Positions 1-64,000 of a DNA stretch of 64,000 bases are shown here, piece by piece. The position numbers and the translations under genes were made by a program. The DNA is from Cellulosimicrobium terreum (GTDB lineage: Bacteria > Actinomycetota > Actinomycetes > Actinomycetales > Cellulomonadaceae): assembly GCA_014803435.1 (NCBI GenBank), contig JACYFD010000002.1:659026-723025 (forward strand). Direction: 5' to 3'. Under the pieces are notes generated by a model. It was not told the DNA's origin and ran no database searches. It saw nothing but the letters and a program-made list of their open reading frames with translations. Within the stretch, counting starts at the first letter, position 1, and every line of letters begins with the position of its first letter.

Positions 1-1007
1 CCGTCCAGGACCTCGCCGCGCGGCGGTCGTTCGAGGAGGTCGCCTACCTGCTGTGGCACGGCGACCTCCCGACGCCCGAGCAGCTCGCCGAGCAGACCGC
101 GACCGAGCGGGCGAACCGCGCGCTCCCGGGCAACGTCCGCAACGCGATCCTGGAGCTCCCGACGACGTGCCACCCCATGGACGTGTGCCGCACCGCCGTC
201 TCCCAGCTCGGTGCGCACGACCCCGACGCCGAGGACTCCTCGCCGGAGGCCGAGCAGGCGAAGGCGCTGCGGCTCTGGGCCGTGCTGCCGGCCGCCGTCG
301 CCCTCGACCAGCGCCGCCGACGGGGGCAGCAGATCGTCGAGCCGCGCGACGACCTCACCTACGCCGAGAACTTCCTGTGGATGACGTTCGGCGAGGACCC
401 CGACCCCGCGGTGGTGCGCGCGTTCGAGGTGTCGATGGTGCTGTACGCCGAGCACTCGTTCAACGCCTCCACGTTCACTGCGCGCGTCATCACCTCGACC
501 CTCTCCGACCTGCACTCCGCCGTCACGGGCGCGATCGGCGCGCTCAAGGGACCGTTGCACGGCGGGGCGAACGAGGCCGTGATGGCGACGTTCGCCGAGA
601 TCGGGACCGCCGACCGCGCCGAGGCGTGGCTCGACGACGCGCTCGCGAGCAAGCGCAAGATCATGGGGTTCGGCCACCGCGTGTACAAGCACGGCGACTC
701 GCGCGTCCCCACCATGCGCGCGACGCTCGACGGCCTGGTCGAGCACTACGACCGCCAGGACCTCCTCGACCTGTACACGGCGCTCGAGGCCGCCATGACC
801 GAGCGCAAGAACATCCTGCCGAACCTCGACTACCCGGCAGGTCCCGCGTACCACCTCATGGGGTTCGACACGCAGATCTTCACGCCGCTCTTCGTGGCGT
901 CCCGCGTCGTCGGGTGGACCGCGCACGTCATGGAGCAGCGCGCCGCGAACTCCCTCATCCGGCCCCTCAGCGAGTACGTCGGCGAGCCGCAGCGCGACGT
1001 GCCCTGA
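1..1007 (+). CDS. Citrate synthase / 2-methylcitrate synthase family, 5'-truncated by window edge
   Basis: The reading frame is open from base 3 with no start inside the window, so the N-terminus lies upstream; about 334 residues are visible. Citrate synthases condense oxaloacetate with acetyl-CoA (or propionyl-CoA in the methylcitrate subtype) in the cytosol. The three catalytic elements are present: His in GPLHGGANEAVM, His in MGFGHRVYKHGD and Asp in PNLDYPAGPAY. The GPLHGGAN form and the short C-terminus ending GEPQRDVP fit the compact Gram-positive type, often annotated as bifunctional 2-methylcitrate/citrate synthase. The sequence cannot decide between the two substrates without the missing N-terminus and neighbours. 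Confidence 0.93.
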   Translation, partial: VQDLAARRSFEEVAYLLWHGDLPTPEQLAEQTATERANRALPGNVRNAILELPTTCHPMDVCRTAVSQLGAHDPDAEDSSPEAEQAKALRLWAVLPAAVALDQRRRRGQQIVEPRDDLTYAENFLWMTFGEDPDPAVVRAFEVSMVLYAEHSFNASTFTARVITSTLSDLHSAVTGAIGALKGPLHGGANEAVMATFAEIGTADRAEAWLDDALASKRKIMGFGHRVYKHGDSRVPTMRATLDGLVEHYDRQDLLDLYTALEAAMTERKNILPNLDYPAGPAYHLMGFDTQIFTPLFVASRVVGWTAHVMEQRAANSLIRPLSEYVGEPQRDVP

Positions 1008-1028
1008 TCGCGACGCCTCGGCGCTACG

Positions 1029-1652
1029 GTGACCCGCGTGCTGAGCATGAACGAGGTGGTCGCGCGGCGCGAGGCGTCCCGCAGGAGACGTCGCGTCGCG
1101 ACATGGGTGGGGAGCGTCCTGGTGGTCCTCGCGCTCGTGGCCGTCGTCGGATGGCAGGTCGTCGCGCGGACGGCCCGCATCGAGCAGGGCGCGGTGAGCT
1201 GGTGGGACGGACCGGCGGTCGAGGCGTGCGGCGTCCGCGACGACCTGCCGTCGGCGTACGTCGTCGGGTCGCAGGACCCGGACCGCAGCGTCGTCTACTC
1301 CGTCAGGAACCCGAACGCCGTGACCGTGCGGCTCACCTCCACCTACGGCCCGGTGCGCTTCCAGCAGGACCTGTTCGACCCGACCGCGGACTTCGAGGGC
1401 GAACCGTCGGACGACCTCGTCGACAGCGTCGTCGTCCCGCCCGGCGAGGAGGCCTTCCTGCAGTTCGAGGCCGACGGCGGAGAAGGGAGCTGGTCCTCCG
1501 GGAGCCAGACCGCGCTGCCCGTGACGCTCGAGGCGCTGGGGATCGAGCAGGCCGCGAGCCTGCCGATCGACCCGGTCGTGGTCTTCGTGAACGGGTCCAG
1601 CGCGGACGCGGACCTCGTCGCCGCAGCCGTGCGCGACACGTGCGGAGAGTAG
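1029..1652 (+). CDS. Membrane-anchored hypothetical protein
   Basis: The protein has 207 residues from a GTG start; an ATG six codons downstream (1047) is an alternative. It begins with an Arg-rich stretch (residues 10-22) followed by one hydrophobic segment at about 24-44, so it should be anchored with the C-terminal roughly 160 residues outside. That outer part is rich in Val, Asp and Ser with two cysteines (about 60 and 205) and resembles a beta-rich extracytoplasmic domain. I do not recognise a family. It starts 21 bp after the citrate synthase stop and is convergent with the FAD reductase, whose stop is only 15 bp away. Confidence 0.7.
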   Translation: MTRVLSMNEVVARREASRRRRRVATWVGSVLVVLALVAVVGWQVVARTARIEQGAVSWWDGPAVEACGVRDDLPSAYVVGSQDPDRSVVYSVRNPNAVTVRLTSTYGPVRFQQDLFDPTADFEGEPSDDLVDSVVVPPGEEAFLQFEADGGEGSWSSGSQTALPVTLEALGIEQAASLPIDPVVVFVNGSSADADLVAAAVRDTCGE

Positions 1653-1667
1653 ACCGCGGGCGCCGCG

Positions 1668-2903
1668 CTAGCCGACGAACGCCTCCAGCTCGTGGCGCTC
1701 CACGGGACCGTCGCGCTGGATCAGCGCCTTGACGTCGTCGATGCGGTCCCAGACGTTGACGGCCATGCCGGCCTCGACGCGGCCCCCCTTCATCCAGAAG
1801 GCGACCAGCTCGCGGTCGACGATCGACCCGCTCACCACGACCTCGTCGTACGCGTCCGGGCCGGCGACGAACCCGAGGTACTCCATCCCGACGTCGTACT
1901 GGTCGGAGAAGAAGTACGGCAGCTCGGGGTACGGGTCGGTCGCGCCGAGCATGGCGCGCGCGGCGTGCGGCCCCTGGTTCAGCGCGGTCGCCCAGTGCTC
2001 CACGCGGACGGGCCGACCGTACCGGGCGCTCGGCACGCTCGCGACGTCGCCCGCGACGAACACGTCCGGGTCCGTGGTCTGCAAGGTCGCCGACGCGACG
2101 ATCCCACCCGTCGTCGAGTCCAGCGCAAGACCCGCAGCCTCGGCCAGACCGACGTTCGGGGACGCGCCGACGGCCACGAGCACGACGTCGGCGTCCACGT
2201 GCGTACCGTCCGCCAGCGCGACGCCCGTGACGCGTCCTTCGCTGCCCGTGATCGCGCTCGCGTGCGCCCGCCGGTGCAGGTGGACCCCGTGCTCGGCATG
2301 GACCTGCCCGTAGAGCTCGCCCATCTCTGGCCCGAGGACGCGCTCGAGCGGGTGCGCCCCGAGCCCGACGACGCTCACGTCCAGCCCCATGGTCCGCGCC
2401 GACGCAGCGACCTCCAGCCCGATCCACCCGTCCCCGACGATCGCGAGCCTGCCGGCGCCCTCGCGCGCCGACGCCGCGAACGTCGCAGCGAGCCGCTCGC
2501 TGTCCTCGAGGGTGCGCAGCTGGTGGACCCCGTCGAGGTCGATGCCAGGGACGGGCAGCGGGCGCGGGTCGGAGCCCGTCGCGAGGAGCAGCGTGCCGTA
2601 GGTCAGGGTCCGCCCGTCCGCGAGCGTCACGACGTGCCCGGCGAGATCGAGGCCCGACGCCGCGGTGCCCGTCCGCAGCTCGACGTCGTGCGCGGGGTAC
2701 CAGTCCTCGTCGAGCGGGAACACCGAGTCCCGCTCGGCCTCACCGCGCAGATAGTCCTTGGACAGGGGTGGGCGCTCGTAGGGCCGGTGCGGCTCGCGCG
2801 CGACGACGGTCAGCTCGCCGTCGTAACCCTCCTCGCGCAGCGTCTCGGCAGCCTTCGCGGCGGCGAGGCCGCCCCCGACGACGACGATCGGTCCGGTGGT
2901 CAT
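1668..2903 (-). CDS. NAD(P)/FAD-dependent oxidoreductase (ferredoxin-reductase type)
   Basis: The protein has 411 residues. The N-terminal FAD Rossmann fold shows VVVGGGLAAAKAAETLR; a second nucleotide-binding fold near residue 157 shows GDGWIGLEVAASA; the conserved FAD-contacting stretch VFVAGDVAS and a C-terminal reductase domain follow. This matches the ferredoxin/rubredoxin/putidaredoxin reductase family, which moves electrons from NAD(P)H to a small iron-sulfur partner, often for a cytochrome P450 or dioxygenase. No such partner gene is next to it, so the acceptor is unknown. The ATG start at 2903 puts the GGG motif about ten residues in, as usual for the family. Confidence 0.9.
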   Translation of the reverse strand: MTTGPIVVVGGGLAAAKAAETLREEGYDGELTVVAREPHRPYERPPLSKDYLRGEAERDSVFPLDEDWYPAHDVELRTGTAASGLDLAGHVVTLADGRTLTYGTLLLATGSDPRPLPVPGIDLDGVHQLRTLEDSERLAATFAASAREGAGRLAIVGDGWIGLEVAASARTMGLDVSVVGLGAHPLERVLGPEMGELYGQVHAEHGVHLHRRAHASAITGSEGRVTGVALADGTHVDADVVLVAVGASPNVGLAEAAGLALDSTTGGIVASATLQTTDPDVFVAGDVASVPSARYGRPVRVEHWATALNQGPHAARAMLGATDPYPELPYFFSDQYDVGMEYLGFVAGPDAYDEVVVSGSIVDRELVAFWMKGGRVEAGMAVNVWDRIDDVKALIQRDGPVERHELEAFVG

Positions 2904-2953
2904 GGCTCCAGTCTCGCGCCGACGACCGCCGCCCGCTCGTCGTCTGCAGACGA

Positions 2954-2999
2954 CGAGAGGCCCTCCGCTCAGCGTTTCCGCTGATCAGAGGGCCTCTCG
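2954..2999 (-). terminator. Hairpin terminator of tRNA-Pro
   Basis: A perfect 12-bp inverted repeat (arms 2954-2965 and 2988-2999) lies directly downstream of the tRNA on its strand. No strong T-run follows, so this is a GC-rich stem type. Confidence 0.7.
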
Positions 3000-3000
3000 A

Positions 3001-3078
<78 letters not shown>

Positions 3079-3139
3079 ATTGCCCGCCGCACGTCGTCGG
3101 GCACCGTGAAAGATGCCGTTCTCCGTGGGAAGCCTGCCC

Positions 3140-3145
3140 AGAATA
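3140..3145 (-). promoter_or_regulatory. Possible -10 box for tRNA-Pro
   Basis: On the minus strand a TATTCT hexamer lies about 60 bp before the tRNA 5' end. No convincing -35 hexamer is seen at 16-18 bp, so the call is weak. Confidence 0.3.
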
Positions 3146-3210
3146 GCCCACGGGTGGCCCTGCGACGAAACTGGGTCCACGTGACGTCGGTGACGTCCAA
3201 GCAGGTGGTG

Positions 3211-4146
3211 TCAGCGGGCCGTGAGCGTGAGGAGCGTCGCCTCCGGGCGGCACGCGAACCGGAACGGTGCGTAGGGCGACGTGCCCGCACCGGCGGAGAC
3301 GTGCAGCCACGTCGAGCTCTCACCCCCGGCCTCGTCCGGGCGCGGCCCGGGCCAGCCGTGCAGGCCCTTCGCACGCCGCCGGTCGAGGTCGCAGTTGGTG
3401 ACGAGCGCGCCGAACCCGGGCACGCACAGCTGGCCCCCGTGGGTGTGGCCGGCGATCACGGCGTCGGCACCGTCGGCGTGCATCGCGTCGAGCACCCGCA
3501 CGTACGGGGCGTGCGTCACGCCGAGGCGCAGGTCCGCGCCCTCGCTGAGAGGTGCGGGTGCGGGGTAGACGTCGAGGTCCAGGTGCGGGTCGTCGACACC
3601 GACCAGGTCGATCCGCACGCCGCCGACGTCGATCGCGTCCCTGCGGTTGGTCAGGTCGAGCCAGCCTGCCCCGCGGAACGCCTCGGCGAGCTCCGCCGCG
3701 GGGAGGGTGGGCGGCTGCTCGGTGAGGGGCAGACGCGCGTCCGGCAGCAGGTAGCGCGCCGGGTTCTTCGGCCGGGGCGCGTAGTAGTCGTTGGAGCCCA
3801 TGACGAAGACGCCCGGCACGCTCTCCAGGAGCGGTCCCAGGGCGTGCAGCAACGGGTCCAGGGAGTCCACGTGGGCGAAGTTGTCACCGGTGTCGATCAC
3901 GAGGTCCGGCTCGAGCTCGGCGAGCGAGCGGACCCACGCGATCTTGCGCTGCTGCGACGGCACGAGGTGCAGGTCCGAGACGTGCAGCACGCGCAGGTCG
4001 CGGGCACCCGCCGGCAGGACCGGCAGGGTGACCTCACGGGTGGTGAAGAGCTTCGTCTCCACGTGCGCGTACGCCAGTGCACCGACGCCCGCAGCGGCGA
4101 GCCCGACGAACGCCGACCGTGCGCGGCGCGCCCCGTCGGGGCTCAG
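3211..4146 (-). CDS. Membrane-anchored metallophosphoesterase
   Basis: A calcineurin-like phosphoesterase domain carries the metal and phosphate ligands in order: HVSDLHLVP (D-x-H), VIDTGDN (GD), GSNDYY (GN[HD]-like), THAPY and IAGHTHGGQ. The usual ATG/GTG choice is GTG at 4062, but the frame stays open back to 4194 and encodes a hydrophobic segment (SAFVGLAAAGVGALAYA) just before the domain, as expected for this family, in which an N-terminal membrane anchor precedes the E-x-x-x-F-T-x-R-x-V region. The only plausible start there is CTG at 4146, overlapping the PBP stop as CTGA. I therefore annotate 311 residues from CTG. The PBP/metallophosphoesterase pair is conserved in actinobacteria (Rv3682-Rv3683 in M. 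tuberculosis). Confidence 0.85.
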   Translation of the reverse strand: MSPDGARRARSAFVGLAAAGVGALAYAHVETKLFTTREVTLPVLPAGARDLRVLHVSDLHLVPSQQRKIAWVRSLAELEPDLVIDTGDNFAHVDSLDPLLHALGPLLESVPGVFVMGSNDYYAPRPKNPARYLLPDARLPLTEQPPTLPAAELAEAFRGAGWLDLTNRRDAIDVGGVRIDLVGVDDPHLDLDVYPAPAPLSEGADLRLGVTHAPYVRVLDAMHADGADAVIAGHTHGGQLCVPGFGALVTNCDLDRRRAKGLHGWPGPRPDEAGGESSTWLHVSAGAGTSPYAPFRFACRPEATLLTLTAR

Positions 4147-6506
4147 TCGTTCCCCCCGACGAGACCGTCGAGTAAGCCGCTCAGGTCGCCGGCGTCACGT
4201 CCGGCGTCGTTCGACCGGTCCCCGCGGTCGCCGCCGCGGTCCTCGTCGCCACCGCCACCGCCGTTGTCGTCGCCGCCACCGCCGCCACCGCCGTTGTCGT
4301 CGCCACCGCCGTTGTCGCCGCCACCGCCGCCGTCGTCGCCGCCACCGCCGTTGTCGTCGCCGCCGGAGTCCGGCTTCGGCGGGGGAGCAGGTGCGTTGAC
4401 CTTGCCCCAGTCGGGCGAGTCGAACGACTTCTCCGACTGGCCCTTGAGGGCGGTGTCCATGTAGGCCTTCCACGTGGGCGCCGCCAGGGTCGAGCCGAAC
4501 CACCAGCGCTGGAACTCGCCGTTGATCGTGAAGTCACGCATCTCGACGTCGTTCTCGGCGTTGCCGATCCAGACGGCGGTCGCGAGCTGCGGGGTGAAGC
4601 CGATGAACCACGTGTGCCGGTTGAGCTGCGAGGTGCCCGTCTTCCCGGCCGAGACGCGGCCGTCGAGCTGTGCCGCCCTGCCCGACCCCTGCGTCATGAC
4701 CTGCTGCAGCGCATAGGTGACCGTCGCCGCGATCTTCGGGTCGAGCGCGTCCTTGTCGCACTTCGACGTCGGAACGTCGAGCTCCTTGCCACCCGCCCCG
4801 ACGACCTTCGTGATCGCGAGCGGCTCGCAGAAGGTGCCGCCGCTCGCGAACGTCGCGTAGGCGGCCGCCATCTGGAGCGGCGACGAGTTCTGCGTCCCGA
4901 TGATCATCGACGGGTTGATGTTGATGTCACCCTCGTCGCTGAGCAGCGACGGGCGGAAGCCGATGCTCTTCGCGGTGCTCCCGACGTTGCACAGGTCGAG
5001 CTGGCTCGCCATCGTCGTGTACCCCGTGTTGACGGAGTTGTACGTGGCCTTGAGCACGGACATGGAACCGCTGCCGGGACCGTCCGAGTTCGACGGGGTC
5101 CACGGGTCGCTGCCGAGGATCGCGCAGCTCGCGTGGAAGTCGCGGCTCCCGATCCACGTGCGCTTGTTCGCGTTGACCGTCTCGTACAGCGAGTGACCGG
5201 ACTTGAGCCACTCGGCCAGCACGAAGGGCTTCCACGTCGAGCCGGGGGAGAACCCGTTCGACGAGCCGTGCGCCTGGTCGACGCTGTAGTTGACCGCCGT
5301 GGTGTTCGGCTCCGGGTCCTCCGTCGCGTCGTAGTCGCGGTTCTGGGCCATCGCGAGGATCTTGCCCGTCCCGGGCTCGATGGACACGATCGCGTCCTCG
5401 ATCTTGCTCGGGTCGTCCGGCGGGACCGCCTTCTTGGCCTGCTTCTCGGCGGCCTTCTGCATCGCAGGGTCGAGCGTCGTGTAGATGTCGAGGCCACCCC
5501 GGTACAGCAGGGAGGTGCGGTCGTTCGCCGTCTCGCCGAACGCCGGGTCGGAGATGATCACCTTGGTGACGTAGTCGCAGAAGAACGCGGCGCCACCGGC
5601 GGACTGGCAGCCCACCTCGACCGGCTTCTCCTTCAGCGTGTCCGCGATCGGCAGGGCACGGCTCTCGTCGTACTCCTCCTTGGTGATGAAGTTCTGCACG
5701 TACATCTGGTTGAGCACGGTGTTGCGGCGCCGCTGCGCCTCCTCGGGGTGGCGGATCGGGTCGTACGACGACGGCGCCTTCGTCACGCCGGCGATCGTCG
5801 CTGCCTCGACCACGCTGAGGTCCTTCGAGCTCTTGCTGAAGTAGTGCTGCGCCGCCGTCTCGACGCCGTACACCGACGTCCCGAACTGCGCGATGTTGAG
5901 GTACCCCTGGAGGATCTCGTCCTTGGTCATCCGCTTCTCGAGCGAGATGGCGAGCTTCGCCTCGCGGGCCTTGCGGCTGAGGCTGTCCTCCTTCGCCTCC
6001 CACACGCCGAGGTCGTCGTCGTTGCGGACCGCCTGCTCGATGAGCACGTTCTTCACGTACTGCTGCGTCAGCGTCGATGCGCCCTGCGTGGGGCGCTTGA
6101 GGACGTTGTTCACCGCGGCGCGCGGGATGCCCTCGAGGTCGACGCCGCCGTGCTCGTAGAAGCGCTTGTCCTCGATCGCGATGACGGCGTGCTTCATGTT
6201 GTCCGACACGTTGTCGAGAGGCACCACGATGCGGTTCTCGGTGTAGAACGTCGCGAGCTCCGTCTTGCCGTCGTTCGCGTACACGCGAGACAGCTCCGCG
6301 AGCGGGCCGGGCTCGAGGTCCTCGGGCAGCTCGTCGAACACCTCGAGGGCGCTGTCCGTCGCGGTGTTCGCGCCGGCGGCGAGGGGGATGAAGAGTCCGG
6401 CCGCGAGCACGCCGCCCACGCCGGCCACGAGGACGAACGCCAGCAGCAGGGCGATCAGCTGGTAGGCGTTGATCCTCCGGCCGCGAGCACGCACAGGGGT
6501 AGGCAT
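4143..6506 (-). CDS. Bifunctional class A penicillin-binding protein (glycosyltransferase/transpeptidase)
   Basis: The protein has 787 residues and builds and cross-links peptidoglycan at the outer face of the membrane. After a cytoplasmic Arg-rich start and a membrane segment at about 13-37, the GT51 domain carries catalytic Glu112 in IAIEDKRFYEHGG and the ASTLTQQYVKN motif. The transpeptidase domain has Ser423 in SPGSTWKPF (SxxK), SVN at 491-493 and KTGTS from 622. The C-terminal 70 residues are a Gly/Asp/Asn-rich, low-complexity tail (coded at 4143-4390) after an APAPPPKPDSGG spacer, probably disordered. It leads the transcript that continues into the metallophosphoesterase and is divergent from the DUF4177 gene. 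Confidence 0.96.
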   Translation of the reverse strand: MPTPVRARGRRINAYQLIALLLAFVLVAGVGGVLAAGLFIPLAAGANTATDSALEVFDELPEDLEPGPLAELSRVYANDGKTELATFYTENRIVVPLDNVSDNMKHAVIAIEDKRFYEHGGVDLEGIPRAAVNNVLKRPTQGASTLTQQYVKNVLIEQAVRNDDDLGVWEAKEDSLSRKAREAKLAISLEKRMTKDEILQGYLNIAQFGTSVYGVETAAQHYFSKSSKDLSVVEAATIAGVTKAPSSYDPIRHPEEAQRRRNTVLNQMYVQNFITKEEYDESRALPIADTLKEKPVEVGCQSAGGAAFFCDYVTKVIISDPAFGETANDRTSLLYRGGLDIYTTLDPAMQKAAEKQAKKAVPPDDPSKIEDAIVSIEPGTGKILAMAQNRDYDATEDPEPNTTAVNYSVDQAHGSSNGFSPGSTWKPFVLAEWLKSGHSLYETVNANKRTWIGSRDFHASCAILGSDPWTPSNSDGPGSGSMSVLKATYNSVNTGYTTMASQLDLCNVGSTAKSIGFRPSLLSDEGDININPSMIIGTQNSSPLQMAAAYATFASGGTFCEPLAITKVVGAGGKELDVPTSKCDKDALDPKIAATVTYALQQVMTQGSGRAAQLDGRVSAGKTGTSQLNRHTWFIGFTPQLATAVWIGNAENDVEMRDFTINGEFQRWWFGSTLAAPTWKAYMDTALKGQSEKSFDSPDWGKVNAPAPPPKPDSGGDDNGGGGDDGGGGGDNGGGDDNGGGGGGGDDNGGGGGDEDRGGDRGDRSNDAGRDAGDLSGLLDGLVGGND

Positions 6507-6615
6507 GGTCCCACCCTAAGGGAGCGTCCGTATCGAGCCCTGGGATAGTGATGATCGCCGGTGTGCGGGTTGTGTGAGCATCCCGCGCAGCGGGCCGGGC
6601 CGCTACGCTCGCCCC

Positions 6616-6780
6616 ATGGCAACGACCTGGGAGTACGCGACCATCCCCCTCATCATCCACAACACCAAGGCAGTCCTCGACCAGTGGGGCTCTGACGGCT
6701 GGGAGCTCGTCCAGGTCGTCACCGGGCCCGACGGCAACGGGCTCGTCGCCTACCTCAAGCGCCCCACCGGGGAGAAGTAG
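6616..6780 (+). CDS. DUF4177 small protein
   Basis: This 54-residue protein starts at ATG 6616; the upstream in-frame ATG at 6574 would add 14 unrelated residues. It contains the DUF4177 pattern WEYATIPLIIHNTKAVLDQWGSDGWELVQ, a small alpha/beta fold of unknown function. The gene ends in TAG whose last base is the first base of the GTG of the RidA gene, so the two are translationally coupled. The same small gene next to RidA and opposite a class A PBP recurs in actinobacteria. Confidence 0.85.
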   Translation: MATTWEYATIPLIIHNTKAVLDQWGSDGWELVQVVTGPDGNGLVAYLKRPTGEK

Positions 6781-7280
6781 TGTCCGGCGGCACGGCCGCC
6801 GCGTCGCCGGGCACGATCGCCGCCCGCCTCGCGGAGCTCGGCATCGCCCTGCCCGACGTCGCGGCGCCCGTCGCCGCCTACGTGCCCGCCGTCCGCACGG
6901 GCCGGTACGTCTGCACCTCCGGCCAGCTCCCGTTCGTCGACGGCGCCCTGCCTGCGACCGGCAAGGTGGGCGACGGCGAGGGCCTCGTCCCTCCCGAGGA
7001 CGCCGCTCACCTCGCGCGGGTGTGCGTGCTCAACGCGCTCGCCGCGGTGCACGACGTCGTGGGCAACCTCGACGTCGTCGTCCGCGTCGTCAAGGTCGTC
7101 GGCTTCGTCGCGAGCGACCCGTCCTTCACGGGCCAGCCGGGCGTCGTCAATGGCGCGAGCACCGTCCTCGGCGAGATCTTCGGCGACGCCGGCGTCCACG
7201 CCCGCAGCGCCGTCGGCGTCGCCGTCCTCCCGTTGGACTCCCCGGTCGAGGTGGAGCTCGTGGTGGAGCTCGCCGAGTAG
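6780..7280 (+). CDS. RidA family protein (YjgF/YER057c/UK114)
   Basis: The protein has 166 residues, with the RidA fold from about residue 8: RTGRYVCTSGQLPFVDG, NALAAVHDVVGNLDVVVRVVKVVGFVAS and a C-terminal VGVAVLPLDSPVEVELVVEL. RidA enzymes hydrolyse reactive enamine/imine intermediates released by PLP enzymes; this longer actinobacterial subtype lacks the canonical Arg-containing C-terminal motif of RidA proper, so its substrate is uncertain. The GTG start overlaps the preceding stop by one base. In M. tuberculosis the orthologue (Rv3678) sits two genes from crp; here no gene lies in between. Confidence 0.88.
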   Translation: MSGGTAAASPGTIAARLAELGIALPDVAAPVAAYVPAVRTGRYVCTSGQLPFVDGALPATGKVGDGEGLVPPEDAAHLARVCVLNALAAVHDVVGNLDVVVRVVKVVGFVASDPSFTGQPGVVNGASTVLGEIFGDAGVHARSAVGVAVLPLDSPVEVELVVELAE

Positions 7281-7307
7281 TTCTCGCGGTTCGCGGGTGG
7301 TGGGTCC

Positions 7308-7412
7308 GCGGGGGTGCCCGGTGGTGGCGGCGGGTCTTCCATCCGGACCCTCGTTCCTCGGGTCCTCCCGCCAGGCCCGCCACGACCCGCCGCCACCACC
7401 GGGCACCCCCGC
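7308..7412 (-). repeat. Long-hairpin element, copy A
   Basis: Two perfectly complementary 29-nt arms (7308-7336 and 7384-7412) enclose 47 nt. Inside, GGACCC (7345-7350) pairs with GGGTCC (7360-7365) around a 9-nt loop. Read on the minus strand the interior contains GTGGCGGGCCTGGCGGGAG (7365-7383), GAGGAACGAG (7350-7359) and GGATGGA (7338-7344), all shared with copy B at 7635-7736 in the opposite orientation. It occupies the gene-free stretch 7281-7769. Confidence 0.85.
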
Positions 7413-7468
7413 TCCTCCCGTCGCGACGCGCGATCCCAGCCGGGCGTGCTCCGCCCCTCGCAGGCTGC

Positions 7469-7548
7469 TGGGTTTCGTCGCGCGCTGCCGTCTCGGCACG
7501 GCTCAGGCTTGGCCCGCACCCCTCGTGGGCTTCGTCGCGCGCCGCCGA
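7469..7548. repeat. Short direct repeats between the two hairpin elements
   Basis: Two near-identical copies of about 20 bp, GGGTTTCGTCGCGCGCTGCC and GGGCTTCGTCGCGCGCCGCC, lie about 60 bp apart; a shorter GTCGTCGCGCG follows at about 7559. No coding potential is evident on either strand. Confidence 0.6.
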
Positions 7549-7634
7549 ACCGCCGATGTCGTCGCGCGGTCGCGCCGTCGCGCCGGAAGGCGGCGACGTG
7601 ACAGATCGGCAAGGGCTGGAACGGCCGATGACCA

Positions 7635-7736
7635 GGAGGGTGGCGGAGGGGGCGCCGCGTCGTGGCGGGCCTGGCGGGAGCGCGGCGAGGAACGAGCGGC
7701 GCGGATGGAGACGCGGCGCACCCTCCGCGACCCTCC
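7635..7736 (+). repeat. Long-hairpin element, copy B
   Basis: Arms of 27 nt (7635-7661 and 7710-7736) pair at 25 of 27 positions and enclose 48 nt. The interior carries GTGGCGGGCCTGGCGGGAG (7662-7680), GAGGAACGAG (7687-7696) and GGATGGA (7703-7709), in the same order as copy A read on its minus strand. The arms differ in sequence from those of copy A but remain self-complementary. Confidence 0.85.
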
Positions 7737-7769
7737 ACCCAGCCCGGCCGAGCAGCCAGTAGCAGAGAA

Positions 7770-8447
7770 TCAGCGCGCGCGGCGCTCCAGGCGGTCGAGG
7801 TCGAGCAGGACGACGGCGCGACCCTCGCGGCGGACCCAGCCGCGCGTCGCGAAGTCGGCGAGCGCCTTGTTGACGGTCTCGCGCGACGCGCCGACGAGCT
7901 GTGCGAGCTCCTCCTGCGTGAGGTCGTGCGCGACGCGGATGCCTTCGTCGGTCTCCTCGCCGAACCGGGTCGACAGGTCGAGCAGGGCCTTGGCCACGCG
8001 TCCGGGGACGTCGGAGAACACGAGGTCGGCGAGCGTCTCGTTGGTGCGGCGCAGGCGCCGGGCGAGCGCGCCCAGGAGGTGCTTGGCGACGCTCGGGTGC
8101 TTCTCGATCCACTCGACGAGCTGGTCGTGGCCGAGCTCGTAGATCACGGAGTCGGCGACCGAGCTGGCGGTCGCGGTGCGGGGGCCCGGGTCGAACAGCG
8201 AGAGCTCGCCGAACATCTCGCCGGGTCCGAGGATCGACAGGAGGTTCTCGCGACCGTCGGTGGATCGGCGACCGAGCTTGATCTTGCCGCTCGCGATCAC
8301 GTAGAGCCGGTCGCCCGGTTCTCCCTCGCGGAACAGCACGTCGCCTCGGGTGAGCTCGACCTGCTGCATCGACTCGAACAGGGTGCGCGTCTCGTCCTCG
8401 TCCATCGTCGCGAACATGGGTGCGGAGAGCACAACGTCGTCGTCCAC
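7770..8447 (-). CDS. Crp/Fnr family transcriptional regulator (GlxR type)
   Basis: About 225 residues from GTG 8447; a GAAGGA ribosome-binding site lies 7 nt before it, and a longer reading to 8501 adds residues without family similarity. The cyclic-nucleotide domain has the phosphate-binding cassette [19 protein letters not shown] with the E and R that contact cAMP, then the dimer helix, then a winged helix with the recognition segment [29 protein letters not shown]. This is the actinobacterial GlxR/Crp, a cAMP-responsive global regulator of carbon metabolism. It is divergent from endonuclease III, as in most actinobacteria. The hairpin elements at 7308-7736 lie immediately downstream. Confidence 0.93.
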
Positions 8448-8563
8448 GCGGGAATCCTTCGTCTCGACCGGCAGTCTTCCAGGACAAGTCTGCCCTACCA
8501 CCGCAACTCGGCCTGCCTCGGTGCGCCCGCGGTCTGTCGGCGGACCCCGCTACCGTGGTCGTC

Positions 8564-9292
8564 GTGAGCCCGACAGCCGCACGCACCCCGGACCGCAGCA
8601 CGCCCCCCGAGTCCCGCCTCGCACTGGTCCGGCGCGCGCGCCGGACCAACCGTGAGCTCGCCGTCACGTACCCGGACGCGCACTGCGAGCTCGACTTCAC
8701 GACGCCTCTCGAGCTGCTGGTCGCGACGGTGCTCTCCGCGCAGACCACGGACAAGCGCGTCAACCTCACGACCCCGGAGCTCTTCGCGCGCTATCCGGAC
8801 GCGGCGGCGTACGCCGGGGCGGATCGCGAGGAGCTCGAGGAGATCCTGCGTCCCACCGGTTTCTTCCGCGCGAAGGCGCGGTCGGTCGTCGGGATCGGGC
8901 AAGCGCTGGTCGAGCGGTTCGACGGCGAGGTCCCGCCGCGCCTGAAAGATCTCGTCACGCTGCCCGGGGTGGGTCGCAAGACGGCGAACGTGGTGCTCGG
9001 CAACGCGTTCGGGGTGCCGGGGCTGACGGTGGACACGCACTTCGGTCGCCTGGTCCGCCGGCTGGGCTGGACGGAGGAGGAGGACCCGGTCAAGGTCGAG
9101 CAGGTGGTCGGCGAGCTGGTCGAGAAGTCCGAGTGGACCATGCTGTCCCACCGGCTGATCTTCCACGGACGGCGGGTGTGCTTCGCGCGTCGACCCGCGG
9201 GCGGCGCGTGCAGCATCGCGCAGTGGTGCCCGTCCCAGGGCATCGGGGAGACGGACCCGGTCCGGGCGGCGAAGCTCGTCAAGACGGGCTGA
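8564..9292 (+). CDS. nth: Endonuclease III (DNA glycosylase/AP lyase)
   Basis: The protein has 242 residues from GTG 8564. It removes oxidised pyrimidines and cleaves the abasic site. The helix-hairpin-helix [13 protein letters not shown] carries the catalytic Lys and VDTHFGRL the catalytic Asp. The C-terminal cluster loop normally reads C-x6-C-x2-C-x5-C; here Cys206, Cys216 and Cys222 are present but the second ligand position (213) is Gly, codon GGC at 9200-9202. Whether the 4Fe-4S cluster still forms is uncertain; some family members lack it altogether, so activity may be retained. It is divergent from crp. Confidence 0.93.
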
Positions 9293-9326
9293 CCTGCTGC
9301 GGGCGCGGCGCGGGAGGCGGTCCCGG

Positions 9327-10268
9327 TCAGCTGCTCCCGTGCGTGCGCGGCAGCCAGTCCAGCAGGAGGCCCGTGACGTCGTCGGGCGCCTCCTCGGGCA
9401 GGTAGTGCCCGGCGTCGGGCAGGACCTCGAACCGGAAGTCGCGCGCGAGCGCGGCCCCGTCCGCGTCCGCGAGCTCGCGGCGCAGGAGACCGTCGCGGCC
9501 GCCGTGCACCTGCAGCGCGGGCACGCCCACCGGGCGGCGCAGCGCGTTCAGGAACCGGCGTCCGTCGGGTCGCGGCGTCGAGCGCACGGCCCAGCGCAAG
9601 GACTCCATCGCGGTGTGCGCGGCGAACGGGATGCGCATGACGGTGCGGTACGTGGCGACGACGTCTTCGGCGAACGGCGCGGCCGCGCCGTCGGCCAGAA
9701 CCTGGCCCACCATGTCGCCGGACGTGAGTGAGCGTTCGGGGAGGGTGGGCACCTGGAAGAACGCCAGGTGCTTGCGCGCGACGGGCGTGAGCAGGCGCCG
9801 CGCCGGGGCGTGCATGCGTGCGGGGTGGGGCGCCGACAGGGCGGCGACGCCCGCCGTCACCGCCGGCTGCAGCGCCGCCATCGCCCACGCGAGGCTGCCC
9901 CCGGTGCCGTGGCCGACGACGACCGCGCGGCTGGCGCCGAGTCCGCGGACCACACCGGCGATGTCGCGCGTGCGGGTGGGCGCGTCGTACCCGAGCGGCG
10001 GCTTGTCCGACGCGCCGACGCCGCGCAGGTCCATCGCCGCGACCCGGTAGCCCGCGGCGGCGAGGGGTTCCATCTGGTGTCGCCACGCCCACCAGAACTC
10101 CGGGAAGGAGTGGAGGAGCACGACGAGCGGCGGGCCCGGGTCGCGGACGCCGCGGTCCGACGGCCCGGCGACCGCCACGTGGAATCGTGCCCCGTTCGCG
10201 GGGACGAACTCGTGGCGCCAGGGCCCGTCGGGCAGCGCAGAGGTGAAGTCGCTGGTGTCGGCCGTCAC
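9327..10268 (-). CDS. Alpha/beta hydrolase lacking the nucleophile
   Basis: The protein has 313 residues with an alpha/beta-hydrolase fold closest to epoxide hydrolases: [15 protein letters not shown] (oxyanion region), [13 protein letters not shown], the nucleophile elbow at 119-124 and a late catalytic His in [12 protein letters not shown]. The elbow reads GHGTGG, so the residue that should be Ser, Asp or Cys is Gly121. Either another residue serves or it is not a hydrolase. The GTG start overlaps the glnR stop as GTGA, so it is translationally coupled to glnR. Confidence 0.85.
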
Positions 10269-11056
10269 CCGGAGGAACTTACCGAGGCACCCGTGCTGCC
10301 GTCACCGGCCGCGCCCGACGAGGTCGTCTCGTCCTGGCGGGCCTGTGCGCCCGACCCGCCGTCGTCGGACGCCTGGCGGCGGTCCTTCGGCGGGTCGAAC
10401 CGGTAGCCGACGTTGCGGACGGTGCCGATGAGCTGCTCGTGCTCCGGACCGAGCTTCGCGCGCAGGCGCCGGACGTGGACGTCGACGGTGCGCGTGCCCC
10501 CGTAGTAGTCGTAGCCCCAGACCTCCTGCAGGAGCTGCGCGCGCGTGAAGACGCGGCCCGGGTGCTGGACGAGGTACTTCAGGAGCTCGAACTCCTTGTA
10601 CGTCAGGTCGATGGGCCGCCCGCGCAGCCGCGCCGTGTACCCGCTCGCGTCGATCGCCAGCTCGCCCGCGGAGATCTCCTGCGGGACGTCGTCCGCCGGG
10701 CCCGCCGCGGAGCGCTCGACGACGAGGCGCAGGCGTGCCTCGACCTCCGCCGGACCGGCGCTCTCGAGCAGGAGGTCGTCGGCACCCCACTCGGCGGTGA
10801 CGACGGTGAGCCCACCCTCCGTGAGCACGAGGACCAGGGGGACGTCGAGACCGGTCGCGTGCAGCAGCCGGCACGTGGTGCGGGCAGCGACCAGGTCGCG
10901 GCGCGCGTCGAGCAGGACCACGTCGGAGTCGGGTGCGTCGACGAGCGCGGAGGGCTCCATCGGCAGCACGCGGATCCGGTGCGAGAGCAGACCCAGCGCG
11001 GGCAGTACCTCGACGGAGCCCCCGGTCGCGGGGGTGAGGATCAGCAGGTCGGCCAT
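10265..11056 (-). CDS. glnR: GlnR, orphan OmpR-type nitrogen regulator
   Basis: About 263 residues from ATG 11056, preceded by a strong AAGGAGGTG site. The N-terminal receiver-like domain shows the GlnR pattern [26 protein letters not shown] and [13 protein letters not shown], and the C-terminal winged helix the classical GlnR stretch [20 protein letters not shown] then [20 protein letters not shown]. GlnR works as an unphosphorylated dimer and controls glutamine synthetase, ammonium transport and other nitrogen genes. No sensor kinase is adjacent, as expected for an orphan regulator. After the wing there is a Ser/Gly/Asp-rich tail of about 40 residues that is not typical. The gene is divergent from the membrane-protein/thioredoxin/DUF4395 set. 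Confidence 0.93.
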
Positions 11057-11285
11057 CCGGCACCTCCTTATTCCGGGTCGGGCGTCGGGCCGGGCTGCCC
11101 CGACCACCCGCCCCGATCATGCCGGTACCGCGGTGCCGCGGCCCGTCCGTGGTGGTTACCGTATCGCGTGGTGGACGCGGCGAAGGCGGCGTCTCACGGG
11201 CGGCGGTGGCCCATCTGCGAGACTCTTACGCGTGCAGCACGACCCGAAGCCCTCCTCATGCCCCCGAGCGGGGTGCTGACCGCCA

Positions 11286-12020
11286 GTGGACCTCTCCTCC
11301 CGCGCCGTCCTCACGGCGTGCCTCTCGGCCGGTGTCGCCGTCGCCGCCTTCTTCGGACCTCTCCCGCTCGCTGCGGCCGCCGCGGTCCTGGCGCTGGTCG
11401 TCGCGATCGGCTGGCCCCGGCTGCTCGACGTCCCCGTCCACGGCGGCACCCGGGTCGTCGTGGCGCTGGCCGGTCTCGGTGCCGTCGGCGCGACGGCCGC
11501 CACCCAGGGTGAGCCCGCGCTCCGGCACCTGCCCGTCGTGCTCGCCCTCGCCGTCGTCCTCGCGTTCGTCGCCGAGCTGCTGCGCCGCGACGGCCGCCCC
11601 CGCCTCGTCGAGTCCCTCAGCGGGACCGTGAGCGGCATCGTGGTCGCGACCTCGTGCGCGGGGTGGATCGCGACCGGGCGGACCGACGCCGGGGCGTCGC
11701 TCGTCGTCACGTGCGCCGTCGCCCTCGCGGTCGCGTCCGCGGTCTCCGCGCTGCCGCTCGGCCCGTGGGTGGGGGCGGCCGCGACGCTCGGGCTCGCCGT
11801 CGTCGCAGGCGGCGCGGTCGGGTTCGTGATGCCGGACCTGGACATGATCAGCGGCGCCTGGTCGGGCGTCGTCGCCGGTCTGCTCGTCGCGTCGCTGCAC
11901 GCCCTGTTCGACCAGCTCCCGGAGCTGCGCGGTCGCCTCGGGGCGCTCTCGGCCAGCGCGCTCCCGGTCGCGGTCGGAGGGACGCTGATCTTCGTCGTGG
12001 GCAGGGTGATCGTGGGATGA
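11286..12020 (+). CDS. Multi-pass membrane protein downstream of glnR region
   Basis: The protein has 244 residues, almost entirely hydrophobic, with about seven or eight predicted membrane segments (around 9-24, 27-45, 55-68, 78-96, 105-121, 130-153, 158-180, 222-243). One polar loop (DLDMISGAW) separates the later segments. I do not recognise a named family, but a membrane protein at this position, next to glnR and before a thioredoxin and DUF4395 gene, is a recurrent actinobacterial arrangement. The TGA stop overlaps the ATG of the thioredoxin gene (ATGA). Confidence 0.75.
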   Translation: MDLSSRAVLTACLSAGVAVAAFFGPLPLAAAAAVLALVVAIGWPRLLDVPVHGGTRVVVALAGLGAVGATAATQGEPALRHLPVVLALAVVLAFVAELLRRDGRPRLVESLSGTVSGIVVATSCAGWIATGRTDAGASLVVTCAVALAVASAVSALPLGPWVGAAATLGLAVVAGGAVGFVMPDLDMISGAWSGVVAGLLVASLHALFDQLPELRGRLGALSASALPVAVGGTLIFVVGRVIVG

Positions 12021-12496
12021 CGCCGCAGCCCGGGACCGCTGTGGTCCTGCTCGTCGTCACGCTGACCGCGACCCTCCTGCTCGGGGTGGTGTGGCGCCGC
12101 CGTCAGGGCGTCGTGCGCGCCGGGCCCGCACGAACCCCGCGCGTCGCCTCCGCCGGCGGTGTGGTCCCGACCGTCGACTGGGCCGGTCACGGCGTCGAGC
12201 TGGGCGCCCGCCGGACCTTCGTCCAGCTCTCCGCGGAGCTGTGCGCACCGTGCCGCGCCACGGCACGCGTCCTCGGCGAGGTCGCCGCGGCGCACGACGA
12301 CGTGACGCATCGTGAGATGGACGTCGACGACCACCTCGACCTGGTGCGGGCGTTCGGCATACTGCGCACACCGACCGTCCTCGTCCTCGACGCCGAGGGG
12401 CGGGAGGTGGCGCGTGCCAGCGGTGCCATGAACCGCAGGCAGGCGCTCGCAGCGCTCGACGCCGGGACCGACCTGTCGAGGCCGCGACCGGCCTGA
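12017..12496 (+). CDS. Membrane-anchored thioredoxin-fold protein
   Basis: The protein has 159 residues. A membrane segment at about 8-25 is followed by a short Arg/Pro linker and a thioredoxin domain with the active-site pair Cys76-Ala-Pro-Cys79 and the cis-Pro region LRTPTVLVLDAEG. The domain would face outside, where it could reduce or exchange disulfides. It overlaps the preceding membrane-protein gene by four bases and is followed after 27 bp by DUF4395, a partner it commonly has in actinobacteria. Confidence 0.86.
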   Translation: MTPQPGTAVVLLVVTLTATLLLGVVWRRRQGVVRAGPARTPRVASAGGVVPTVDWAGHGVELGARRTFVQLSAELCAPCRATARVLGEVAAAHDDVTHREMDVDDHLDLVRAFGILRTPTVLVLDAEGREVARASGAMNRRQALAALDAGTDLSRPRPA

Positions 12497-12523
12497 TCGC
12501 GTCGAACCGACGGAGGAGGACGC

Positions 12524-12997
12524 ATGAGCGAGCAGCACGGTCGGGACGACGCACGCAGGCCCGCGCCGACGGACGGGATCGACCCCCGGGGACCCCGCGC
12601 GGGGGCGGGCATGACGGCACTCCTCCTCGCCGCGGTGATCCTGCTGTGGACGTCGCCCGCGGCGCTCGCCCTGCTCGCCGTGGTCGCCGGGAGCTTTCTC
12701 CTCGGTGCTGTCCGGGGGGCGCAGGGCACGTGGCAGGCCTGGGTCTACCGGGCGCTGATCCTGCCGCGCATCGGCCCGACGGAAGAGACCGAGGACCCGC
12801 GGCCGCCGCGCTTCGCGCAGACGGTCGGGCTCGTCGTCACCGGGTCCGGCGTCGTGCTGGGGCTCCTCGGGGTGGCGGGCGCGGTCCCGGTCGCCGCGGC
12901 GCTCGCGCTCGTCGCGGCCGTGCTGAACGCCGCGTTCGGGCTCTGCCTCGGTTGCGAGCTGTACCTGCTGGTCCGTCGGGTGGCGCCGGCACGCTGA
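12524..12997 (+). CDS. DUF4395 membrane protein
   Basis: The protein has 157 residues. After a polar N-terminus with GIDPRGPRAGAG, it has about four membrane segments and the signature FGLCLGCELYLL near the C-terminus, a CxxC-type motif inside a membrane helix that characterises DUF4395. These proteins are repeatedly found with thioredoxin or sulfurtransferase genes and probably take part in thiol/sulfur chemistry at the membrane; that role is inferred from context. A GGAGGA site sits just before the ATG. Confidence 0.86.
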   Translation: MSEQHGRDDARRPAPTDGIDPRGPRAGAGMTALLLAAVILLWTSPAALALLAVVAGSFLLGAVRGAQGTWQAWVYRALILPRIGPTEETEDPRPPRFAQTVGLVVTGSGVVLGLLGVAGAVPVAAALALVAAVLNAAFGLCLGCELYLLVRRVAPAR

Positions 12998-13035
12998 CGC
13001 ATGAGCGGTCCCGGGCGGCCGGTAGGATCGTGCGC

Positions 13036-13149
13036 ATGAGTCCGCACACTCTCGAGCTGATCTTCCTCGGCCTCCTGATCGCTGCGACGATCACCATCAC
13101 GTGGTTCGCGGGATACGTCGTCTACAAGCTCTACCGGGGCCAGCGCTGA
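13036..13149 (+). CDS. Small single-pass membrane protein (37 residues)
   Basis: The sequence MSPHTLELIFLGLLIAATI continues to a positively charged end VYKLYRGQR and is one hydrophobic helix of about 22 residues. A polar end follows a CGTGCGC spacer rather than a clear ribosome-binding site, so the start is less certain. It is too short for family assignment. Confidence 0.55.
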   Translation: MSPHTLELIFLGLLIAATITITWFAGYVVYKLYRGQR

Positions 13150-13222
13150 CGAGCGCTCCGGCGCGTCGGTCCCCGGCGCGCACGTCCGTGCCACGAGACC
13201 CGTCTGCGAGAGGTTCGCGCTG

Positions 13223-13819
13223 ATGCCGTTCGAGTTCCCCGAAGGCCTCGCTCCCGAGGTCTACCCGCTCGCCTGGATCGTCGGGAGCTGGCGCGGCGAG
13301 GGAGTCATCGCGTACCCGGGGCTCGAGGAGACGCCGTTCGTCCAGGACGTCGTCTTCGACCACGACGGCGGGCCCTACCTGCGCTACGAGTCGACCCTGC
13401 GGCTCCTCGAGGCGCAGGTCCCCGAGACGGTCCCGGACGAGGGCGCGTGGCCGGACCGCGACCCGCGTGAGCTCGACGCCGCCGCCGGGACCGCGCCGGT
13501 GTGGTCCACCGAGACCGGCTACTGGCGCGTGTCGACGGACCGGCCCGACGGGCTCGAGGAGGATCGGCACCCGCTCGAGGTGCTGCTCGCCGACCCGGCC
13601 GGCCGCGTCTCGGTCTACCTGGGTGCGGTGGGCAACGGCCGGGTCGACCTCGCGAGCGACCTGATCGCCCGCACCGCCACCGCGTCGGAGGTGACCGCCT
13701 CCAAGCGGCTGTTCGGCCTCGTCGAGGGCCGGCTCATGTGGGTGTGGGAGCTCGCCGCCTTCGGCCACCCCCTGCAGTCGTACGCGTCGGCACAGCTCGA
13801 GCGGCGACAGACGACCTGA
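13223..13819 (+). CDS. Nitrobindin/FABP-like beta-barrel protein with altered heme position
   Basis: The protein has 198 residues. It opens with the barrel signature GSWRGEG (G21, W23, G25, G27) and continues with the family elements YLRYES, ETGYWRV, LEVLLADPAGRVSVYLG and a final ELAAFGHPLQSYASAQLER. Members such as M. tuberculosis Rv2717c are ten-stranded barrels that bind ferric heme through a His in the segment equivalent to QPLQxHLxAxL. Here that position is Tyr187. The protein may bind heme differently, with low affinity or not at all. It precedes ygfZ, itself linked to oxidative stress and iron-sulfur repair. Confidence 0.85.
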   Translation: MPFEFPEGLAPEVYPLAWIVGSWRGEGVIAYPGLEETPFVQDVVFDHDGGPYLRYESTLRLLEAQVPETVPDEGAWPDRDPRELDAAAGTAPVWSTETGYWRVSTDRPDGLEEDRHPLEVLLADPAGRVSVYLGAVGNGRVDLASDLIARTATASEVTASKRLFGLVEGRLMWVWELAAFGHPLQSYASAQLERRQTT

Positions 13820-13848
13820 GCCGGCGAGCGGCTCCCTAGGAGGACATC

Positions 13849-14991
13849 GTGACCACCGGACACACCAGCCCGCTCCTCGCGCGGCACGGCGCCGTCGAGG
13901 CGTCGGGACCCGACGCGGGGGTCGCGTGGCACTACGGCGACCCCACCGGGGAGCAGCGGGCCCTGCAGACCGGCGGCGCCGTCGTCGACCAGTCGCACCT
14001 GGGCGTGGTGCGGGTGACGGGTCCGGACCGGCTGAGCTGGCTGCACTCCATCACCTCCCAGGACCTCACGGGCCTCGCGCCCCGCACGTCCACCGAGCTC
14101 CTCGTCCTCTCCCCGCAGGGCCACGTGGAGCACTCCGCCGCGGTCGTCGACGACGGCACCTCGACCTGGCTCGTGACCGAGCCGTCGCACGCACCCGACC
14201 TGGCGGCGTGGCTCGACCGCATGAAGTTCATGCTCCGCGTCGAGATCGCCGACGTCACCGACGAGTACGCCGCCCTGGGCGAGCCCGTCGACTCCGAGGG
14301 CGCCGACGGCGAGCCCGTCACGTGGCGCGACCCGTGGCCGCACGTCGCGCCCGGCGGGACGCGGTACGGCCTGCCGGAGGAGGAGCACCCGGGCTCGGAC
14401 CGGCCGTGGCGCCTCGTGCTCGTCCCGCGGGCCGAGCTGCCCGACGCCGTGGCCGCGCGCGAGGCCGCAGGCTGGCGGCTGGTCGGGACCTGGGCGAGCG
14501 AGGCCCTGCGTGTCGAGGCGTGGCGTCCCCGCCTGGCGACCGAGGTCGACCACCGCTCGATCCCGCACGAGACGGACTGGCTGCGCACGGCCGTGCACCT
14601 GCACAAGGGCTGCTACCGCGGCCAGGAGACCGTCGCGCGCGTGCACAACCTGGGACGTCCGCCGCGTCGGCTCGTCATGCTCCACCTCGACGGGTCGGGC
14701 CACCTGCTGCCGGTCGCGGGCGCCGAGGTGTCGCTCGACGGGCGTGCGGTCGGGACGGTGACGTCGGTCGCGCGCCACCACGAGCTGGGCCCCGTCGCGC
14801 TGGCGGTGCTCAAGCGCAGCGTGCCCACGGACGCGGAGCTGCTCGTCGCGTGCGACGGCGGTGCGGTCAGCGCGGCGCAGGAGGTCGTCGTGCCGGGGGA
14901 CGGCGTGTCGGCAGACCGGCCCGCCCCGCGCGGCGAGGTCGCGCGCGGCTTGACCCCGCGTGGCGAGGGCGCCCCGACGAGCATGTTGTGA
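13849..14991 (+). CDS. ygfZ: YgfZ/GcvT-like folate-binding protein
   Basis: The protein has 380 residues from GTG 13849, with a perfect AGGAGG site at 13838-13843. It has the GcvT fold (aminomethyltransferase-like) and the defining motif KGCYRGQE from Lys253 with its redox-active Cys. YgfZ/IBA57 proteins use folate to help assemble or repair 4Fe-4S enzymes such as MiaB. The C-terminal 40 residues are a charged, low-complexity extension. The stop overlaps the following FUSC gene start as GTGA. Confidence 0.92.
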   Translation: MTTGHTSPLLARHGAVEASGPDAGVAWHYGDPTGEQRALQTGGAVVDQSHLGVVRVTGPDRLSWLHSITSQDLTGLAPRTSTELLVLSPQGHVEHSAAVVDDGTSTWLVTEPSHAPDLAAWLDRMKFMLRVEIADVTDEYAALGEPVDSEGADGEPVTWRDPWPHVAPGGTRYGLPEEEHPGSDRPWRLVLVPRAELPDAVAAREAAGWRLVGTWASEALRVEAWRPRLATEVDHRSIPHETDWLRTAVHLHKGCYRGQETVARVHNLGRPPRRLVMLHLDGSGHLLPVAGAEVSLDGRAVGTVTSVARHHELGPVALAVLKRSVPTDAELLVACDGGAVSAAQEVVVPGDGVSADRPAPRGEVARGLTPRGEGAPTSML

Positions 14992-16115
14992 CCGCAGGGC
15001 CTGGCGTCGCGCGGACCGCATGGCGTCGGCTGCTCCTGCGGGCCCGGATGCGCCAGGGCGCGTCGCGCGTCCGCGCGTCGCTCTGGCCGATCCTGCAGGC
15101 GGCGGCCGCGGCGGGGCTCGCGTTCGGGATCGCGCGTTACGGGCTCGGTCACGTGGCCCCGTTCTTCGCGCCTGTGTCGGCATGGATCTGTCTCGGGTTC
15201 AGCCAGGACCGCCAGCTGCGCCGCGTGCTCGAGCTCGCCGTGGGCGTGGCGATCGGCGTCGGGCTGGGCGACCTCGTGGTCCACGCGATCGGCACGGGAT
15301 GGTGGCAGGTCGCCGTCGTGCTCGCGGTCTCCGCGCTCGCTGCGCGGTTCATCGACCGGGGGGCGATGCTGACGACCCAGGCCGGGGTGCAGGCGATCGT
15401 CATCGTCGGTCTGCCCGCGGCACAGGCCGGGGGGCCGCTCGGCCGGTGGACCGACGCGCTCGTGGGTGGCGCGGTCGCCCTCGCCGTCGCCGCGCTGACG
15501 CCCGGTGACCCGCGCCGTCGTCCGCGGACGCTCGGGGCGGAGGCGACGTCCGAGCTCGCTGTCGTGCTCGAGACGCTCGCACGCGGCCTGCGCTCGCGGG
15601 ACCGTGCGGACCTCGAGGCCGCGCTCGTGCAGGGCCGCGCGTCCGAGGGCGCGCTCGAGGAGTGGCAGTCGGCAGCGACGTCGGCACGCGAGCTCGCCCG
15701 GGTCACCGCGGCCGGCCGGCCCCGGCGCGACGAGCTCGGCGAGCTCGAACGACAGGCCGTGCTCGTCGACCGTGCGATGCGCAGCGCCCGCGTGCTCGCG
15801 CGTCGTGCCCTGCCGGTCGCGGCGGGAGCGTCCGCCGACGGGGAGGTGCACGACCTCGAGGGGGTCGCCGACCTCGTCGCCCGGTTCGCCGCAGGGACGC
15901 GCGTGCTCGCCGAGGCGATCGGGGCGGGGCGGGACCCTGCCGTCGCCCGCGAGGTGCTCGTGGAGGTCGCCCGTGGCGCCGACCCGCACGTCGTCGGCGA
16001 GGGTGACTGGCAGGTCCAGTCCCTCGTGATGATCCTGCGCTCACCGGTCGTGGACGTGCTCGAAGCCGCCTCGGCGACCCCGGAGCAGGCGCGCGGCGCG
16101 CTGCCCGAGCTCTGA
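14988..16115 (+). CDS. FUSC family membrane protein (aromatic acid exporter-like)
   Basis: The protein has 375 residues from a GTG that overlaps the ygfZ stop. Residues about 30-170 hold four to six membrane segments with the family features FFAPVSAWICLGFSQDRQLRRVLELAVGVAIG and a second half with LTTQAGVQAIVIVG. The C-terminal 200 residues are soluble, helical and Arg/Glu-rich. FUSC proteins export aromatic carboxylates or fusaric-acid-like compounds, and in actinobacteria the substrate is not known. Coupling to ygfZ suggests coordinate expression only. Confidence 0.82.
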   Translation: MTAGPGVARTAWRRLLLRARMRQGASRVRASLWPILQAAAAAGLAFGIARYGLGHVAPFFAPVSAWICLGFSQDRQLRRVLELAVGVAIGVGLGDLVVHAIGTGWWQVAVVLAVSALAARFIDRGAMLTTQAGVQAIVIVGLPAAQAGGPLGRWTDALVGGAVALAVAALTPGDPRRRPRTLGAEATSELAVVLETLARGLRSRDRADLEAALVQGRASEGALEEWQSAATSARELARVTAAGRPRRDELGELERQAVLVDRAMRSARVLARRALPVAAGASADGEVHDLEGVADLVARFAAGTRVLAEAIGAGRDPAVAREVLVEVARGADPHVVGEGDWQVQSLVMILRSPVVDVLEAASATPEQARGALPEL

Positions 16116-16185
16116 GGTGACCGGCGGTGCGATCCGGTGCAGGTTCACCCTGCACGCGGGGCTGCCGCACCGGTACGGTCGGGGG

Positions 16186-16497
16186 ATGGACGTCGCCGTC
16201 AGCGCCTTTCGGGCCGAGCTGAAGTCGTGGATCGAGCGGGCCAGGGCGGGGGAGGAGATCGTCGTGACAGAGCGCGGCGTCCCGGTGGCGCGGCTCACCG
16301 GCGTCGCGACGGCGGACCTCGTCACCGAGCTGGTGCGGGACGGGCTGCTCACACCGCCGTCGACGGGACGCCCCGCCGCCGTCGGCAACCCGACAGGCGA
16401 CGTGCAGCAGGTCGCCCGCCCGGCCGTCGCGGCGGCCGGGTCCAGGTCTCCGCGGTCCTCCGGTGTCGCCGCGCTCGTGCGGCGCATCCGTCGCTGA
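16186..16497 (+). CDS. Phd/YefM-type antitoxin
   Basis: The protein has 103 residues from ATG 16186; upstream in-frame codons do not add family residues. The N-terminus MDVAVSAFRAELKSWIERARAGEEIVVTERGVPVARL is the Phd/YefM DNA-binding dimer fold, with the conserved GEEIVVTERGVPVA. The C-terminal 60 residues are Pro/Ala/Arg-rich and probably disordered until bound to toxin. The adjacent downstream gene encodes a PIN-domain toxin, so this is a VapBC-type pair, presumably autoregulated. Confidence 0.88.
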   Translation: MDVAVSAFRAELKSWIERARAGEEIVVTERGVPVARLTGVATADLVTELVRDGLLTPPSTGRPAAVGNPTGDVQQVARPAVAAAGSRSPRSSGVAALVRRIRR

Positions 16498-16507
16498 GGG
16501 CCAGCAG

Positions 16508-16930
16508 GTGGCCCTCGTCTACTTCGACGCGAGCGCACTCGTGAAGCTCTGCGTCCCCGAGGCAGGTTCCGAGCTGGCTCGCCGGCTGTGGGACCGCGCG
16601 GACGTCGTCGTGACGAGCCGGCTCACGGACACCGAGCTGCGCGCCGTCCTCGCGACCGGGCTGCGGGTCGGGGTCATCGGCCCGGCCGAGCACGACGACG
16701 CGCTGGGCACCTGGACGGCGCTGTGGCCCGCGATGCACGTCGTCGAGGTGACGGGCGACGTCGCGGTCCGTGCGTCGCAGCTCGTGGGCGGCGGCGGGGC
16801 GTTGCGCACCGACGATGCCGTCCACGTGGCGAGCGCCCTCGCGGTCGCGCACGACGACACCCTCGTCGCCGCGTGGGACCCGTCCGTGGCGGGCGCGGCC
16901 CGGGCGCAGGGGCTGCGCGTCCTGCCGTAG
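16508..16930 (+). CDS. vapC: VapC-type PIN-domain toxin (ribonuclease)
   Basis: The protein has 140 residues from GTG 16508, ten bases after the antitoxin stop. The PIN acidic residues are in place: Asp7 in YFDASALVKL, Glu43 in LTDTELRA and Asp102/Asp103 in RTDDAVHVASA, with a further Asp in AAWDP. PIN toxins cut specific tRNAs or rRNA in the absence of antitoxin. Nothing points to inactivation. Confidence 0.9.
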   Translation: MALVYFDASALVKLCVPEAGSELARRLWDRADVVVTSRLTDTELRAVLATGLRVGVIGPAEHDDALGTWTALWPAMHVVEVTGDVAVRASQLVGGGGALRTDDAVHVASALAVAHDDTLVAAWDPSVAGAARAQGLRVLP

Positions 16931-16940
16931 GCTCGACGAC

Positions 16941-17282
16941 GTGTCCGGAATCGTCGGGTCCCTCCAGTGGATCATCTACCTGCTGCTCACCCTCGTGGTG
17001 TTCATCACCCAGCTCGTCGCGCTGGTCGACGCCGCGCGCCGACCGGCGAGCGCGTTCACCGCGGAGGGGAAGCTGACGAAGCCGATCTGGCTCGCGATCC
17101 TCGGAGTGGCGGCCGCCCTGGGGTTCCTGTCGCTGCCGCTCGGCGGGCCGAACCTCGGTTTCATCGGACTCATCGCCGTCGTCGCGGCGATCGTCTACCT
17201 CGTCGACGTGCGTCCGCGTCTGCAGCCGTACGGCAACGGCAAGGGACGCGGCTCGGGCGGCGGACGTCCGAGCGGTTGGTGA
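16941..17282 (+). CDS. DUF2516 membrane protein
   Basis: The protein has 113 residues from GTG 16941, eleven bases after the toxin stop. Three membrane segments (about 8-28, 50-65, 70-88) contain the DUF2516 features [25 protein letters not shown]; the C-terminus is a short Gly/Arg-rich tail. The function is unknown. The stop overlaps the asparaginase start as GTGA, so the DUF2516, asparaginase and dtd genes form one translationally linked series. Confidence 0.82.
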
Positions 17283-18373
17283 GCACCGTGGGGACGCCGG
17301 CGACCCCGGCCGCGGGCGCCGTCGCCGCCGTGGCGCGTCACGCCGTCCCGCTCGCGGACGTCGTGCGCGCGGACCTCGTCGAGTCCGTGCACCTCGGGCA
17401 CCTGGTGATCCTGGCTGGTCCGACCACGGGGTCGGGCGATGCCGAGGTCGACCCTCGCACCGAGCTCGTGCTCGGCGAGGCGGACGCGGTGATCTGGCCT
17501 CGCTCGAGCGTCAAGCCGTTCCAGGCCGTCGCCATGGTGCGCCACGGGCTGGACCTGCCGCCGCGACTCCTCGCGCTCGCGGCGGCGAGCCACAACGGCG
17601 AGCCGGAGCACCTGGCGGGTGTGCGCGAGATCCTCGCGGGCGCGGGCCTCGACGAGTCGGCCCTGCGCAACACGCCGGACCTGCCGCTGTACCCGCCGGC
17701 CGCCCTCGCGTGGCAGCGCGACGGCCAAGGTCCGTCGTCGATCACGCAGAACTGCTCGGGCAAGCACGCCGCCATGCTCGCGACCTGCGTCGCGGCAGGC
17801 TGGGACACCGCCACGTACCTGGAGCCGGACCACCCCCTGCAGGTCGCCGTGCGCGAGACCGTCGCCGAGCTCACGGGCGTGCCCGTGGAGCACGCGACCG
17901 TCGACGGGTGCGGAGCGCCGCTCTTCACGACGACGGTGCGCGGCCTCGCCCGCGGGTTCGGTCTCCTCGCCTCGGCGCCCGTGCACGCGTCGGGCTCGCC
18001 CGAGGCCCAGGTCGCGGCCGCGATGTCCGCGTTCCCCGAGATGGTGGGCGGCCAGGGCCGCGACGCGACGATCGCGATGCGGGCGGTCCCGGGACTCGTC
18101 GCCAAGGACGGTGCGGACGGCGTCTACGGCGCCGGGCTGCCGGACGGCGGGGCCCTCGCCTTCAAGGTGCTCGACGGCGCGTCGCGCCCGCGGCCCGCAG
18201 TCCTCGCGGCGGCGCTGCTGCGGCTGACGGACTCCGGGGCAGTCGACGTCGACGTCGCCGCGCTGGAGGGCCTCGGCGAGGTCCCCGTGCTCGGTGGTGG
18301 AGGGCCGGTCGGCTCGGTCCGGGTGGCCGAGGAGCTGCGAGCGGCACCGGGCGGCGCAGGGACCGGCGCGTGA
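17279..18373 (+). CDS. Asparaginase (PF06089 type)
   Basis: The protein has 364 residues. The sequence follows the bacterial asparaginase family related to the Rhizobium-type enzyme: [58 protein letters not shown] and [11 protein letters not shown]. It should hydrolyse L-asparagine to aspartate and ammonia in the cytosol. The GTG start overlaps the DUF2516 stop; a second GTG three codons later (17288) is equally possible. The stop overlaps the dtd start by GTGA. No regulatory site specific to this gene is visible. Confidence 0.9.
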
Positions 18374-18810
18374 GGGCGGTCGTCCAGCGCGTGTCGAGCG
18401 CGAGCGTGAGCGTCGTGGCGGAGGACGGCTCGACGCAGCGCGTCGGGGCGATCGACCGGCCCGGCCTGCTGGCGCTCGTCGGCGTCACGCACGACGACGG
18501 CGACGTCCAGGTCGAGACCATCGCGCGCAAGATCGCCGAGCTGAGGATCCTCGCGGGCGAGCGGTCGGTGCTGGACGAGGGCGCGCCCGTGCTCGTCGTC
18601 AGCCAGTTCACGCTCTACGCCGACACGAAGAAGGGCCGTCGGCCGTCGTGGAACGGGGCCGCACCGGGGCCGGTCGCCGAGCCCCTGGTCGACGCGGTCG
18701 TCGAGCAGCTGCGCGTGCGCGGGGTCGAGGTCGCGACCGGCCGGTTCGGTGCGCACATGTCCGTCGAGCTCGTCAACGACGGTCCGGTCACCCTGATCCT
18801 CGAAGCCTGA
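18370..18810 (+). CDS. dtd: D-aminoacyl-tRNA deacylase
   Basis: The protein has 146 residues, the family's usual length. It removes D-amino acids (and glycine) mischarged on tRNA. Both active-site signatures are present: [18 protein letters not shown], equal to the SQFTL motif, and a cross-subunit [19 protein letters not shown], where the canonical GlyCisPro motif is replaced by VNDGPVT with its conserved NxGP(V/F)T core. The GTG start overlaps the asparaginase stop. Confidence 0.95.
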
Positions 18811-18935
18811 GCGCGCGCCGGTCGCACGCGATCGGTAACGAATCGGAAACGGCGTCGGTCCGCGCGGTTTACGGAGGGTTGTTAACATTTCACCCAGTCG
18901 TCGGGCAACGATGCCCCCGGACGAGAGGGTGCGCC

Positions 18936-21900
18936 ATGTCGAACATCCCGCAGGACTTCGTCGTGCCCGGTCCGGCGCGCTGCGGGGACGCCCGTGCGGC
19001 GCGGCGCCTCGAGCGGCTGTCGTCGCGCACGCAGGAGATCGACCTCGCGCTGGGTGCCGTCGCGGAGGGACGCGGGGCCTTCGTGTGGACCGCCGAGACA
19101 GGCATGGGTGCCAGCGCCACGCTCGAGCTCGTGTGCCAGGCCGTGGCCACGGGCGCGTTCCCGCACCCGCCGGTCGTCCTGCGCTGCCGGCCTCCCGTGG
19201 CGGGCGCCCCGGCCGGCACGACCGTCGCCGCGCTCGTCTCCCAGGTAGCCCAGGGCTGCGGGCGGGCGCTGCCCCAGGACCTCGCGCGGGCGCTCGACGT
19301 CACCGCCCCGGGGTACGCACAGCTGCCCGAGGTCGCCGCTGTCGCGCTCGCCGAGCTCCTCGTCGAGACGTTCGACGGTGCGACCGTCGTCCTCGTGATC
19401 GACGACGTCCACCTCGTCGATGCCGTCAGCCGTGACGTCGTGGTCGGGCTCGTCGCGCAGCGGCGCGCTCCGGTGGTGCTCCTCGCGTCGGCGGCGGAGC
19501 GCACGATGGGGGACGTGGGCAGCCCGTTGGAGGTGCGCAGCGTGCCGCCGCTCGCGCCCGCCGACGCGCTGCACCTGCTGCTCGTGGACCGGCGTCTCGC
19601 GGTCGCGCCCCACGTGGCCGCGCACCTTGCGCGCCGGCTGCGCGGAAACGCGGCCGCGATCACGCAGACCGCGGACCTGCTGACGGCCGAGCAGCTCGCG
19701 GGCGGCTCGATCCTGCCCGACCCGCTGCCTGCGGTGGCCGCCGTCCGGGCGCTCCTCGGGGAGCGGCTCGCGGCCCTGTCCGACGCCGAGCGCCAGGCCC
19801 TGCTCGTCGCCTCCGTCGCCGTCGTCGACCGGACGGAGCTGCTGCTGAGCGCGACAGGCCAGGAGATGGAGGGGGTGCTGGACGGCCCGCTCGCGGAGCA
19901 CCTCGCACTCGTCGGCGGGAGGTTCGCGTTCGTGGACCCGCGGATGCGCTCGCTCGTGCACACGGACGCGCGGCTCGCCGAGCGCACCGTCGCGCACGTC
20001 GCGCTCGCAGGCGCGCACCGGCGGGCGGGCGAGGAGGACGCGGCGGTGTGGCACACGGCGCTCGCGACCCTCGCGGGCGATCCCGGGCTGGTGCCGGGGC
20101 TCCTGCGCACGGCACGACGACACCTCGATCGGGGCGACGTCGTCTGGGCCCACGAGGTGGCTCGCGAGGCGGCGAGCCAGGCCGCGGGGGCCGACCGCGC
20201 GGAGGCGTTCGGCGTCGCGGGCGTCGCGGCGCTGCGCAGCGGCCACGTGCAGGACGCCGCGGACTGGCTGCGCAAGGCGTCGCGCAGCGGGGACGACGCG
20301 GTGCGGGCCCAGACCCTGGGTCCGCTCGTCGCCGCGCTCACGCTCGCCGAGGGCCAGGTGCCCGACGACGTGCTCGCCCCGTTCCTGCGCCCGACGTCCG
20401 GCGCAGGCCCGGCTCCCGGCGCCCGGCGCGGCATCGCCGTCGGGGTGCTCACCGCCGCGCGGCTGCACGCCGAGCGGGGCGACGGGGTGAGCGTGTCGGA
20501 GCTGCTCGACGTCGCGGCCCGGCTCGGCGCGGGCGACGGTCCGGGCACCGACCCGGCAACCGTGGTGGAGCTCGACCTCGCCCGTACGTGGGCGGCGGTC
20601 TTCGGGGTGGGGGACCGCCCCGCCGTCGTGCGCGAGGACGGGCTGCGGCCCGATCACGAGGCCGGCTTCCAGGTGTGCCGGGCGCTCGCGCTCGCCGCCG
20701 ACGACGAGCTCGACATGGCGGCACAGACCCTCGCCAGCACGGTCGCCGCGCTGGCGCCCGTGCAGGACGGCGGGCGCTGGTTCGACGGCCCGTCGGGAGC
20801 CATGACCCCGCTCGCCGAGGCGCACGTCCGCCTCGCCCAGGGGTTGGTGCACGTGTGGCGCGGGAACCTGACCCGCGCGGCCGACGAGCTGGCGGAGTCC
20901 GCGTTCCGGCTGCCCATCGGGCTGCCGTTCGCCGGGCTCGGCGTGGCAGCCGCGCGCCGCGTCGACATGATGACGACGGGCACGGTGGGCACGGTCGCGA
21001 CGGCGCTCGAGGAGACCTGCGGGAGTCCGACCTCGCGGCCGGTGCGGCTCGGGCTGCTCGTGGACCGGGCGATGGGGGCAGCCTTCGCGCACCACGTCAC
21101 GCAGGCGGCGACCCTGCTCGAGCTCGCGGCGGAGCGCGAGCGTCCCGACAGCGCCCGCATGCTGCCGCTGCCCGGTCTCGACGACGTCGAGGCGTGGGTG
21201 GTCGCCGGCCGGCAGGACGCCGCACGACGAGCGTTCGTCCGCCGGCGCGTGGACGCCAAGGACCTGCCCGCCGCCCTGCGCGCCTCGACCCTGGTCCGCG
21301 CGGAGCTCGCGCTCGCGGCACCGGACGAGCTCGGGGGGCCGATCGAGCGCGCGGCGCGTGTCAACCGGTCGACGCACTCCCCGTACGAGCACGCGCGGAT
21401 CGACCTGTGCGCGGCGCGAGCGCTCGTGAGGGCGGGGGAGCTCGAGCGCGCGCACGGGCTGTTCCTGTCCGCCATCGAGCTGTTCTCGGAATCGGGGGCG
21501 GAGGCGTGGGCGCTCGTGGCCCGCGACGAGCTCGCGGCCCTGGCGCGACCGCTCGACCGGGGCGATCCTGGCGCGCCTGCACAGGGCGGCACCGTGACGC
21601 CGTCGGGCGTTCCCGACCCCGCCCCTGCGGCGCTGCCGATGCCCGCGGCGACCGGCGTCCCGGTCCCTGTCCAGGTCCCCGTGCCGGTCCACGTGCCCTT
21701 CCCCACCGCGTTGCACGGGGCACCGGAGCCCGACGCCCGCAGGCTCGCGGTGCGGGAGAGCGACGTCTCGGACGAGGCGCTCGCCGGGCTGCGCGCGCGC
21801 TGGTCCGACGAGCTGACCGAGCGGGAGCTCGACGTCGCGCTGCTGGTGGTGCAGGGCGCGTCGAACCGGGAGGCGGCCGACCAGCTCTTCCTGTCGGTCC

Positions 21901-21995
21901 GGACGGTGGAGGTCCACCTCGGACGGGTGTTCCGCAAGCTCGGCGTGCGTTCACGCGTGGAGCTGACCGTCCAGGCGCACCGCGTCCACAGGTGA
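18936..21995 (+). CDS. Large LuxR-family regulator with degenerate ATPase domain
   Basis: The protein has 1019 residues from ATG 18936, with GAGAGGG 7 nt upstream. The N-terminal third follows the large ATP-binding LuxR regulators, with a Walker B-like VVLVIDDVHLVD (Asp156-157). The Walker A position reads TAETGMGASATLE (residues 52-64), where the P-loop lysine is Ala59, so ATP hydrolysis is unlikely. The middle is a helical repeat scaffold (Ala/Arg-rich, about 300-880), then a Pro/Val linker (about 885-925) and a C-terminal LuxR HTH, LTERELDVALLVVQGASNREAADQLFLS. It sits 190 bp before two chitinase genes on the same strand and may control them; that is inference. Confidence 0.88.
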   Translation: MSNIPQDFVVPGPARCGDARAARRLERLSSRTQEIDLALGAVAEGRGAFVWTAETGMGASATLELVCQAVATGAFPHPPVVLRCRPPVAGAPAGTTVAALVSQVAQGCGRALPQDLARALDVTAPGYAQLPEVAAVALAELLVETFDGATVVLVIDDVHLVDAVSRDVVVGLVAQRRAPVVLLASAAERTMGDVGSPLEVRSVPPLAPADALHLLLVDRRLAVAPHVAAHLARRLRGNAAAITQTADLLTAEQLAGGSILPDPLPAVAAVRALLGERLAALSDAERQALLVASVAVVDRTELLLSATGQEMEGVLDGPLAEHLALVGGRFAFVDPRMRSLVHTDARLAERTVAHVALAGAHRRAGEEDAAVWHTALATLAGDPGLVPGLLRTARRHLDRGDVVWAHEVAREAASQAAGADRAEAFGVAGVAALRSGHVQDAADWLRKASRSGDDAVRAQTLGPLVAALTLAEGQVPDDVLAPFLRPTSGAGPAPGARRGIAVGVLTAARLHAERGDGVSVSELLDVAARLGAGDGPGTDPATVVELDLARTWAAVFGVGDRPAVVREDGLRPDHEAGFQVCRALALAADDELDMAAQTLASTVAALAPVQDGGRWFDGPSGAMTPLAEAHVRLAQGLVHVWRGNLTRAADELAESAFRLPIGLPFAGLGVAAARRVDMMTTGTVGTVATALEETCGSPTSRPVRLGLLVDRAMGAAFAHHVTQAATLLELAAERERPDSARMLPLPGLDDVEAWVVAGRQDAARRAFVRRRVDAKDLPAALRASTLVRAELALAAPDELGGPIERAARVNRSTHSPYEHARIDLCAARALVRAGELERAHGLFLSAIELFSESGAEAWALVARDELAALARPLDRGDPGAPAQGGTVTPSGVPDPAPAALPMPAATGVPVPVQVPVPVHVPFPTALHGAPEPDARRLAVRESDVSDEALAGLRARWSDELTERELDVALLVVQGASNREAADQLFLSVRTVEVHLGRVFRKLGVRSRVELTVQAHRVHR

Positions 21996-22051
21996 CGGGG
22001 CGGACGACCGGGACGGTCCGGGGTACGTGTTTCCCCCTATCGTCCGAGTAA

Positions 22052-22061
22052 GTTTGCAAAC
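22052..22061. promoter_or_regulatory. Palindrome upstream of chitinase (candidate operator)
   Basis: A perfect 10-bp palindrome GTTTGCAAAC lies 125 bp before the chitinase start, in an AT-richer pocket next to GTAAGTTT and ACAATGTG. It may bind a chitin-responsive regulator; no binding protein can be named. Confidence 0.4.
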
Positions 22062-22185
22062 CGAACAATGTGGGAAGCGCGGATTACGCGGCGGTGGACG
22101 CCTGGCTACGTTCAGGAACGAACCTGGGCGACGGCACCCGCGATGCGGGCTCGGCGTCGTCCACCGCACCAGTGAGGCAGGACCC

Positions 22186-24105
22186 ATGGACGTGTTCACC
22201 AGGAGGCGGCGCAGCCCGCGGCACGCTCGCCGCACCTTCGCGCTCGCCACGACAGCAGCACTGCTCGCCGGACTCGTCGCCGGGACAGGTGCCGCCCAGG
22301 CGGCACCCGCACCCACCGCGGCGACCGTCGCGAACCCCGGAGACAGCGACGTCAACGGCTACCGCAACGTCGGCTACTTCACGCAGTGGGGCGTGTACGG
22401 CCGCGACTTCAAGCTCAAGAAGGTCCAGGACTCGGGCGCGGCCCAGGACCTGACGCACATCAACTACTCGTTCGGCAACATCAACCACCAGTCGCTGACG
22501 TGCTTCATCGCCAACAAGGCGCAGGGGACAGGGCCGAACGGTTCCGACGGCGCGGGCGACGCGTGGGCCGACTTCGGCATGGGCTACACCGCCGCGAACT
22601 CGGTCGGGGGCGTCGCCGACGCCTGGGACCAGCCGCTCGCCGGCTCGTTCAACCAGCTCAAGCAGCTCAAGGCGAAGAACCCGCACCTGCGCCCGATGAT
22701 CTCCCTGGGCGGCTGGACCTGGTCCAAGAACTTCTCCAAGGCCGCGGCGACCGACGCTTCGCGCAAGAAGCTCGTGTCGTCGTGCCTCGACATCTACATC
22801 AAGGGCAACCTCCCCGTGATCGACGGCCGTGGGGGCCCTGGAGCCGCTGCCGGCGTGTTCGACGGCATCGACATCGACTGGGAGTGGCCCGGCTCGAACA
22901 ACGGGCTCGAGGGCAACCACGTCGACACCGTCAACGACGCCCGCAACTTCACGCTCCTGCTGAAGGAGTTCCGCACCCAGCTCGACGCCTACGGCGCCCA
23001 GACCGGCAAGCACTACCTGCTCTCCGCGTTCCTCCCCGCCAACCCGGACGACATCGCCGCCGGTGGCTGGAACCGCCCGGAGAACTTCGAGTACCTCGAC
23101 TTCGGGAACGTCCAGGGCTACGACCTGCACGGTGCGTGGGACCCGGCGCTCGCCGGGCACCAGGGCAACCTGTACGACGACCCGGCCGACCCGCGTGCCG
23201 CAAACCGGCAGTTCAGCGTCGAGAAGGCCGTGAACGAGTACCTGCGCACCGGCATCGACCCCGCGCAGCTCGGCGTGGGCCTGGCGATGTACGGACGCGG
23301 CTGGAAGGGCGTCACGTCGTCCGAGCCCTGGTCCGCGGCGACCGGTGCCGGCCCCGGGACCTGGGAGGCGGGCAACGAGGACTACGACAAGCTCCGCACG
23401 CGTGGGAACGACTTCTACGACCCCGAGACCGTGTCCGCGTGGCGCTACGACGGCGACCAGTGGTGGAGCTACGACAACCCGCGCTCGGTCGCGGCGAAGG
23501 CGCAGTACATCGCCGACAAGAAGCTCGGCGGCGGGATGTGGTGGGACCTGTCCGGCAACCACGACGGGTCGCTCCTCGGCGGGTTCTCGGACGTGCTCCG
23601 TGCCGCCCCGGCCGGTCCGGTCGACGGGACCGACGGGCCGACCGACCCGACGGACCCGACGGATCCCACCGACCCGACGGATCCCACCGACCCGACGGAC
23701 CCCACGGACCCGACGGATCCGACCGACCCGGGCGACTGCCTGGCGGCCTGGTCGGCCGGCACCGTCTACAACGGCGGCGCGACGGCGTCGTACGAGGGCG
23801 CGAACTACCGGGCGAAGTGGTGGACGCAGGGGGAGAAGCCCTCGGCCGGCGGGCCGTGGGAGAAGACCGGCGCGTGCGGCGGTGCGACGGACCCGACCGA
23901 TCCGACGGACCCGACCGATCCGACCGATCCGACGGACCCGACTGACCCGGGTGACTGCGAGGCGGCCTGGTCGGCGGGCTCTGTCTACAACGGCGGCGCG
24001 AAGGCGTCGTACCAGGGTCACAACTACCGCGCGAAGTGGTGGACGCAGAACAACGTCCCCGGTGCCGAGCAGTACGGCCCCTGGGAGGAGATCGGCGCCT
24101 GCTGA
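22186..24105 (+). CDS. Secreted GH18 chitinase with two C-terminal CBM5/12 modules
   Basis: The protein has 639 residues from ATG 22186. A long Arg-rich signal peptide ends near AQAAPAP (residue 43). The GH18 catalytic barrel (about 60-480) has the signature DGIDIDWEWPG, with catalytic Glu233, and the substrate residues YDLHGAWD and MWWDLSGNHDG. Two TDP-repeat linkers (about 485-518 and 567-588) flank the first chitin-binding module (WSAGTVYNGG to WEKTGAC), and a second module (WSAGSVYNGG to WEEIGAC) ends the protein. It degrades insoluble chitin outside the cell, as a subfamily A enzyme. Confidence 0.96.
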   Translation: MDVFTRRRRSPRHARRTFALATTAALLAGLVAGTGAAQAAPAPTAATVANPGDSDVNGYRNVGYFTQWGVYGRDFKLKKVQDSGAAQDLTHINYSFGNINHQSLTCFIANKAQGTGPNGSDGAGDAWADFGMGYTAANSVGGVADAWDQPLAGSFNQLKQLKAKNPHLRPMISLGGWTWSKNFSKAAATDASRKKLVSSCLDIYIKGNLPVIDGRGGPGAAAGVFDGIDIDWEWPGSNNGLEGNHVDTVNDARNFTLLLKEFRTQLDAYGAQTGKHYLLSAFLPANPDDIAAGGWNRPENFEYLDFGNVQGYDLHGAWDPALAGHQGNLYDDPADPRAANRQFSVEKAVNEYLRTGIDPAQLGVGLAMYGRGWKGVTSSEPWSAATGAGPGTWEAGNEDYDKLRTRGNDFYDPETVSAWRYDGDQWWSYDNPRSVAAKAQYIADKKLGGGMWWDLSGNHDGSLLGGFSDVLRAAPAGPVDGTDGPTDPTDPTDPTDPTDPTDPTDPTDPTDPTDPGDCLAAWSAGTVYNGGATASYEGANYRAKWWTQGEKPSAGGPWEKTGACGGATDPTDPTDPTDPTDPTDPTDPGDCEAAWSAGSVYNGGAKASYQGHNYRAKWWTQNNVPGAEQYGPWEEIGAC

Positions 24106-24118
24106 TCCCGCACGCCTG

Positions 24119-24153
24119 CCCGGACCGTCCCCTCGCCCCGGGGGCGGTCCGGG
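24119..24153 (+). terminator. Hairpin between the two chitinase genes
   Basis: CCCGGACCG (24119-24127) pairs with CGGTCCGGG (24145-24153), with a further CCCC/GGGG inside. There is no T-run, so it may attenuate or process rather than fully terminate. Confidence 0.5.
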
Positions 24154-24234
24154 CCGGGCGTCGCACGACCCTGATCCGGCCGGGACCGGTCCGACCGTGA
24201 CCTGCCGCCCCCCAGCACGAACGAGGTACACCAC

Positions 24235-26832
24235 ATGGCACTCTCCCTGTCCTTCGGGGCCCGACGGCGTCGCCGCGGGATCCCGGCACGCGTCCTCGCC
24301 GGCCTGACCGCGACGACCCTTCTCGCCGCAGGTCTGACCGCCGCGCTCGGCGGTCCGGCCGCGACCGCCGCGACCGCGTGCGCCGACCCCTGGTCGACGT
24401 CCGTCGTCTACACGGGCGGCACCATGGCGTCCTACGACGGCGCGAACTACCGCGCGAAGTGGTGGACCCAGGGCCAGACGCCCGGCACGGCGAGCGCCCC
24501 GTGGGAGCAGGTCGGCGCCTGCGGCGACGAGCCCACCGAGGAGCCCACCGAGGAGCCCACGGAGGAGCCGACCGAGGAGCCCACGGAGGAGCCGACCGAG
24601 GAGCCCACGACGGACCCGTCGGCCAACCCGGACGAGAGGTGCCGGCCTGACGGCATGGCGCAGACCCCGGGCGTCGACACCCCGTACTGCGACGTCTACG
24701 ACGAGGCCGGACGGGAGAAGCTTCCCAACGGGCTGGACCGCCGCGTCATCGGCTACTTCACGAGCTGGCGCACGGGCGCGAACGAGCAGCCCCGCTACCT
24801 CGCGAGCGACATCCCGTGGACCAAGCTGTCGCACATCAACTACGCGTTCGCCCACGTGGACGGGAACGACGAGGTCTCCGTCAACGCGGGCGCCGCGGGC
24901 AACGCCGCGACGGACATGACGTGGCCGGGGGTCGCGGGCGCGGAGATGGATCCGACGCTCGACTACACGGGCCACTTCAACCTGCTCGCGAAGTACAAGA
25001 AGGCCAACCCGGGCGTGAAGGTCATCCCCGCGGTCGGCGGCTGGGCCGAGACCGGCGGCTACTTCGACGCCGACGGCAAGCGCGTCGCGTCCGGCGGCTT
25101 CTACACGATGACCGGGTCGCAGGCCCGGATCGACACCTTCGCCGACTCCGTCGTGGACTTCGTGCGCGAGTACGGGTTCGACGGCATCGACATCGACTAC
25201 GAGTACCCGACGTCGAACGCCCAGGCGGGGAACCCGGACGACTTCGGCTTCTCCGACGCGCGGCGCGGGCAGCTCTTCGAGGGCTACGTGAACCTCATGC
25301 GGACGCTCCGCGAGAAGCTGGACGTGGCGGGCGCCCAGGACGGCGAGTACTACATGCTCACCACGGCGACGCCGTCGTCCGGCTGGCTGCTGCGCGGCAT
25401 GGAGGTCTACCAGGTCACGCAGTACACCGACTACGTGAACATGATGACGTACGACCTGCACGGTGCCTGGAACGAGTACGTGGGCGGCAACGGTGCGCTG
25501 TTCGACGACGGCAAGGACGCCGAGCTCGCGGCGGGTGGCGTCTACACGGCGTACAAGGGGATCGGGTACCTCAACGGCGACTGGGCGTCGCACTACTTCC
25601 GCGGCGCGATGCAGGGCGGGCGCATCAACCTCGGCGTGCCGTTCTACACGCGGGGCTTCCAGAGCGTGCAAGGGGGGACGTACGGCATGGGCGGGCGAGC
25701 ACCTGCTCCAGCCGGCTTCGCCTGCCCCGCGGGCACGAACAACAGGTGCGGCTACGGCGCCGAGGGCATCGACAACCTGTGGTTCGACACGGACCCGCAG
25801 GGCAACGCGGTCCCGGCAGGCGTCAACCCGATCTGGCACGCACTCAACCTGGAGAAGGGCGTGACGGGCGACTACGTCGCGTCGTACGGGGTGACGGACC
25901 CGCTCCAGGGCACGTACGAGCGGCACTTCGACCCCGTGACCAAGAACGAGTGGTGGTGGAACGCGCAGACGAGGACGTTCCTGTCCGGGGACTCGACCGA
26001 GGCGATCACCGCCAAGGCCGACTACGTCGTCGACAGCGGACTCGGCGGGATCATGATCTGGGAGCTCGCGGGCGACTTCGACTACGACGCCGCGAAGGGG
26101 CAGTACGGGATCGGGGACTCGCTCGTCGACGTCATGCACACGACGTTCTCGTCCGCGACGCCGTACGGCGCGTCGAAGGCGAACGCGGACCGCCCGATGC
26201 CGACGACGGCGCTCGACGTCGACCTCGAGTACACCGAGTTCGCGCTGGGCGACAACAACTACCCGATCTCGCCCAAGGTCGTGTTCCGCAACGACGGCAC
26301 CCGGGACATCCCGGCGGGCTCGACGATCTCGTTCCAGTACGGCACCACCGACACGGGCGAGATGACCGACTGGAGCGGGTTCGGCACCACGGTGATCGCG
26401 AAGGGACACGCGGGCGACAACGTCGGCGGTCTGGACGGGGACTTCCACACCGTGCGGTTCACCGTCCCGACCGGCGGGATCCCCGCCGGCGGGTCGATCA
26501 CGAACCAGCTGAAGTGGGCGATGCCCGCGGCCCAGTTCTCCAACGTGGTCGTCACGGTCGACGGCGTCGCCTACGCCACGACGTACGACCACCCGCGCGG
26601 GGCGACCGTCGTCGACCTCCCCGGACCGGTCAGCGGCGGCGGTGACGGCGGCGACGGCGACGGCGGCGGGACGGGCTCGTGCTCGCCGCCGGCATGGGCG
26701 GGCGGGACGGTGTACACCGGCGGGACGGTGGTCAGCCACGCGGGTCACGTGTGGACGGCCCGCTACTGGACGCAGAACGACGCGCCGGGCGCGTCGCAGT
26801 GGGGCCCGTGGACCGACGGCGGTGCGTGCTGA
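24235..26832 (+). CDS. Secreted GH18 chitinase with CBM5/12 at both ends
   Basis: The protein has 865 residues. A signal peptide (to about residue 46, ATAAT) leads to an N-terminal CBM5/12 (CADPWSTSVVYTGG to WEQVGAC), a Glu/Pro/Thr linker of EEPT repeats (about 98-126) and the GH18 barrel with DGIDIDYEYP and catalytic Glu323. A Chitinase C-type domain follows (about 660-800, with VDLEYTEFALGDNNYPISPKV), then a Gly/Asp linker and a C-terminal CBM5/12 (about 822-864). The stop shares a base with the ATG of the lipoprotein gene. Confidence 0.96.
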   Translation: MALSLSFGARRRRRGIPARVLAGLTATTLLAAGLTAALGGPAATAATACADPWSTSVVYTGGTMASYDGANYRAKWWTQGQTPGTASAPWEQVGACGDEPTEEPTEEPTEEPTEEPTEEPTEEPTTDPSANPDERCRPDGMAQTPGVDTPYCDVYDEAGREKLPNGLDRRVIGYFTSWRTGANEQPRYLASDIPWTKLSHINYAFAHVDGNDEVSVNAGAAGNAATDMTWPGVAGAEMDPTLDYTGHFNLLAKYKKANPGVKVIPAVGGWAETGGYFDADGKRVASGGFYTMTGSQARIDTFADSVVDFVREYGFDGIDIDYEYPTSNAQAGNPDDFGFSDARRGQLFEGYVNLMRTLREKLDVAGAQDGEYYMLTTATPSSGWLLRGMEVYQVTQYTDYVNMMTYDLHGAWNEYVGGNGALFDDGKDAELAAGGVYTAYKGIGYLNGDWASHYFRGAMQGGRINLGVPFYTRGFQSVQGGTYGMGGRAPAPAGFACPAGTNNRCGYGAEGIDNLWFDTDPQGNAVPAGVNPIWHALNLEKGVTGDYVASYGVTDPLQGTYERHFDPVTKNEWWWNAQTRTFLSGDSTEAITAKADYVVDSGLGGIMIWELAGDFDYDAAKGQYGIGDSLVDVMHTTFSSATPYGASKANADRPMPTTALDVDLEYTEFALGDNNYPISPKVVFRNDGTRDIPAGSTISFQYGTTDTGEMTDWSGFGTTVIAKGHAGDNVGGLDGDFHTVRFTVPTGGIPAGGSITNQLKWAMPAAQFSNVVVTVDGVAYATTYDHPRGATVVDLPGPVSGGGDGGDGDGGGTGSCSPPAWAGGTVYTGGTVVSHAGHVWTARYWTQNDAPGASQWGPWTDGGAC

Positions 26833-27506
26833 TGGCGCCGGCACGACGGGTGGCGGGGGTGGCCGCGATCGCGCTCGCGGCCGCCCTCGTGGCAGGGTGC
26901 ACCGGGTCGTCGGGCAGCGGCACGGCGGGCCCGACGGGCACGGACGGCACGCCGGGCACAGAGGGCACAGCGGGCACGGCCGGCACGGCAGAAGAAGGGT
27001 CCGGTCCGGACGCGGCGGACGAGCACGGCGGCCACGACGACCACGTGGACAGCGGTCGGACGGCCGTCGGGCCGCTCGCGCTCCCCGTGGCCGAGTACTG
27101 GTCCGTCCTGCAGCCCTCCGACGGTCTGACCGCCGTCATGGCCGGGGGCTGCCCGCAGGACACGCCCTGCCCGGGGTTCGAGATCCGCACCGGTGTCGCG
27201 CTCGACGACGTGGACCCGGCGGCAGCGTTCGTGCCCGACGACGCGACGTGCCCGGGCACCGACGCGCTGCGAGCCACCGTCGTCGGGGACGGCGCGCCGG
27301 CGGAGGCCGAGGTGGCCGGCACGGACGCGACGCTGACCCGGTGGACGCTGTCGTGCGTCGACGACGCGGGCGAGGAGGTCCGCACGGTCGAGCAGCTGCA
27401 GTGGTACGTGGCCGACGCGCCCGAGGGCCCTGTCCTGGTCGTGGACCGGTGGGCGTTCGAAGGGCTCGGGTCCCGTCTCGCCGCAGGGGAGTGGTCCGTG
27501 GCCTGA
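26832..27506 (+). CDS. Probable lipoprotein coupled to chitinase
   Basis: The protein has 224 residues from ATG 26832, whose A is the last base of the chitinase stop (TGATG overlap). The N-terminus has a charged start, a hydrophobic core and the lipobox LVAGC, so Cys23 should be lipidated. A Thr/Gly linker of TGT(D/P/E)GT repeats follows, with a small Asp/His-rich stretch DEHGGHDDH that could bind metal, then a beta-rich C-terminal domain with two paired-Cys regions. I do not recognise a family. Coupling to the chitinase suggests a role at the cell surface during chitin use. Confidence 0.72.
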   Translation: MAPARRVAGVAAIALAAALVAGCTGSSGSGTAGPTGTDGTPGTEGTAGTAGTAEEGSGPDAADEHGGHDDHVDSGRTAVGPLALPVAEYWSVLQPSDGLTAVMAGGCPQDTPCPGFEIRTGVALDDVDPAAAFVPDDATCPGTDALRATVVGDGAPAEAEVAGTDATLTRWTLSCVDDAGEEVRTVEQLQWYVADAPEGPVLVVDRWAFEGLGSRLAAGEWSVA

Positions 27507-27516
27507 GGGACCGGGT

Positions 27517-28485
27517 TCAGGAACTGTCGTAGCGCGCGGCGAGGCAGGCGGCGCGGTCCAGCAGGGCGGCACGCAACGCGTCGGGGGCGAGGGCCTCGGC
27601 GTCGGTGTCGAGCTGCCAGATCGCCCAGGTCGCGTGCCGGACGTCCTCGAAGGTCACGTCCAGCCGGACCCAGCCGTCTGCCTCGGGCACCTCCGCGCGG
27701 ACCGCGCGTGCGGTGCCCAGCAGCTCCTCGCGTCGTGAGGGCCTGATCCGGACCGACACCCGGACGTGGTCCTCCGCGAGGAACTGCGCGCCGCGTTCGG
27801 CCCAGATCCGGTCGAGGTCGACCTGGGCCGGGCGTGCGGCGGGTTCGGGGAGCTGTTCGGCTGCCAGCGTGCGCGAGAGCCGGTAGGTGCGATCGTCACC
27901 GTGCTTGGTGGCGAGCAGATAGCTTCGGCCACGGACGGTGACCAGGCCGATCGGATCGACGGTGTGCCAGCGGGGTTCGTGGTCGGGAGCGGCGTAGTGC
28001 AGGCGGAGCCTGTGCCCGCTGAGCACCGCACCGCGGACCCCGCGCATCACGTCGGCGGGCACGTCCTCGGTCGGTTGCCGCCGCGAGAGCAGGTCCGTCG
28101 CGGGCTCGACGAGGAACCGTCGGGCGGCGTCGTCCAGGCCCGCCCGGTGCCCCTCGGGCAGTGCGTCGACGACCTTGCGCATGGCAGAGGCGAGCGAGGA
28201 GCTGAGGCCGAAGACCTGTTCACCGCGCCCCGACCCAGCGGTCAGCAGCGCGAGGGCCTCGTCGTGGTTCAGGCCGGTGAGCTCGGTGCGGAAGCCGGGC
28301 AGCAGCGAGAACCCGCCGTGCCGACCGCGGTCGGCGTAGACCGGGACGCCTGCCGTGGACAGAGCCTCGACGTCGCGCAGCACGGTGCGGGTGGACACCT
28401 CCAGCGCCTCGGCGAGCTCGCCCGCGGTCATCCGACCTCGCCGGCGCAGCAGCAGCACCAGCGAGACCAACCGATCTGCACGCAC
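27517..28485 (-). CDS. WYL/HTH_11 transcriptional regulator (YafY type)
   Basis: About 322 residues from GTG 28485, which has a TGGAG site 6 nt upstream; ATG 28509 and ATG 28527 are longer alternatives. An N-terminal winged helix (RADRLVSLVLLLRRRGRMTAGELAEALEVSTRTVLRDVEALS) precedes the WYL domain, in which the family triad region appears as RLRLHYAAPD and the ligand region as VTVRGRSYLLATK. Such regulators sense small ligands and usually control neighbours. It is divergent from a RidA gene, and a GACAC-AAG-GTGTC palindrome lies between the two. Confidence 0.9.
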   Translation of the reverse strand: MRADRLVSLVLLLRRRGRMTAGELAEALEVSTRTVLRDVEALSTAGVPVYADRGRHGGFSLLPGFRTELTGLNHDEALALLTAGSGRGEQVFGLSSSLASAMRKVVDALPEGHRAGLDDAARRFLVEPATDLLSRRQPTEDVPADVMRGVRGAVLSGHRLRLHYAAPDHEPRWHTVDPIGLVTVRGRSYLLATKHGDDRTYRLSRTLAAEQLPEPAARPAQVDLDRIWAERGAQFLAEDHVRVSVRIRPSRREELLGTARAVRAEVPEADGWVRLDVTFEDVRHATWAIWQLDTDAEALAPDALRAALLDRAACLAARYDSS

Positions 28486-28509
28486 GGCTCCATTGGTATC
28501 AGAAAACAT

Positions 28510-28522
28510 GACACAAGGTGTC
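28510..28522. promoter_or_regulatory. Candidate operator between WYL regulator and RidA
   Basis: The perfect 5-3-5 inverted repeat GACAC-AAG-GTGTC lies in the divergent intergenic region, 25 bp before the regulator's chosen start and 89 bp before the RidA ATG. Confidence 0.45.
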
Positions 28523-28610
28523 GTCATTGCTGGTCAGGCTGGTTCCGCGGCGTCGAGGACGGCGGCTACCGAGCCGCTGGGCGCACGCCTTCGCAACGAT
28601 CGGAGTGTCG

Positions 28611-29006
28611 ATGGAACGCACAGCAGTCAACCCGGTGACGTGGTCGCTGGAGATGGGTTTCAACCAGGGCGAGGTCGTCTCCGGGCAGTCCCGGACCCTG
28701 TACGTCTCGGGACAGACCGCGATGAGCGCGGCCGGCCGGCCCGAGCACGACGGGGACGTCGCGGCGCAGCTCGCGCTCGCCGTGGACAACCTCGAGGCCG
28801 TGCTCACCGAGGCCGGCATGTCGTTGGCGGACCTCGTCCGCCTCAACGTCTACACCACGGACGTCGACGCGCTGTTCCCGCACTACGGCGTGCTCGCCGG
28901 ACGCCTGGGCGCGGCGGGCGTCGCCCCGACGACCACGATGCTCGGGGTGACCCGGCTCGCGGTCCCGGGCCAGCTGGTCGAGCTCGACGGTGTCGCCGTC
29001 GCGTAG
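28611..29006 (+). CDS. RidA family protein (second copy)
   Basis: The protein has 131 residues from ATG 28611, with a CGGAG site. It is the usual RidA length, with GQSRTLYVSGQTAM, VDNLEAVLTEAGMSLADLVRLNVYTTD and the C-terminal LAVPGQLVELDGVAVA. Family members deaminate reactive imines; the canonical catalytic Arg of RidA proper is not evident in the visible motif, so this may be an Rid1-7 subfamily. It is divergent from, and probably controlled by, the WYL regulator. It is only distantly similar to the RidA protein at 6780-7280. Confidence 0.9.
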   Translation: MERTAVNPVTWSLEMGFNQGEVVSGQSRTLYVSGQTAMSAAGRPEHDGDVAAQLALAVDNLEAVLTEAGMSLADLVRLNVYTTDVDALFPHYGVLAGRLGAAGVAPTTTMLGVTRLAVPGQLVELDGVAVA

Positions 29007-29017
29007 CGCGACCTGGA

Positions 29018-29063
29018 CGACGACGGCCCCGCACCCTCCTCGGAGGGTGCGGGGCCGTCGTCG
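29018..29063. terminator. Bidirectional terminator
   Basis: A 21-bp uninterrupted stem with a 4-nt loop (centre near 29040) lies between two convergent genes, RidA (stop 29006) and the LAXTG protein (stop 29074). Confidence 0.88.
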
Positions 29064-29073
29064 GGCGGTTCGC

Positions 29074-29757
29074 TCAGCTCTTGCGTGTGCGGCGCGTCAG
29101 CATGACGATCGCGGCGCCGACGGCGGCCAGGCCGGCAGCGATCGCGGCGTAGAGGCCGACGGTCGCACCGGTCGCCGCGAGGCTCGGGTTGTCGGGCGTC
29201 GCGGACGTGCCCGGGTTCGACACCTCGGACGCGGGCGGCGGCGGGTTCTCCTCACCGGGAGGGTTCGTCGCGCAGTCCGGCGACGAGGGCGGGTAGTCGA
29301 CCGAGACCGTGGTCTCCGGGTTCACCTGGAACAGCACGTCGACCGACGGGCGCACCCAGTCGAACTCGTCGCCCTCGACCCAGGTGCCGTCCACCAGGCT
29401 CCAGCCCGGCCAGTCCGCACCGCGGCCGTCCGGACCGACGACCGCACCGGGCCACAGGACGCGACCCGACAGCGGCAGGCCCGACTGCACGACGCTGGCA
29501 CCACCGGGGTTCTGCCACGTGATGGTCACGGTGTTGTTCTCCGTCCCCGTGACGTCGACGGCGTACTGGAGGTACGGGACGTCGCCGTCGCAGATCGGGG
29601 AGAGCACGGTCAGCTCGATGGTGGGCTCCGGCGGGACGTACGAGTCGTCGTCCCCCTCCGCAGCGTTCGCGGGCCCGCTCAACATCGCAGCCGTACCCAC
29701 GGCAGCGGTGACGGCGAGCGCTCGCAGCGTTGTACGGCGGCTTCTCGACGTGCTCAT
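29074..29757 (-). CDS. LAXTG-type sortase-anchored surface protein
   Basis: The protein has 227 residues. A signal peptide (MSTSRSRRTTLRALAVTAAV to PANAAE) is followed by a beta-rich exposed domain with two cysteines and DGDVPYLQYAVDVTG. A Pro-rich stretch (GEENPPPPASEV) then leads to the sorting signal: LAATG, a hydrophobic segment of about 20 residues and the charged end RRTRKS. LAXTG is the motif used by actinobacterial class E sortases, so it should be covalently linked to the wall. No sortase gene lies in the window. The exposed domain has no family I can name. Confidence 0.85.
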   Translation of the reverse strand: MSTSRSRRTTLRALAVTAAVGTAAMLSGPANAAEGDDDSYVPPEPTIELTVLSPICDGDVPYLQYAVDVTGTENNTVTITWQNPGGASVVQSGLPLSGRVLWPGAVVGPDGRGADWPGWSLVDGTWVEGDEFDWVRPSVDVLFQVNPETTVSVDYPPSSPDCATNPPGEENPPPPASEVSNPGTSATPDNPSLAATGATVGLYAAIAAGLAAVGAAIVMLTRRTRKS

Positions 29758-29865
29758 GACTGCGTCACCCGTCTCGGTCGTGTTCGATGCATTCCTGCGG
29801 GGAGGGAGCCCGCGGAGCGGGACCCTGATACGTGCGGTCCGCCGCGCGCTGACGGCGGCGAGACA

Positions 29866-29911
29866 GTGATCACAGTAGTGTTCAGCGCTTGCGAACTGGA
29901 CTCTTGTCCAG
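29866..29911. promoter_or_regulatory. Palindrome cluster upstream of the surface-protein gene
   Basis: GTGATCAC (29866-29873) and CTGGAC-TCTT-GTCCAG (29896-29911) are perfect inverted repeats in the gap between the surface-protein start and the DUF4012 stop. An A-run follows the second on the plus strand, which is not the arrangement of a terminator for DUF4012. Confidence 0.3.
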
Positions 29912-29993
29912 GGTGAAAAAAGGCCAGAACCGCAATCGTGACTCCGTCGTTACCGGAATTCACCCGGCAACGCGCTGGCGACGGCCGGACGCC

Positions 29994-31802
29994 TCAGCCG
30001 CAGGTCGCGACGTCGACCGTCTGCAGCCCGCCCGCGGTGACCGTCGGCGTGCTCCAGACGTCGATCCGGTCCGCCGGTGCACCCACCGGGAGCGTCTCGT
30101 GGGTGGGGGTCACGGTCGTGAACGTCAGGGTCGCGGACGCACCGGGATCGAGGTCCTGGAGGACGGACACGGCAGGGCGGTCCGCCACGGTCCCCGGCTG
30201 GCCCGGCGCGGGTGCGTCGTCGACACGCACGTCCGTCAGCGCGCCACCGCGCGGGGGGTAGAGCACGACGAACGTGCGCGTCACCCCGGGCTCGACCCCC
30301 GCGTACCCGTCCCCGGTCACGTAGGCGGGCAGGCTCGTCGCCGCGTCGTCGGGCGCGGTGGACGCGAGGTCGACGGCGAACGTGTCGCGCCGTCCCGTCG
30401 CGCTGCACCCGCTGCCCGTGTGCCGGACCGCGGTGTCGAGGTAGTAGCTCATCTTCGCGCCGGTGCCGTCGTTGAAGAACACGCCGACCGTGTCCCGGGC
30501 CCGCTCGGCGGTGTCGATGTCGCCCGCGACGACGGTCCCCGCGAGCTCGGCCTGCTCCTCCTCGTGCGCCGACCAGAGCAGGAGGCGGTGCTCGTCGGCC
30601 GCGTGCGAGAGCGCACCCGTCGCGATCCCGAGGTCGGCGCCGCCGTCGAGGAACGACTGCAGGACCTGCGTGGAGACCGCGGCGAAGAACGCGTCGGAGG
30701 CTTCCCCGCCGCCGTACTGCACGTACGCGTCGGAGAGCAGGGTCTGCACGACGTTCGTCGAGTCGATCGACTGCCCGTCCACCTCGACGGGACCGGTCGC
30801 CTCGAGGAGGTAGGACAGCGCGACCGGGTCGATCCCGACGACGCCGTCGACCGTCTCGCCCTGCGCGCCCTCCCACATCGCGGCGGACAGCGCGGCCGCC
30901 GTCGGGAAGTCGGGCGTGAGCGTCGTGTCCTGGATAAACCGGCCCACCCGGTCGGTGTAGAGCTGCTCGACACCCGGGTCGAGCGGCAGGACGGGCTCGT
31001 CGAGTGGCGGGACGTCGTCCGGCGACGCCTGCCGGTCGAGGGCCACCACGCCGTCGTCGACGGTGACGAGGGCGAGCGCGCCCGCGATGCCCCCGGTCGC
31101 GCGCAGCTCGGCGTTGTTCTGGGCGAGCACGAGGTAGCGGCGCGGCCCCTGCTCCCCGAGCATCGCGGGGCCGAGGGTGGTGAGACGGTCGGCCGTGCGG
31201 ACCGTGGGTCGCAGGGTGTCGGTCGTGGCGACGAGCTGCTCGAACGGCCCGACGACCTCGGCGTGCAGCGCGTCGGGGTCCACGGTCGCCAGCCGCGCGT
31301 CGATCTCGTCGAACGTCGTGGCCGCGCGTGCCATGCCCGGTGCCGCCGCGACGAGCGGTGCGAGGTCGACGCCGTCCGGGCCCAGCGTGAGCGCGTCGCC
31401 GTTCGCGACGCCCGCGACGTCGGCCAGCTCGGGCAGGACACCGGACGCGAGGTTGTCGGCCGTCGCGGCCGACACGGCGACAGCGTGCACGTCCGCGCCG
31501 AAGAGCGGCAGGTGCGCGGCAGCGGTCCACAGGAACCCGTCCGTGCTGTCGCGCGCGGTCGCCGTGTGGTCCTGCACGCTCGCGAGAGCCGCGGTGGCGG
31601 CCTCGGTGTCCCCGGCACGCAGCGCCTCCTCGGCGGCCGGGACCTCCTGCATCGCCTGCGTGAGGGCGTCGCGAGCGGTGAGGGCGTCGCGTACCAGCAG
31701 CCCCAGGGCGACGAGCACGGCCACGGCAACGACGAGCAGGGTCCACCCCACCCACCGGGCGCGGCGGCGGGCAGGCGTGCGCGCGTGCGCCGTCGTGCTC
31801 AT
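29994..31802 (-). CDS. DUF4012 membrane-anchored extracellular protein
   Basis: The protein has 602 residues from ATG 31802; upstream in-frame sequence is low-complexity and not needed. A cytoplasmic Arg-rich end and one membrane segment (about 18-38) precede a long helical region and the DUF4012 domain, recognised by RRYLVLAQNNAELRATGGIAGALALVTVDDG and by GVVGIDPVALSYLLEATGPVEVDGQ. DUF4012 proteins are common in actinobacteria and often lie near polysaccharide genes; the function is unknown. It is divergent from the ECF sigma factor, with a 12-bp minisatellite in the shared gap. Confidence 0.88.
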   Translation of the reverse strand: MSTTAHARTPARRRARWVGWTLLVVAVAVLVALGLLVRDALTARDALTQAMQEVPAAEEALRAGDTEAATAALASVQDHTATARDSTDGFLWTAAAHLPLFGADVHAVAVSAATADNLASGVLPELADVAGVANGDALTLGPDGVDLAPLVAAAPGMARAATTFDEIDARLATVDPDALHAEVVGPFEQLVATTDTLRPTVRTADRLTTLGPAMLGEQGPRRYLVLAQNNAELRATGGIAGALALVTVDDGVVALDRQASPDDVPPLDEPVLPLDPGVEQLYTDRVGRFIQDTTLTPDFPTAAALSAAMWEGAQGETVDGVVGIDPVALSYLLEATGPVEVDGQSIDSTNVVQTLLSDAYVQYGGGEASDAFFAAVSTQVLQSFLDGGADLGIATGALSHAADEHRLLLWSAHEEEQAELAGTVVAGDIDTAERARDTVGVFFNDGTGAKMSYYLDTAVRHTGSGCSATGRRDTFAVDLASTAPDDAATSLPAYVTGDGYAGVEPGVTRTFVVLYPPRGGALTDVRVDDAPAPGQPGTVADRPAVSVLQDLDPGASATLTFTTVTPTHETLPVGAPADRIDVWSTPTVTAGGLQTVDVATCG

Positions 31803-31942
31803 GGGCCTCAGGGTAGGCGCTGGACGGGTGGGAGGATCGGCAGGGGTCCGGTCCGGGCGGGTGATTGTGCGGGGCGGGTGCCGATCCGTGCCGGCGCGTC
31901 TCCTCCCGGTGCAAGAACCGGGCCCGCCGCGACACAGTGCAG

Positions 31943-32026
31943 TTGACCGGCAGGGTGACCGCCAGGGTGACCGCCAGGGTGACCGCCAGGGTGACCGCCA
32001 GGCTGACCGGCAGGCTGACCAGCAGG
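31943..32026. repeat. 12-bp tandem repeat (seven copies)
   Basis: Seven contiguous units of consensus GTGACCGCCAGG; the central copies are identical and the outer ones differ at one to three positions. It lies between the divergent DUF4012 and sigma-factor genes and ends 55 bp before the sigma-factor start. Confidence 0.93.
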
Positions 32027-32081
32027 TGAGCGCCCGGCCGACCACCACGGTCGCCGGCCCAGGACTCGAGGAGGAGACGCC

Positions 32082-32702
32082 GTGACGACGCAGGGGACGC
32101 CCCGGACGGCCGAGGAACCGGCCCGGGACGAGGCGTGGTTCGCCGCGCTCTTCGCGGCGCACTCGACGGTCCTGTACCGCTACTTCCGGCGCCGGCTGCC
32201 TGCCTCGCGGGGAGCGAGCGGGCAGGACGCCGAGGACCTGGTCGCCGAGGTGCTGGTGGTCGCGTGGCGCCGGCGCGACGACGTCCCCGAGGGGGCCGAG
32301 CTCCCCTGGCTGTACCGGACGGCGGGCTTCCTGCTGGCGAACCACCGGCGCAAGGCCCGCCCCGTCCCCGTGGCCGACCTGCCCGACGCCGCGGACGACG
32401 CGGCCGACGTCGAGCACGTCGTGGTCCAGGACGACCTGGTGCGTCGCGCGCTCGCCGCCCTGTCGGTGCGGGACCGGCGCATCCTGCTCCTGCAGGCGTG
32501 GGAGGGCCTGGGCGGGGACGACCTCGCGCTCGTCCTCGGGGTCTCGCGCGGCGGCGCGGACGCGGCTCTGTCGCGTGCCCGGTCGCGGTTGCGCGCGGCC
32601 TGGGAGGCGGCGGGGGCGGAGGCCGGGCCGGAGCACGGGGCCGCGGCAGGGGCCGCGGCAGGGTCCGGACCTGCCCGGGCGTCGCAAGACTCGGCGCCCT
32701 GA
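32082..32702 (+). CDS. ECF-type RNA polymerase sigma factor
   Basis: The protein has 206 residues from GTG 32082 with a GAGGAGGAGA site. Region 2 is represented by LFAAHSTVLYRYFRRRLP to AEDLVAEVLVVAWRRRDDVP (core binding and -10 recognition) and region 4 by LSVRDRRILLLQAWEGLGGDDLALVLGVSRGGADAALSRARSRLRAAW (-35 recognition). It lacks region 3, as ECF factors do. It ends with an Ala/Gly-rich tail. The next gene, 99 bp on, encodes a single-pass membrane protein that may be its anti-sigma factor. The regulon is unknown. Confidence 0.92.
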   Translation: MTTQGTPRTAEEPARDEAWFAALFAAHSTVLYRYFRRRLPASRGASGQDAEDLVAEVLVVAWRRRDDVPEGAELPWLYRTAGFLLANHRRKARPVPVADLPDAADDAADVEHVVVQDDLVRRALAALSVRDRRILLLQAWEGLGGDDLALVLGVSRGGADAALSRARSRLRAAWEAAGAEAGPEHGAAAGAAAGSGPARASQDSAP

Positions 32703-32801
32703 CCACACAGACCAGGCAGCGAGACGAACGCAGACGCCGACGCGGCGAGACCACGTCGACGGTGGAGACCGCGGACGGCGGTCCGGCACCAGGAGAGCAA
32801 G

Positions 32802-34244
32802 ATGACGACATCCGACCCGAACCGACCGGGGGACCAGCACGACGACGAGGCGTTCGCGCGCCTGAGCGCCGCCGACCCGGCGGCCGGGCAGGTGCCCGAC
32901 GAGGACGCGATCCGCGCTACGGTCGCCGCGCAGGTGCCGCTCGGGGCCGTGCCTGGCGGCACGGGGGAGGCGGGCGACCCGGTGGGCGGGCCGCGTGACG
33001 AGCTCGCCGCGCGTCGGGCCCGACGCCGCCGGGCTCCCCTTCAGGTCGCGGCGGCGGTCGCCGGTGTGCTGGTCGTGGGCGGGGCGGGATATGCGTTCGG
33101 CGCGTCCGGCCTCGGCGGGAGCGCGCCGTCGAGCATGTCGGACACCGCGGTGGGCTCGGCCGCCGACGCACCGATCGAGCTGCAGGAGGGCTCCGGGGCA
33201 GCGCCGGCGCAGGATGGTGCGGCGGACGGTGCCATGCGCAACGAGTCGGCGGACTCGGCGGGCGCTTCCGTGGACTCGTCGTACGCGGGCGGCTGGTGGG
33301 GGCGGACCGTGTTCCACCAGGACGGGCTGCCCACGGACCGCTCGAGCGCGCAGGGCTGGGCGTACGACGCCGCGGCGGTGGTCTCCGCGGACACGGCACG
33401 ACGGGCGGCCGAGGTCCTGGGCGTCGAGGGCGAGCCGGTCGAGGACCACGGCGGCTGGTTCGTCGGGGCGCCGGACTGGGACGGGCCGGTCGTCTCGCTC
33501 CAGGCGGACGGGCTCGCGAGCCTGAGCTTCAACGATCCGACGAAGGACCCGTGGACGTGCCTGGAGTCTCTTGCCGGGGGCGACCCGGTCGACGAGGGTG
33601 CCGTCGACGTGTGCACGGAGCCGGAGCACGGGGCGGCACCGGCCGGGGACGAGGCTGAGAGCACCCTGCGCGACGTCCTCGTCGACCTGGGTGTGGACGC
33701 CGACGCGTACGAGCTCGCGGTGGACGAGCAGGGGGAGACGGGGATCGAGGAGGGGGACACGGACGACCGCAGCACGTACGTGTCCGCCTACGAGGTCGTC
33801 GACGGTCAGCGCACGGGGGCGACGTGGTCCGGGACGTTCTCGGGGGCCGGGCTGTTCCAGCTCTACGGGTCCCTCGCGCCGCGGGTGAGCCTCGGGTCGT
33901 ACGACGTCGTGAGCGCGGCCGAGGCCGTCGAGCGGCTCGGTGACCCGCGGTTCACGACCGGTGGCCCGGTCGCGTACGGCGACGGCGCCGCCGAGAGCCG
34001 TGCCGTGGAGCCCGAGGAGATCCCCACGGTCCCGTCGACGGTCACCCCGGGGAGCCCGATCGCCTGGCCGGTGGCCGACGTGACGATCACCGACGCACGC
34101 CTCGGTCTCGCCGTGCAGTACCAGTCCGACGGCGCGGCGGTGCTGGTCCCGGCGTACGAGCTGACGGACGCGCGGGGGACCTCGTGGTCGGTCGTCGCGG
34201 TGGTCGACGAGCAGCTCGACTTCTCCGTGCCGTCGACGCCGTAG
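32802..34244 (+). CDS. Single-pass membrane protein, probable sigma-factor partner
   Basis: The protein has 480 residues from ATG 32802, with an AGGAGAGCAAG site. Residues 1-75 are cytoplasmic, acidic then Arg-rich (RARRRRAPLQ), and one membrane segment at about 80-102 precedes an exterior of 375 residues rich in Asp, Gly, Ser and Ala. The layout of a short inner domain, one membrane helix and a large outer domain directly after an ECF sigma gene fits an anti-sigma factor or signal receptor. The inner part has no clear zinc-binding anti-sigma HxxxCxxC motif, so the assignment is by context only. Confidence 0.72.
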   Translation: MTTSDPNRPGDQHDDEAFARLSAADPAAGQVPDEDAIRATVAAQVPLGAVPGGTGEAGDPVGGPRDELAARRARRRRAPLQVAAAVAGVLVVGGAGYAFGASGLGGSAPSSMSDTAVGSAADAPIELQEGSGAAPAQDGAADGAMRNESADSAGASVDSSYAGGWWGRTVFHQDGLPTDRSSAQGWAYDAAAVVSADTARRAAEVLGVEGEPVEDHGGWFVGAPDWDGPVVSLQADGLASLSFNDPTKDPWTCLESLAGGDPVDEGAVDVCTEPEHGAAPAGDEAESTLRDVLVDLGVDADAYELAVDEQGETGIEEGDTDDRSTYVSAYEVVDGQRTGATWSGTFSGAGLFQLYGSLAPRVSLGSYDVVSAAEAVERLGDPRFTTGGPVAYGDGAAESRAVEPEEIPTVPSTVTPGSPIAWPVADVTITDARLGLAVQYQSDGAAVLVPAYELTDARGTSWSVVAVVDEQLDFSVPSTP

Positions 34245-34333
34245 CGTCGGGGCGCGACCGGGCGCCCGTCGAGACGCTCAGGGGCGTACGCTTTTGCATG
34301 ACGGGTCGGCCCAGTTCGCGCTAAGGCGAACCT

Positions 34334-34369
34334 CTTTTGATTGACCATCGACAAAAGCGTGGCTAGGGT
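34334..34369 (+). promoter_or_regulatory. Promoter and operator of the ebo-variant operon
   Basis: A -35 TTGACC (34341-34346) and -10 TAGGGT (34364-34369) are 17 bp apart. CTTTTG (34334-34339) and CAAAAG (34352-34357) form an inverted repeat spanning the -35 box, a layout for a repressor. A second CTTTTG lies at 34291-34296; with flanks, ACGCTTTTG (34288-34296) pairs with CAAAAGCGT (34352-34360), and TTCGC/GCGAA (34315-34330) sits between. A leader of about 130 nt precedes the first start codon. Confidence 0.65.
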
Positions 34370-34505
34370 CACCCCAGGCCCGATGCCCCGGGCACCGAGA
34401 GCACTCCTGCGCTCCCGGCGGGGTCCGGGTCGGCGGTGGCGCCGATGCCACCGTCGCAGCACGACGCGACGCCAGGTGCGCCGCCGACGGACACCGGGAG
34501 CAACG

Positions 34506-35714
34506 ATGCACCACCTCGCCTCAGGACGGACCGGGCTGTGGCTCGTCGGGGCCCGCGGATCGGTCGCCACGACCGCGACGCTCGGCCTCGCCGCCATCGC
34601 CGAGGGCCACGCCGACGCCGTCGGGTGCGTGACCGACCGCGAACCCTTCACCTCCGCCGCCCTCCCGTCGTTCGGCGACCTCGTCGTCGGCGGGCACGAC
34701 GTGAGCGACGTGTCGATGCTCAAGCACGCCGAGGTCCTGGTCGACGCCGGCATGATCCCGCCGCGCCTCCTCGCCGCCGCCCACCCCGCGCTCGAGCGGG
34801 CGGACGCCGAGGTGCGCCGCGGCTACGACACCCGGCCCGGCGCCACGGGCCAGGGCGAGAACGGTGAGTCCCAGCAGGCCGCCGCCGAGCGGCTCGCCGC
34901 GGACATCACCGACTTCCGCGAGCGCCACGACCTCGCGCGTGTCGTCGTGGTCGACCTCGCCTCCACCGAGCCGCTCCCCGAGCCGATCCCGGAGTTCTCG
35001 GACCGCGAGCTCCTCCTCGCCGCGCTCGCGGACCCGGCCCGCGCGGTCCTGCCGCCCAGCTCCGTCGTCGCCTACGCTGCGCTGCTCGCCGGCGCGCCGT
35101 ACGCGGGCTTCACGCCGTCGGCGAGCATGAACCTGCCGGTGCTCGTCGAGCTCGCGAAGGAGCGCGGCGTGCCCGTCGCGGGCCAGGACGGCAAGACGGG
35201 CCAGACGTGGCTGCGCACGATCCTCGCCCCGGCGTTCGCCGCGCGCGGGCTGCGCGTGCTGTCGTGGGCGGGCGCCAACCTGCTCGGCGGCGGTGACGGC
35301 GCGACGCTCGCCGACCCCCAGGCGGTGCAGAGCAAGCTCGTGTCCAAGTCGCGCGGCCTGCAGGACCTCACCGGGACGCGTGTGACCCCGCTCCACATCG
35401 ACAACGTGCCCGACCTGGGCGACATCAAGGTCGCGTGGGACCACGTGCACGTCGAGGGCTTCCTCGGTTCGCGCCTCACGCTCCAGACCACGTGGTCCGC
35501 GTACGACTCGATGCTCGCCGCGCCGCTCGTGCTCGACCTCGCGCGCCTGCTCGCGCTCGCGGACGCCGCGGGATACGCCGGCCCGGTGCCCGAGCTCGGC
35601 TTCTTCTTCAAGGACCCCTGGGGCAGCGACGTGCACGACTTCGCCGCGCAGACCGTCGCGCTCGCGCGGTGGGTCGAGGAGGCGGACACCCGGCTGGCCG
35701 CGGCCCGTCCATGA
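34506..35714 (+). CDS. Inositol-3-phosphate synthase family protein (first gene of ebo-variant operon)
   Basis: The protein has 402 residues from ATG 34506 with a GGGAG site. It has the NAD Rossmann motif LWLVGARGSVATT and the myo-inositol-1-phosphate synthase features PPSSVVAYAALLAGAPYAGF, GQDGKTGQTWLRTILAPAF, LLGGGDGATLADPQAVQSK and the late GFFFKDPWGS. The catalytic lysines seem retained. Canonical enzymes cyclise glucose-6-phosphate. A related protein (SCO3243) lies next to the prenyltransferase family SCO3242 in S. coelicolor, as here. In this operon it may make a polyol phosphate for a lipid-linked or trafficked compound; that is inference. The stop overlaps the next start as ATGA. Confidence 0.88.
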   Translation: MHHLASGRTGLWLVGARGSVATTATLGLAAIAEGHADAVGCVTDREPFTSAALPSFGDLVVGGHDVSDVSMLKHAEVLVDAGMIPPRLLAAAHPALERADAEVRRGYDTRPGATGQGENGESQQAAAERLAADITDFRERHDLARVVVVDLASTEPLPEPIPEFSDRELLLAALADPARAVLPPSSVVAYAALLAGAPYAGFTPSASMNLPVLVELAKERGVPVAGQDGKTGQTWLRTILAPAFAARGLRVLSWAGANLLGGGDGATLADPQAVQSKLVSKSRGLQDLTGTRVTPLHIDNVPDLGDIKVAWDHVHVEGFLGSRLTLQTTWSAYDSMLAAPLVLDLARLLALADAAGYAGPVPELGFFFKDPWGSDVHDFAAQTVALARWVEEADTRLAAARP

Positions 35715-36679
35715 GTACGAGGAGCTCCTCGCGCGCCTCGTTGCACGACCATCTCGAGCTCGTCCGGGCGCCTGCCGTCCTGTCGGTCCTCGGGGACACC
35801 CTGGCGGGGGCCGCGGCCGCAGGTCACCGGATCACGCCGCGTCGTGCGCTCCTCCCGCTCGCGTCCGCGTGCCTCTACGCGGGCGGGATGGCGCTCAACG
35901 ACTACGCCGACCGCCACCTGGACGCGCTCGAGCGGCCCGAGCGGCCCATCCCGTCGGGCCGCGTCTCGCCGCGTCGTGCGCTGCAGGTCGCGACCGGCCT
36001 CGGGGCGGCAGGCCTCGGCCTCGCCGCGGCGGGCGGCGGACGACGCGCGCTCGCCGTCGCCGTCCCGCTGGCCGCGAGCGTGTGGGCGTACGACGCCGTC
36101 GCCAAGGAGAGCCCCGCAGGCCCAGCGGTCATGGCCGCGTGCCGTGGCCTCGACGTCCTGCTCGGCGCGGGCGTCGGACACCTGCGCGCGGCGCTGCCCG
36201 CAGCGACGGCGCTGGCCGCGCACACCGCGGGCGTGACCGTCCTGTCGCGCGGCGAGGTCCACGGCACGACGACGCCCGTGGCGGCCGCCGTCGCGAGCGG
36301 CACCCTCACGGTCGCCGGGTCGGTCGTCGCCGGCGCGCTGCGCGGTCGCGGCGCCGAGCAGCCCGACGGCGGCACGCCGGCCGGCCGGGTCGCCACCGCC
36401 TCGCGCGTCGCGGCCGTCGTCGCCGCGGGCGCGTACGTCGCGACGTGCCTGCCCCCGCAGCTCGACGCCGCGCGCGAGCCGTCCGCCGAGAACGCGTTCA
36501 CCGCGACGAAGTCCGGCATCCGCTCGATGCTGCCCCTGCAGGCGGCCCTGGCCGCGCGGGGCGGGAACCTCGGCTCGGTGGGGGTCCTTGCGGTCGTCGA
36601 GGTCGCGGGCCGCGTGCTCCGGCGTGCCGGCCACCGCAGGAGCCGCCTCGGCGGTCCGGCCGAGATGAGCGAGTCGTGA
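35711..36679 (+). CDS. UbiA-type prenyltransferase (SCO3242/EboC-like)
   Basis: The protein has 322 residues, with seven to nine membrane segments. The first Asp-rich motif reads NDYADRHLDALERPERPIPSG, i.e. NDxxDxxxD for Mg2+/diphosphate binding, and the second region YDAVAKESPAGPAVMAACRGLDVLLG is present in shortened form. UbiA enzymes attach isoprenoid chains to aromatic or polar acceptors at the membrane. It is the EboC role in ebo operons. It overlaps both neighbours by four bases. Confidence 0.9.
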   Translation: MSTRSSSRASLHDHLELVRAPAVLSVLGDTLAGAAAAGHRITPRRALLPLASACLYAGGMALNDYADRHLDALERPERPIPSGRVSPRRALQVATGLGAAGLGLAAAGGGRRALAVAVPLAASVWAYDAVAKESPAGPAVMAACRGLDVLLGAGVGHLRAALPAATALAAHTAGVTVLSRGEVHGTTTPVAAAVASGTLTVAGSVVAGALRGRGAEQPDGGTPAGRVATASRVAAVVAAGAYVATCLPPQLDAAREPSAENAFTATKSGIRSMLPLQAALAARGGNLGSVGVLAVVEVAGRVLRRAGHRRSRLGGPAEMSES

Positions 36680-37677
36680 GCGCGCGGCGCGAGCCCGGCG
36701 CCGGCGTCGGGCCCGACCAGCTCCCGTTCACGCTCGGCTACGGCACCAACGGGTTCACCGACCACCCGCTCGACGACGTGCTCGACGTGCTCGACCACGA
36801 GGGCTACACCGCGGTCGCGCTCACGCTGGGCTTCCCGCACCTCGACCCGTTCGCGCCCGGCTGGGGCGAGCGCGTCGACGCGCTGCGGTCCCGCCTCGCA
36901 GGGCTGCGCGGCGGTCAGGGCATGCGGGTCGTCGTCGAGACGGGCACGCGGTTCCTCCTCGACCCGTACCGCAAGCACCGCCCGACGCTCGTCGACGCCG
37001 AGGCGGACGTCCGCATGGACTTCCTCGAGCGCGCGATCGAGATCGCGGCCGGGCTCGACGCCGAGTGCGTCTCGTTCTTCTCCGGCGTCCTGCCCGACGG
37101 CGCGTCCCCGGCCGACGGGTGGGCGCGGCTGCGGGACCGGCTCCCGGTACTCGTCGAGCACGCGCGCACCCACGGGGTGCGGATCTCGCTCGAGCCCGAG
37201 CCCGGGATGCTCGTCGAGACCGTCGCGGACGCGCTGCGGCTCTTCTCGGAGATCGGCTGGTCGACCGGCGTCGGCGCGGTGCCTCCGGAGCTGGGCGTCA
37301 CCGTCGACGTGGGGCACTGCCTCGTCGTCGAGCCCGAGGGGGTCGTCGGCGCGCTGCACGCGGCGGCACCGTACCTCGCGAACGTCCAGCTCGACGACAT
37401 GCCGTCCACCCACCACGAGCACCGGCCGTTCGGCGAGGGCGAGATCGACCTGCCGCTCGTCCTGGCGACCCTTGCCGACGTCGGGTACACCGGGGTCGCG
37501 GCCGTCGAGCTGCCGCGTCACTCCTACGACGCGCCAGGGCTCGCGCACCGCAGCATGACAGCGCTGTGCGACGCCTGGGCGGCCCGACCGACGGGCGTCT
37601 CCCCGGAGCACGACCCGCACGAGACCGCCGACCAGGGCGGCCCGCGTGAACCTCGCGACACCCAGGAGGTGCCATGA
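36676..37677 (+). CDS. TIM-barrel sugar phosphate isomerase/epimerase-like protein
   Basis: The protein has 333 residues from GTG 36676, overlapping the prenyltransferase stop. It has the AP-endonuclease-2-type barrel, with metal-ligand residues in VVVETGTRFLLDP, SLEPEPGMLVE (Glu), TVDVGHCLVV (Asp, His), NVQLDDMPSTHHEHRPFGEGEIDLP (Asp and His) and AVELPRHSYDAP (Glu). The barrel is distinct from the later EboE gene. In most ebo operons only one barrel of this type is present, so this is an extra component. Substrate unknown. Confidence 0.86.
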   Translation: MSARREPGAGVGPDQLPFTLGYGTNGFTDHPLDDVLDVLDHEGYTAVALTLGFPHLDPFAPGWGERVDALRSRLAGLRGGQGMRVVVETGTRFLLDPYRKHRPTLVDAEADVRMDFLERAIEIAAGLDAECVSFFSGVLPDGASPADGWARLRDRLPVLVEHARTHGVRISLEPEPGMLVETVADALRLFSEIGWSTGVGAVPPELGVTVDVGHCLVVEPEGVVGALHAAAPYLANVQLDDMPSTHHEHRPFGEGEIDLPLVLATLADVGYTGVAAVELPRHSYDAPGLAHRSMTALCDAWAARPTGVSPEHDPHETADQGGPREPRDTQEVP

Positions 37678-38351
37678 CCTGGCCCGAGACCCCCGCGCCG
37701 ACCGGCGCACCCACCGACGGCGAGAGCTGGCTCGCGCAGGCCCGCGCCGACGTCGCCCGCGACCCCGGGACCGTGACACGGGCGTTCGCGCTCGCCGGGC
37801 GCAAGATCGGCCGGACGTCGCTGCACCCGGACACCGACCCGGTGGGCGTCCTGCACGGCACGGTCGACGACGCCGCGCGCGCGTCCCTCGTCGTGGCGCT
37901 CGCCGACGCGACGGGCGACGCGGCGGCGTTCGCGGCTGCCCTCGCCGACCTGTACCAGCTCGGTGACACGGCCGAGCGGCGCGGGGTCCTGCGGGGCCTC
38001 GACGCGCTCGTCGAGCGCGGTGAGCTCCCGGCCGAGGTCGTCGGCGTGGGCACCGATCTCGCGGCGGACGCCCTGCGGACCAACGACCAGAGCCTCGTCG
38101 CCACGGCCGTCGGACCCTTCGCCGCCGCGCACCTCGACCAGCACGCGTGGCGCCACGCCGTCCTCAAGCTCGTGTTCATGGGCGTGAGTCTCGACGCAGT
38201 CGCGGGGCTCGGCGACCGCTCCGACGACGAGCTCGCACGCATGGCCCGCGACTTCGCGGCCGAGCGTCGTGCGGCCGGTCGTGCCGTGCCCGACGACGTC
38301 GCCCGGCTCGCCCCGGACGTTCTCCTGACCAGCACCGAGAGGGACGCCTGA
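37674..38351 (+). CDS. eboA: EboA domain protein
   Basis: The protein has 225 residues from ATG 37674. It is helical and soluble, with the EboA-type C-terminal pattern ALRTNDQSLVATAVGPFAAAHLDQHAWRHAVLKLVFMGVSL and the conserved ARDFAAERRAAGR that follows. EboA has no assigned biochemistry; in cyanobacteria the ebo operon is needed to move a scytonemin precursor to the periplasm. It overlaps the TIM-barrel gene by four bases and the next ATG shares the last base of its stop. Identification rests on motif similarity plus operon context. Confidence 0.82.
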   Translation: MTWPETPAPTGAPTDGESWLAQARADVARDPGTVTRAFALAGRKIGRTSLHPDTDPVGVLHGTVDDAARASLVVALADATGDAAAFAAALADLYQLGDTAERRGVLRGLDALVERGELPAEVVGVGTDLAADALRTNDQSLVATAVGPFAAAHLDQHAWRHAVLKLVFMGVSLDAVAGLGDRSDDELARMARDFAAERRAAGRAVPDDVARLAPDVLLTSTERDA

Positions 38352-39229
38352 TGCGCATCTTCGACCCCCACATCCACATGACGAGCCGCACCACGGACGA
38401 CTACGAGGCGATGTACGCCGCGGGCGTGCGCGCGATCGTCGAGCCCGCGTTCTGGCTCGGCCAGCCGCGCACGAGCGTCGGGTCGTTCCTCGACTACTTC
38501 GACGCCCTGCTGGGCTGGGAGAGGTTCCGGGCGGCGCAGTTCGGGATCCGGCACCACGCGACGATCGCGCTCAACCCCAAGGAGGCCAACGACGCCCGCT
38601 GCCGCGAGGTGCTGGACGAGATCCCGCGCTACCTGCTCAAGGACGGTGTGGTCGCGGTCGGCGAGGTCGGCTACGACTCGATGACGCCCGAGGAGGACGA
38701 CGTGTTCGCGCGTCAGCTCCAGATGGCGCGCGACGCCGGGCTCCCCGTGCTCGTGCACACGCCGCACCGGGACAAGCTCGCGGGCACCGGCCGCACGCTC
38801 GACGTCGTCAGCGAGTCGGAGATCGCACCCGAGCACGTGCTCGTCGACCACCTCAACGAGACCAACGTCGCGCTCGTGCTCGACGCCGGGGCGTGGGCAG
38901 GGTTCTCGATCTACCCGGACACGAAGATGGACGAGGACCGCATGGTCGCGATCCTCCAGGAGCACGGGACGGAGCGGATGATCGTCAACTCCGCCGCGGA
39001 CTGGGGGCGCTCCGACCCCCTCAAGACGCTCAAGACGGGGCGCGCGATGCTCGCGGCCGGGTTCTCCGACGACGACGTCGACCGCGTGCTGTGGCGCAAC
39101 CCCGTGGAGTTCTACGGGCAGTCGGGCAACCTCGTGCTCGACCCCGTGCCGGGCTTCGTCGACGGCGGCCTCCCGACGCCGGGCGTCGAGTTCGAGGGCT
39201 CGTCCGTCCTGCGCGGCGTCCGGGCCTGA
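38351..39229 (+). CDS. TatD-family metal-dependent hydrolase (EboB-like)
   Basis: The protein has 292 residues. The metal ligands follow the TatD order: DPHIHM (His7, His9), VAVGEVGYDSM (Glu), PVLVHTPHR (His), VDHLNE (His) and NSAADWG (Asp). TatD enzymes are usually nucleases; the EboB subfamily acts in an unknown step of metabolite traffic. Its ATG shares a base with the eboA stop (TGATG). Confidence 0.9.
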   Translation: MRIFDPHIHMTSRTTDDYEAMYAAGVRAIVEPAFWLGQPRTSVGSFLDYFDALLGWERFRAAQFGIRHHATIALNPKEANDARCREVLDEIPRYLLKDGVVAVGEVGYDSMTPEEDDVFARQLQMARDAGLPVLVHTPHRDKLAGTGRTLDVVSESEIAPEHVLVDHLNETNVALVLDAGAWAGFSIYPDTKMDEDRMVAILQEHGTERMIVNSAADWGRSDPLKTLKTGRAMLAAGFSDDDVDRVLWRNPVEFYGQSGNLVLDPVPGFVDGGLPTPGVEFEGSSVLRGVRA

Positions 39230-39250
39230 CCGGGGATCGGAGCTGCTCAC

Positions 39251-40420
39251 GTGCTTCTCTCGTACTGCACCAACGTCCACCCCGCGGAGGACCTCGACGG
39301 CGTGCTCGACCAGCTCGCGCGCTACGCCGCCCCCGTGCGCGAGGCCGCGGGACTCGACGTGCTCGGCGTCGGGCTGTGGATGCCGGCGGTGCTCGCGCAC
39401 CGGCTCGCGGGCTCGCCGGACGACCGGGACCGGCTGCGCACGGCGCTCGCCGAGCACCGCCTCCAGGTGCACACGCTCAACGCCTTCCCGTACGGCGGCT
39501 TCCACGCGGACGTCGTGAAGCTCGACGTCTACACGCCCACCTGGGCCGACCCCGAGCGGCTCGCCTACACGCTCGAGTGCGCGCAGGTGCTGGCGGACCT
39601 CCTGCCCGACGGTGCGGACGGGTCGATCTCGACGCTGCCGCTGGCGTGGCGCGAGCCGTGGACCGACGCCGACGACGAGTCCGCGACGCGTGCGTTCGCC
39701 GAGCTCTCGGCCGGGCTGCGGGACCTGCGCGAGCGCACGGGCAGGACCGTGCGCGTCGCGGTCGAGCCCGAGCCCGGGTGCGTCCTCGACACGGTCGAGG
39801 ACGTCGTGACCTGGCTCGCCGCACGCACCGACCGGGGGATCGACCCCGAGCACGTGGGCGTCTGCCTCGACACGTGCCATCTCGCGGTGTCGTTCGCGGA
39901 CCCGGCCGGGGCGGTACGCCGCATCACCGACGCCGGGCTGCGCGTGGTCAAGGTGCAGGCGTCCGCGGCGCTGCACATCGCCGACCCCGCCGAGGACGCG
40001 GCACGCGGCGCCGTCGCCGGCTTCGTCGAGAAGCGCTACATCCACCAGGTCCGTGAGCTGGCCGCCGACGGCACGGTCCTCGCCGCGGACGACCTGCCCG
40101 ACGCGCTGGGCGACGGTCCCGGGCAGGGCCTGCCCGCGCAGGGGCCGTGGCGCGTGCACTTCCACGTCCCGCTGCACCACGAGCCCGCCGCGCCCCTGGC
40201 GGCGACGACGGACGTGCTGCGCACCGCGGTCGAGGCCGTCCGCTCCGCGGCGCACGGCGAGGACGCCCACCTCGACGTCGAGACGTACACCTGGGCCGTG
40301 CTGCCCGAGGGCGCGGCGACCGACTCGCTCGTCGCCGGCATCGCGGCCGAGCTCCGCTGGGCCACCACCCACCTCGCCGCCGAGGACGAGGGACGCACCA
40401 CCACCAGGAGGACCGCATGA
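39251..40420 (+). CDS. eboE: Metabolite traffic protein EboE (TIM barrel)
   Basis: The protein has 389 residues from GTG 39251, the only gene of the operon not overlapping its upstream neighbour (21-bp gap with a GGAG site). Family features: MLLSYCTNVHPAEDLDGVL at the start, LQVHTLNAFPYGGFHADVVKLDVYTPTW, VAVEPEPGCVLDTVED, VGVCLDTCHLAVSF, and the later VHFHVPLHHEP, ETYTW. It is an AP-endonuclease-type barrel with Glu, Asp and His metal ligands. The stop overlaps the next gene as ATGA. Confidence 0.9.
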   Translation: MLLSYCTNVHPAEDLDGVLDQLARYAAPVREAAGLDVLGVGLWMPAVLAHRLAGSPDDRDRLRTALAEHRLQVHTLNAFPYGGFHADVVKLDVYTPTWADPERLAYTLECAQVLADLLPDGADGSISTLPLAWREPWTDADDESATRAFAELSAGLRDLRERTGRTVRVAVEPEPGCVLDTVEDVVTWLAARTDRGIDPEHVGVCLDTCHLAVSFADPAGAVRRITDAGLRVVKVQASAALHIADPAEDAARGAVAGFVEKRYIHQVRELAADGTVLAADDLPDALGDGPGQGLPAQGPWRVHFHVPLHHEPAAPLAATTDVLRTAVEAVRSAAHGEDAHLDVETYTWAVLPEGAATDSLVAGIAAELRWATTHLAAEDEGRTTTRRTA

Positions 40421-41835
40421 AGCCCGTGCTGCTGCTCGACGTCGTCGGGCTCACCGCGAAGACCCTCGCCCACATGCCGCGGCTGCGTGCGCTCGCCGAC
40501 AACGGTTGGCAGTCCGAGCTCGCGACGATCCTGCCCGCCGTGACCTGCTCCGTGCAGTCCACGATGCTCACCGGCCTCAGCCCGGCCGAGCACGGGATCG
40601 TCGGCAACGGGTGGTACTTCCGCGAGCTGGGCGACGTGTACCTGTGGCGTCAGCACAACCGGCTGGTCGAGGGCGAGAAGCTGTGGGAGGCGGCCCGGCG
40701 CGCGCGCACCGGGTACGAGGCCGCGAACGTGTGCTGGTGGTACGCGATGGGCATGACGACCGACGTCACGGTCACCCCGCGTCCCGTCTACCACGCGGAC
40801 GGCCGCAAGTCGCCCGACGCGTACGTCCGCCCGCCCGCGCTGCACGACGACCTCGTCGGCCGGTTCGGCGAGTTCCCGCTCTTCACCTACTGGGGACCGA
40901 CGGCGTCCATCGCGTCCTCGCGCTGGATCGTCGACGCGACCCGCCACGTCCTGCGCACGCAGGCTCCCGACCTCACCATGGCGTACGTCCCGCACCTCGA
41001 CTACGACCTGCAGCGGTTCGGGCCCGACGCCCCGCAGGCGGACGCCGCCGCGGCCGAGCTCGACCAGGTGCTCGCACCCCTGCTCGACGACGCCGCGAAC
41101 CAGGGTGTGACCGTGGTCGCCGTGTCCGAGTACGGCATCGCGGGTGCCGACCGTCCCGTGCACCTCAACCGCATCCTGCGACGCGAGGGCCTGCTCGAGG
41201 TGTACGTGCAGGACGGCAAGGAGCAGCTCGACCCGTGGACGTCGCGCGCGTTCGCCGTCGCCGACCACCAGGTCGCGCACGTCTACCTGGGCGACCAGCA
41301 GGACACCTCCCTGCGGCGCCGGGTCGCCGACCTGCTGCGGACCGTGCCCGGCGTGGACGAGGTGCTCGACCGCGAGGCGCAGGCCCGGTACGGGCTCGAC
41401 CACGAGCGGTCGGGCGACCTCGTCGTCGTCGCGGAGCCCGGCGCGTGGTTCACGTACTACTTCTGGCTCGACGACGACCGCGCGCCCGACTACGCGCGCG
41501 GCGTCGACATCCACCGCAAGCCCGGCTACGACCCGGCCGAGCTGTTCTTCGACCCCGCCGACCCGCTCGCGAAGGCGAAGGCGGGGATGAACCTGGTGAA
41601 GAAGAAGCTCGGCCTGCGGTACGCGATGAGCACCGTCCCGCTCGACGCGTCGTACGTCCAGGGCTCGCACGGCCGGCTCCCGGACTCGTCCGCGGACACG
41701 CCGCTCGTGCTGTGCTCCGACCCGGACGTGCCGGCGTCCGTCGCCGGGCTCGTCGCGTCCGACGACGGTCAGGTGCCGGCGGCCGCGATCAAGGGCCTCG
41801 TGCTGGAGCTCCAGGGCCTCGGCGCACGCGTCTGA
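40417..41835 (+). CDS. Alkaline-phosphatase-superfamily protein (EboF-like)
   Basis: The protein has 472 residues from ATG 40417 with an AGGAGGA site. It has the phosphodiesterase/nucleotide pyrophosphatase fold: metal Asp in LLLDVVGLT, the nucleophile Thr region LPAVTCSVQSTMLTG, AYVPHLDYDLQRFGP and ADHQVAHVYL. The usual SDHGM metal motif reads SEYGI, so two of the expected ligands are changed; I believe this is a trait of this subgroup, but metal binding needs testing. It is the last gene of the operon. The DUF4241 gene is convergent with it. Confidence 0.88.
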   Translation: MKPVLLLDVVGLTAKTLAHMPRLRALADNGWQSELATILPAVTCSVQSTMLTGLSPAEHGIVGNGWYFRELGDVYLWRQHNRLVEGEKLWEAARRARTGYEAANVCWWYAMGMTTDVTVTPRPVYHADGRKSPDAYVRPPALHDDLVGRFGEFPLFTYWGPTASIASSRWIVDATRHVLRTQAPDLTMAYVPHLDYDLQRFGPDAPQADAAAAELDQVLAPLLDDAANQGVTVVAVSEYGIAGADRPVHLNRILRREGLLEVYVQDGKEQLDPWTSRAFAVADHQVAHVYLGDQQDTSLRRRVADLLRTVPGVDEVLDREAQARYGLDHERSGDLVVVAEPGAWFTYYFWLDDDRAPDYARGVDIHRKPGYDPAELFFDPADPLAKAKAGMNLVKKKLGLRYAMSTVPLDASYVQGSHGRLPDSSADTPLVLCSDPDVPASVAGLVASDDGQVPAAAIKGLVLELQGLGARV

Positions 41836-41836
41836 C

Positions 41837-41901
41837 CGGGCGGTCAGGTCGGGCGGTCAGGTCGGTCGGTCAGGTCCGTCGGTCAGGTCGGCGAGGTCAG
41901 T
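41837..41901. repeat. 13-bp tandem repeat (five copies)
   Basis: Units of consensus CGGKCGGTCAGGT: the first two are identical and the last is degenerate and runs into the stop of the DUF4241 gene. It fills the 61 bp between the two convergent genes. Confidence 0.88.
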
Positions 41902-42601
41902 CCTCGTCGTCGTCCTCGTCGTCCGGGACGGCGACGAGGAGATCGATGTGCACGCCCAGGACCGTGCCGTCCGCGGCGACCGTCCGCACGAGCGGGTAGA
42001 AGCCGTCGCCCCAGCCCGAGTGGGCGAGCACGACGTTCTCGCCTGCTGTCGCACCGGGCAGCCCGATGTTCGCGACACCCTCGAACAGGTGCTCCTCGGA
42101 GTCCATGAGCGAGAACCAGCTCGTGTCCTCGCCGGTGTCGAAGAGGGAGTCGTACCAGTCGTCGTCCGGCATGAGGGCGGCGATCGCGTCGGCGTCGGCG
42201 AACGCCACCGAGCCCGTGTCGACCGGGACCGTCCAGGCGCTGCCCTCGGGAGGCGTCTCGAGCCTGGCGGGGACGACCGGCTCGACCCGTGCGACCTCGC
42301 CCTCCGCCAGCACGACGCTGAGGTAGGCCTCCCGTGGGTGCGAGCCGTCCTGCTCGTCCGAGACGTCCGCGACGGTGACGCGCACGGGGTGCCGGCCGGG
42401 CGGGACCTCCACGACGAGGCCCTCGCCGAGCGTCACGAACGGATCGGACGCCTCGAGCCGACCGCTCGTGACGACGAGCTCGCCGAGGTCGTGCACCGTC
42501 AGCGCGTAGTCGGGGCCGTCGGCGGCGCCCGTACCCGGCGCTCGGCCGGGCCGCAGGGCGAAGAACCTGTCGGGGGTCGGGAAGTCGCTCACGAGGGCCA
42601 C
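41897..42601 (-). CDS. DUF4241 domain protein
   Basis: The protein has 234 residues from ATG 42601. It shows the DUF4241 pattern: LGELVVTSGRLEASDPFV, VVEVPPGRHPVRVTVADV, and near the C-terminus ANIGLPGATAGENVVLAHSGWGDGFYPLVRTVAADGTVLGVHIDLLV. The last residues are acidic (PDDEDDDED). Some DUF4241 proteins act as immunity proteins to secreted toxins; no toxin gene is next to it, so this is not claimed. The 13-bp tandem repeats reach its stop codon. Confidence 0.8.
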   Translation of the reverse strand: MALVSDFPTPDRFFALRPGRAPGTGAADGPDYALTVHDLGELVVTSGRLEASDPFVTLGEGLVVEVPPGRHPVRVTVADVSDEQDGSHPREAYLSVVLAEGEVARVEPVVPARLETPPEGSAWTVPVDTGSVAFADADAIAALMPDDDWYDSLFDTGEDTSWFSLMDSEEHLFEGVANIGLPGATAGENVVLAHSGWGDGFYPLVRTVAADGTVLGVHIDLLVAVPDDEDDDED

Positions 42602-42622
42602 GGTAACGGAACCGTGGACGCG

Positions 42623-42658
42623 GCGAGGGCCGCCACCCGGACGGGTGGCGGCCCTCGC
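42623..42658 (-). terminator. Terminator downstream of the subtilase gene
   Basis: A 17-bp perfect stem (42623-42639 with 42642-42658) lies 64 bp after the subtilase stop on its strand, just before the DUF4241 start. Confidence 0.75.
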
Positions 42659-42721
42659 CTGTCGGTCCTGCCGTCGGTCCCCGACGCGCTCCTCGACGTC
42701 GTTGATGTCCTGGGGCCGTGA

Positions 42722-45700
42722 CTACGGGCAGGTCAGCGCCGCGTAGTCGGCGTCGTAGGACGTCGTGACCTCGGTCCCGTCGATGTCGGCCGTGGCCTCG
42801 ACCGTCACGCTCCCGGCCTCGACGGACGCGGCCCGGACGGCGAACGACTGGTAGGCGTTCTTGCCGGCCGCGACGTCCGTGAACGTCTTGGAGCCGAACG
42901 GCGTGGTCACGACGATGTCCGCCGTCGCCCCGGACTCGTTCAGAGCCCGCACGGCGACGTAGGCCTTGCCGGCCATGCACCGCGAGTCCGCAGTGACCGT
43001 CACGTCGACCGCGACGTCCGACGTGGTGGCGTCGACCGTCTGCCACCGCTTGGCGGCCGTCGCGTTGTGCAGGTGCAGCAGCAGGAGCTTGCTGGTGCCC
43101 GCCTCGGCCGCGGCCGGGGAGCGGTGCACCGTGATCGGCGCGTCGTCCGCACCGACGAACAGGAGCTGGTCGCCCCCGTCGAACCAGTAGTCCGGCGTGT
43201 ACGGGTCGCCCGTGAACGTCGACGTGGCGTCCACGAGCTGGTCGGACGACGAGGAGTACGGCGAGTACGTGAGCACCTGGAACGTCGGCACGTCGCCGGG
43301 CTCGATGCCGAGCGAGCCGATGCCCACCGGGATCACGACGACGTTGCTGTCGAAGACCGACGTGTCGACGTTCCCCCAGACCGAGTTCACCGGCTGCAGG
43401 TCGACGTTGTCCCCGGCCTCGTACGGCGTGCCGTCCGGGGCCGTCCAGTCCTTCAGGGTGAACGTCGCCGCGAGCGTCAGGTCGGTCTCGGCGTCGTACT
43501 TGATCGCCGCGACCTCGAAGTCCGCTGAGCCGTCCGAGTCGACGTCGACCTCGACGGCCGGGATGGACACCGAGCCGAGGCTCGCCCAGTCGCCGTCCAC
43601 CGCGATCCCGACGCCGATGACGCCGTCGGCCGGGTCGCCGCCCAGGGCCTCGATCTGCGGTGCGGTCGAGGTGAACCCGACGGCGCGCACGTCGGCCGCG
43701 GCGATCGCGGTCGCGGAGGCTCCCTCGGACGCGTCGGCCTCGAGCCGCGGGCTGGTCGCCTTGAGCTCGAACGGCGCGACGATCGACGTCCAGCCGCCCT
43801 GGTCCACTGCGCGGCCCGTCAGGTCGAGCGTCGCGGACGTGGCCTGCGCGCCCGGGAACGCCACGGCGGAGCCCTTGAGGTCGCTCACGAGCTTCGGGGA
43901 GGCCTGCACCGGGACGCGCAGCGCGGCGCCGCTCTCCGGGGTGAGGACGACCCGGCCGCTGAGCGAGGAGACGAAGTCGCGCGGGACGCCGACACCCGAG
44001 TCGGCGGACGACGTCGGGTCGAGCTGCTTGGCGAGGGTCGCCGGGTCCGCCGTGAGCGTCACGGTCACCAGCGTGCTCTGCCCGGCGGGGACCGTGACGC
44101 TCGCGGGGGCTACGGTCACGGCCGCACCGCCCGCGGTGCTCGACTGCGCGAAGCTCGTCGCGTAGGTCTGCGGCACGTCGCCGGTGTTGCGGACGGTCAC
44201 GGCCTTGCGGACCGTCACCGGGACCGCGCCCACCGGTACGACGCCGAACGCGACCGACACCTGCTCGGAGTCCTGTGCCGCGTAGGCGAGGGTCGTGTTG
44301 CCGACCGCGTCGACCGCGTCGACGCGCCCGGAGCCGACGCGCTCCGGCCCGAAGGCCAGGCCGCCGCCGTCGGGCTCGGTGAACACGTCGTGCGTGGCCG
44401 TGTTCATGACGTCGGCCTTGACCTCCTGCGGGCTCCAGCCCGGGTTCGCCTGCTTGACGAGGGCCGCGATGCCCGCGACGTGCGGGGTCGCCATCGACGT
44501 GCCGGACTTGATGCTGCCGCCGTCGAGACGACCGGACGCGGCGGACGCGATGCCGGTGCCCGGCGCCGCGACGTCGGGCTTGGCCACCCCGAGGGAGCCG
44601 TGCACACCGCGCGACGAGCTCACGTTGAGGGTGTCCGCGATCCCGGGGATCTCCACGAACTCGCTCATCGCGTAGGACGGTCCGACCGTCGCGACGAGCT
44701 CGCGCGCCTCGATCGCCGGGTACAGGGCGTCGTGGCTCGGGCCGGTGAGCTGGGCGCCCGGGATGCCCGCGTTGCCGGCGATGCCGGCCGCGAACGACTC
44801 GAGCTCCGAGGACAGCAGCACGCCGACCGCGCCCGCGGCCTCCGCGTTGTTGAACCGTGCAGCGCTGCCGCACTCGCGCGTGGCGTCGGCGTCCTCCCAG
44901 TAGAGGTAGGCGATCTTGCCGTCGACGGCCTCGGCCTGCTCGGGCGTGAACGCGGTGCAGCCGGAGAAGTCCTCCGCGACGAACGCGACAGGAGCCGTGA
45001 CGTCCTCGGAACCGGCGTAGGCCACAGAGTTCTGCGCGGGGTACGACCCGGCGAGCTCCTCGGGCTCCGTGACCTCGATCGCGTCGAACGTCTGGGTGTT
45101 GCCGACCGAGTTCGCGACGGTGAGCGCGGTGCGCGCGTTGCCCGGCGAGCCGCCGACGTCGGTCACGTCGCCGGCGTTGCCGGACGCGATGACGGACAGC
45201 GTGCCGAGGCGCGAGAGCTGGTCGATGAAGAGGTTCTCCGGGTCGTCGGCGGGGCTGCCGTCCGAGCCGAGGGAGAGGTTGACGATGTCCAGGCGGTCGG
45301 ACAGGTCGCCGTCCTGGTTCGGGTCGGCCGCCCACTCCAGCGCGTCCACGACGACGCTCGTGGACCCGCCGAGGTCGCCGAACACCTTGAGCGAGTACAG
45401 GCCTGCCTCGGGGGCGGAGCCCGGTCCGACCTGCCAGTCGGCGATGTCGGTCAGCGTCGAGTAGTCGCCGTCGAACGTCGTGCCGTCGGCCGTGACGCCG
45501 TAGCCGGCGGTCGTGCCGGCGACGTGCGTGCCGTGCCCGGAACCGATCGAGTCGAGCGAGTCGATCGGGTTCTCGTCCGGGGTCGGGACGAGCGTGGTGC
45601 CCTCGACCGTCCCGGACGCGTCGTAGGCGTGGCCCGCGAAGTCGTGCCCGCCGAGGAACTTCGCGTCGTCGAACGTGCCGTCGGGGACCGGCCCGCTGCC

Positions 45701-46360
45701 GTCCTCGCCGTACGCCTCGTCGAACGCCTCCTGCGTGCCGGGTCCGCCGAAGTCGGCGTGGGTGTAGTCGAGGCCCGTGTCGATGATGCCGACCCGCACG
45801 CCCTCGCCCGTGAGGCCGGTGCTCTGCCACGTCTCGAGCGCGCGCGTGAACACGTCGGTGCCCTTGTTCGACGGCTTCTTCGGGACGATCCGGTACACCT
45901 GCACGACCGAGGCGTCGCGCGCCAGGTCGCGGACACGGTCCGCGTCGCCCGTCACGACGACGCCCGAGACGAGCGTGCTCGTCACGGAGAGCTGCTGGGG
46001 GCTGCGGGCGCCGGCGCTGCGGGCCGTGGCCTGCTGCGGGACGACGTCGTCCGCGAGCGCCGTCACGTCGGCCGCGTTCCCCTCCACCTCTGCGGGCGTC
46101 GCGCCCTGGGCGGCGAGGTCCACGCCCGACGGCGCGTCGAGCTCGACGAACGCCGTGACCTGTCCGGCCGCGGCCGCGAGGGACGGCGCGACCTTGTCGG
46201 TCGGGGAACCGGCCGGGGAGAGGGACGAGGACGTCGCGACGGCGAGGTCGCCCGGGTCGGGCGGCGCCGCACCGGCGGGTGCTGCGGCGGCTGCGACCAC
46301 CGCGACGGCTGCTGCTGCCGCCGTCAGGGACACGGGCAGAGGACGGTGCTTCATCGACAC
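42722..46360 (-). CDS. Secreted subtilisin-like S8 serine peptidase, very large
   Basis: The protein has 1212 residues from GTG 46360, with ATG 46354 an alternative. A signal peptide (to about residue 30) and an inhibitor-I9-type propeptide (about 60-165, SVTSTLVSGVVVTGDADRVRDLARD) precede the catalytic domain with Asp194 (IIDTGLDYTH), His279 (GHGTHVAG) and Ser622 (GTSMATPHVAG). A protease-associated domain (about 415-520) is inserted between His and Ser. The C-terminal 550 residues are beta-rich Fn3-like and other adhesive domains. It is divergent from a secreted inhibitor-like gene. It probably digests proteins outside the cell. Confidence 0.95.
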   Translation of the reverse strand: MSMKHRPLPVSLTAAAAAVAVVAAAAAPAGAAPPDPGDLAVATSSSLSPAGSPTDKVAPSLAAAAGQVTAFVELDAPSGVDLAAQGATPAEVEGNAADVTALADDVVPQQATARSAGARSPQQLSVTSTLVSGVVVTGDADRVRDLARDASVVQVYRIVPKKPSNKGTDVFTRALETWQSTGLTGEGVRVGIIDTGLDYTHADFGGPGTQEAFDEAYGEDGSGPVPDGTFDDAKFLGGHDFAGHAYDASGTVEGTTLVPTPDENPIDSLDSIGSGHGTHVAGTTAGYGVTADGTTFDGDYSTLTDIADWQVGPGSAPEAGLYSLKVFGDLGGSTSVVVDALEWAADPNQDGDLSDRLDIVNLSLGSDGSPADDPENLFIDQLSRLGTLSVIASGNAGDVTDVGGSPGNARTALTVANSVGNTQTFDAIEVTEPEELAGSYPAQNSVAYAGSEDVTAPVAFVAEDFSGCTAFTPEQAEAVDGKIAYLYWEDADATRECGSAARFNNAEAAGAVGVLLSSELESFAAGIAGNAGIPGAQLTGPSHDALYPAIEARELVATVGPSYAMSEFVEIPGIADTLNVSSSRGVHGSLGVAKPDVAAPGTGIASAASGRLDGGSIKSGTSMATPHVAGIAALVKQANPGWSPQEVKADVMNTATHDVFTEPDGGGLAFGPERVGSGRVDAVDAVGNTTLAYAAQDSEQVSVAFGVVPVGAVPVTVRKAVTVRNTGDVPQTYATSFAQSSTAGGAAVTVAPASVTVPAGQSTLVTVTLTADPATLAKQLDPTSSADSGVGVPRDFVSSLSGRVVLTPESGAALRVPVQASPKLVSDLKGSAVAFPGAQATSATLDLTGRAVDQGGWTSIVAPFELKATSPRLEADASEGASATAIAAADVRAVGFTSTAPQIEALGGDPADGVIGVGIAVDGDWASLGSVSIPAVEVDVDSDGSADFEVAAIKYDAETDLTLAATFTLKDWTAPDGTPYEAGDNVDLQPVNSVWGNVDTSVFDSNVVVIPVGIGSLGIEPGDVPTFQVLTYSPYSSSSDQLVDATSTFTGDPYTPDYWFDGGDQLLFVGADDAPITVHRSPAAAEAGTSKLLLLHLHNATAAKRWQTVDATTSDVAVDVTVTADSRCMAGKAYVAVRALNESGATADIVVTTPFGSKTFTDVAAGKNAYQSFAVRAASVEAGSVTVEATADIDGTEVTTSYDADYAALTCP

Positions 46361-46555
46361 TCATTTCCCCGGGCTGGCCGGTACTGGCGAAGGGATGCGG
46401 TGGGATCCTTCCCTGGGCCGCTCCCGTGATGCGGTACCGGCCTGTCAGCACCGTAACCAATGTCACCCGCCGGCGCCTACCCGCGGCTGCTCTCCGGCTC
46501 CCGCCCGCCGCCCCGTTGGCGCTGCGGATCCGCTTCCTTATGATCAGCGCGGGGG

Positions 46556-46577
46556 CACGGGACGCGGACGTCCCGTG
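46556..46577. promoter_or_regulatory. Inverted repeat upstream of the inhibitor-like gene
   Basis: CACGGGAC-GCGGAC-GTCCCGTG is a perfect 8-6-8 inverted repeat 68 bp before the start codon, within the 285-bp divergent gap. It could be an operator or leader hairpin. Confidence 0.4.
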
Positions 46578-46645
46578 GTGAGCCCTCCTCGTCAGGTCCA
46601 CGCGGTCACCGGGCCCGGGGACGTGGCCAACGCGAAGGAGAGACC

Positions 46646-47383
46646 ATGAACCGACGTCCTGCCCGTACTCTCGCGGCCCTCGCGGTCGCGCTCCTCGGGG
46701 TGGCGGGAGCTCCGGCCCTCGTCGGGTCCGCCGCGGCCGACGAGCCCGACCTCGGTGTCGTGACCTGGGACGACCCGCTCGCCGGCGTGGGCGACCCGAC
46801 CGCACCCGCGGACACCGGTCCGGCCTGCGCGAGCCAGGGGCTGCCCCTCGACGAGGACGGCGACCCGACCACGCTGCCGGTGTCCTCGCGCGTGTGCTTC
46901 GACTCGCTGGCCGAGGCCCTCGCGTTCGCGTCGGGCGAGCCCGTGCCGGTGTCCATCCTCGCCGGTGCGGACCGGGCCGACGTCGCGCGCGTCGTCACGG
47001 ACCTCAACGTCGGGGCCGGCACCGCCGCCCCCACCGCCGGGGTCCCGGCCCGGGCCGGGGCCACGACCGCGGCTGCGCAGTCGATGATCCTCGGACTGAC
47101 CTGGCGCGACAAGAGCTACAAGGGACAGACCGAGGTCTTCTGGGGCAAGGGCGGGAACGGCTGCTTCACGGGCTCCACGTACGGGTTCTCGAACCTCTCC
47201 TCCGTGCTGCAGAACAACGTGATCAGCTCCGCCGACTCGTTCGCCGGGTGCTGGTCGACGTTCTACGACGCCTACTCCTACTCCGGCTCCAAGCGGAACT
47301 GCACGCCGGCGTGCTCGACGATGGGCACCCTGGACAACAAGGCGTCGTCGATCGTCTACCGGCCGAGGGGCACGCTCGGCTGA
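46646..47383 (+). CDS. Secreted protein with I36/beta-gamma-crystallin-like C-terminal domain
   Basis: The protein has 245 residues from ATG 46646 with a GAAGGAGAG site. A signal peptide (to about residue 33, AAADE) leads to an Asp/Pro-rich region and then a C-terminal domain with the two-motif pattern GLTWRDKSYKGQTEVFWGKG, GFSNLSSVLQNNVISSADSF and YDAYSYSGSKRNC, MGTLDNKASSIVYRPRG. The NxxISS and NKASS elements and spaced aromatic/Cys residues resemble I36-family metalloproteinase inhibitors. Four cysteines could form two disulfides. It is divergent from the subtilase. Confidence 0.75.
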   Translation: MNRRPARTLAALAVALLGVAGAPALVGSAAADEPDLGVVTWDDPLAGVGDPTAPADTGPACASQGLPLDEDGDPTTLPVSSRVCFDSLAEALAFASGEPVPVSILAGADRADVARVVTDLNVGAGTAAPTAGVPARAGATTAAAQSMILGLTWRDKSYKGQTEVFWGKGGNGCFTGSTYGFSNLSSVLQNNVISSADSFAGCWSTFYDAYSYSGSKRNCTPACSTMGTLDNKASSIVYRPRGTLG

Positions 47384-47477
47384 CGCGCGGACCGGGCGCG
47401 ACGTCGGACTGGTGCCGCGCTACCGTCGGACGTGCCGGGCGTCGCGCCCGGCTCCCCGACGCCGAAGGAGATCACGC

Positions 47478-47921
47478 ATGCCCACTCGCATCGCACGCAC
47501 AGCCTGGAACGGTGGCCTGCAGGACGGTCAGGGCCAGGTCGAGCTGTCCAGCTCGAAGGTCGGCACGTACGACGTCTCGTTCCCGCGTCGTGCGGCCGAC
47601 GACGCGGGCGGCGTCACGAGCCCGGAGGAGCTGATCGCCGCGGCGCACTCGTCGTGCTTCGCGATGCAGCTCTCGGCCGTGCTCGGCGAGGCCGGCGCGA
47701 CGCCGGTCGCGCTCGAGGTCACGGTCGAGGTGACGCTCGGCCCGGACCCGGACGGCGGGTTCAAGATCCCGTCGATCGCCGTCACCGTCCGCGGTGAGGT
47801 CGAGGGCATCGACGAGGCCGGCTTCCAGCAGGCGGCCGAGACCGCCAAGGCGACGTGCCCCGTCTCGAAGGCGCTCGCGGGCGTCGAGAGCATCACGCTG
47901 GACGCCTCGCTCGAGGGCTGA
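47478..47921 (+). CDS. OsmC family peroxiredoxin
   Basis: The protein has 147 residues from ATG 47478 with GAAGGAG 7 nt before it. The fold is recognised by GTYDVSFPRRAADDAGGVTSPEELIAAAHSSCFAMQL, with peroxidatic Cys60, and by KATCPVSKAL with the resolving Cys127. It reduces organic hydroperoxides using thiols. It is followed by a strong hairpin terminator. Confidence 0.93.
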   Translation: MPTRIARTAWNGGLQDGQGQVELSSSKVGTYDVSFPRRAADDAGGVTSPEELIAAAHSSCFAMQLSAVLGEAGATPVALEVTVEVTLGPDPDGGFKIPSIAVTVRGEVEGIDEAGFQQAAETAKATCPVSKALAGVESITLDASLEG

Positions 47922-47934
47922 GCCGACCGCCGGC

Positions 47935-47990
47935 CGAACCCCGGGTCGTCCCCCGATCGATGTCGTGATCGGGGGAGGACCCGGGGTTCG
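47935..47990. terminator. Bidirectional terminator after osmC
   Basis: A stem of 24 bp with one mismatch (47935-47958 and 47967-47990, 8-nt loop) lies between the convergent OsmC and SDR genes. Confidence 0.88.
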
Positions 47991-48009
47991 GCGCGTCACG
48001 GGCGCGTGC

Positions 48010-49056
48010 TCAGCGCGGCACGAGGGGCGGCGACGACGTCCCCGCGCCGGAGCGGATCCCCTCGACGAGCTCGGCGAGCGTGTCCTTCGCGTCGTGGACC
48101 GGTGCCCAGCGCAGGAGCTCGCGCGCGAGGCTCGTGTCGAGCACGGGCGCGCGCATCGCCATGTCGAGCCAGCCCTCGCCCACGGGGACCAGCCGCGCGC
48201 GCCACGCCGCGGCGACCGCCGTCCGTGCGGTGCCGAACGGGACGGTCCGCAGCGCCCCGTCCGCGACGACGTCGGCGATGTCCTGCCCGGTCAGGATCGT
48301 GGGGTGGGCGACGTTGAACGGCCCGGGGTGGCGCCCGACGACGACGCGCGCGTAGGCGTCGGCGAGGTCGTCGGCGTGCACGACCTGCAGACGCAGCCCG
48401 TCCGGCAGCGGCACGGCCGGGAGGGGGCCGCGGCGCAGCACGCGCGTGCCGACCGGGCCGAGGAAGTAGCGGGCGATCTCGGAGCCGGCGTCGCGCTGGA
48501 ACACGAGCGCGGACCGCACGCGCGAGACGACCGGGCCGTGGGGATCGTCGTGGACGTCGTCGAGGAGGGCCTCGACCGCGGCCTTGTCCTGCGCGTACGA
48601 CGAGCCCGGAATCCCGTCGACCGGCCACGACTCCGCGACGGGCGCGTCGCGTGCGGCGCCGGCGTACGCCGCGGGGGAGTAGGCGCCCACGGACGACGCG
48701 ACGACGAGGTGGCCGACCCCGGCGCGGCGCGCCGCCTCGACCACGCGCCGCGTGCCCTCGACGTTGACCCGCCGCAGCCGCTTGCGGTCGTGGCTCGGCT
48801 GGATCGCCCACGCGAGGTGCACGACGACGTCGGCCTGGGCGAACGCCGCGTCGAGCCGTCCGGCCGCGTCGGGGGCGGCGACGTCGGCGTAGCGCCAGGT
48901 CGCGGTGTCCAGCGGGAAGCGCACGGTGCTCGACCCGTCGGCGCGCGGCACCCGCCGTGCGACGGCGACGACGGACGTGACCACGGGTTCCACCGCGAGA
49001 CGGCGCAGGACGGCCGTCCCGACGTTCCCGCTCGCCCCGACGACGACGACTCGCAT
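48010..49056 (-). CDS. NAD-dependent epimerase/dehydratase (extended SDR)
   Basis: The protein has 348 residues. The nucleotide motif VVVGASGNVGTAVLRRL starts at residue 4, and the SDR catalytic region shows SSVGAYSP (Ser) and YAQDKAAVE (Tyr-x-x-x-Lys). The substrate is not evident; the pattern is that of the atypical/extended SDRs acting on NDP-sugars or similar. It shares a strand and a 52-bp spacing with the TetR gene that precedes it, so they may be cotranscribed. Confidence 0.9.
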   Translation of the reverse strand: MRVVVVGASGNVGTAVLRRLAVEPVVTSVVAVARRVPRADGSSTVRFPLDTATWRYADVAAPDAAGRLDAAFAQADVVVHLAWAIQPSHDRKRLRRVNVEGTRRVVEAARRAGVGHLVVASSVGAYSPAAYAGAARDAPVAESWPVDGIPGSSYAQDKAAVEALLDDVHDDPHGPVVSRVRSALVFQRDAGSEIARYFLGPVGTRVLRRGPLPAVPLPDGLRLQVVHADDLADAYARVVVGRHPGPFNVAHPTILTGQDIADVVADGALRTVPFGTARTAVAAAWRARLVPVGEGWLDMAMRAPVLDTSLARELLRWAPVHDAKDTLAELVEGIRSGAGTSSPPLVPR

Positions 49057-49108
49057 GTGTGCCTCCCGGCTCGACCTGCCCGACCGTGCGCCAGGCCCAC
49101 GTTCGACG

Positions 49109-49777
49109 CTATCGGCCCGCGGGCGAGTTCGCGCGGGCGATGGCGAGCACGGCGGTCCGCGCGGGCTCGGGAAGCTCGGGCACGAGCACGACGGAGCTCG
49201 CGAGCACGAGCGTCTCGATCTCGGCGCGGGTCAGGTCGCCGCCCCCGAGCCACGCGGCCGTGACGTTCTCGACGAGCGCGACCCAGCCCCCGGCGAGCAG
49301 GCGCAGACGCGGTGTCGTCAGGGGTTCACCGGCGGTGGTGGCCGAGACCGTGGACGTCATGCGCACGACGAGCCCGTCCCGGACCGCGGCGAGCGCGGCC
49401 TGGGTCTCGTCGTCGTCGGCGAGCGCGCCCCGCCACAGGTCCTGCCAGACGCGGCGTCGGACCTCGACCGTGTCGAGGAACGCGGCGACGGCACGCGCGG
49501 GGCGTTCGCCGAGGGGCCGGTCGTCGGGGGCCACGGTGGCGTGCTCGAGCTCGGCGACGGCCTCGAGCGCGACCGCGCGCCGCAGCCCCGAGGTGGAGCC
49601 GAAGTAGTGGAACACGAGCGCCTTGGACGCACCCGTGCGGGCGGCGACGGTCGCCGGTGTGAGCGCGTCCAGACCGTGCTCGTCGGCCGTGCGGGCGGCG
49701 GTGTCGAGCAGCTCCCGACGCCGGTCGGCGGGTTCGCGCCGCGTGCGCGCGGGTGGGGACGCGGTGGAGCGGGTCAT
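49109..49777 (-). CDS. TetR family transcriptional regulator
   Basis: The protein has 222 residues from ATG 49777. The N-terminal HTH reads RRRELLDTAARTADEHGLDALTPATVAARTGASKALVFHYFGSTSGL, the usual TetR form; the C-terminal ligand domain is Ala/Arg-rich. It is divergent from the ABC-like and YhgE/Pip genes, and two copies of a TTGAC-N5-GTCAA site lie in the intergenic region. It probably represses both itself and the transporter-like pair. Confidence 0.93.
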   Translation of the reverse strand: MTRSTASPPARTRREPADRRRELLDTAARTADEHGLDALTPATVAARTGASKALVFHYFGSTSGLRRAVALEAVAELEHATVAPDDRPLGERPARAVAAFLDTVEVRRRVWQDLWRGALADDDETQAALAAVRDGLVVRMTSTVSATTAGEPLTTPRLRLLAGGWVALVENVTAAWLGGGDLTRAEIETLVLASSVVLVPELPEPARTAVLAIARANSPAGR

Positions 49778-49797
49778 GCCTCGGTTCTACCCTCTTG

Positions 49798-49843
49798 TTG
49801 ACCGTCAGTCAATACGGGCGTAGCGTTGTTGATCGTTAGTCAA
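49798..49843. promoter_or_regulatory. Two TetR-type operator sites
   Basis: TTGACCGTCAGTCAA (49798-49812) and TTGATCGTTAGTCAA (49829-49843) have starts 31 bp apart (about three turns), each an inverted repeat of TTGAY and GTCAA, in the 104-bp gap between the TetR gene and the ABC-like gene. The spacing would put both on the same helix face. Confidence 0.78.
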
Positions 49844-49881
49844 CAGATCGTCGCGCCGGTCCGGCGCAGGAGGGAACCACG

Positions 49882-50622
49882 GTGCAGATCACCCTGAGCG
49901 GCGTCCGGGTCGACGGGCGTCGCGAGCCCGCGCTCGACACGATCGACCTCTCCTGGTCGACCGGGGAGTGCGTCCTCGTCGCCGCCGAGCCCGGTCACGG
50001 GCACACCGCGCTCGCCCTCGTCGCGACCGGACGGTTCGTCCCGAGCGCGGGCACGGTCCGCCTCGACCCGGCGGCACCCGCCCGCGCGGGCGGCCGGGTG
50101 CGGCACCGGACCACCGCTGCCGCCGCTGCCACGCTGCGCGAGGTCAGCGCCGTCGTCGACGTCCCCGGGGTCAACGAGCCCGACGACGCGCTCACCGTCG
50201 CCGACGTCGTCGCCGAGGGGCTCGCGCTCGCCGGGCGCCGTGCCCTGCCGCCCGACGTCACGCGCTGGCTCGCCGACCACTCGCTCGTCGCCGACCGCGG
50301 CCGACGGATCGACCAGGTGCCCGGCGTCGTGCGCACCGCCCTCCTCGCGGCGCTCGCGGCCGAGCGCGAGGGCGTGGGGTTTCTCGTCCTCACCCTGCCC
50401 GACCGGCACGGCGGCGAGCCCGACGGCTGGTGGGAGGTCGCCCGGACCGTCGCGGGGTCCGGGCTCGGCGTGCTCGTGCAGTGCTCGCGTGCTTCCGCAC
50501 GCGGGCTCGGTGTCGACCTCCCGCCCGCCCTCGGCTCGCTGCACACCCCGCCCGTCGTCGCGCTGCGCGTGCGTCCCGAGCCCGCACCGGCACCCGTACC
50601 AGCACCCGAGGAGACCCGATGA
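49882..50622 (+). CDS. ABC-ATPase-like protein with no intact ATPase motif
   Basis: The protein has 246 residues from GTG 49882. The N-terminal half follows ABC transporter ATPases (LSGVRVDGRREPALDTIDLSWSTGECVLVAAEPGHGH), but the Walker A reads AEPGHGHT with His41 for Lys, the signature region (VPGVVRTALLAALAAE) has no LSGGQ, and the Walker B Asp-Glu is absent (FLVLTLPDR). It is therefore probably unable to hydrolyse ATP. The stop overlaps the YhgE/Pip start as ATGA. In many actinobacteria this position holds an ABC-type partner of the YhgE protein. Confidence 0.82.
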   Translation: MQITLSGVRVDGRREPALDTIDLSWSTGECVLVAAEPGHGHTALALVATGRFVPSAGTVRLDPAAPARAGGRVRHRTTAAAAATLREVSAVVDVPGVNEPDDALTVADVVAEGLALAGRRALPPDVTRWLADHSLVADRGRRIDQVPGVVRTALLAALAAEREGVGFLVLTLPDRHGGEPDGWWEVARTVAGSGLGVLVQCSRASARGLGVDLPPALGSLHTPPVVALRVRPEPAPAPVPAPEETR

Positions 50623-52763
50623 CCGCGATCCGACTCGGGCTGTCCGAGCTGCGCCGGCTCGCCTCCGGGACCATGCCCCGCCTCGCCATCCTCGCGATGG
50701 CGCTCATCCCCACGCTCTACGCGGGCCTGTACCTCTTCGCCAACCACGACCCGTACGGCAGGCTCGACGAGGTCCCCGCGGCCGTCGTCGTGCATGACGA
50801 GGGCACGACGACGACGGACGCGCAGACCGGCGACGAGACCGAACGCCGCTTCGGGCGCGACGTCGCGGACCAGCTCCTCGACGACGGCGGGTTCGGCTGG
50901 GTCGAGACGAGCCAGGCGGACGCGGAGTACGGCGTGCGGTCCGGACGCTACGACGCGGCGCTCGTCATCGGCCCGACGTTCTCGGCGGACCTCGCGTCCG
51001 CGGGCGAGTTCGAGCCGCAGCAGGCGAGCCTCACGCTCATCACCAACGACGCGAACAACTATCTCGCGCGCACGATCGCGGACCAGATCGTCGGCCAGGT
51101 GCGGGACTCGATCGCGGAGCAGGTCGGCACCGAGGCGGCGGACACGTTCCTGCGCGGCTTCGCCTCGATCCACACCAACCTTGCCGACGCCGTCGACGGC
51201 GCGGACCAGCTCCTCGACGGCGCCACGAGCCTGCAGGACGGGATCGTCTCCGCCGACGACGGCGCGCACACCCTCGCAGACGGCGCGTCCCGGGCAGCGG
51301 ACGGCGCGGCGGAGCTCGACACGAAGACCGGCGACCTCGCCGACGCCGTCGGACGACTCGACGACGGCGCCGGCGAGCTGTCGTCCGGTCTCGGCACGCT
51401 GCGCGACGGCACCGCGTCCCTGCCGGACCAGACGCGCGAGCTCGCCGACGGCGCGGCGCAGGTCGCGGACGGGAACGAGCAGGTCGCGCGGTACGGCAGC
51501 GACGTGGCCGCCGCCGCGGGCGACGTCGTGCCCGCGCTCGACGCCGCGCGCGACGACGCGGCCGCCACCCTCGACGCCGCGCGCGCCGACCTCGAGGACC
51601 AGCTCGAGGCGGCCGGCGTCCCGCAGGAGACCATCGACGACATCCTCGCCCGGTTCGACACCGCACGGACCGACGTCGGTACGGCGCTCGACGGGCAGCG
51701 CGACCAGGTCCAGGACGCCGTCGACCAGGTCGAGGGTGCGTCAGGACAGCTCGACGACCTCGCTGCGGGGGCGCGCCAGATCGCCGACGGCGCCGACACC
51801 CTCGCCGACGCGACACCTCGGCTCGCCGACGGCATCGCGAGCGCGGCGGACGGGGCGTCGACCCTCGCCGACGGCACGGGGCAGCTCGCGGCCGCGACGC
51901 CGCAGCTCGTCGCCGGGGTCGGGCAGCTCGCGGACGGGACCGCGCAGGTCGCCGACGGCGCGGGGGACCTCGCGGACGGCACGGCGCAGCTGCGCGACGG
52001 CTCCGGAGAGCTCGTCGACGGGACGAAGGAGCTGCGCGACGGCCTGCAGGACGGGCTCGGGCAGGTCCCGGACCTCGACGACCAGACGCGCGACGACACC
52101 GCGCAGACCATCGGCAACCCGGTCACGGTCCAGAACCAGGCGCTCGCCTCGGCGGGCACCTACGGCGGCGGGCTCGCCCCGTTCTTCCTGTCGCTCGCGA
52201 CGTGGATCGGCGCGTACGTGCTGTTCCTGCTCGTGCGGCCGCTGTCGACGCGCGCGCTCGCCGCCGGACGGTCGGGCCTCGCGGCGGCGCTGGGCGGGTG
52301 GCTGACGCCCGCGGCGATCGGCGTCGTCCAGGTGGCGGCGATGTTCGCCGTGACGAAGTTCGCGCTCGACATCGACCCCGTGCACGGCGTCGGGACGGCC
52401 CTGTTCCTCGTCCTGGTCTCGGCGACGTTCGTCGCGATCCTCCAGGCGCTCAACGTGTGGCTCGGCGCGGCGGGGCAGTTCCTCGGGCTGATCCTCATGC
52501 TCGTCCAGCTCGTCACCGCGGGCGGCACGTTCCCCTGGCAGACCATCCCGCAGCCGCTCCAGGGCATGCACCGGTTCCTGCCCATGACCTACGCGGTCGA
52601 GGGCCTGCGCCAGCTCCTCTACGGCGGCAACCTCGCGACCGTCGCGCGCGACGTCACCGTGCTCGCCGTCGTCCTCGGCGGCGCGCTCGCCCTGACGACC
52701 CTCGCCGCCCGCCGCCAGCGCGTGTGGACCCTCACCAAGCTCCAGCCCGAGCTCGTCCTGTGA
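50619..52763 (+). CDS. YhgE/Pip domain membrane protein
   Basis: The protein has 714 residues from ATG 50619. One N-terminal membrane segment (about 20-44), an extracellular region of 460 residues containing many Asp-Gly-Ala-x-x-Leu repeats (LADGAAQVADG, TLADGASRAADG, QLADGTAQVADG) that predict a long helical stalk, and five C-terminal membrane segments of ABC-2 type. It matches the phage-infection-protein/YhgE family. Members resemble ABC-2 permeases and ESX-linked proteins, with function mostly unknown. It is coupled to the ABC-like gene. Confidence 0.92.
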   Translation: MTAIRLGLSELRRLASGTMPRLAILAMALIPTLYAGLYLFANHDPYGRLDEVPAAVVVHDEGTTTTDAQTGDETERRFGRDVADQLLDDGGFGWVETSQADAEYGVRSGRYDAALVIGPTFSADLASAGEFEPQQASLTLITNDANNYLARTIADQIVGQVRDSIAEQVGTEAADTFLRGFASIHTNLADAVDGADQLLDGATSLQDGIVSADDGAHTLADGASRAADGAAELDTKTGDLADAVGRLDDGAGELSSGLGTLRDGTASLPDQTRELADGAAQVADGNEQVARYGSDVAAAAGDVVPALDAARDDAAATLDAARADLEDQLEAAGVPQETIDDILARFDTARTDVGTALDGQRDQVQDAVDQVEGASGQLDDLAAGARQIADGADTLADATPRLADGIASAADGASTLADGTGQLAAATPQLVAGVGQLADGTAQVADGAGDLADGTAQLRDGSGELVDGTKELRDGLQDGLGQVPDLDDQTRDDTAQTIGNPVTVQNQALASAGTYGGGLAPFFLSLATWIGAYVLFLLVRPLSTRALAAGRSGLAAALGGWLTPAAIGVVQVAAMFAVTKFALDIDPVHGVGTALFLVLVSATFVAILQALNVWLGAAGQFLGLILMLVQLVTAGGTFPWQTIPQPLQGMHRFLPMTYAVEGLRQLLYGGNLATVARDVTVLAVVLGGALALTTLAARRQRVWTLTKLQPELVL

Positions 52764-52766
52764 CCG

Positions 52767-52846
52767 CGAGATGGAACCCCCTTCCCGCGAGGTAGTACCC
52801 CGGTCCGGGACCACGGTTCTATCTCGCCGACCGGCGTACTACCTCG
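52767..52846. promoter_or_regulatory. Four-copy motif array forming an 80-bp dyad
   Basis: Four copies of a 12-bp motif (consensus CGAGRTRGWACC): plus strand at 52767-52778 and 52788-52799, minus strand at 52815-52826 and 52835-52846. Starts within each pair are 21 and 20 bp apart, and the whole is symmetric about 52806.5. It lies just before the FAD/Fe-S oxidase gene. Confidence 0.75.
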
Positions 52847-52877
52847 GCGGACGACGGACAGTGCGAGAATCGCGGAC

Positions 52878-55800
52878 GTGTCCGCTGAGATCGACGCCAC
52901 CCCGACAGCCGCCCCGAGCGCAGCGACCCCGACGACCGAGGTCGACCACGCCGCTGCCGTGAGCGAGGCCCGGCGGGCCGCCGACGACGCCCGGACGGCG
53001 CTCGCGGGCGCCCTGCGCACGGTCGTGCGCGGGTCGGTGGACGCCACCACGCGGCGTCGGGCCGAGTACTCGACGGACGCGTCCAACTACCGCGTGGTCC
53101 CCGAGGTGGTCGTGCTCCCGCAGGACGTGGACGACGCGGTCGCCGCGCTCGACGTCGCGCGCGAGCTCGAGGTCCCGATCACGGCGCGGGGCGCGGGGAC
53201 GTCGGTCGCGGGCAACTCGGTCGGTCCGGGCGTCGTCCTGGACTTCTCGAGGCACGTGCACGGCATCCTCGACGTCGACCCGCAGGCGCGGACGGCGCGG
53301 GTCGAGCCGGGCGTGGTGATGTCCGCGCTGCAGCAGGCCGCGGCACCGCACGGGTTGCGGTTCGGCCCGGACCCCTCGACGCAGAACCGCGCGACGCTCG
53401 GCGGGATGATCGGCAACAACGCGTGCGGGCCGCACGCCGTCGCGTACGGCCGCACGGCGGACAACGTGATCGAGCTCGACGTCGTCGACGGGACCGGCCG
53501 GCGCTTCACGGCGGGCACGGGCGACCCGACGTTCGCCGCGGTCCCCGGCCTCGCCGAGCTGGTCCGCGAGAACCTCGCGCTGATCCGCACCGAGTTCGGG
53601 CGGTTCGGCCGTCAGGTGTCGGGGTACTCGCTCGAGCACCTGCTGCCGGAGAACGGCTCCGACCTCGCGAAGGCGCTCGTCGGAACCGAGGGCACGCTCG
53701 TGACGATCCTCGAGGCCACGGTCCGGCTCGTCCCGGTGCCGTCCGCGCCGACGCTCGTCGTCCTGGGCTACCCGGACATGCCGTCGGCCGCCGACGACGT
53801 CCCCACCTTCCTGGACCTGCACCCTCTCGCGGTGGAGGGCCTGGACGCCCGGCTGGTCGACGTCGTGCGCCGCGCCAAGGGCGACGCGTCGGTCCCGCCG
53901 CTCCCGCCCGGCGCTGGGTGGCTCATGGTCGAGGTCGGCGGCGCGACGCCCGAGGAGGCACGGGAGAACGCGGAGCTGATCGTCGGGGCGTCGGGCAGCG
54001 AGGCCACGATGATCCTCCCGGCGGGACCGGACGCGACGAAGATGTGGCAGATCCGGGCCGACGGCGCGGGCCTGGCCGGGCGCACGCCGTCCGGGGAGCA
54101 GGCGTGGCCGGGCTGGGAGGACTCCGCGGTCCCGCCGGAGAAGCTGGGCGACTACCTGCGCGACCTCGACGCGCTCATGGCGCGCTACGGGGTCGACGGC
54201 CTGCCGTACGGGCACTTCGGCGACGGGTGCGTGCACCTGCGCATCGACCTCCCGCTCGAGGCGTCCGGCTCGGTGCTGCGCACCTTCATGCTCGAGGCCG
54301 CGGAGCTCGTCGCGAAGTACGGCGGCTCGCTCTCGGGCGAGCACGGGGACGGGCGCGCACGCTCCGAGCTGCTGCCGCTCATGTACAGCCCCGAGGCGAT
54401 CGCGCTGCTCGAACGGTTCAAGGCGCTGTTCGACCCGTCCGACGTCATGAACCCGGGCGTCGTGGTGCGCCCGCGCGCGATCGACGACGACCTGCGCCGC
54501 CCGCAGGCGCACCCCGTGCTGTCGTCGGTCGGCGCGTCGGGCGGCCCGGGGGTCGAGACCGTCAAGGTCTCGAAGATCTCCCGCCGTGCGGGATACCAGG
54601 GGTTCTCGTTCGCGCACGACCACGGCGACCTGACGCAGGCCGTGCACCGCTGCGTGGGCGTCGGCAAGTGCCGCGCCGACTCGAGCGCCGCGGGCGGCTT
54701 CATGTGCCCGTCGTACCAGGCGACGAAGGACGAGAAGGACGTCACGCGCGGTCGTTCCCGCGTCCTGCAGGAAGCCGTGAACGGCACCCTGGTGGGCGGC
54801 CTCGCGGCGCCCGAGGTGCGCGAGTCGCTCGACCTGTGCCTGTCCTGCAAGGCGTGCTCGAGCGACTGCCCGGCGGGCGTCGACATGGCCCAGTACAAGT
54901 CCGAGGTGCTGTACCGGAACTACCGCGGCAAGCTGCGCCCCGTCGACCACTACTCGCTCGGCTGGCTGCCGGTGTGGGCGCGGCTCGCGACCGGCATGCC
55001 GCGGTTCGTCAACAAGCTCCTCGGCATCCGGCCGATCGCGAAGACCGTGCTCTGGGCGGGCGGCATGGACACGCGCCGTGCGATGACGACGTTCGCCGAG
55101 GTCCCCTTCCGCACGTGGTGGAGGCGCGGCGGCGCGAGCCGGGGCGTGCCGGGGCTGCGCATCGGCCAGACGCCGGGACGGCCCGTGCGCGACGAGCGGC
55201 CCAAGGTCGTCCTGTGGACCGACTCGTTCAGCGACAACATGTCGCCGGGCGTGCCGCAGGCCGCGGTCAAGGTCCTCACCGCCGCCGGGTACGACGTCGT
55301 CGTGCCGGACGAGCAGGCGTGCTGCGGCCTCACGTGGATCAGCACTGGGCAGCTGGACGGCGCGCGCAAGCGGCTCGAGCACCTGCTGTCCGTCCTCGGC
55401 CCGTACGCGGTGAACGGGATCCCGATCATGGGTCTCGAGCCGTCGTGCACCGCGGTGCTGCGCTCCGACCTGGTGGACCTGTTCCCGGACGACCCGCGGG
55501 CACAGGCCGTCTCGCGAGCGACGCGCACGCTCGCCGAGCTGCTCACGTCGGTCGACACGGCGCCCGGCCGCGAGACCGGCTGGCGCGTGCCCGACCTGTC
55601 CGACGTGACGGCCGTCGTGCAGCCGCACTGCCACCAGCACTCCGTGATGGGCTTCGCGGCGGACGAGCGCCTCCTGCGCGACGCGGGCGCGAACGTCACG
55701 GTCCTGGCGGGCTGCTGCGGTCTCGCGGGCAACTTCGGCATGCAGAAGGGCCACTACGAGACGTCGGTCGCGGTCGCGGAGAACGCGCTGCTGCCCGCCC

Positions 55801-55922
55801 TGCGCGACGCCGAGCCCCGGGACGTCTACCTCGCCGACGGGTTCTCGTGCCGCACGCAGGCGGACGACCTTGCCGGGGTCCAGGGCAAGGCGCTGGTCGA
55901 GCTGCTCGCGGAGCGGCTCTAA
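52878..55922 (+). CDS. D-lactate dehydrogenase-type FAD and Fe-S oxidoreductase
   Basis: The protein has 1014 residues from GTG 52878. The FAD-binding domain (ITARGAGTSVAGNSVGPGVVLDFSRH), FAD-linked oxidase C-terminal domain (LPYGHFGDGCVHLRIDLPL, GEHGDGRARSELLPLMYSPEAI), two 4Fe-4S Cys motifs (CVGVGKCRADSSAAGGFMC and CLSCKACSSDCPAGVDM) and two CCG domains (EQACCGLTWISTG; AGCCGLAGNFGMQKGHYE) fuse in one chain. This is the arrangement of D-lactate or glycolate-type dehydrogenases feeding electrons to the quinone pool. The substrate is not decided by sequence. Confidence 0.93.
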   Translation: MSAEIDATPTAAPSAATPTTEVDHAAAVSEARRAADDARTALAGALRTVVRGSVDATTRRRAEYSTDASNYRVVPEVVVLPQDVDDAVAALDVARELEVPITARGAGTSVAGNSVGPGVVLDFSRHVHGILDVDPQARTARVEPGVVMSALQQAAAPHGLRFGPDPSTQNRATLGGMIGNNACGPHAVAYGRTADNVIELDVVDGTGRRFTAGTGDPTFAAVPGLAELVRENLALIRTEFGRFGRQVSGYSLEHLLPENGSDLAKALVGTEGTLVTILEATVRLVPVPSAPTLVVLGYPDMPSAADDVPTFLDLHPLAVEGLDARLVDVVRRAKGDASVPPLPPGAGWLMVEVGGATPEEARENAELIVGASGSEATMILPAGPDATKMWQIRADGAGLAGRTPSGEQAWPGWEDSAVPPEKLGDYLRDLDALMARYGVDGLPYGHFGDGCVHLRIDLPLEASGSVLRTFMLEAAELVAKYGGSLSGEHGDGRARSELLPLMYSPEAIALLERFKALFDPSDVMNPGVVVRPRAIDDDLRRPQAHPVLSSVGASGGPGVETVKVSKISRRAGYQGFSFAHDHGDLTQAVHRCVGVGKCRADSSAAGGFMCPSYQATKDEKDVTRGRSRVLQEAVNGTLVGGLAAPEVRESLDLCLSCKACSSDCPAGVDMAQYKSEVLYRNYRGKLRPVDHYSLGWLPVWARLATGMPRFVNKLLGIRPIAKTVLWAGGMDTRRAMTTFAEVPFRTWWRRGGASRGVPGLRIGQTPGRPVRDERPKVVLWTDSFSDNMSPGVPQAAVKVLTAAGYDVVVPDEQACCGLTWISTGQLDGARKRLEHLLSVLGPYAVNGIPIMGLEPSCTAVLRSDLVDLFPDDPRAQAVSRATRTLAELLTSVDTAPGRETGWRVPDLSDVTAVVQPHCHQHSVMGFAADERLLRDAGANVTVLAGCCGLAGNFGMQKGHYETSVAVAENALLPALRDAEPRDVYLADGFSCRTQADDLAGVQGKALVELLAERL

Positions 55923-56932
55923 CCGACGCGCACGACCATCTTGCCGATGTTGCCGCCGCGCATCATGTCGAGGAACGCGTCCACCGCGTGGTCGATGCCG
56001 TCGACGACGGTCTCGTCGTAGGCGACCTTTCCCTCGGCGAACCAGCCGGTCATGAGCCGGCCGAACTCCGGTGCGTGGTCGAGGTACCCGCCGAGGGTGA
56101 ACCCGCGCAGCGTCAGGCCCCGCGTGATGAGGTTGGCCATGTTGGCGGGACCGGGGGTGCGCTCGGTCGCGTTGTAGCCCGCGATGGCCCCGCACAGCGC
56201 GACCCGGCCGCCGTCGTTCATGACCCCGAGTGCCGCCTCCAGGTGGTCGCCACCCACGTTGTCGAAGAACACGTCGACCCCGTCGGGGACCAGCCCCCGC
56301 AGCTGCTTGCGCACGGGGGCGTCCTTGTAGTTCAGCGCGGCGTCGTACCCGTACTTCTCGGTGAGGAGCTCCACCTTCTCGGCGGTCCCGGCCGAGCCGA
56401 CCACGCGCGCTGCCCCGAGGAGCCTGGCGATCTGGCCGGCCGCGGTCCCGACGGCGCCGGCCGCACCCGAGACGAACACCGTGTCGCCGGGCCGCATCCC
56501 GGCGATCTCCGTGAGGCCGACGTACGCGGTCAGGCCCGTCAGCCCGAGGATGCCGAGGTGCACCGACGACGGGTGCCCGGCGATCTCGGGGACCACCCGG
56601 AACGCGGACCCGTCCTCCTGCACGACGTCGCGCCAGCCGTGCTGGTGGAGCACGAGCGCCCCGACGGGCAGGGTGTCGACCGTCGTCTCGACGACACGAC
56701 CGACGGCGCCCCCGGTCATGGTCTCGCCGAGCGCGAAGGGCGGCGTGTAGCTCTTCACGTCGTTCATGCGTCCGCGCATGTACGGGTCGACGGACACGAA
56801 CTCGTTGACCACGCGGACCTCGCCCGGAGCGAGGTCGCCGTACTCGACGGTGACGGTGCGGAAGTCGTCTTGCGTGGGCCAGCCCTCGGGGCGTGCGGCG
56901 AGCTGGACCTGGGTGCTGCGGGCGGACGACAT
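55919..56932 (-). CDS. NADP-dependent MDR oxidoreductase (2-alkenal/prostaglandin reductase type)
   Basis: The protein has 337 residues from ATG 56932. The zinc-free MDR pattern is VDPYMRGRMNDVKSYTPPFALGETMTGGAVGRV, then GLTGLTAYVGL, the Rossmann motif VSGAAGAVGTAAGQIARLLGA and FDNVGGDHLEAAL. This family reduces alpha,beta-unsaturated carbonyls (curcumin reductase, leukotriene B4 dehydrogenase-like). The gene overlaps the preceding dehydrogenase by four bases at the stops (convergent). Regulation is not evident. Confidence 0.93.
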   Translation of the reverse strand: MSSARSTQVQLAARPEGWPTQDDFRTVTVEYGDLAPGEVRVVNEFVSVDPYMRGRMNDVKSYTPPFALGETMTGGAVGRVVETTVDTLPVGALVLHQHGWRDVVQEDGSAFRVVPEIAGHPSSVHLGILGLTGLTAYVGLTEIAGMRPGDTVFVSGAAGAVGTAAGQIARLLGAARVVGSAGTAEKVELLTEKYGYDAALNYKDAPVRKQLRGLVPDGVDVFFDNVGGDHLEAALGVMNDGGRVALCGAIAGYNATERTPGPANMANLITRGLTLRGFTLGGYLDHAPEFGRLMTGWFAEGKVAYDETVVDGIDHAVDAFLDMMRGGNIGKMVVRVG

Positions 56933-56988
56933 GCGGGAGATACCTCCGGTGGATCGGCTGGTGCGGGGGACGTTCGGGAGCGGGCAGG

Positions 56989-57251
56989 TCAGGTCGTGAG
57001 ACCGACCACGACGGCCAGGACCGCGAGGAGGGGGAGAGCACCCTGCCTGATCGCGGCCTGGCGGTGCGCGCGGGAGGAGAGGAGCAGGACGAGGGCCGCG
57101 GCGAGCATGGAACCGGTGCCGGTGAGCACGAGCGTGCTGCCGAAGACGGCGCGGGCTCGGGGACCGGTCCAGGCGACCGACTCGAGCACGAAGATCATGA
57201 CGTGCAGGAGCGCGGCCAGCCCCGCCAGCACGAGACCACGGCGATCATCAT
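56989..57251 (-). pseudogene. DUF1304 gene remnant (frameshift and internal deletion)
   Basis: Minus-strand codons from ATG 57251 read MMIAVV and would continue as VLAGLAALLHVMIFVLESVAWTGPRARAVFG, a standard DUF1304 start, but a 2-nt offset near 57232-57235 puts these in different frames. After RAVFG about 40 residues normally containing the NQGFYN segment are missing, and the reading goes straight to the C-terminal VLTGTGSMLAAALVLLLSSRA to LPLLAVLAVVVGL. The gene is therefore both frameshifted and deleted. Confidence 0.75.
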
Positions 57252-57398
57252 CTCGACCTCGTTCCCCGGCGCTGCCGGTCGTGGTGGACTTCTCGGACAA
57301 GCCTCCACCATGCCTGACGGACCGAGTGCGGCGCTCGCCGAGGCGAGTCGTCACCTGCGCGACACCTGCGGTTCGTCCGGGCCGGGTACGGTGCCCGC

Positions 57399-57770
57399 GT
57401 GACCACACCTCCCGCCACCGCACGCTGGTTCGGCGTGCGCTGCGTCTTTCGCCACCGCGGCCTCGAGGACGACACCGACCGCGTGTACGAGGAGCGCGTG
57501 ACGGTGTGGTGCGCGGAGCGCTTCGCGGACGCGATCGAGCGCGCCGAGGACGAGGCGCGGGAGTACGCCAGGACCGCGGGGGCGAAGTACCTCGGTCTCG
57601 CGCAGGCGTACCGGTGCGACGACGTCCCGGGAGACGGCTCCGAGGTGTTCTCCCTCGTCCGGACCAGCCGGCTCAAGCCGACGCGGTACCTCGACGCGTT
57701 CTTCGACACGGGCGCCGAGCGCCAGGGCGCACTGCGCGCGCACGAGGGCCTGTCCGAGGGCGCGCGGTAG
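57399..57770 (+). CDS. DUF4288 domain protein
   Basis: The protein has 123 residues from GTG 57399. It matches DUF4288: WFGVRCVFRHRG, YEERVTVWCAERFADAIERAEDEAREYA, AKYLGLAQAYRCDDVPGDGSEVFSLVRTS, and YLDAFFDTGAERQ at the end. Function unknown; members usually lie alone. It is followed after 24 bp by the convergent MocR regulator. Confidence 0.85.
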   Translation: MTTPPATARWFGVRCVFRHRGLEDDTDRVYEERVTVWCAERFADAIERAEDEAREYARTAGAKYLGLAQAYRCDDVPGDGSEVFSLVRTSRLKPTRYLDAFFDTGAERQGALRAHEGLSEGAR

Positions 57771-57794
57771 CCCTCGGACGGCGGCGCGGACGCG

Positions 57795-59276
57795 TCACGC
57801 TGCGGCGCGGACCGCCTCGGCCAGCCGGCGGACGGCCTCGTCCGCGCGGGCGTCCGCAAGGTTGCCGTAGCCGAGGACGAGGGTCGTGGAGCGGTCGACC
57901 GGGCCGACCCGGTAGCGCCGCACGTCCGTCACCGTGACGCACCGGGCCGCGGCCTCGCGGACGACGTGCGCGGCGTCGGGCACCGTCTCGTCCCGCGTGC
58001 CGGAGAGGTCGAGCAGCGCGTGCATCCCGGCGGCGAGGCCGCTGACCCGTGCCTGCGGGAGCTCGCGGGCCAGGGCGGCGACGACGTCGTCGCGCCGGCG
58101 GCGGAAGCGTGTGCGCGCGGCCCGCAGGTGCCGGTCGTACGCGCCGGACTCGACGAACCGGGCGAACGTGAGCTGGTCGAGCGTCGAGGGTGCCGCACCG
58201 GGTCCGCGAGCCCGCGTCACCGCGTCGCGCCAGCGCGGCGGCACGACCATCCAGCCGAGCCCGAAGGCCGGCGACATCGTCTTGCTCACCGAGCCGAGCA
58301 GGACGACGTGGTCGGGATCGAGGCCCTGGAGGGCGGCGACGGGCCGCCGGTCATAGCGGAACTCGGCGTCGTAGTCGTCCTCGACCACGATCCCGCCGAC
58401 GTCGCGGGCCCACGCGACGACGGCCTCGCGCCGCTCGGGCGCGAGCGCCGTGCCCGTGGGGAACTGGTGCGCGGGCGTGAGCAGGGCCGCCCGCGCGCCG
58501 GTACGCCGGGAGGCGGCGACGAGCGCGTCGACGTCGACCCCGCCGGTGTCGACCGGGACGGGCACGGGCCGCAGCCCCGCCCGGGCCGCGAAGTCGCGCA
58601 GCACGGCCCAGCTCGGGTCCTCGACGAGCAGGTGCGTGTGCCCGGCCTCGACGAGCGCGGACGCGAGGTGCGCGATCGCGTCGGTCGCGCCGTGCGTGAC
58701 GACGACGGCGTCGTCGGGGCCGGTGGTGGTGCGGGCGCGGCGCAGGTGCCCGGCGACGGCCGCGCGAGCGCGGGGATGGCCCGCGGGCGCGGGCGCGCCG
58801 AGGTCGTCGTTGGTCGCTGCCGCGAGCGCCTCGCGCGCCGCACGCAGCCAGGCGTCGCGTGGCACGTGACGCAGGTCGGGGACGCCGGGCGCGAGGTCGT
58901 ACCGGGCCCGCGGCGCCGGCCGGGGCAGGATCCCGCCCGACGCCGTGCCGCCCGTACCACCGGCGCGTGCCGCGGCGCCGACGCGGGTCGCGGAGCCCGT
59001 CCGGGCCTCGAGGAACCCCTCGGCGACGAGCTGGCCGTAGGCCTGGGTCACGACCCAGCGCGACACACCGATCCGGTCCGCGAGCAGCCGGCTCGCGGGC
59101 AGCGCCGCGCCGACGGGGACGCGTCCCGTCCGCACGGCGGCGCGGATCGCTCCCTCGAGCCGCTCCACGCGGGAACCCGGCCCCGGTCCGAGGTCCAGCA
59201 GCGCCTCCCAGGCGAGCTCCGCCGTCGGGCCGCCGTGGTCCCCCCGGGTTGGTGAAGTGGTCTGGTCGAAGGCCAT
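57795..59276 (-). CDS. MocR/GntR regulator with aminotransferase domain
   Basis: The protein has 493 residues from ATG 59276. The N-terminal GntR winged helix (about 40-105) includes GAALPASRLLADRIGVSRWVVTQAYGQLVAEGF. The C-terminal PLP fold type I aminotransferase domain includes VVTHGATDAI, the Asp in VEDDYDAEFRYD and the PLP-Lys in GSVSKTMSPAFGLGW. MocR regulators usually control PLP, GABA or amine metabolism. It is divergent from the aldo/keto reductase gene, the likely target; this is inference. Confidence 0.94.
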   Translation of the reverse strand: MAFDQTTSPTRGDHGGPTAELAWEALLDLGPGPGSRVERLEGAIRAAVRTGRVPVGAALPASRLLADRIGVSRWVVTQAYGQLVAEGFLEARTGSATRVGAAARAGGTGGTASGGILPRPAPRARYDLAPGVPDLRHVPRDAWLRAAREALAAATNDDLGAPAPAGHPRARAAVAGHLRRARTTTGPDDAVVVTHGATDAIAHLASALVEAGHTHLLVEDPSWAVLRDFAARAGLRPVPVPVDTGGVDVDALVAASRRTGARAALLTPAHQFPTGTALAPERREAVVAWARDVGGIVVEDDYDAEFRYDRRPVAALQGLDPDHVVLLGSVSKTMSPAFGLGWMVVPPRWRDAVTRARGPGAAPSTLDQLTFARFVESGAYDRHLRAARTRFRRRRDDVVAALARELPQARVSGLAAGMHALLDLSGTRDETVPDAAHVVREAAARCVTVTDVRRYRVGPVDRSTTLVLGYGNLADARADEAVRRLAEAVRAAA

Positions 59277-59369
59277 GAGATCGGACCGTACACCCGTGCC
59301 GTTCGCTGCCTAGCGTGGAGCCACGACCTTCCGCACCACCCGCACACCGCTACCGGCAGGAGATCCACC

Positions 59370-60353
59370 ATGCGCTACCGCACCATCGGCGACGGCCGTA
59401 CCTCGTTCGAGGTCTCGACGCTGTGCCTCGGCACGATGTACATGGGCACGCGGGTCGACGAGGAGACCTCGTTCGCGATCCTCGACCGCTACGTCGAGGC
59501 GGGCGGGACGTTCCTCGACACGGCGAACAACTACAACTTCTGGGGTCTGGGCCACGGCCGCGACAGCGAGGACGTGCTCGGCCGCTGGCTCGCGAGCCGC
59601 GGTGCCCGCGACCAGGTCCGGCTCGCCACGAAGCTCGGCGCCTCGAAGAAGGACCCCGCGCTGCCGTTGTCGAGCACCGAGCCGACCAACTTCCAGGGGC
59701 TCGGCGCGGACGTCGTCGCGCGCGAGGCGTACGAGAGCCTGCGCCACCTGGGCGTGGACCACCTCGACGTGCTGTACGGGCACGTGGACGACCACGACAC
59801 CCCGCTCGCGGAGACGGTCGGCGCGTTCGGCACGCTCCAGGCGGAGGGGGTCGTGGGGATCACCGGGATCTCGAACGTCGCGCTGTGGCGCGTGGTCGAG
59901 GCGCGCGAGGAGGCGCTGCGGCAGGGGATCTCCCCCTATGGCCTGGTCCAGCAGAACTTCACCTACGCCTACCCGACGCCCGAGCCCGGCCGGCACAACT
60001 GGGCGTCGTACGAGCTGCTCGACTACGCGGCCTCCACCGGTTCCGACGGACGGCCGCCGCTGGCCGTCGTCGCCTACTCGCCGATCCTGCAGGGCGCCTA
60101 CGTGCGTCGCGACAAGCCGCTGTGGGACGGGTTCGACCACCCCACGACGCGCGAGCGCATCCGCACGCTGCACGACGTCGCCGGGCAGGTCGGCGCCACG
60201 CCGAACCAGGTCGTCCTCGCCTGGCTCCTCGGCGGCGAGCACCCCGTCGTCCCCGTCGTCGGGCCCAGCACCGTCGAGCAGCTCGACGAGCTCCTCGGCG
60301 CGGCCGAGCTCGACCTCGACGTGGAGACACGGGTACGGCTCGACGTGGCCTGA
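59370..60353 (+). CDS. Aldo/keto reductase
   Basis: The protein has 327 residues from ATG 59370 with an AGGAG site. The AKR barrel shows LCLGTMYMGTRVDEE, FLDTANNYNFWGLGHGRDSEDVLG (Asp and Tyr of the tetrad), LATKLGA (Lys) and VLYGHVDDHDTPLAETV (His), then the NADPH-binding GPSTVEQLDELL. Substrate unknown. Divergent from MocR, with 93 bp between. Confidence 0.94.
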   Translation: MRYRTIGDGRTSFEVSTLCLGTMYMGTRVDEETSFAILDRYVEAGGTFLDTANNYNFWGLGHGRDSEDVLGRWLASRGARDQVRLATKLGASKKDPALPLSSTEPTNFQGLGADVVAREAYESLRHLGVDHLDVLYGHVDDHDTPLAETVGAFGTLQAEGVVGITGISNVALWRVVEAREEALRQGISPYGLVQQNFTYAYPTPEPGRHNWASYELLDYAASTGSDGRPPLAVVAYSPILQGAYVRRDKPLWDGFDHPTTRERIRTLHDVAGQVGATPNQVVLAWLLGGEHPVVPVVGPSTVEQLDELLGAAELDLDVETRVRLDVA

Positions 60354-60386
60354 CCCCGGCCCTCGCGGGACGGTGCCATCCTTGGC

Positions 60387-60968
60387 GTGGTGAGGTTCGA
60401 GTACACGAGCGCGGTGCCCGACGACGAGCCGGGCGCCGACGCCGACGCCGAGGACGACGAGGTCGAGCCCCTGCGTCCACTCGATGCCGCCGGCGCACGG
60501 GCGCTCGCCGGGCGATATCTCCTGCACAGCGAGCAGGCGTCCGGCACCCGTGCCGAACGCCTCGAGGACGAGATGTCGGCCTTCGTCTGGGACGAGATCA
60601 CCGACCGCGTGCTCTACGAGCCGGACCCGTTCCCGATGCTCGACGCGCTGGTCGAGCTCGGGTACGAGCGCGTCCCCGTCGACGACCACGCGTTCCTCGC
60701 GCTCGTGGCCGCGGGCCCGGTCGAGAACGCGGTCGTCGAGCGGCCCGACCTCCGCGATGCCATCGCGGAACGGTGCCGTCGGGACCCCGGGTGGCACCTG
60801 ACCGCGCAGGGCGTCTGGGTCGACGCCGATCTCGCTGCGACGTTCCCCGAGCCTCTGGACGGGCTGGTCACGCTCCTGGGCACGCCGGGTGGGTCGCGCC
60901 CCCCGGCGCGTGCGGGACGGCGTGCGTCGAAGCATCAGGACCACCGCGGGCGTGGTCGGCACCGCTGA
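60387..60968 (+). CDS. Hypothetical acidic protein
   Basis: The protein has 193 residues from GTG 60387, with GTG 60390 an alternative. The N-terminal third is rich in Asp and Glu (DDEPGADADAEDDEVEPL); the middle (RYLLHSEQASGTRAERLEDEMSAFVWDEITDRVLYEPDPFPMLDAL) looks helical; the last 35 residues are Arg/Gly-rich and may be disordered. I do not recognise a family. The 20-bp gap to the next gene on the same strand suggests cotranscription with the nitroreductase. Confidence 0.6.
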   Translation: MVRFEYTSAVPDDEPGADADAEDDEVEPLRPLDAAGARALAGRYLLHSEQASGTRAERLEDEMSAFVWDEITDRVLYEPDPFPMLDALVELGYERVPVDDHAFLALVAAGPVENAVVERPDLRDAIAERCRRDPGWHLTAQGVWVDADLAATFPEPLDGLVTLLGTPGGSRPPARAGRRASKHQDHRGRGRHR

Positions 60969-60988
60969 GCGCGTGCCACGATCGGGGG

Positions 60989-61600
60989 ATGGAGTTCCAG
61001 GACGTCGTGCGCCGACGCCGCATGGTCCGGCGGTTCCGACCCGACCCGGTGGATTCCGCCGCGGTGGAGCGCGTGCTGAGCAACGCGGTGCGCGCGCCGA
61101 GCGCGGGTTTCGCGCAGGGGTGGTCGTTCGTCGTGCTGACCGAGCCCGACGACCTCGCGCGCTTCTGGGCGGCGTCGACCCCGGCGGACTCCGAGCGGGA
61201 CATGAGCGCGTGGCTCGACGGGATGCGCACCGCCCCCGTGATCGTGCTCGTCCTGACCTCGAAGAACGCGTACCTGCGGCGGTACGCCGAGGACGACAAG
61301 GGCTGGGCCGACCGCGACGAGAACCGCTGGGCGGTGCCGTACTGGCACGTCGACGCGGGCATGGCGTCCCTCCTCATGCTCCAGACCGCGGTCGACGAGG
61401 GGCTTGGCGCGTGCTTCTTCGGCGTGCAGCCGGCGGAGCTGCCGCGGCTGCGCGCGGCCTTCGGCATCCCGGAGGAGTACGCGCCGACCGGCGTGGTCGC
61501 GCTCGGCCACCCGGGTGACGCGGGGCCGAGCGGGTCGCCGCGCCGTCGGGCCCGCAAGCCCCTGGACGCCGTCGTGCACCGGGGCCGCTGGCACGCCTGA
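60989..61600 (+). CDS. Nitroreductase family protein
   Basis: The protein has 203 residues from ATG 60989. It has the FMN-binding nitroreductase pattern: MEFQDVVRRRRMVRRFRPDPVDSAAVERVLSNAVRAPSAGFAQGWSFVVLT, a central insertion with tryptophans, DAGMASLLMLQTAVDEGLGACFFGVQPAEL, and VVALGHPGDAG near the C-terminus. Although F420 genes follow, the pattern is not that of the FbiB C-terminal domain, which needs an N-terminal F420 ligase part that is absent here. Substrate unknown. Confidence 0.88.
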   Translation: MEFQDVVRRRRMVRRFRPDPVDSAAVERVLSNAVRAPSAGFAQGWSFVVLTEPDDLARFWAASTPADSERDMSAWLDGMRTAPVIVLVLTSKNAYLRRYAEDDKGWADRDENRWAVPYWHVDAGMASLLMLQTAVDEGLGACFFGVQPAELPRLRAAFGIPEEYAPTGVVALGHPGDAGPSGSPRRRARKPLDAVVHRGRWHA

Positions 61601-61663
61601 CGCGAACGAGCATCGTCCCGCACCTGACCGGCCGCGCCTCGGTGCGCGACCCGGTGGCCAGGG

Positions 61664-62422
61664 TCACGCAGGTCGCGAGGTCCTCGCGCCCAGCGCCGGG
61701 ACGTGCACCCCGACGGCGGCGCGGACGTCGTCGGGCAGCTCGGCCCAGTCGTCGACCGTGTCGAGGTCCGTCGCCGTCCCCGGACGCTGCACGACGGCGG
61801 CCCGGAGGTCGAGCCGCTCGGCTTCCGCCAGGTGGGCGGCGAGACTGTCGGCGCCGAACCGCGTCCGGAACGCCTCCGCGGTCGGGTCGAGCACGAGCAG
61901 GTTCGTGCCCGAGCGGTGCCGGTCGGCCGCGACGACGACGGGCGCGTCCTCGGCGAGCAGCGCCGCGACGTCGTCGGGCGCGAGGGCGGGCAGGTCCGCG
62001 TGCGCGACGAGCACGCGCACCGGTCCGTCCTCGGTCGCGACCTCACGCCCGACCTCGGCCGCCTCGTTCAGGCCCGGTCGGTCCGCGGGCTGCAGCACGA
62101 TGCGCAGGCGCTCGGCGTCGTCGGTGAGCAGCGGCAGCCCGTCCGCCGTCGCGTCCGCGCGCCCGGCGTCGGCGACCACGTCCCGCAGCGCGCGCCACGC
62201 GAACCGCGGCTCCGCGGTCACGACGACGACCAGCCCCACCCCGTCGCTCGCGAGCAGCGTCGTCACGACGTGCCGTGCGAGCACCGCGACCAGGCGGCTG
62301 CGTCCCGCCGGGTCGAGCACGTGCGCGAGCCGCGACTTGCCCGACGAGCCGTCGCGCAGCGGGACGACGGCGACCACGCGACCCGGGCCTGCGCCGTCGG
62401 GCACGGTGGACGGTTCAGCCAC
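61664..62422 (-). CDS. fbiD: Phosphoenolpyruvate/2-phospho-L-lactate guanylyltransferase (CofC/FbiD)
   Basis: The protein has 252 residues. A nucleotidyltransferase fold with VVAVVPLRDGSSGKSRLAHVLDPAGR, VLVAHADLPALAPDDVAALL, VVVAADRHRSGTNLLVLDP and TATDLDTVDDWAELP matches the FbiD/CofC family. The enzyme activates phosphoenolpyruvate (or 2-phospholactate) with GTP as the first step toward the side chain of coenzyme F420. It overlaps fbiA by 8 bp on the same strand. Confidence 0.94.
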   Translation of the reverse strand: MAEPSTVPDGAGPGRVVAVVPLRDGSSGKSRLAHVLDPAGRSRLVAVLARHVVTTLLASDGVGLVVVVTAEPRFAWRALRDVVADAGRADATADGLPLLTDDAERLRIVLQPADRPGLNEAAEVGREVATEDGPVRVLVAHADLPALAPDDVAALLAEDAPVVVAADRHRSGTNLLVLDPTAEAFRTRFGADSLAAHLAEAERLDLRAAVVQRPGTATDLDTVDDWAELPDDVRAAVGVHVPALGARTSRPA

Positions 62423-63347
62423 GGACCGCCCCCAGGATCTCGCGGGCGAGGCGCTCGCGGCCCGCGGCCCCGCCCATCACGGTGTCGGTGACGAGGACGC
62501 GCATGCCCAGCGCGGCGACGTCCTCCGCGAGGCGGGCGTCGTGGGAGTCGATCACCATGTGGTCGACGAGTCCCCGGTAGAGGCGGGCGACCCCGAGGGC
62601 CGACACCTCGTGCCCGAGCGACGCGAGCAGGTGCGCCGCGGGGCCCTTGATGGCGCGACCGCCGACGATCGGGCTCACCGCGACCCGGTGCGCGCGCGAC
62701 CCGAGGAGCGCCTCGCGCACCCCGGGCACGCCGAGCACGGGCGCGACGGACAGGAACGGGTTCGACGGCGCGACGACGACGACGTCCGCGTCACGCACCG
62801 CCTCGACCACCCCGGGAGCCGGGCGCGCGGCCTCGATGCCGTCGTAGACCAGCCCGACGACGTCGTCCGCGTGCCGGCGCCCGACGAAGTACTCCTGGAA
62901 GCCGAGCCGCCCGGCGGGGGTGTCGACGAGGGTCGCGACGCCGTCGTCGGTCACGGGAAGGACGCCCGGACGGACGCCGAGCGCGGCGGCGAGCTGCGCC
63001 GTCACGACCGAGAGCGGCGCGCCGGCGCGCAGGCGTGCGGTCCGCACGACGTGCGTCGCGAGGTCCTTGTCGCCGAGCGTGAACCACGTGTCCTCGCCGA
63101 GCCGGGCCATCGCCCCGAGCGTCGCGTACGTCTCTCCCACGACACCCCAGCCGCGCTCCTCGTCCGCGAGGCCCGCGAGCGTGTAGGTCACGGTGTCGAG
63201 GTCGGGCGAGATCGCGAGCCCGTGCAGCTCGACGTCGTCGGCGACGTTCACGACGACCGTGAGGTCGGCCCCGGCGAGGTCGAGGCCGTGCGCGAGGCGC
63301 GCACCACCCACGCCCCCGGCGAGCACGGTCACGAGTTCTGCGGTCAC
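62415..63347 (-). CDS. fbiA: 2-phospho-L-lactate transferase (CofD/FbiA)
   Basis: The protein has 310 residues from GTG/ATG-type start at 63347. It has the CofD pattern: [83 protein letters not shown] and [15 protein letters not shown]. It transfers the activated side chain to Fo, giving (dehydro)F420-0. It lies upstream of fbiD in the same operon. Fo synthase and the FbiB ligase are not in this window. Confidence 0.95.
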
Positions 63348-63405
63348 GCGCCGAGCCTACGTCCGTCGTCGCCCGGTCCGGGCGGGTCCGTGCCACGATG
63401 GCCCC

Positions 63406-63726
63406 ATGGCCGTCTTCGCGTTCTCCGTCGCCCCGCTCGGCGCGGGCGAGTCCGTCGCGGACTCCGTCGCCGACGCCGTCCGCATCGTCCGCGAGTCCGG
63501 GCTGCCGAACCGCACCACGGCGATGTTCACCGAGATCGAGGGCGACTGGGACGAGGTCATGCCCGTGATCCAGCGCGCGACCGAGGCGGTCGGTGCGGCC
63601 GGGCACCGGGTCTCGCTGGTCCTCAAGGCCGACATCCGCCCAGGTCGCACGGGTGAGCTGACCGGCAAGGTCGAGCGCGTCGAGGAGCGCCTGGTGAGCG
63701 AGTCCGAGGAGACCGGGCACGCCTGA
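63406..63726 (+). CDS. MTH1187/YqgV-type thiamine-binding protein
   Basis: The protein has 106 residues from ATG 63406. It has the ferredoxin-like fold of the DUF77/MTH1187 family: [59 protein letters not shown] and [25 protein letters not shown]. Members bind thiamine or a related pyrimidine and are often found near thiamine genes; none are here. It is divergent from fbiA. Confidence 0.88.
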
Positions 63727-63765
63727 GCCGTGACCTCGCGCGGGGCGTCCCGCCGTTGTCCGGTA

Positions 63766-63820
63766 CGAGAAGTTCTCGCCGTTCGAGGGACTTGACCCGC
63801 GACGTAGGCTAAGGCGCAAA
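63766..63820 (+). promoter_or_regulatory. Promoter with upstream palindrome
   Basis: A -35 TTGACC (63792-63797) and -10 TAGGCT (63815-63820) have a 17-bp spacer. A perfect 6-1-6 palindrome CGAGAAGTTCTCG (63766-63778) lies 13 bp before the -35 box. The gene starts 45 bp after the -10. Confidence 0.7.
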
Positions 63821-63865
63821 CGCGCCGCCCCGGATGCGTTCCGCGATGCCGCAGGAGATCTCCCG

Positions 63866-64000
63866 ATGCCCCTCTTCGAGGTGGACGCCGAGCGTCCGGT
63901 ACTCGTCCAGCAGTCCCAGCCCACCGGTGCGTTCGGCACCGACGCGCACCGGGTGGTCGACAGCAACCTCGACGGTCTCCTCGGCGAGCAGATCTTCCCC
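63866..64000 (+). CDS. Hypothetical protein, 3'-truncated by window edge
   Basis: The frame is open from ATG 63866 (GCAGGAGA site) to the edge, giving 45 residues that begin MPLFEVDAERPVLVQQSQP and continue with a helix HRVVDSNLDGLLGEQIF. I recall similar N-termini in actinobacterial hypothetical proteins but cannot assign a function from this fragment. It has its own strong promoter. Confidence 0.65.
   Translation, partial: MPLFEVDAERPVLVQQSQPTGAFGTDAHRVVDSNLDGLLGEQIFP

Follow-up and report, generated by a model that had tools for sequence, protein, structure and literature searches.

An inositol-3-phosphate synthase-like protein (MIPS) and an extra TIM barrel (TIM3) fill the place of the dehydroquinate-synthase-like EboD in the ebo operon of Cellulosimicrobium terreum, and none of the ebo loci that we examined has both MIPS and EboD. 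The MIPS-type is the usual ebo form among the Actinomycetota loci examined. We infer, with moderate confidence, a chemistry in which MIPS and TIM3, standing in for EboD, would provide a cyclitol; its prenylation would yield a membrane lipid that assists the traffic of metabolites.

The operon occupies positions 34506-41835 of the window, by which we mean the whole stretch of 64,000 nucleotides that was analysed. As read from the sequence it comprises seven co-directional genes on the + strand, in the order MIPS-UbiA-TIM3-A-B-E-F, and follows a candidate terminator.

34314-34331, + strand: terminator-like hairpin, lying between the operon and the gene upstream of it (a consensus match only; 1 found, against a mean of 0.1 in shuffles)
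34506-35714, + strand: MIPS-like protein of the inositol-3-phosphate synthase family, 402 aa, in the EboD role (PF07994 173.7 bits, PF01658 101 bits)
35711-36679, + strand: UbiA-superfamily prenyltransferase of the SCO3242 family, in the EboC role (PF01040 72.3; NF045897 342, cut-off 260)
36676-37677, + strand: TIM3, an extra xylose-isomerase-like TIM barrel, the partner of MIPS (PF01261 115.9 bits)
37674-38351, + strand: EboA-domain protein (NF035938 149.9, cut-off 50)
38351-39229, + strand: TatD-like metal-dependent hydrolase in the EboB role (PF01026 48.8, cut-off 27)
39251-40420, + strand: EboE TIM barrel (NF035939 442.1, cut-off 250)
40417-41835, + strand: alkaline-phosphatase-superfamily phosphodiesterase or phosphatase in the EboF role (PF01663 218.9 bits)

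The junctions are, in order, overlaps of 4, 4, 4 and 1 bases, a gap of 21 bases and an overlap of 4, just as the initial annotation had it (seven genes in one direction, with five of the six junctions overlapping by 1-4 bases and the sixth a 21-bp gap). That annotation placed the start of the first gene at 34334. Alignment of its relatives begins at about 34506, and the ATG at this position is most likely the true start; the stretch before it is an extension of the open reading frame, beginning 3′ of the hairpin. No sigma-70 promoter was found in a scan of 34240-34520, and no known RNA element matched Rfam at gathering scores in the region 32000-43000.

The earlier recognition of the operon as ebo-type is borne out by profile searches, in which EboE and the EboA domain both exceed their NCBIfam cut-offs, though the latter protein falls below the stricter EboA_family model NF035937 (65, cut-off 320). 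The EboB-role hydrolase has a solved relative in AF_1765 (3guw, E 1.3e-25), and the EboF-like protein matches phosphonoacetate hydrolase structures weakly. The EboC role assigned to the prenyltransferase stands in part. A UbiA homologue does occupy the slot, but NCBIfam places it in the family named after SCO3242 of Streptomyces coelicolor rather than in the EboC equivalog NF035940 (144.9, cut-off 250); the UbiA proteins of locus L072 and of the EboD-type locus L020 also lie under this cut-off. Like EboABCDEF (Yurchenko et al. 2016, PMC5133447), the window has a tight operon with an EboA domain, EboB, EboE, EboF and a UbiA prenyltransferase. It differs in having no EboD, in carrying MIPS and the extra metal-site barrel, in the SCO3242 family of its UbiA and in its gene order. 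Without EboD, the locus is a variant of the ebo operon (EboA-EboF), not a full member.

EboD is not hidden elsewhere in the genome. The sole match to dehydroquinate synthase scores 143 bits with the EboD model, against 592-685 for EboD proteins, and this genome-wide search agrees with the initial annotation that EboD is absent, with MIPS and an additional barrel in its stead. Ebo operons without EboD have been described (section 3.2 of PMC5133447); among the open-licence PMC papers that our searches listed we recognised none describing the MIPS-type operon. Nor is the arrangement particular to this genome. The same seven genes, alike in order and strand, are present in 52 of the 60 actinobacterial ebo loci fetched, an arrangement therefore far beyond chance, and a dehydroquinate-synthase-like gene is not the usual one in close relatives.

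The exclusion holds throughout the 163 EboE loci that we typed, taking the best match for each gene. MIPS and TIM3 without EboD are found in 62, EboD without either in 88, one of the pair in 3 and none in 10, and MIPS accompanies EboD in 0 of 163; no match of the opposite type appears even with E values up to 0.01. The GTDB loci are the best 80 of 591 as ranked by an EboD-type query, and this sample leans to EboD for that reason. Operon type tracks taxonomy closely: the MIPS-type EboE loci are all actinobacterial except that of Gemmatirosa, and 87 of the 88 EboD-type loci are non-actinobacterial. EboD is absent genome-wide from all 42 MIPS-type genomes (best score 187 bits), while nine of the ten EboD-lineage genomes searched score at least 592 with the EboD model. 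MIPS is nevertheless encoded away from the ebo locus in 6 of 13 mostly EboD-lineage genomes, so that the exclusion is per locus and not per genome. Two second copies of the locus are incomplete, L013 being without MIPS and L023 without TIM3, and in L018 MIPS is reduced to a piece of 110 residues. In the EboD-type locus L079 another sugar-phosphate isomerase/epimerase adjoins EboB. In the EboD-type operon L020 a type 2 IPP isomerase gene overlaps EboF, a point in favour of the cyclitol-lipid reading. In the haloarchaeal MIPS-type clusters no EboE or EboA was seen.

The operon MIPS has as its nearest solved structure the enzyme of A. fulgidus (1u1i, E 2e-60). Its residues K277, K281, K308, K369 and D334 align with K274, K278, K306, K367 and D332 of that enzyme, which we take to be catalytic, and are conserved in all 62 sequences of an alignment that covered the window and 61 loci, without L082 and the L018 fragment; L082 has them too. 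In a tree of MIPS the ebo copies from actinobacteria, from Gemmatirosa and from haloarchaea belong to separate groups, with the Gemmatirosa placement at 93/89. The homology of MIPS itself, together with the non-ebo MIPS genes of other ebo genomes, might suggest that MIPS and TIM3 are housekeeping genes relocated beside ebo, providing inositol for phosphatidylinositol or mycothiol. Yet the genome has a second, canonical mycothiol INO1 elsewhere (710 bits, above the cut-off), and the operon copy scores just 26.7 against the INO1 equivalog cut-off of 638, making such a role unlikely. The overlap of the MIPS and UbiA genes by 4 bases and the pairing of MIPS with TIM3 in 62 loci, never with EboD, also speak against it, and we consider relocation highly improbable.

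TIM3 appears to possess the Glu-Asp-His-Glu metal site of the metal-dependent ketose epimerase and IolI-like barrels. The putative site residues E173, D211, H214/H247 and E278, presumably metal ligands as in the barrel family, are invariant in all 64 sequences of an alignment of the window with 63 loci, L021 not among them. Matches to the TIM3 profile include IolI (1i60, E 1.5e-18). Among the 163 EboE loci TIM3 is confined to operons of the MIPS-type and second copies of these. MIPS and TIM3 travel as a pair, also beyond ebo, where they lie next to YcaO genes and at two such loci next to Gfo/Idh and PIG-L genes as well.

The UbiA protein contains both Asp-rich motifs, NDYADRHLD and YDAVAKE. 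The nearest solved structure to the two-type UbiA profile is the archaeal digeranylgeranylglyceryl phosphate (DGGGP) synthase (6m31, E 2.2e-22), with weaker matches to chlorophyll synthase (1.9e-11) and to aromatic UbiA structures (3.5e-9 and 4.7e-4); with the window protein as the sole query the DGGGP and chlorophyll synthases are not told apart, chlorophyll synthase (1.2e-5) coming slightly ahead of 6m31 (4.1e-5). The SCO3242-type UbiA resembles 6m31 in the stretch NDxxDxxxD...RPxPSG and differs in that the TM1 Asn of 6m31 is Ala in the actinobacterial proteins. Could the acceptor be aromatic instead? TIM3, EboE and EboB would then dehydrate the cyclitol to an aromatic or quinoid ring, which UbiA would C-prenylate. 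The related EboC enzyme Ubi-297 farnesylates aromatic quinoline acids in vitro (PMC9235831), which points to an aromatic acceptor and against the cyclitol reading, and the TIM3 profile also matches the dehydratase IolE (3cny, E 1.2e-12). Set against this the profile proximity to DGGGP synthase, and we judge aromatic prenylation rather unlikely.

Three positions of UbiA (22, 142 and 171) distinguish the MIPS-type from the EboD-type. Position 22 is Ala in all 62 actinobacterial MIPS-type proteins, those of 61 loci plus that of the window, as it is in Gemmatirosa. It is Asn in all 82 EboD-type proteins compared; the haloarchaeal MIPS-type prenyltransferases retain the Asn (3 of 3). A single MIPS-type clade is rejected by a concatenated EboB+E+F+UbiA tree (p-AU 2.07e-5), a rejection that hinges on a single record whose UbiA is EboD-like at positions 142 and 171; an EboE-only tree does not reject it (p-AU 0.445). 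By the concatenated tree MIPS and EboD were exchanged at least twice, with the second exchange depending on that record. One bacterial family, f45, has two genomes of differing type (L020 with EboD, L173 with MIPS).

These differences bear on whether the two types make the same thing. MIPS retains its phosphate. The sugar-phosphate cyclases (SPC), the class of EboD, release theirs (section 3.7 of PMC5133447), and therefore the two types may feed different products. Ebo could then be a mix-and-match toolkit, its common tailoring genes serving chemically different ends, a carba-sugar or aromatic compound for the EboD-type and an inositol-derived one for the MIPS-type; the distinguishing UbiA positions and the restriction of TIM3 to loci without EboD are in keeping with this. 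However, EboB, EboE, EboF and a UbiA homologue are common to both types, and HMMs from the actinobacterial EboB and EboF genes recover their counterparts in EboD-type operons. This suggests a common later pathway, and we regard different products as somewhat unlikely.

The surroundings of the operon vary. No PKS or NRPS domain was detected with Pfam in the 20 flanking frames scanned (9 of the 20 are without any Pfam match and several are doubtful open reading frames). The view in the initial annotation that no biosynthetic cluster lies nearby thus holds for these frames, but some relatives do lie within such clusters. Streptomyces copies adjoin a ScyD/ScyE-family gene (next to four MIPS-type operons), a type II PKS or an NRPS, and a Streptomyces plasmid carries all seven genes with the order unchanged. 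In S. coelicolor we take SCO3237-SCO3241 to be the other five operon genes. SCO3242 and SCO3243 lie inside the lipopeptide (CDA) cluster SCO3210-SCO3249, unlike the window genes, and SCO3243 is listed as myo-inositol phosphate synthase (PMC3610822). In Nostoc punctiforme translocation of the scytonemin monomer depends on the ebo genes, and an EboD homologue is placed near the cluster (PMC6282210). That cluster has EboA, B, C-type, E and F in common with the window operon; the two other Nostoc genomes searched have EboD and no MIPS match. Alternatively, the operon might turn inositol into a small secondary metabolite, soluble or secreted, and the Nostoc export phenotype would be indirect. The proposal of Yurchenko et al. 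was an isoprenoid-cyclitol with antimicrobial or protective action (abstract and section 3.7 of PMC5133447), and the non-ebo pairs beside YcaO genes are compatible with a metabolite of this kind. But the quite different host clusters in Streptomyces suit a service function more than one fixed product, and we think a secreted metabolite quite improbable.

In the cyclitol-lipid pathway that we favour, MIPS would convert glucose 6-phosphate to inositol phosphate, and TIM3 (perhaps EboE also) would epimerise or isomerise the cyclitol or its oxidised form using a bound metal. The membrane UbiA would attach an isoprenoid chain to a hydroxyl of the cyclitol (phosphate), in the manner of DGGGP synthase acting on prenylated glycerol phosphate. 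EboF would take off the phosphate and EboB would hydrolyse an intermediate, with EboA as a probable accessory. The prenyl-cyclitol would remain in the membrane and help other metabolites across, in line with the requirement for ebo genes in moving the Nostoc scytonemin monomer (PMC6282210). The cyclitol-based isoprenoid product put forward in the initial annotation is strengthened, as a suggestion. More tentatively, and with less than even probability, the product may be an actinobacterial prenyl-inositol (phosphate) ether lipid, a counterpart of the archaeal ether lipids, with its head group from MIPS and TIM3 and its prenyl chain from the SCO3242-type enzyme. It would act as a general membrane helper or carrier in the export of bulky metabolites, aromatic polyketides and lipopeptides among them. 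In EboD-type bacteria the corresponding lipid would derive from sedoheptulose 7-phosphate; the Asn to Ala change at UbiA position 22 would mark the switch of head group.

The ebo gene set is found across many phyla, and the enzyme swap provides a hint to the chemistry of its product. Two unrelated ring-forming enzymes, mutually exclusive in one operon slot, constitute independent evidence for a cyclitol feeding the pathway. The actinobacterial form brings this chemistry into the genetically tractable Streptomyces, where inositol labelling is possible, and may account for the ebo genes that adjoin antibiotic-type clusters.

The operon in the window is an ebo variant that lacks EboD, the sugar-phosphate cyclase of other ebo operons; this has been exchanged for an inositol-phosphate synthase family gene (MIPS) and an extra xylose-isomerase-like TIM barrel (TIM3). 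The seven genes were read from the sequence and lie as follows, behind a hairpin.

34314-34331, terminator-like hairpin
34506-35714, + strand, MIPS-like
35711-36679, + strand, UbiA prenyltransferase
36676-37677, + strand, TIM barrel (TIM3)
37674-38351, + strand, EboA-domain protein
38351-39229, + strand, TatD-like (EboB)
39251-40420, + strand, EboE
40417-41835, + strand, EboF-like

Neighbouring genes overlap by 1 or 4 bases at five junctions and are 21 bases apart at the remaining one, just as the initial annotation described. Its gene positions also stand, except for the start of the first gene, which is most likely the ATG at 34506 since the alignment of relatives begins near there. Directly upstream (32082-34244) are a sigma-70-family factor gene and then a 480-aa gene with no match in a Pfam search. 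Short repeats around GGTCAGGTCGG occupy 41836-41890, between the operon end and a convergent DUF4241 gene.

The assignments made by eye for EboE and EboA were borne out by profile searches (EboE 442.1, cut-off 250; EboA domain 149.9, cut-off 50); the stricter EboA_family model gives 65, below its cut-off of 320. The prenyltransferase belongs to NF045897, the SCO3242 family (342, cut-off 260), and falls below the cut-off of the EboC model (144.9, cut-off 250). The first gene is of the MIPS family (PF07994, 173.7 bits; PF01658, 101 bits). It is not the mycothiol INO1 equivalog (26.7 vs 638), which is a second PF01658 gene of the same genome (L001, 710 bits). The single DHQ-synthase match in the genome scores 143 bits with the EboD model, against 592-685 for EboD proteins, and thus the genome is without EboD, as had been noted for the operon. 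The SCO3242 family has been named by NCBI and the seven genes annotated one by one; a Streptomyces plasmid record has these seven in matching order, each annotated singly. We found no description of the MIPS-type operon (ebo with MIPS and TIM3) or of its exclusion of EboD in the open-licence PMC literature covered.

How widespread is the seven-gene form? EboE scores above cut-off in 58 of 150 genomes of the family and 26 of 396 of the phylum, the genome of the window included in each. Sixty ebo loci were fetched, comprising all 28 places in the 26 other matching phylum genomes and 32 of 58 other matching family genomes. In 52, all seven genes lie on one strand in the order MIPS-UbiA-TIM3-EboA-EboB-EboE-EboF, with MIPS reduced to a 110-residue piece in one of these (L018); in L060 it is split into two pieces. 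The eight exceptions lack MIPS (L013) or TIM3 (L023), are EboD-type, that is, carry EboD (L020), are broken, with EboE present as fragments only (L039), have genes missing (L042, and L067 and L068, which start at a contig end), or are rearranged, with the ebo genes in unusual order and two EboE parts ~6 kb apart (L070).

All loci with EboE of at least 150 bits were classified using HMMs built for this analysis, with domain thresholds of 100 (MIPS), 200 (TIM3) and 150 bits (EboD). The 163 loci comprise 27 of the 28 from the phylum sample (L039 falls below threshold), 32/32 from the family sample, 13 of 22 plasmid loci (MIPS or UbiA was the reason for fetching the remaining nine, in which EboE is absent), 11 of 15 from the phyla of G545 (Thermomicrobiales) and G552 (Acidobacteria) and the class of G450, and 80/80 GTDB loci, which are the best 80 of at least 591 confirmed, ranked by an EboD-type EboE and so biased toward EboD. 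MIPS and TIM3 occur without EboD in 62, and EboD without MIPS or TIM3 in 88, a count in which the GTDB part leans to EboD. MIPS is alone in one (L023), TIM3 in two (L013, L067), and all three are missing from 10. Both L013 and L023 are a second copy, the full operon being present elsewhere in their genomes (L016, L017). MIPS never accompanies EboD (0/163), nor does TIM3 (0/88 EboD loci). Among matches up to E 0.01, EboD loci have no MIPS match above 15 bits and MIPS loci no EboD match; the sole distant barrel in an EboD locus (L119) scores 43 bits. In EboD-type L079 a different sugar-phosphate isomerase/epimerase adjoins EboB, and in L020 (11322-12362) a type 2 isopentenyl-diphosphate isomerase gene overlaps the EboF stop (TIGR02151, 319.7 vs 281.3).

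Genome-wide, EboD was found in 0/42 MIPS-type genomes (best match 187 bits) and 9/10 EboD-lineage genomes; in the tenth, a Lewinella (G553), ebo lacks EboD and a MIPS-TIM3 pair lies elsewhere, in a YcaO locus. Nostoc G554 has no EboD in its ebo locus (L098) and one elsewhere. MIPS (219-294 bits) lies away from the ebo locus in six of 13 genomes with mostly EboD-lineage ebo loci, G553 included; MIPS is therefore excluded at the level of the operon rather than of the genome.

Taxonomy confounds this exclusion. Of the EboD loci, 87/88 are outside Actinomycetota; the only MIPS-type EboE locus outside that phylum is that of Gemmatirosa (L082). The concern is reduced because one actinobacterial family (f45) holds both an EboD-type (L020) and a MIPS-type locus (L173), and because a concatenated EboB+EboE+EboF+UbiA tree (36 rows) nests Gemmatirosa, a single record, within the EboD lineage. 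One MIPS clade is rejected by that tree (p-AU 2.07e-5) but not by EboE alone (p-AU 0.445). The EboD-type neighbours of Gemmatirosa in the EboF and EboE trees differ from those in the concatenated tree, so its locus may be a mosaic. In the MIPS tree, the root of which is unsure given a very long outgroup branch, actinobacterial ebo copies form one clade (98/95), the Gemmatirosa copy joins YcaO-locus and other MIPS (93/89) and haloarchaeal copies are separate, as separate recruitment would give.

The predicted catalytic residues of both exchanged proteins are intact. MIPS K277, K281, K308, K369 and D334 are kept in all 62 sequences of an alignment (the window plus 61 loci, without L082 and the L018 fragment), and likewise in L082. 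Their A. fulgidus counterparts by alignment are K274, K278, K306, K367 and D332, which we take to be catalytic. TIM3 keeps E173, D211, H214/H247 and E278, presumably the metal-binding residues of the kind found in ketose epimerases and IolI, in 64/64 (the window plus 63 loci, L021 being excluded), and its profile, including haloarchaeal and YcaO-locus barrels, matches the structures of MJ1311, UlaE, IolI and allulose epimerase. The pair also stands beside YcaO outside ebo in four loci (Hymenobacter L074, Roseomonas L075, Methylobacterium L181, Lewinella L174), which may encode an inositol-derived pathway; L074 and L075 additionally carry Gfo/Idh oxidoreductases and PIG-L deacetylases. The natural reading is that MIPS and TIM3 are a two-step cyclitol-making unit.

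The prenyltransferase (PRENYLTRANSFERASE) has both Asp-rich motifs. By profile (A7, 17 rows of both operon types) its group is nearest to digeranylgeranylglyceryl phosphate (DGGGP) synthase (6m31, 2.2e-22), ahead of chlorophyll synthase (1.9e-11) and 4-hydroxybenzoate prenyltransferase (4od4, 3.5e-9); with the window protein by itself, chlorophyll synthase (1.2e-5) and 6m31 (4.1e-5) are not distinguished. The ether-forming reaction of DGGGP synthase, whose acceptor is a prenylated polyol phosphate, is of the type that a cyclitol phosphate would require. Three positions (22, 142 and 171) tell the operon types apart at ~85% or more per side. The cleanest, position 22 in the first membrane segment, is A in 62/62 actinobacterial sequences of the MIPS type (the window plus 61 loci) as well as in Gemmatirosa, and N in 82/82 EboD-type sequences compared (of 88 loci) and 3/3 haloarchaeal MIPS-type; as DGGGP synthase has N there, A looks derived. 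Gemmatirosa resembles the EboD type at 142 and 171. Position 148 is D in 61/62 actinobacterial MIPS-type, N in 68/82 EboD-type and S in Gemmatirosa.

No biosynthetic cluster was seen among 20 frames flanking the window operon, in agreement with the initial annotation. Eight Streptomyces plasmid loci were viewed. They are a selection from the 28 that Streptomyces contributes to 47 plasmid EboE records, many near-identical, and so give no rate. In four (L182, L183, L185, L188) MIPS is preceded at 109-235 bases by a ScyD/ScyE-family gene, and genes for a multicopper oxidase and an aromatic prenyltransferase are close by; among other loci compared, only Nostoc parmelioides (L115) has such homologues. 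The full operon adjoins a type II polyketide cluster in L184, and the L187 locus is near an NRPS gene (L081 has the same neighbours, in a stretch without the NRPS). EboE lies within a type II polyketide cluster at L186:11965-13143, with no other ebo genes in the stretch. A haloarchaeal plasmid cluster (L072, L073, L180, L178) has TatD-like, barrel, UbiA and barrel genes, with MIPS and an EboF-like gene nearby; EboE and EboA were not found in it, and MIPS is absent from the stretch of Haladaptatus L178. L176 (barrel, EboB, barrel, UbiA) seems to resemble this cluster, as does L177 (barrel, UbiA), a short contig. SCO3242 and SCO3243 fall within the CDA range SCO3210-SCO3249, as given in PMC3610822, and PMC6282210 states that Nostoc ebo mutants and a scyE mutant accumulate the same compound. 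The Streptomyces and Nostoc associations are consistent with the operon serving metabolite traffic.

We propose that MIPS and TIM3 would make a cyclitol, to which the prenyltransferase would join an isoprenoid, giving a membrane lipid; EboF and EboB would process the prenylated cyclitol, and the lipid would aid export. A counterpoint to a cyclitol acceptor is an EboC enzyme that farnesylates aromatic quinoline acids in vitro, according to PMC9235831. An isoprenoid-cyclitol made by EboD and EboC was proposed by Yurchenko et al. in a paper (PMC5133447) the main text of which has no word beginning 'inositol'. The cyclitol half of that proposal gains independent support from the exchange for MIPS.
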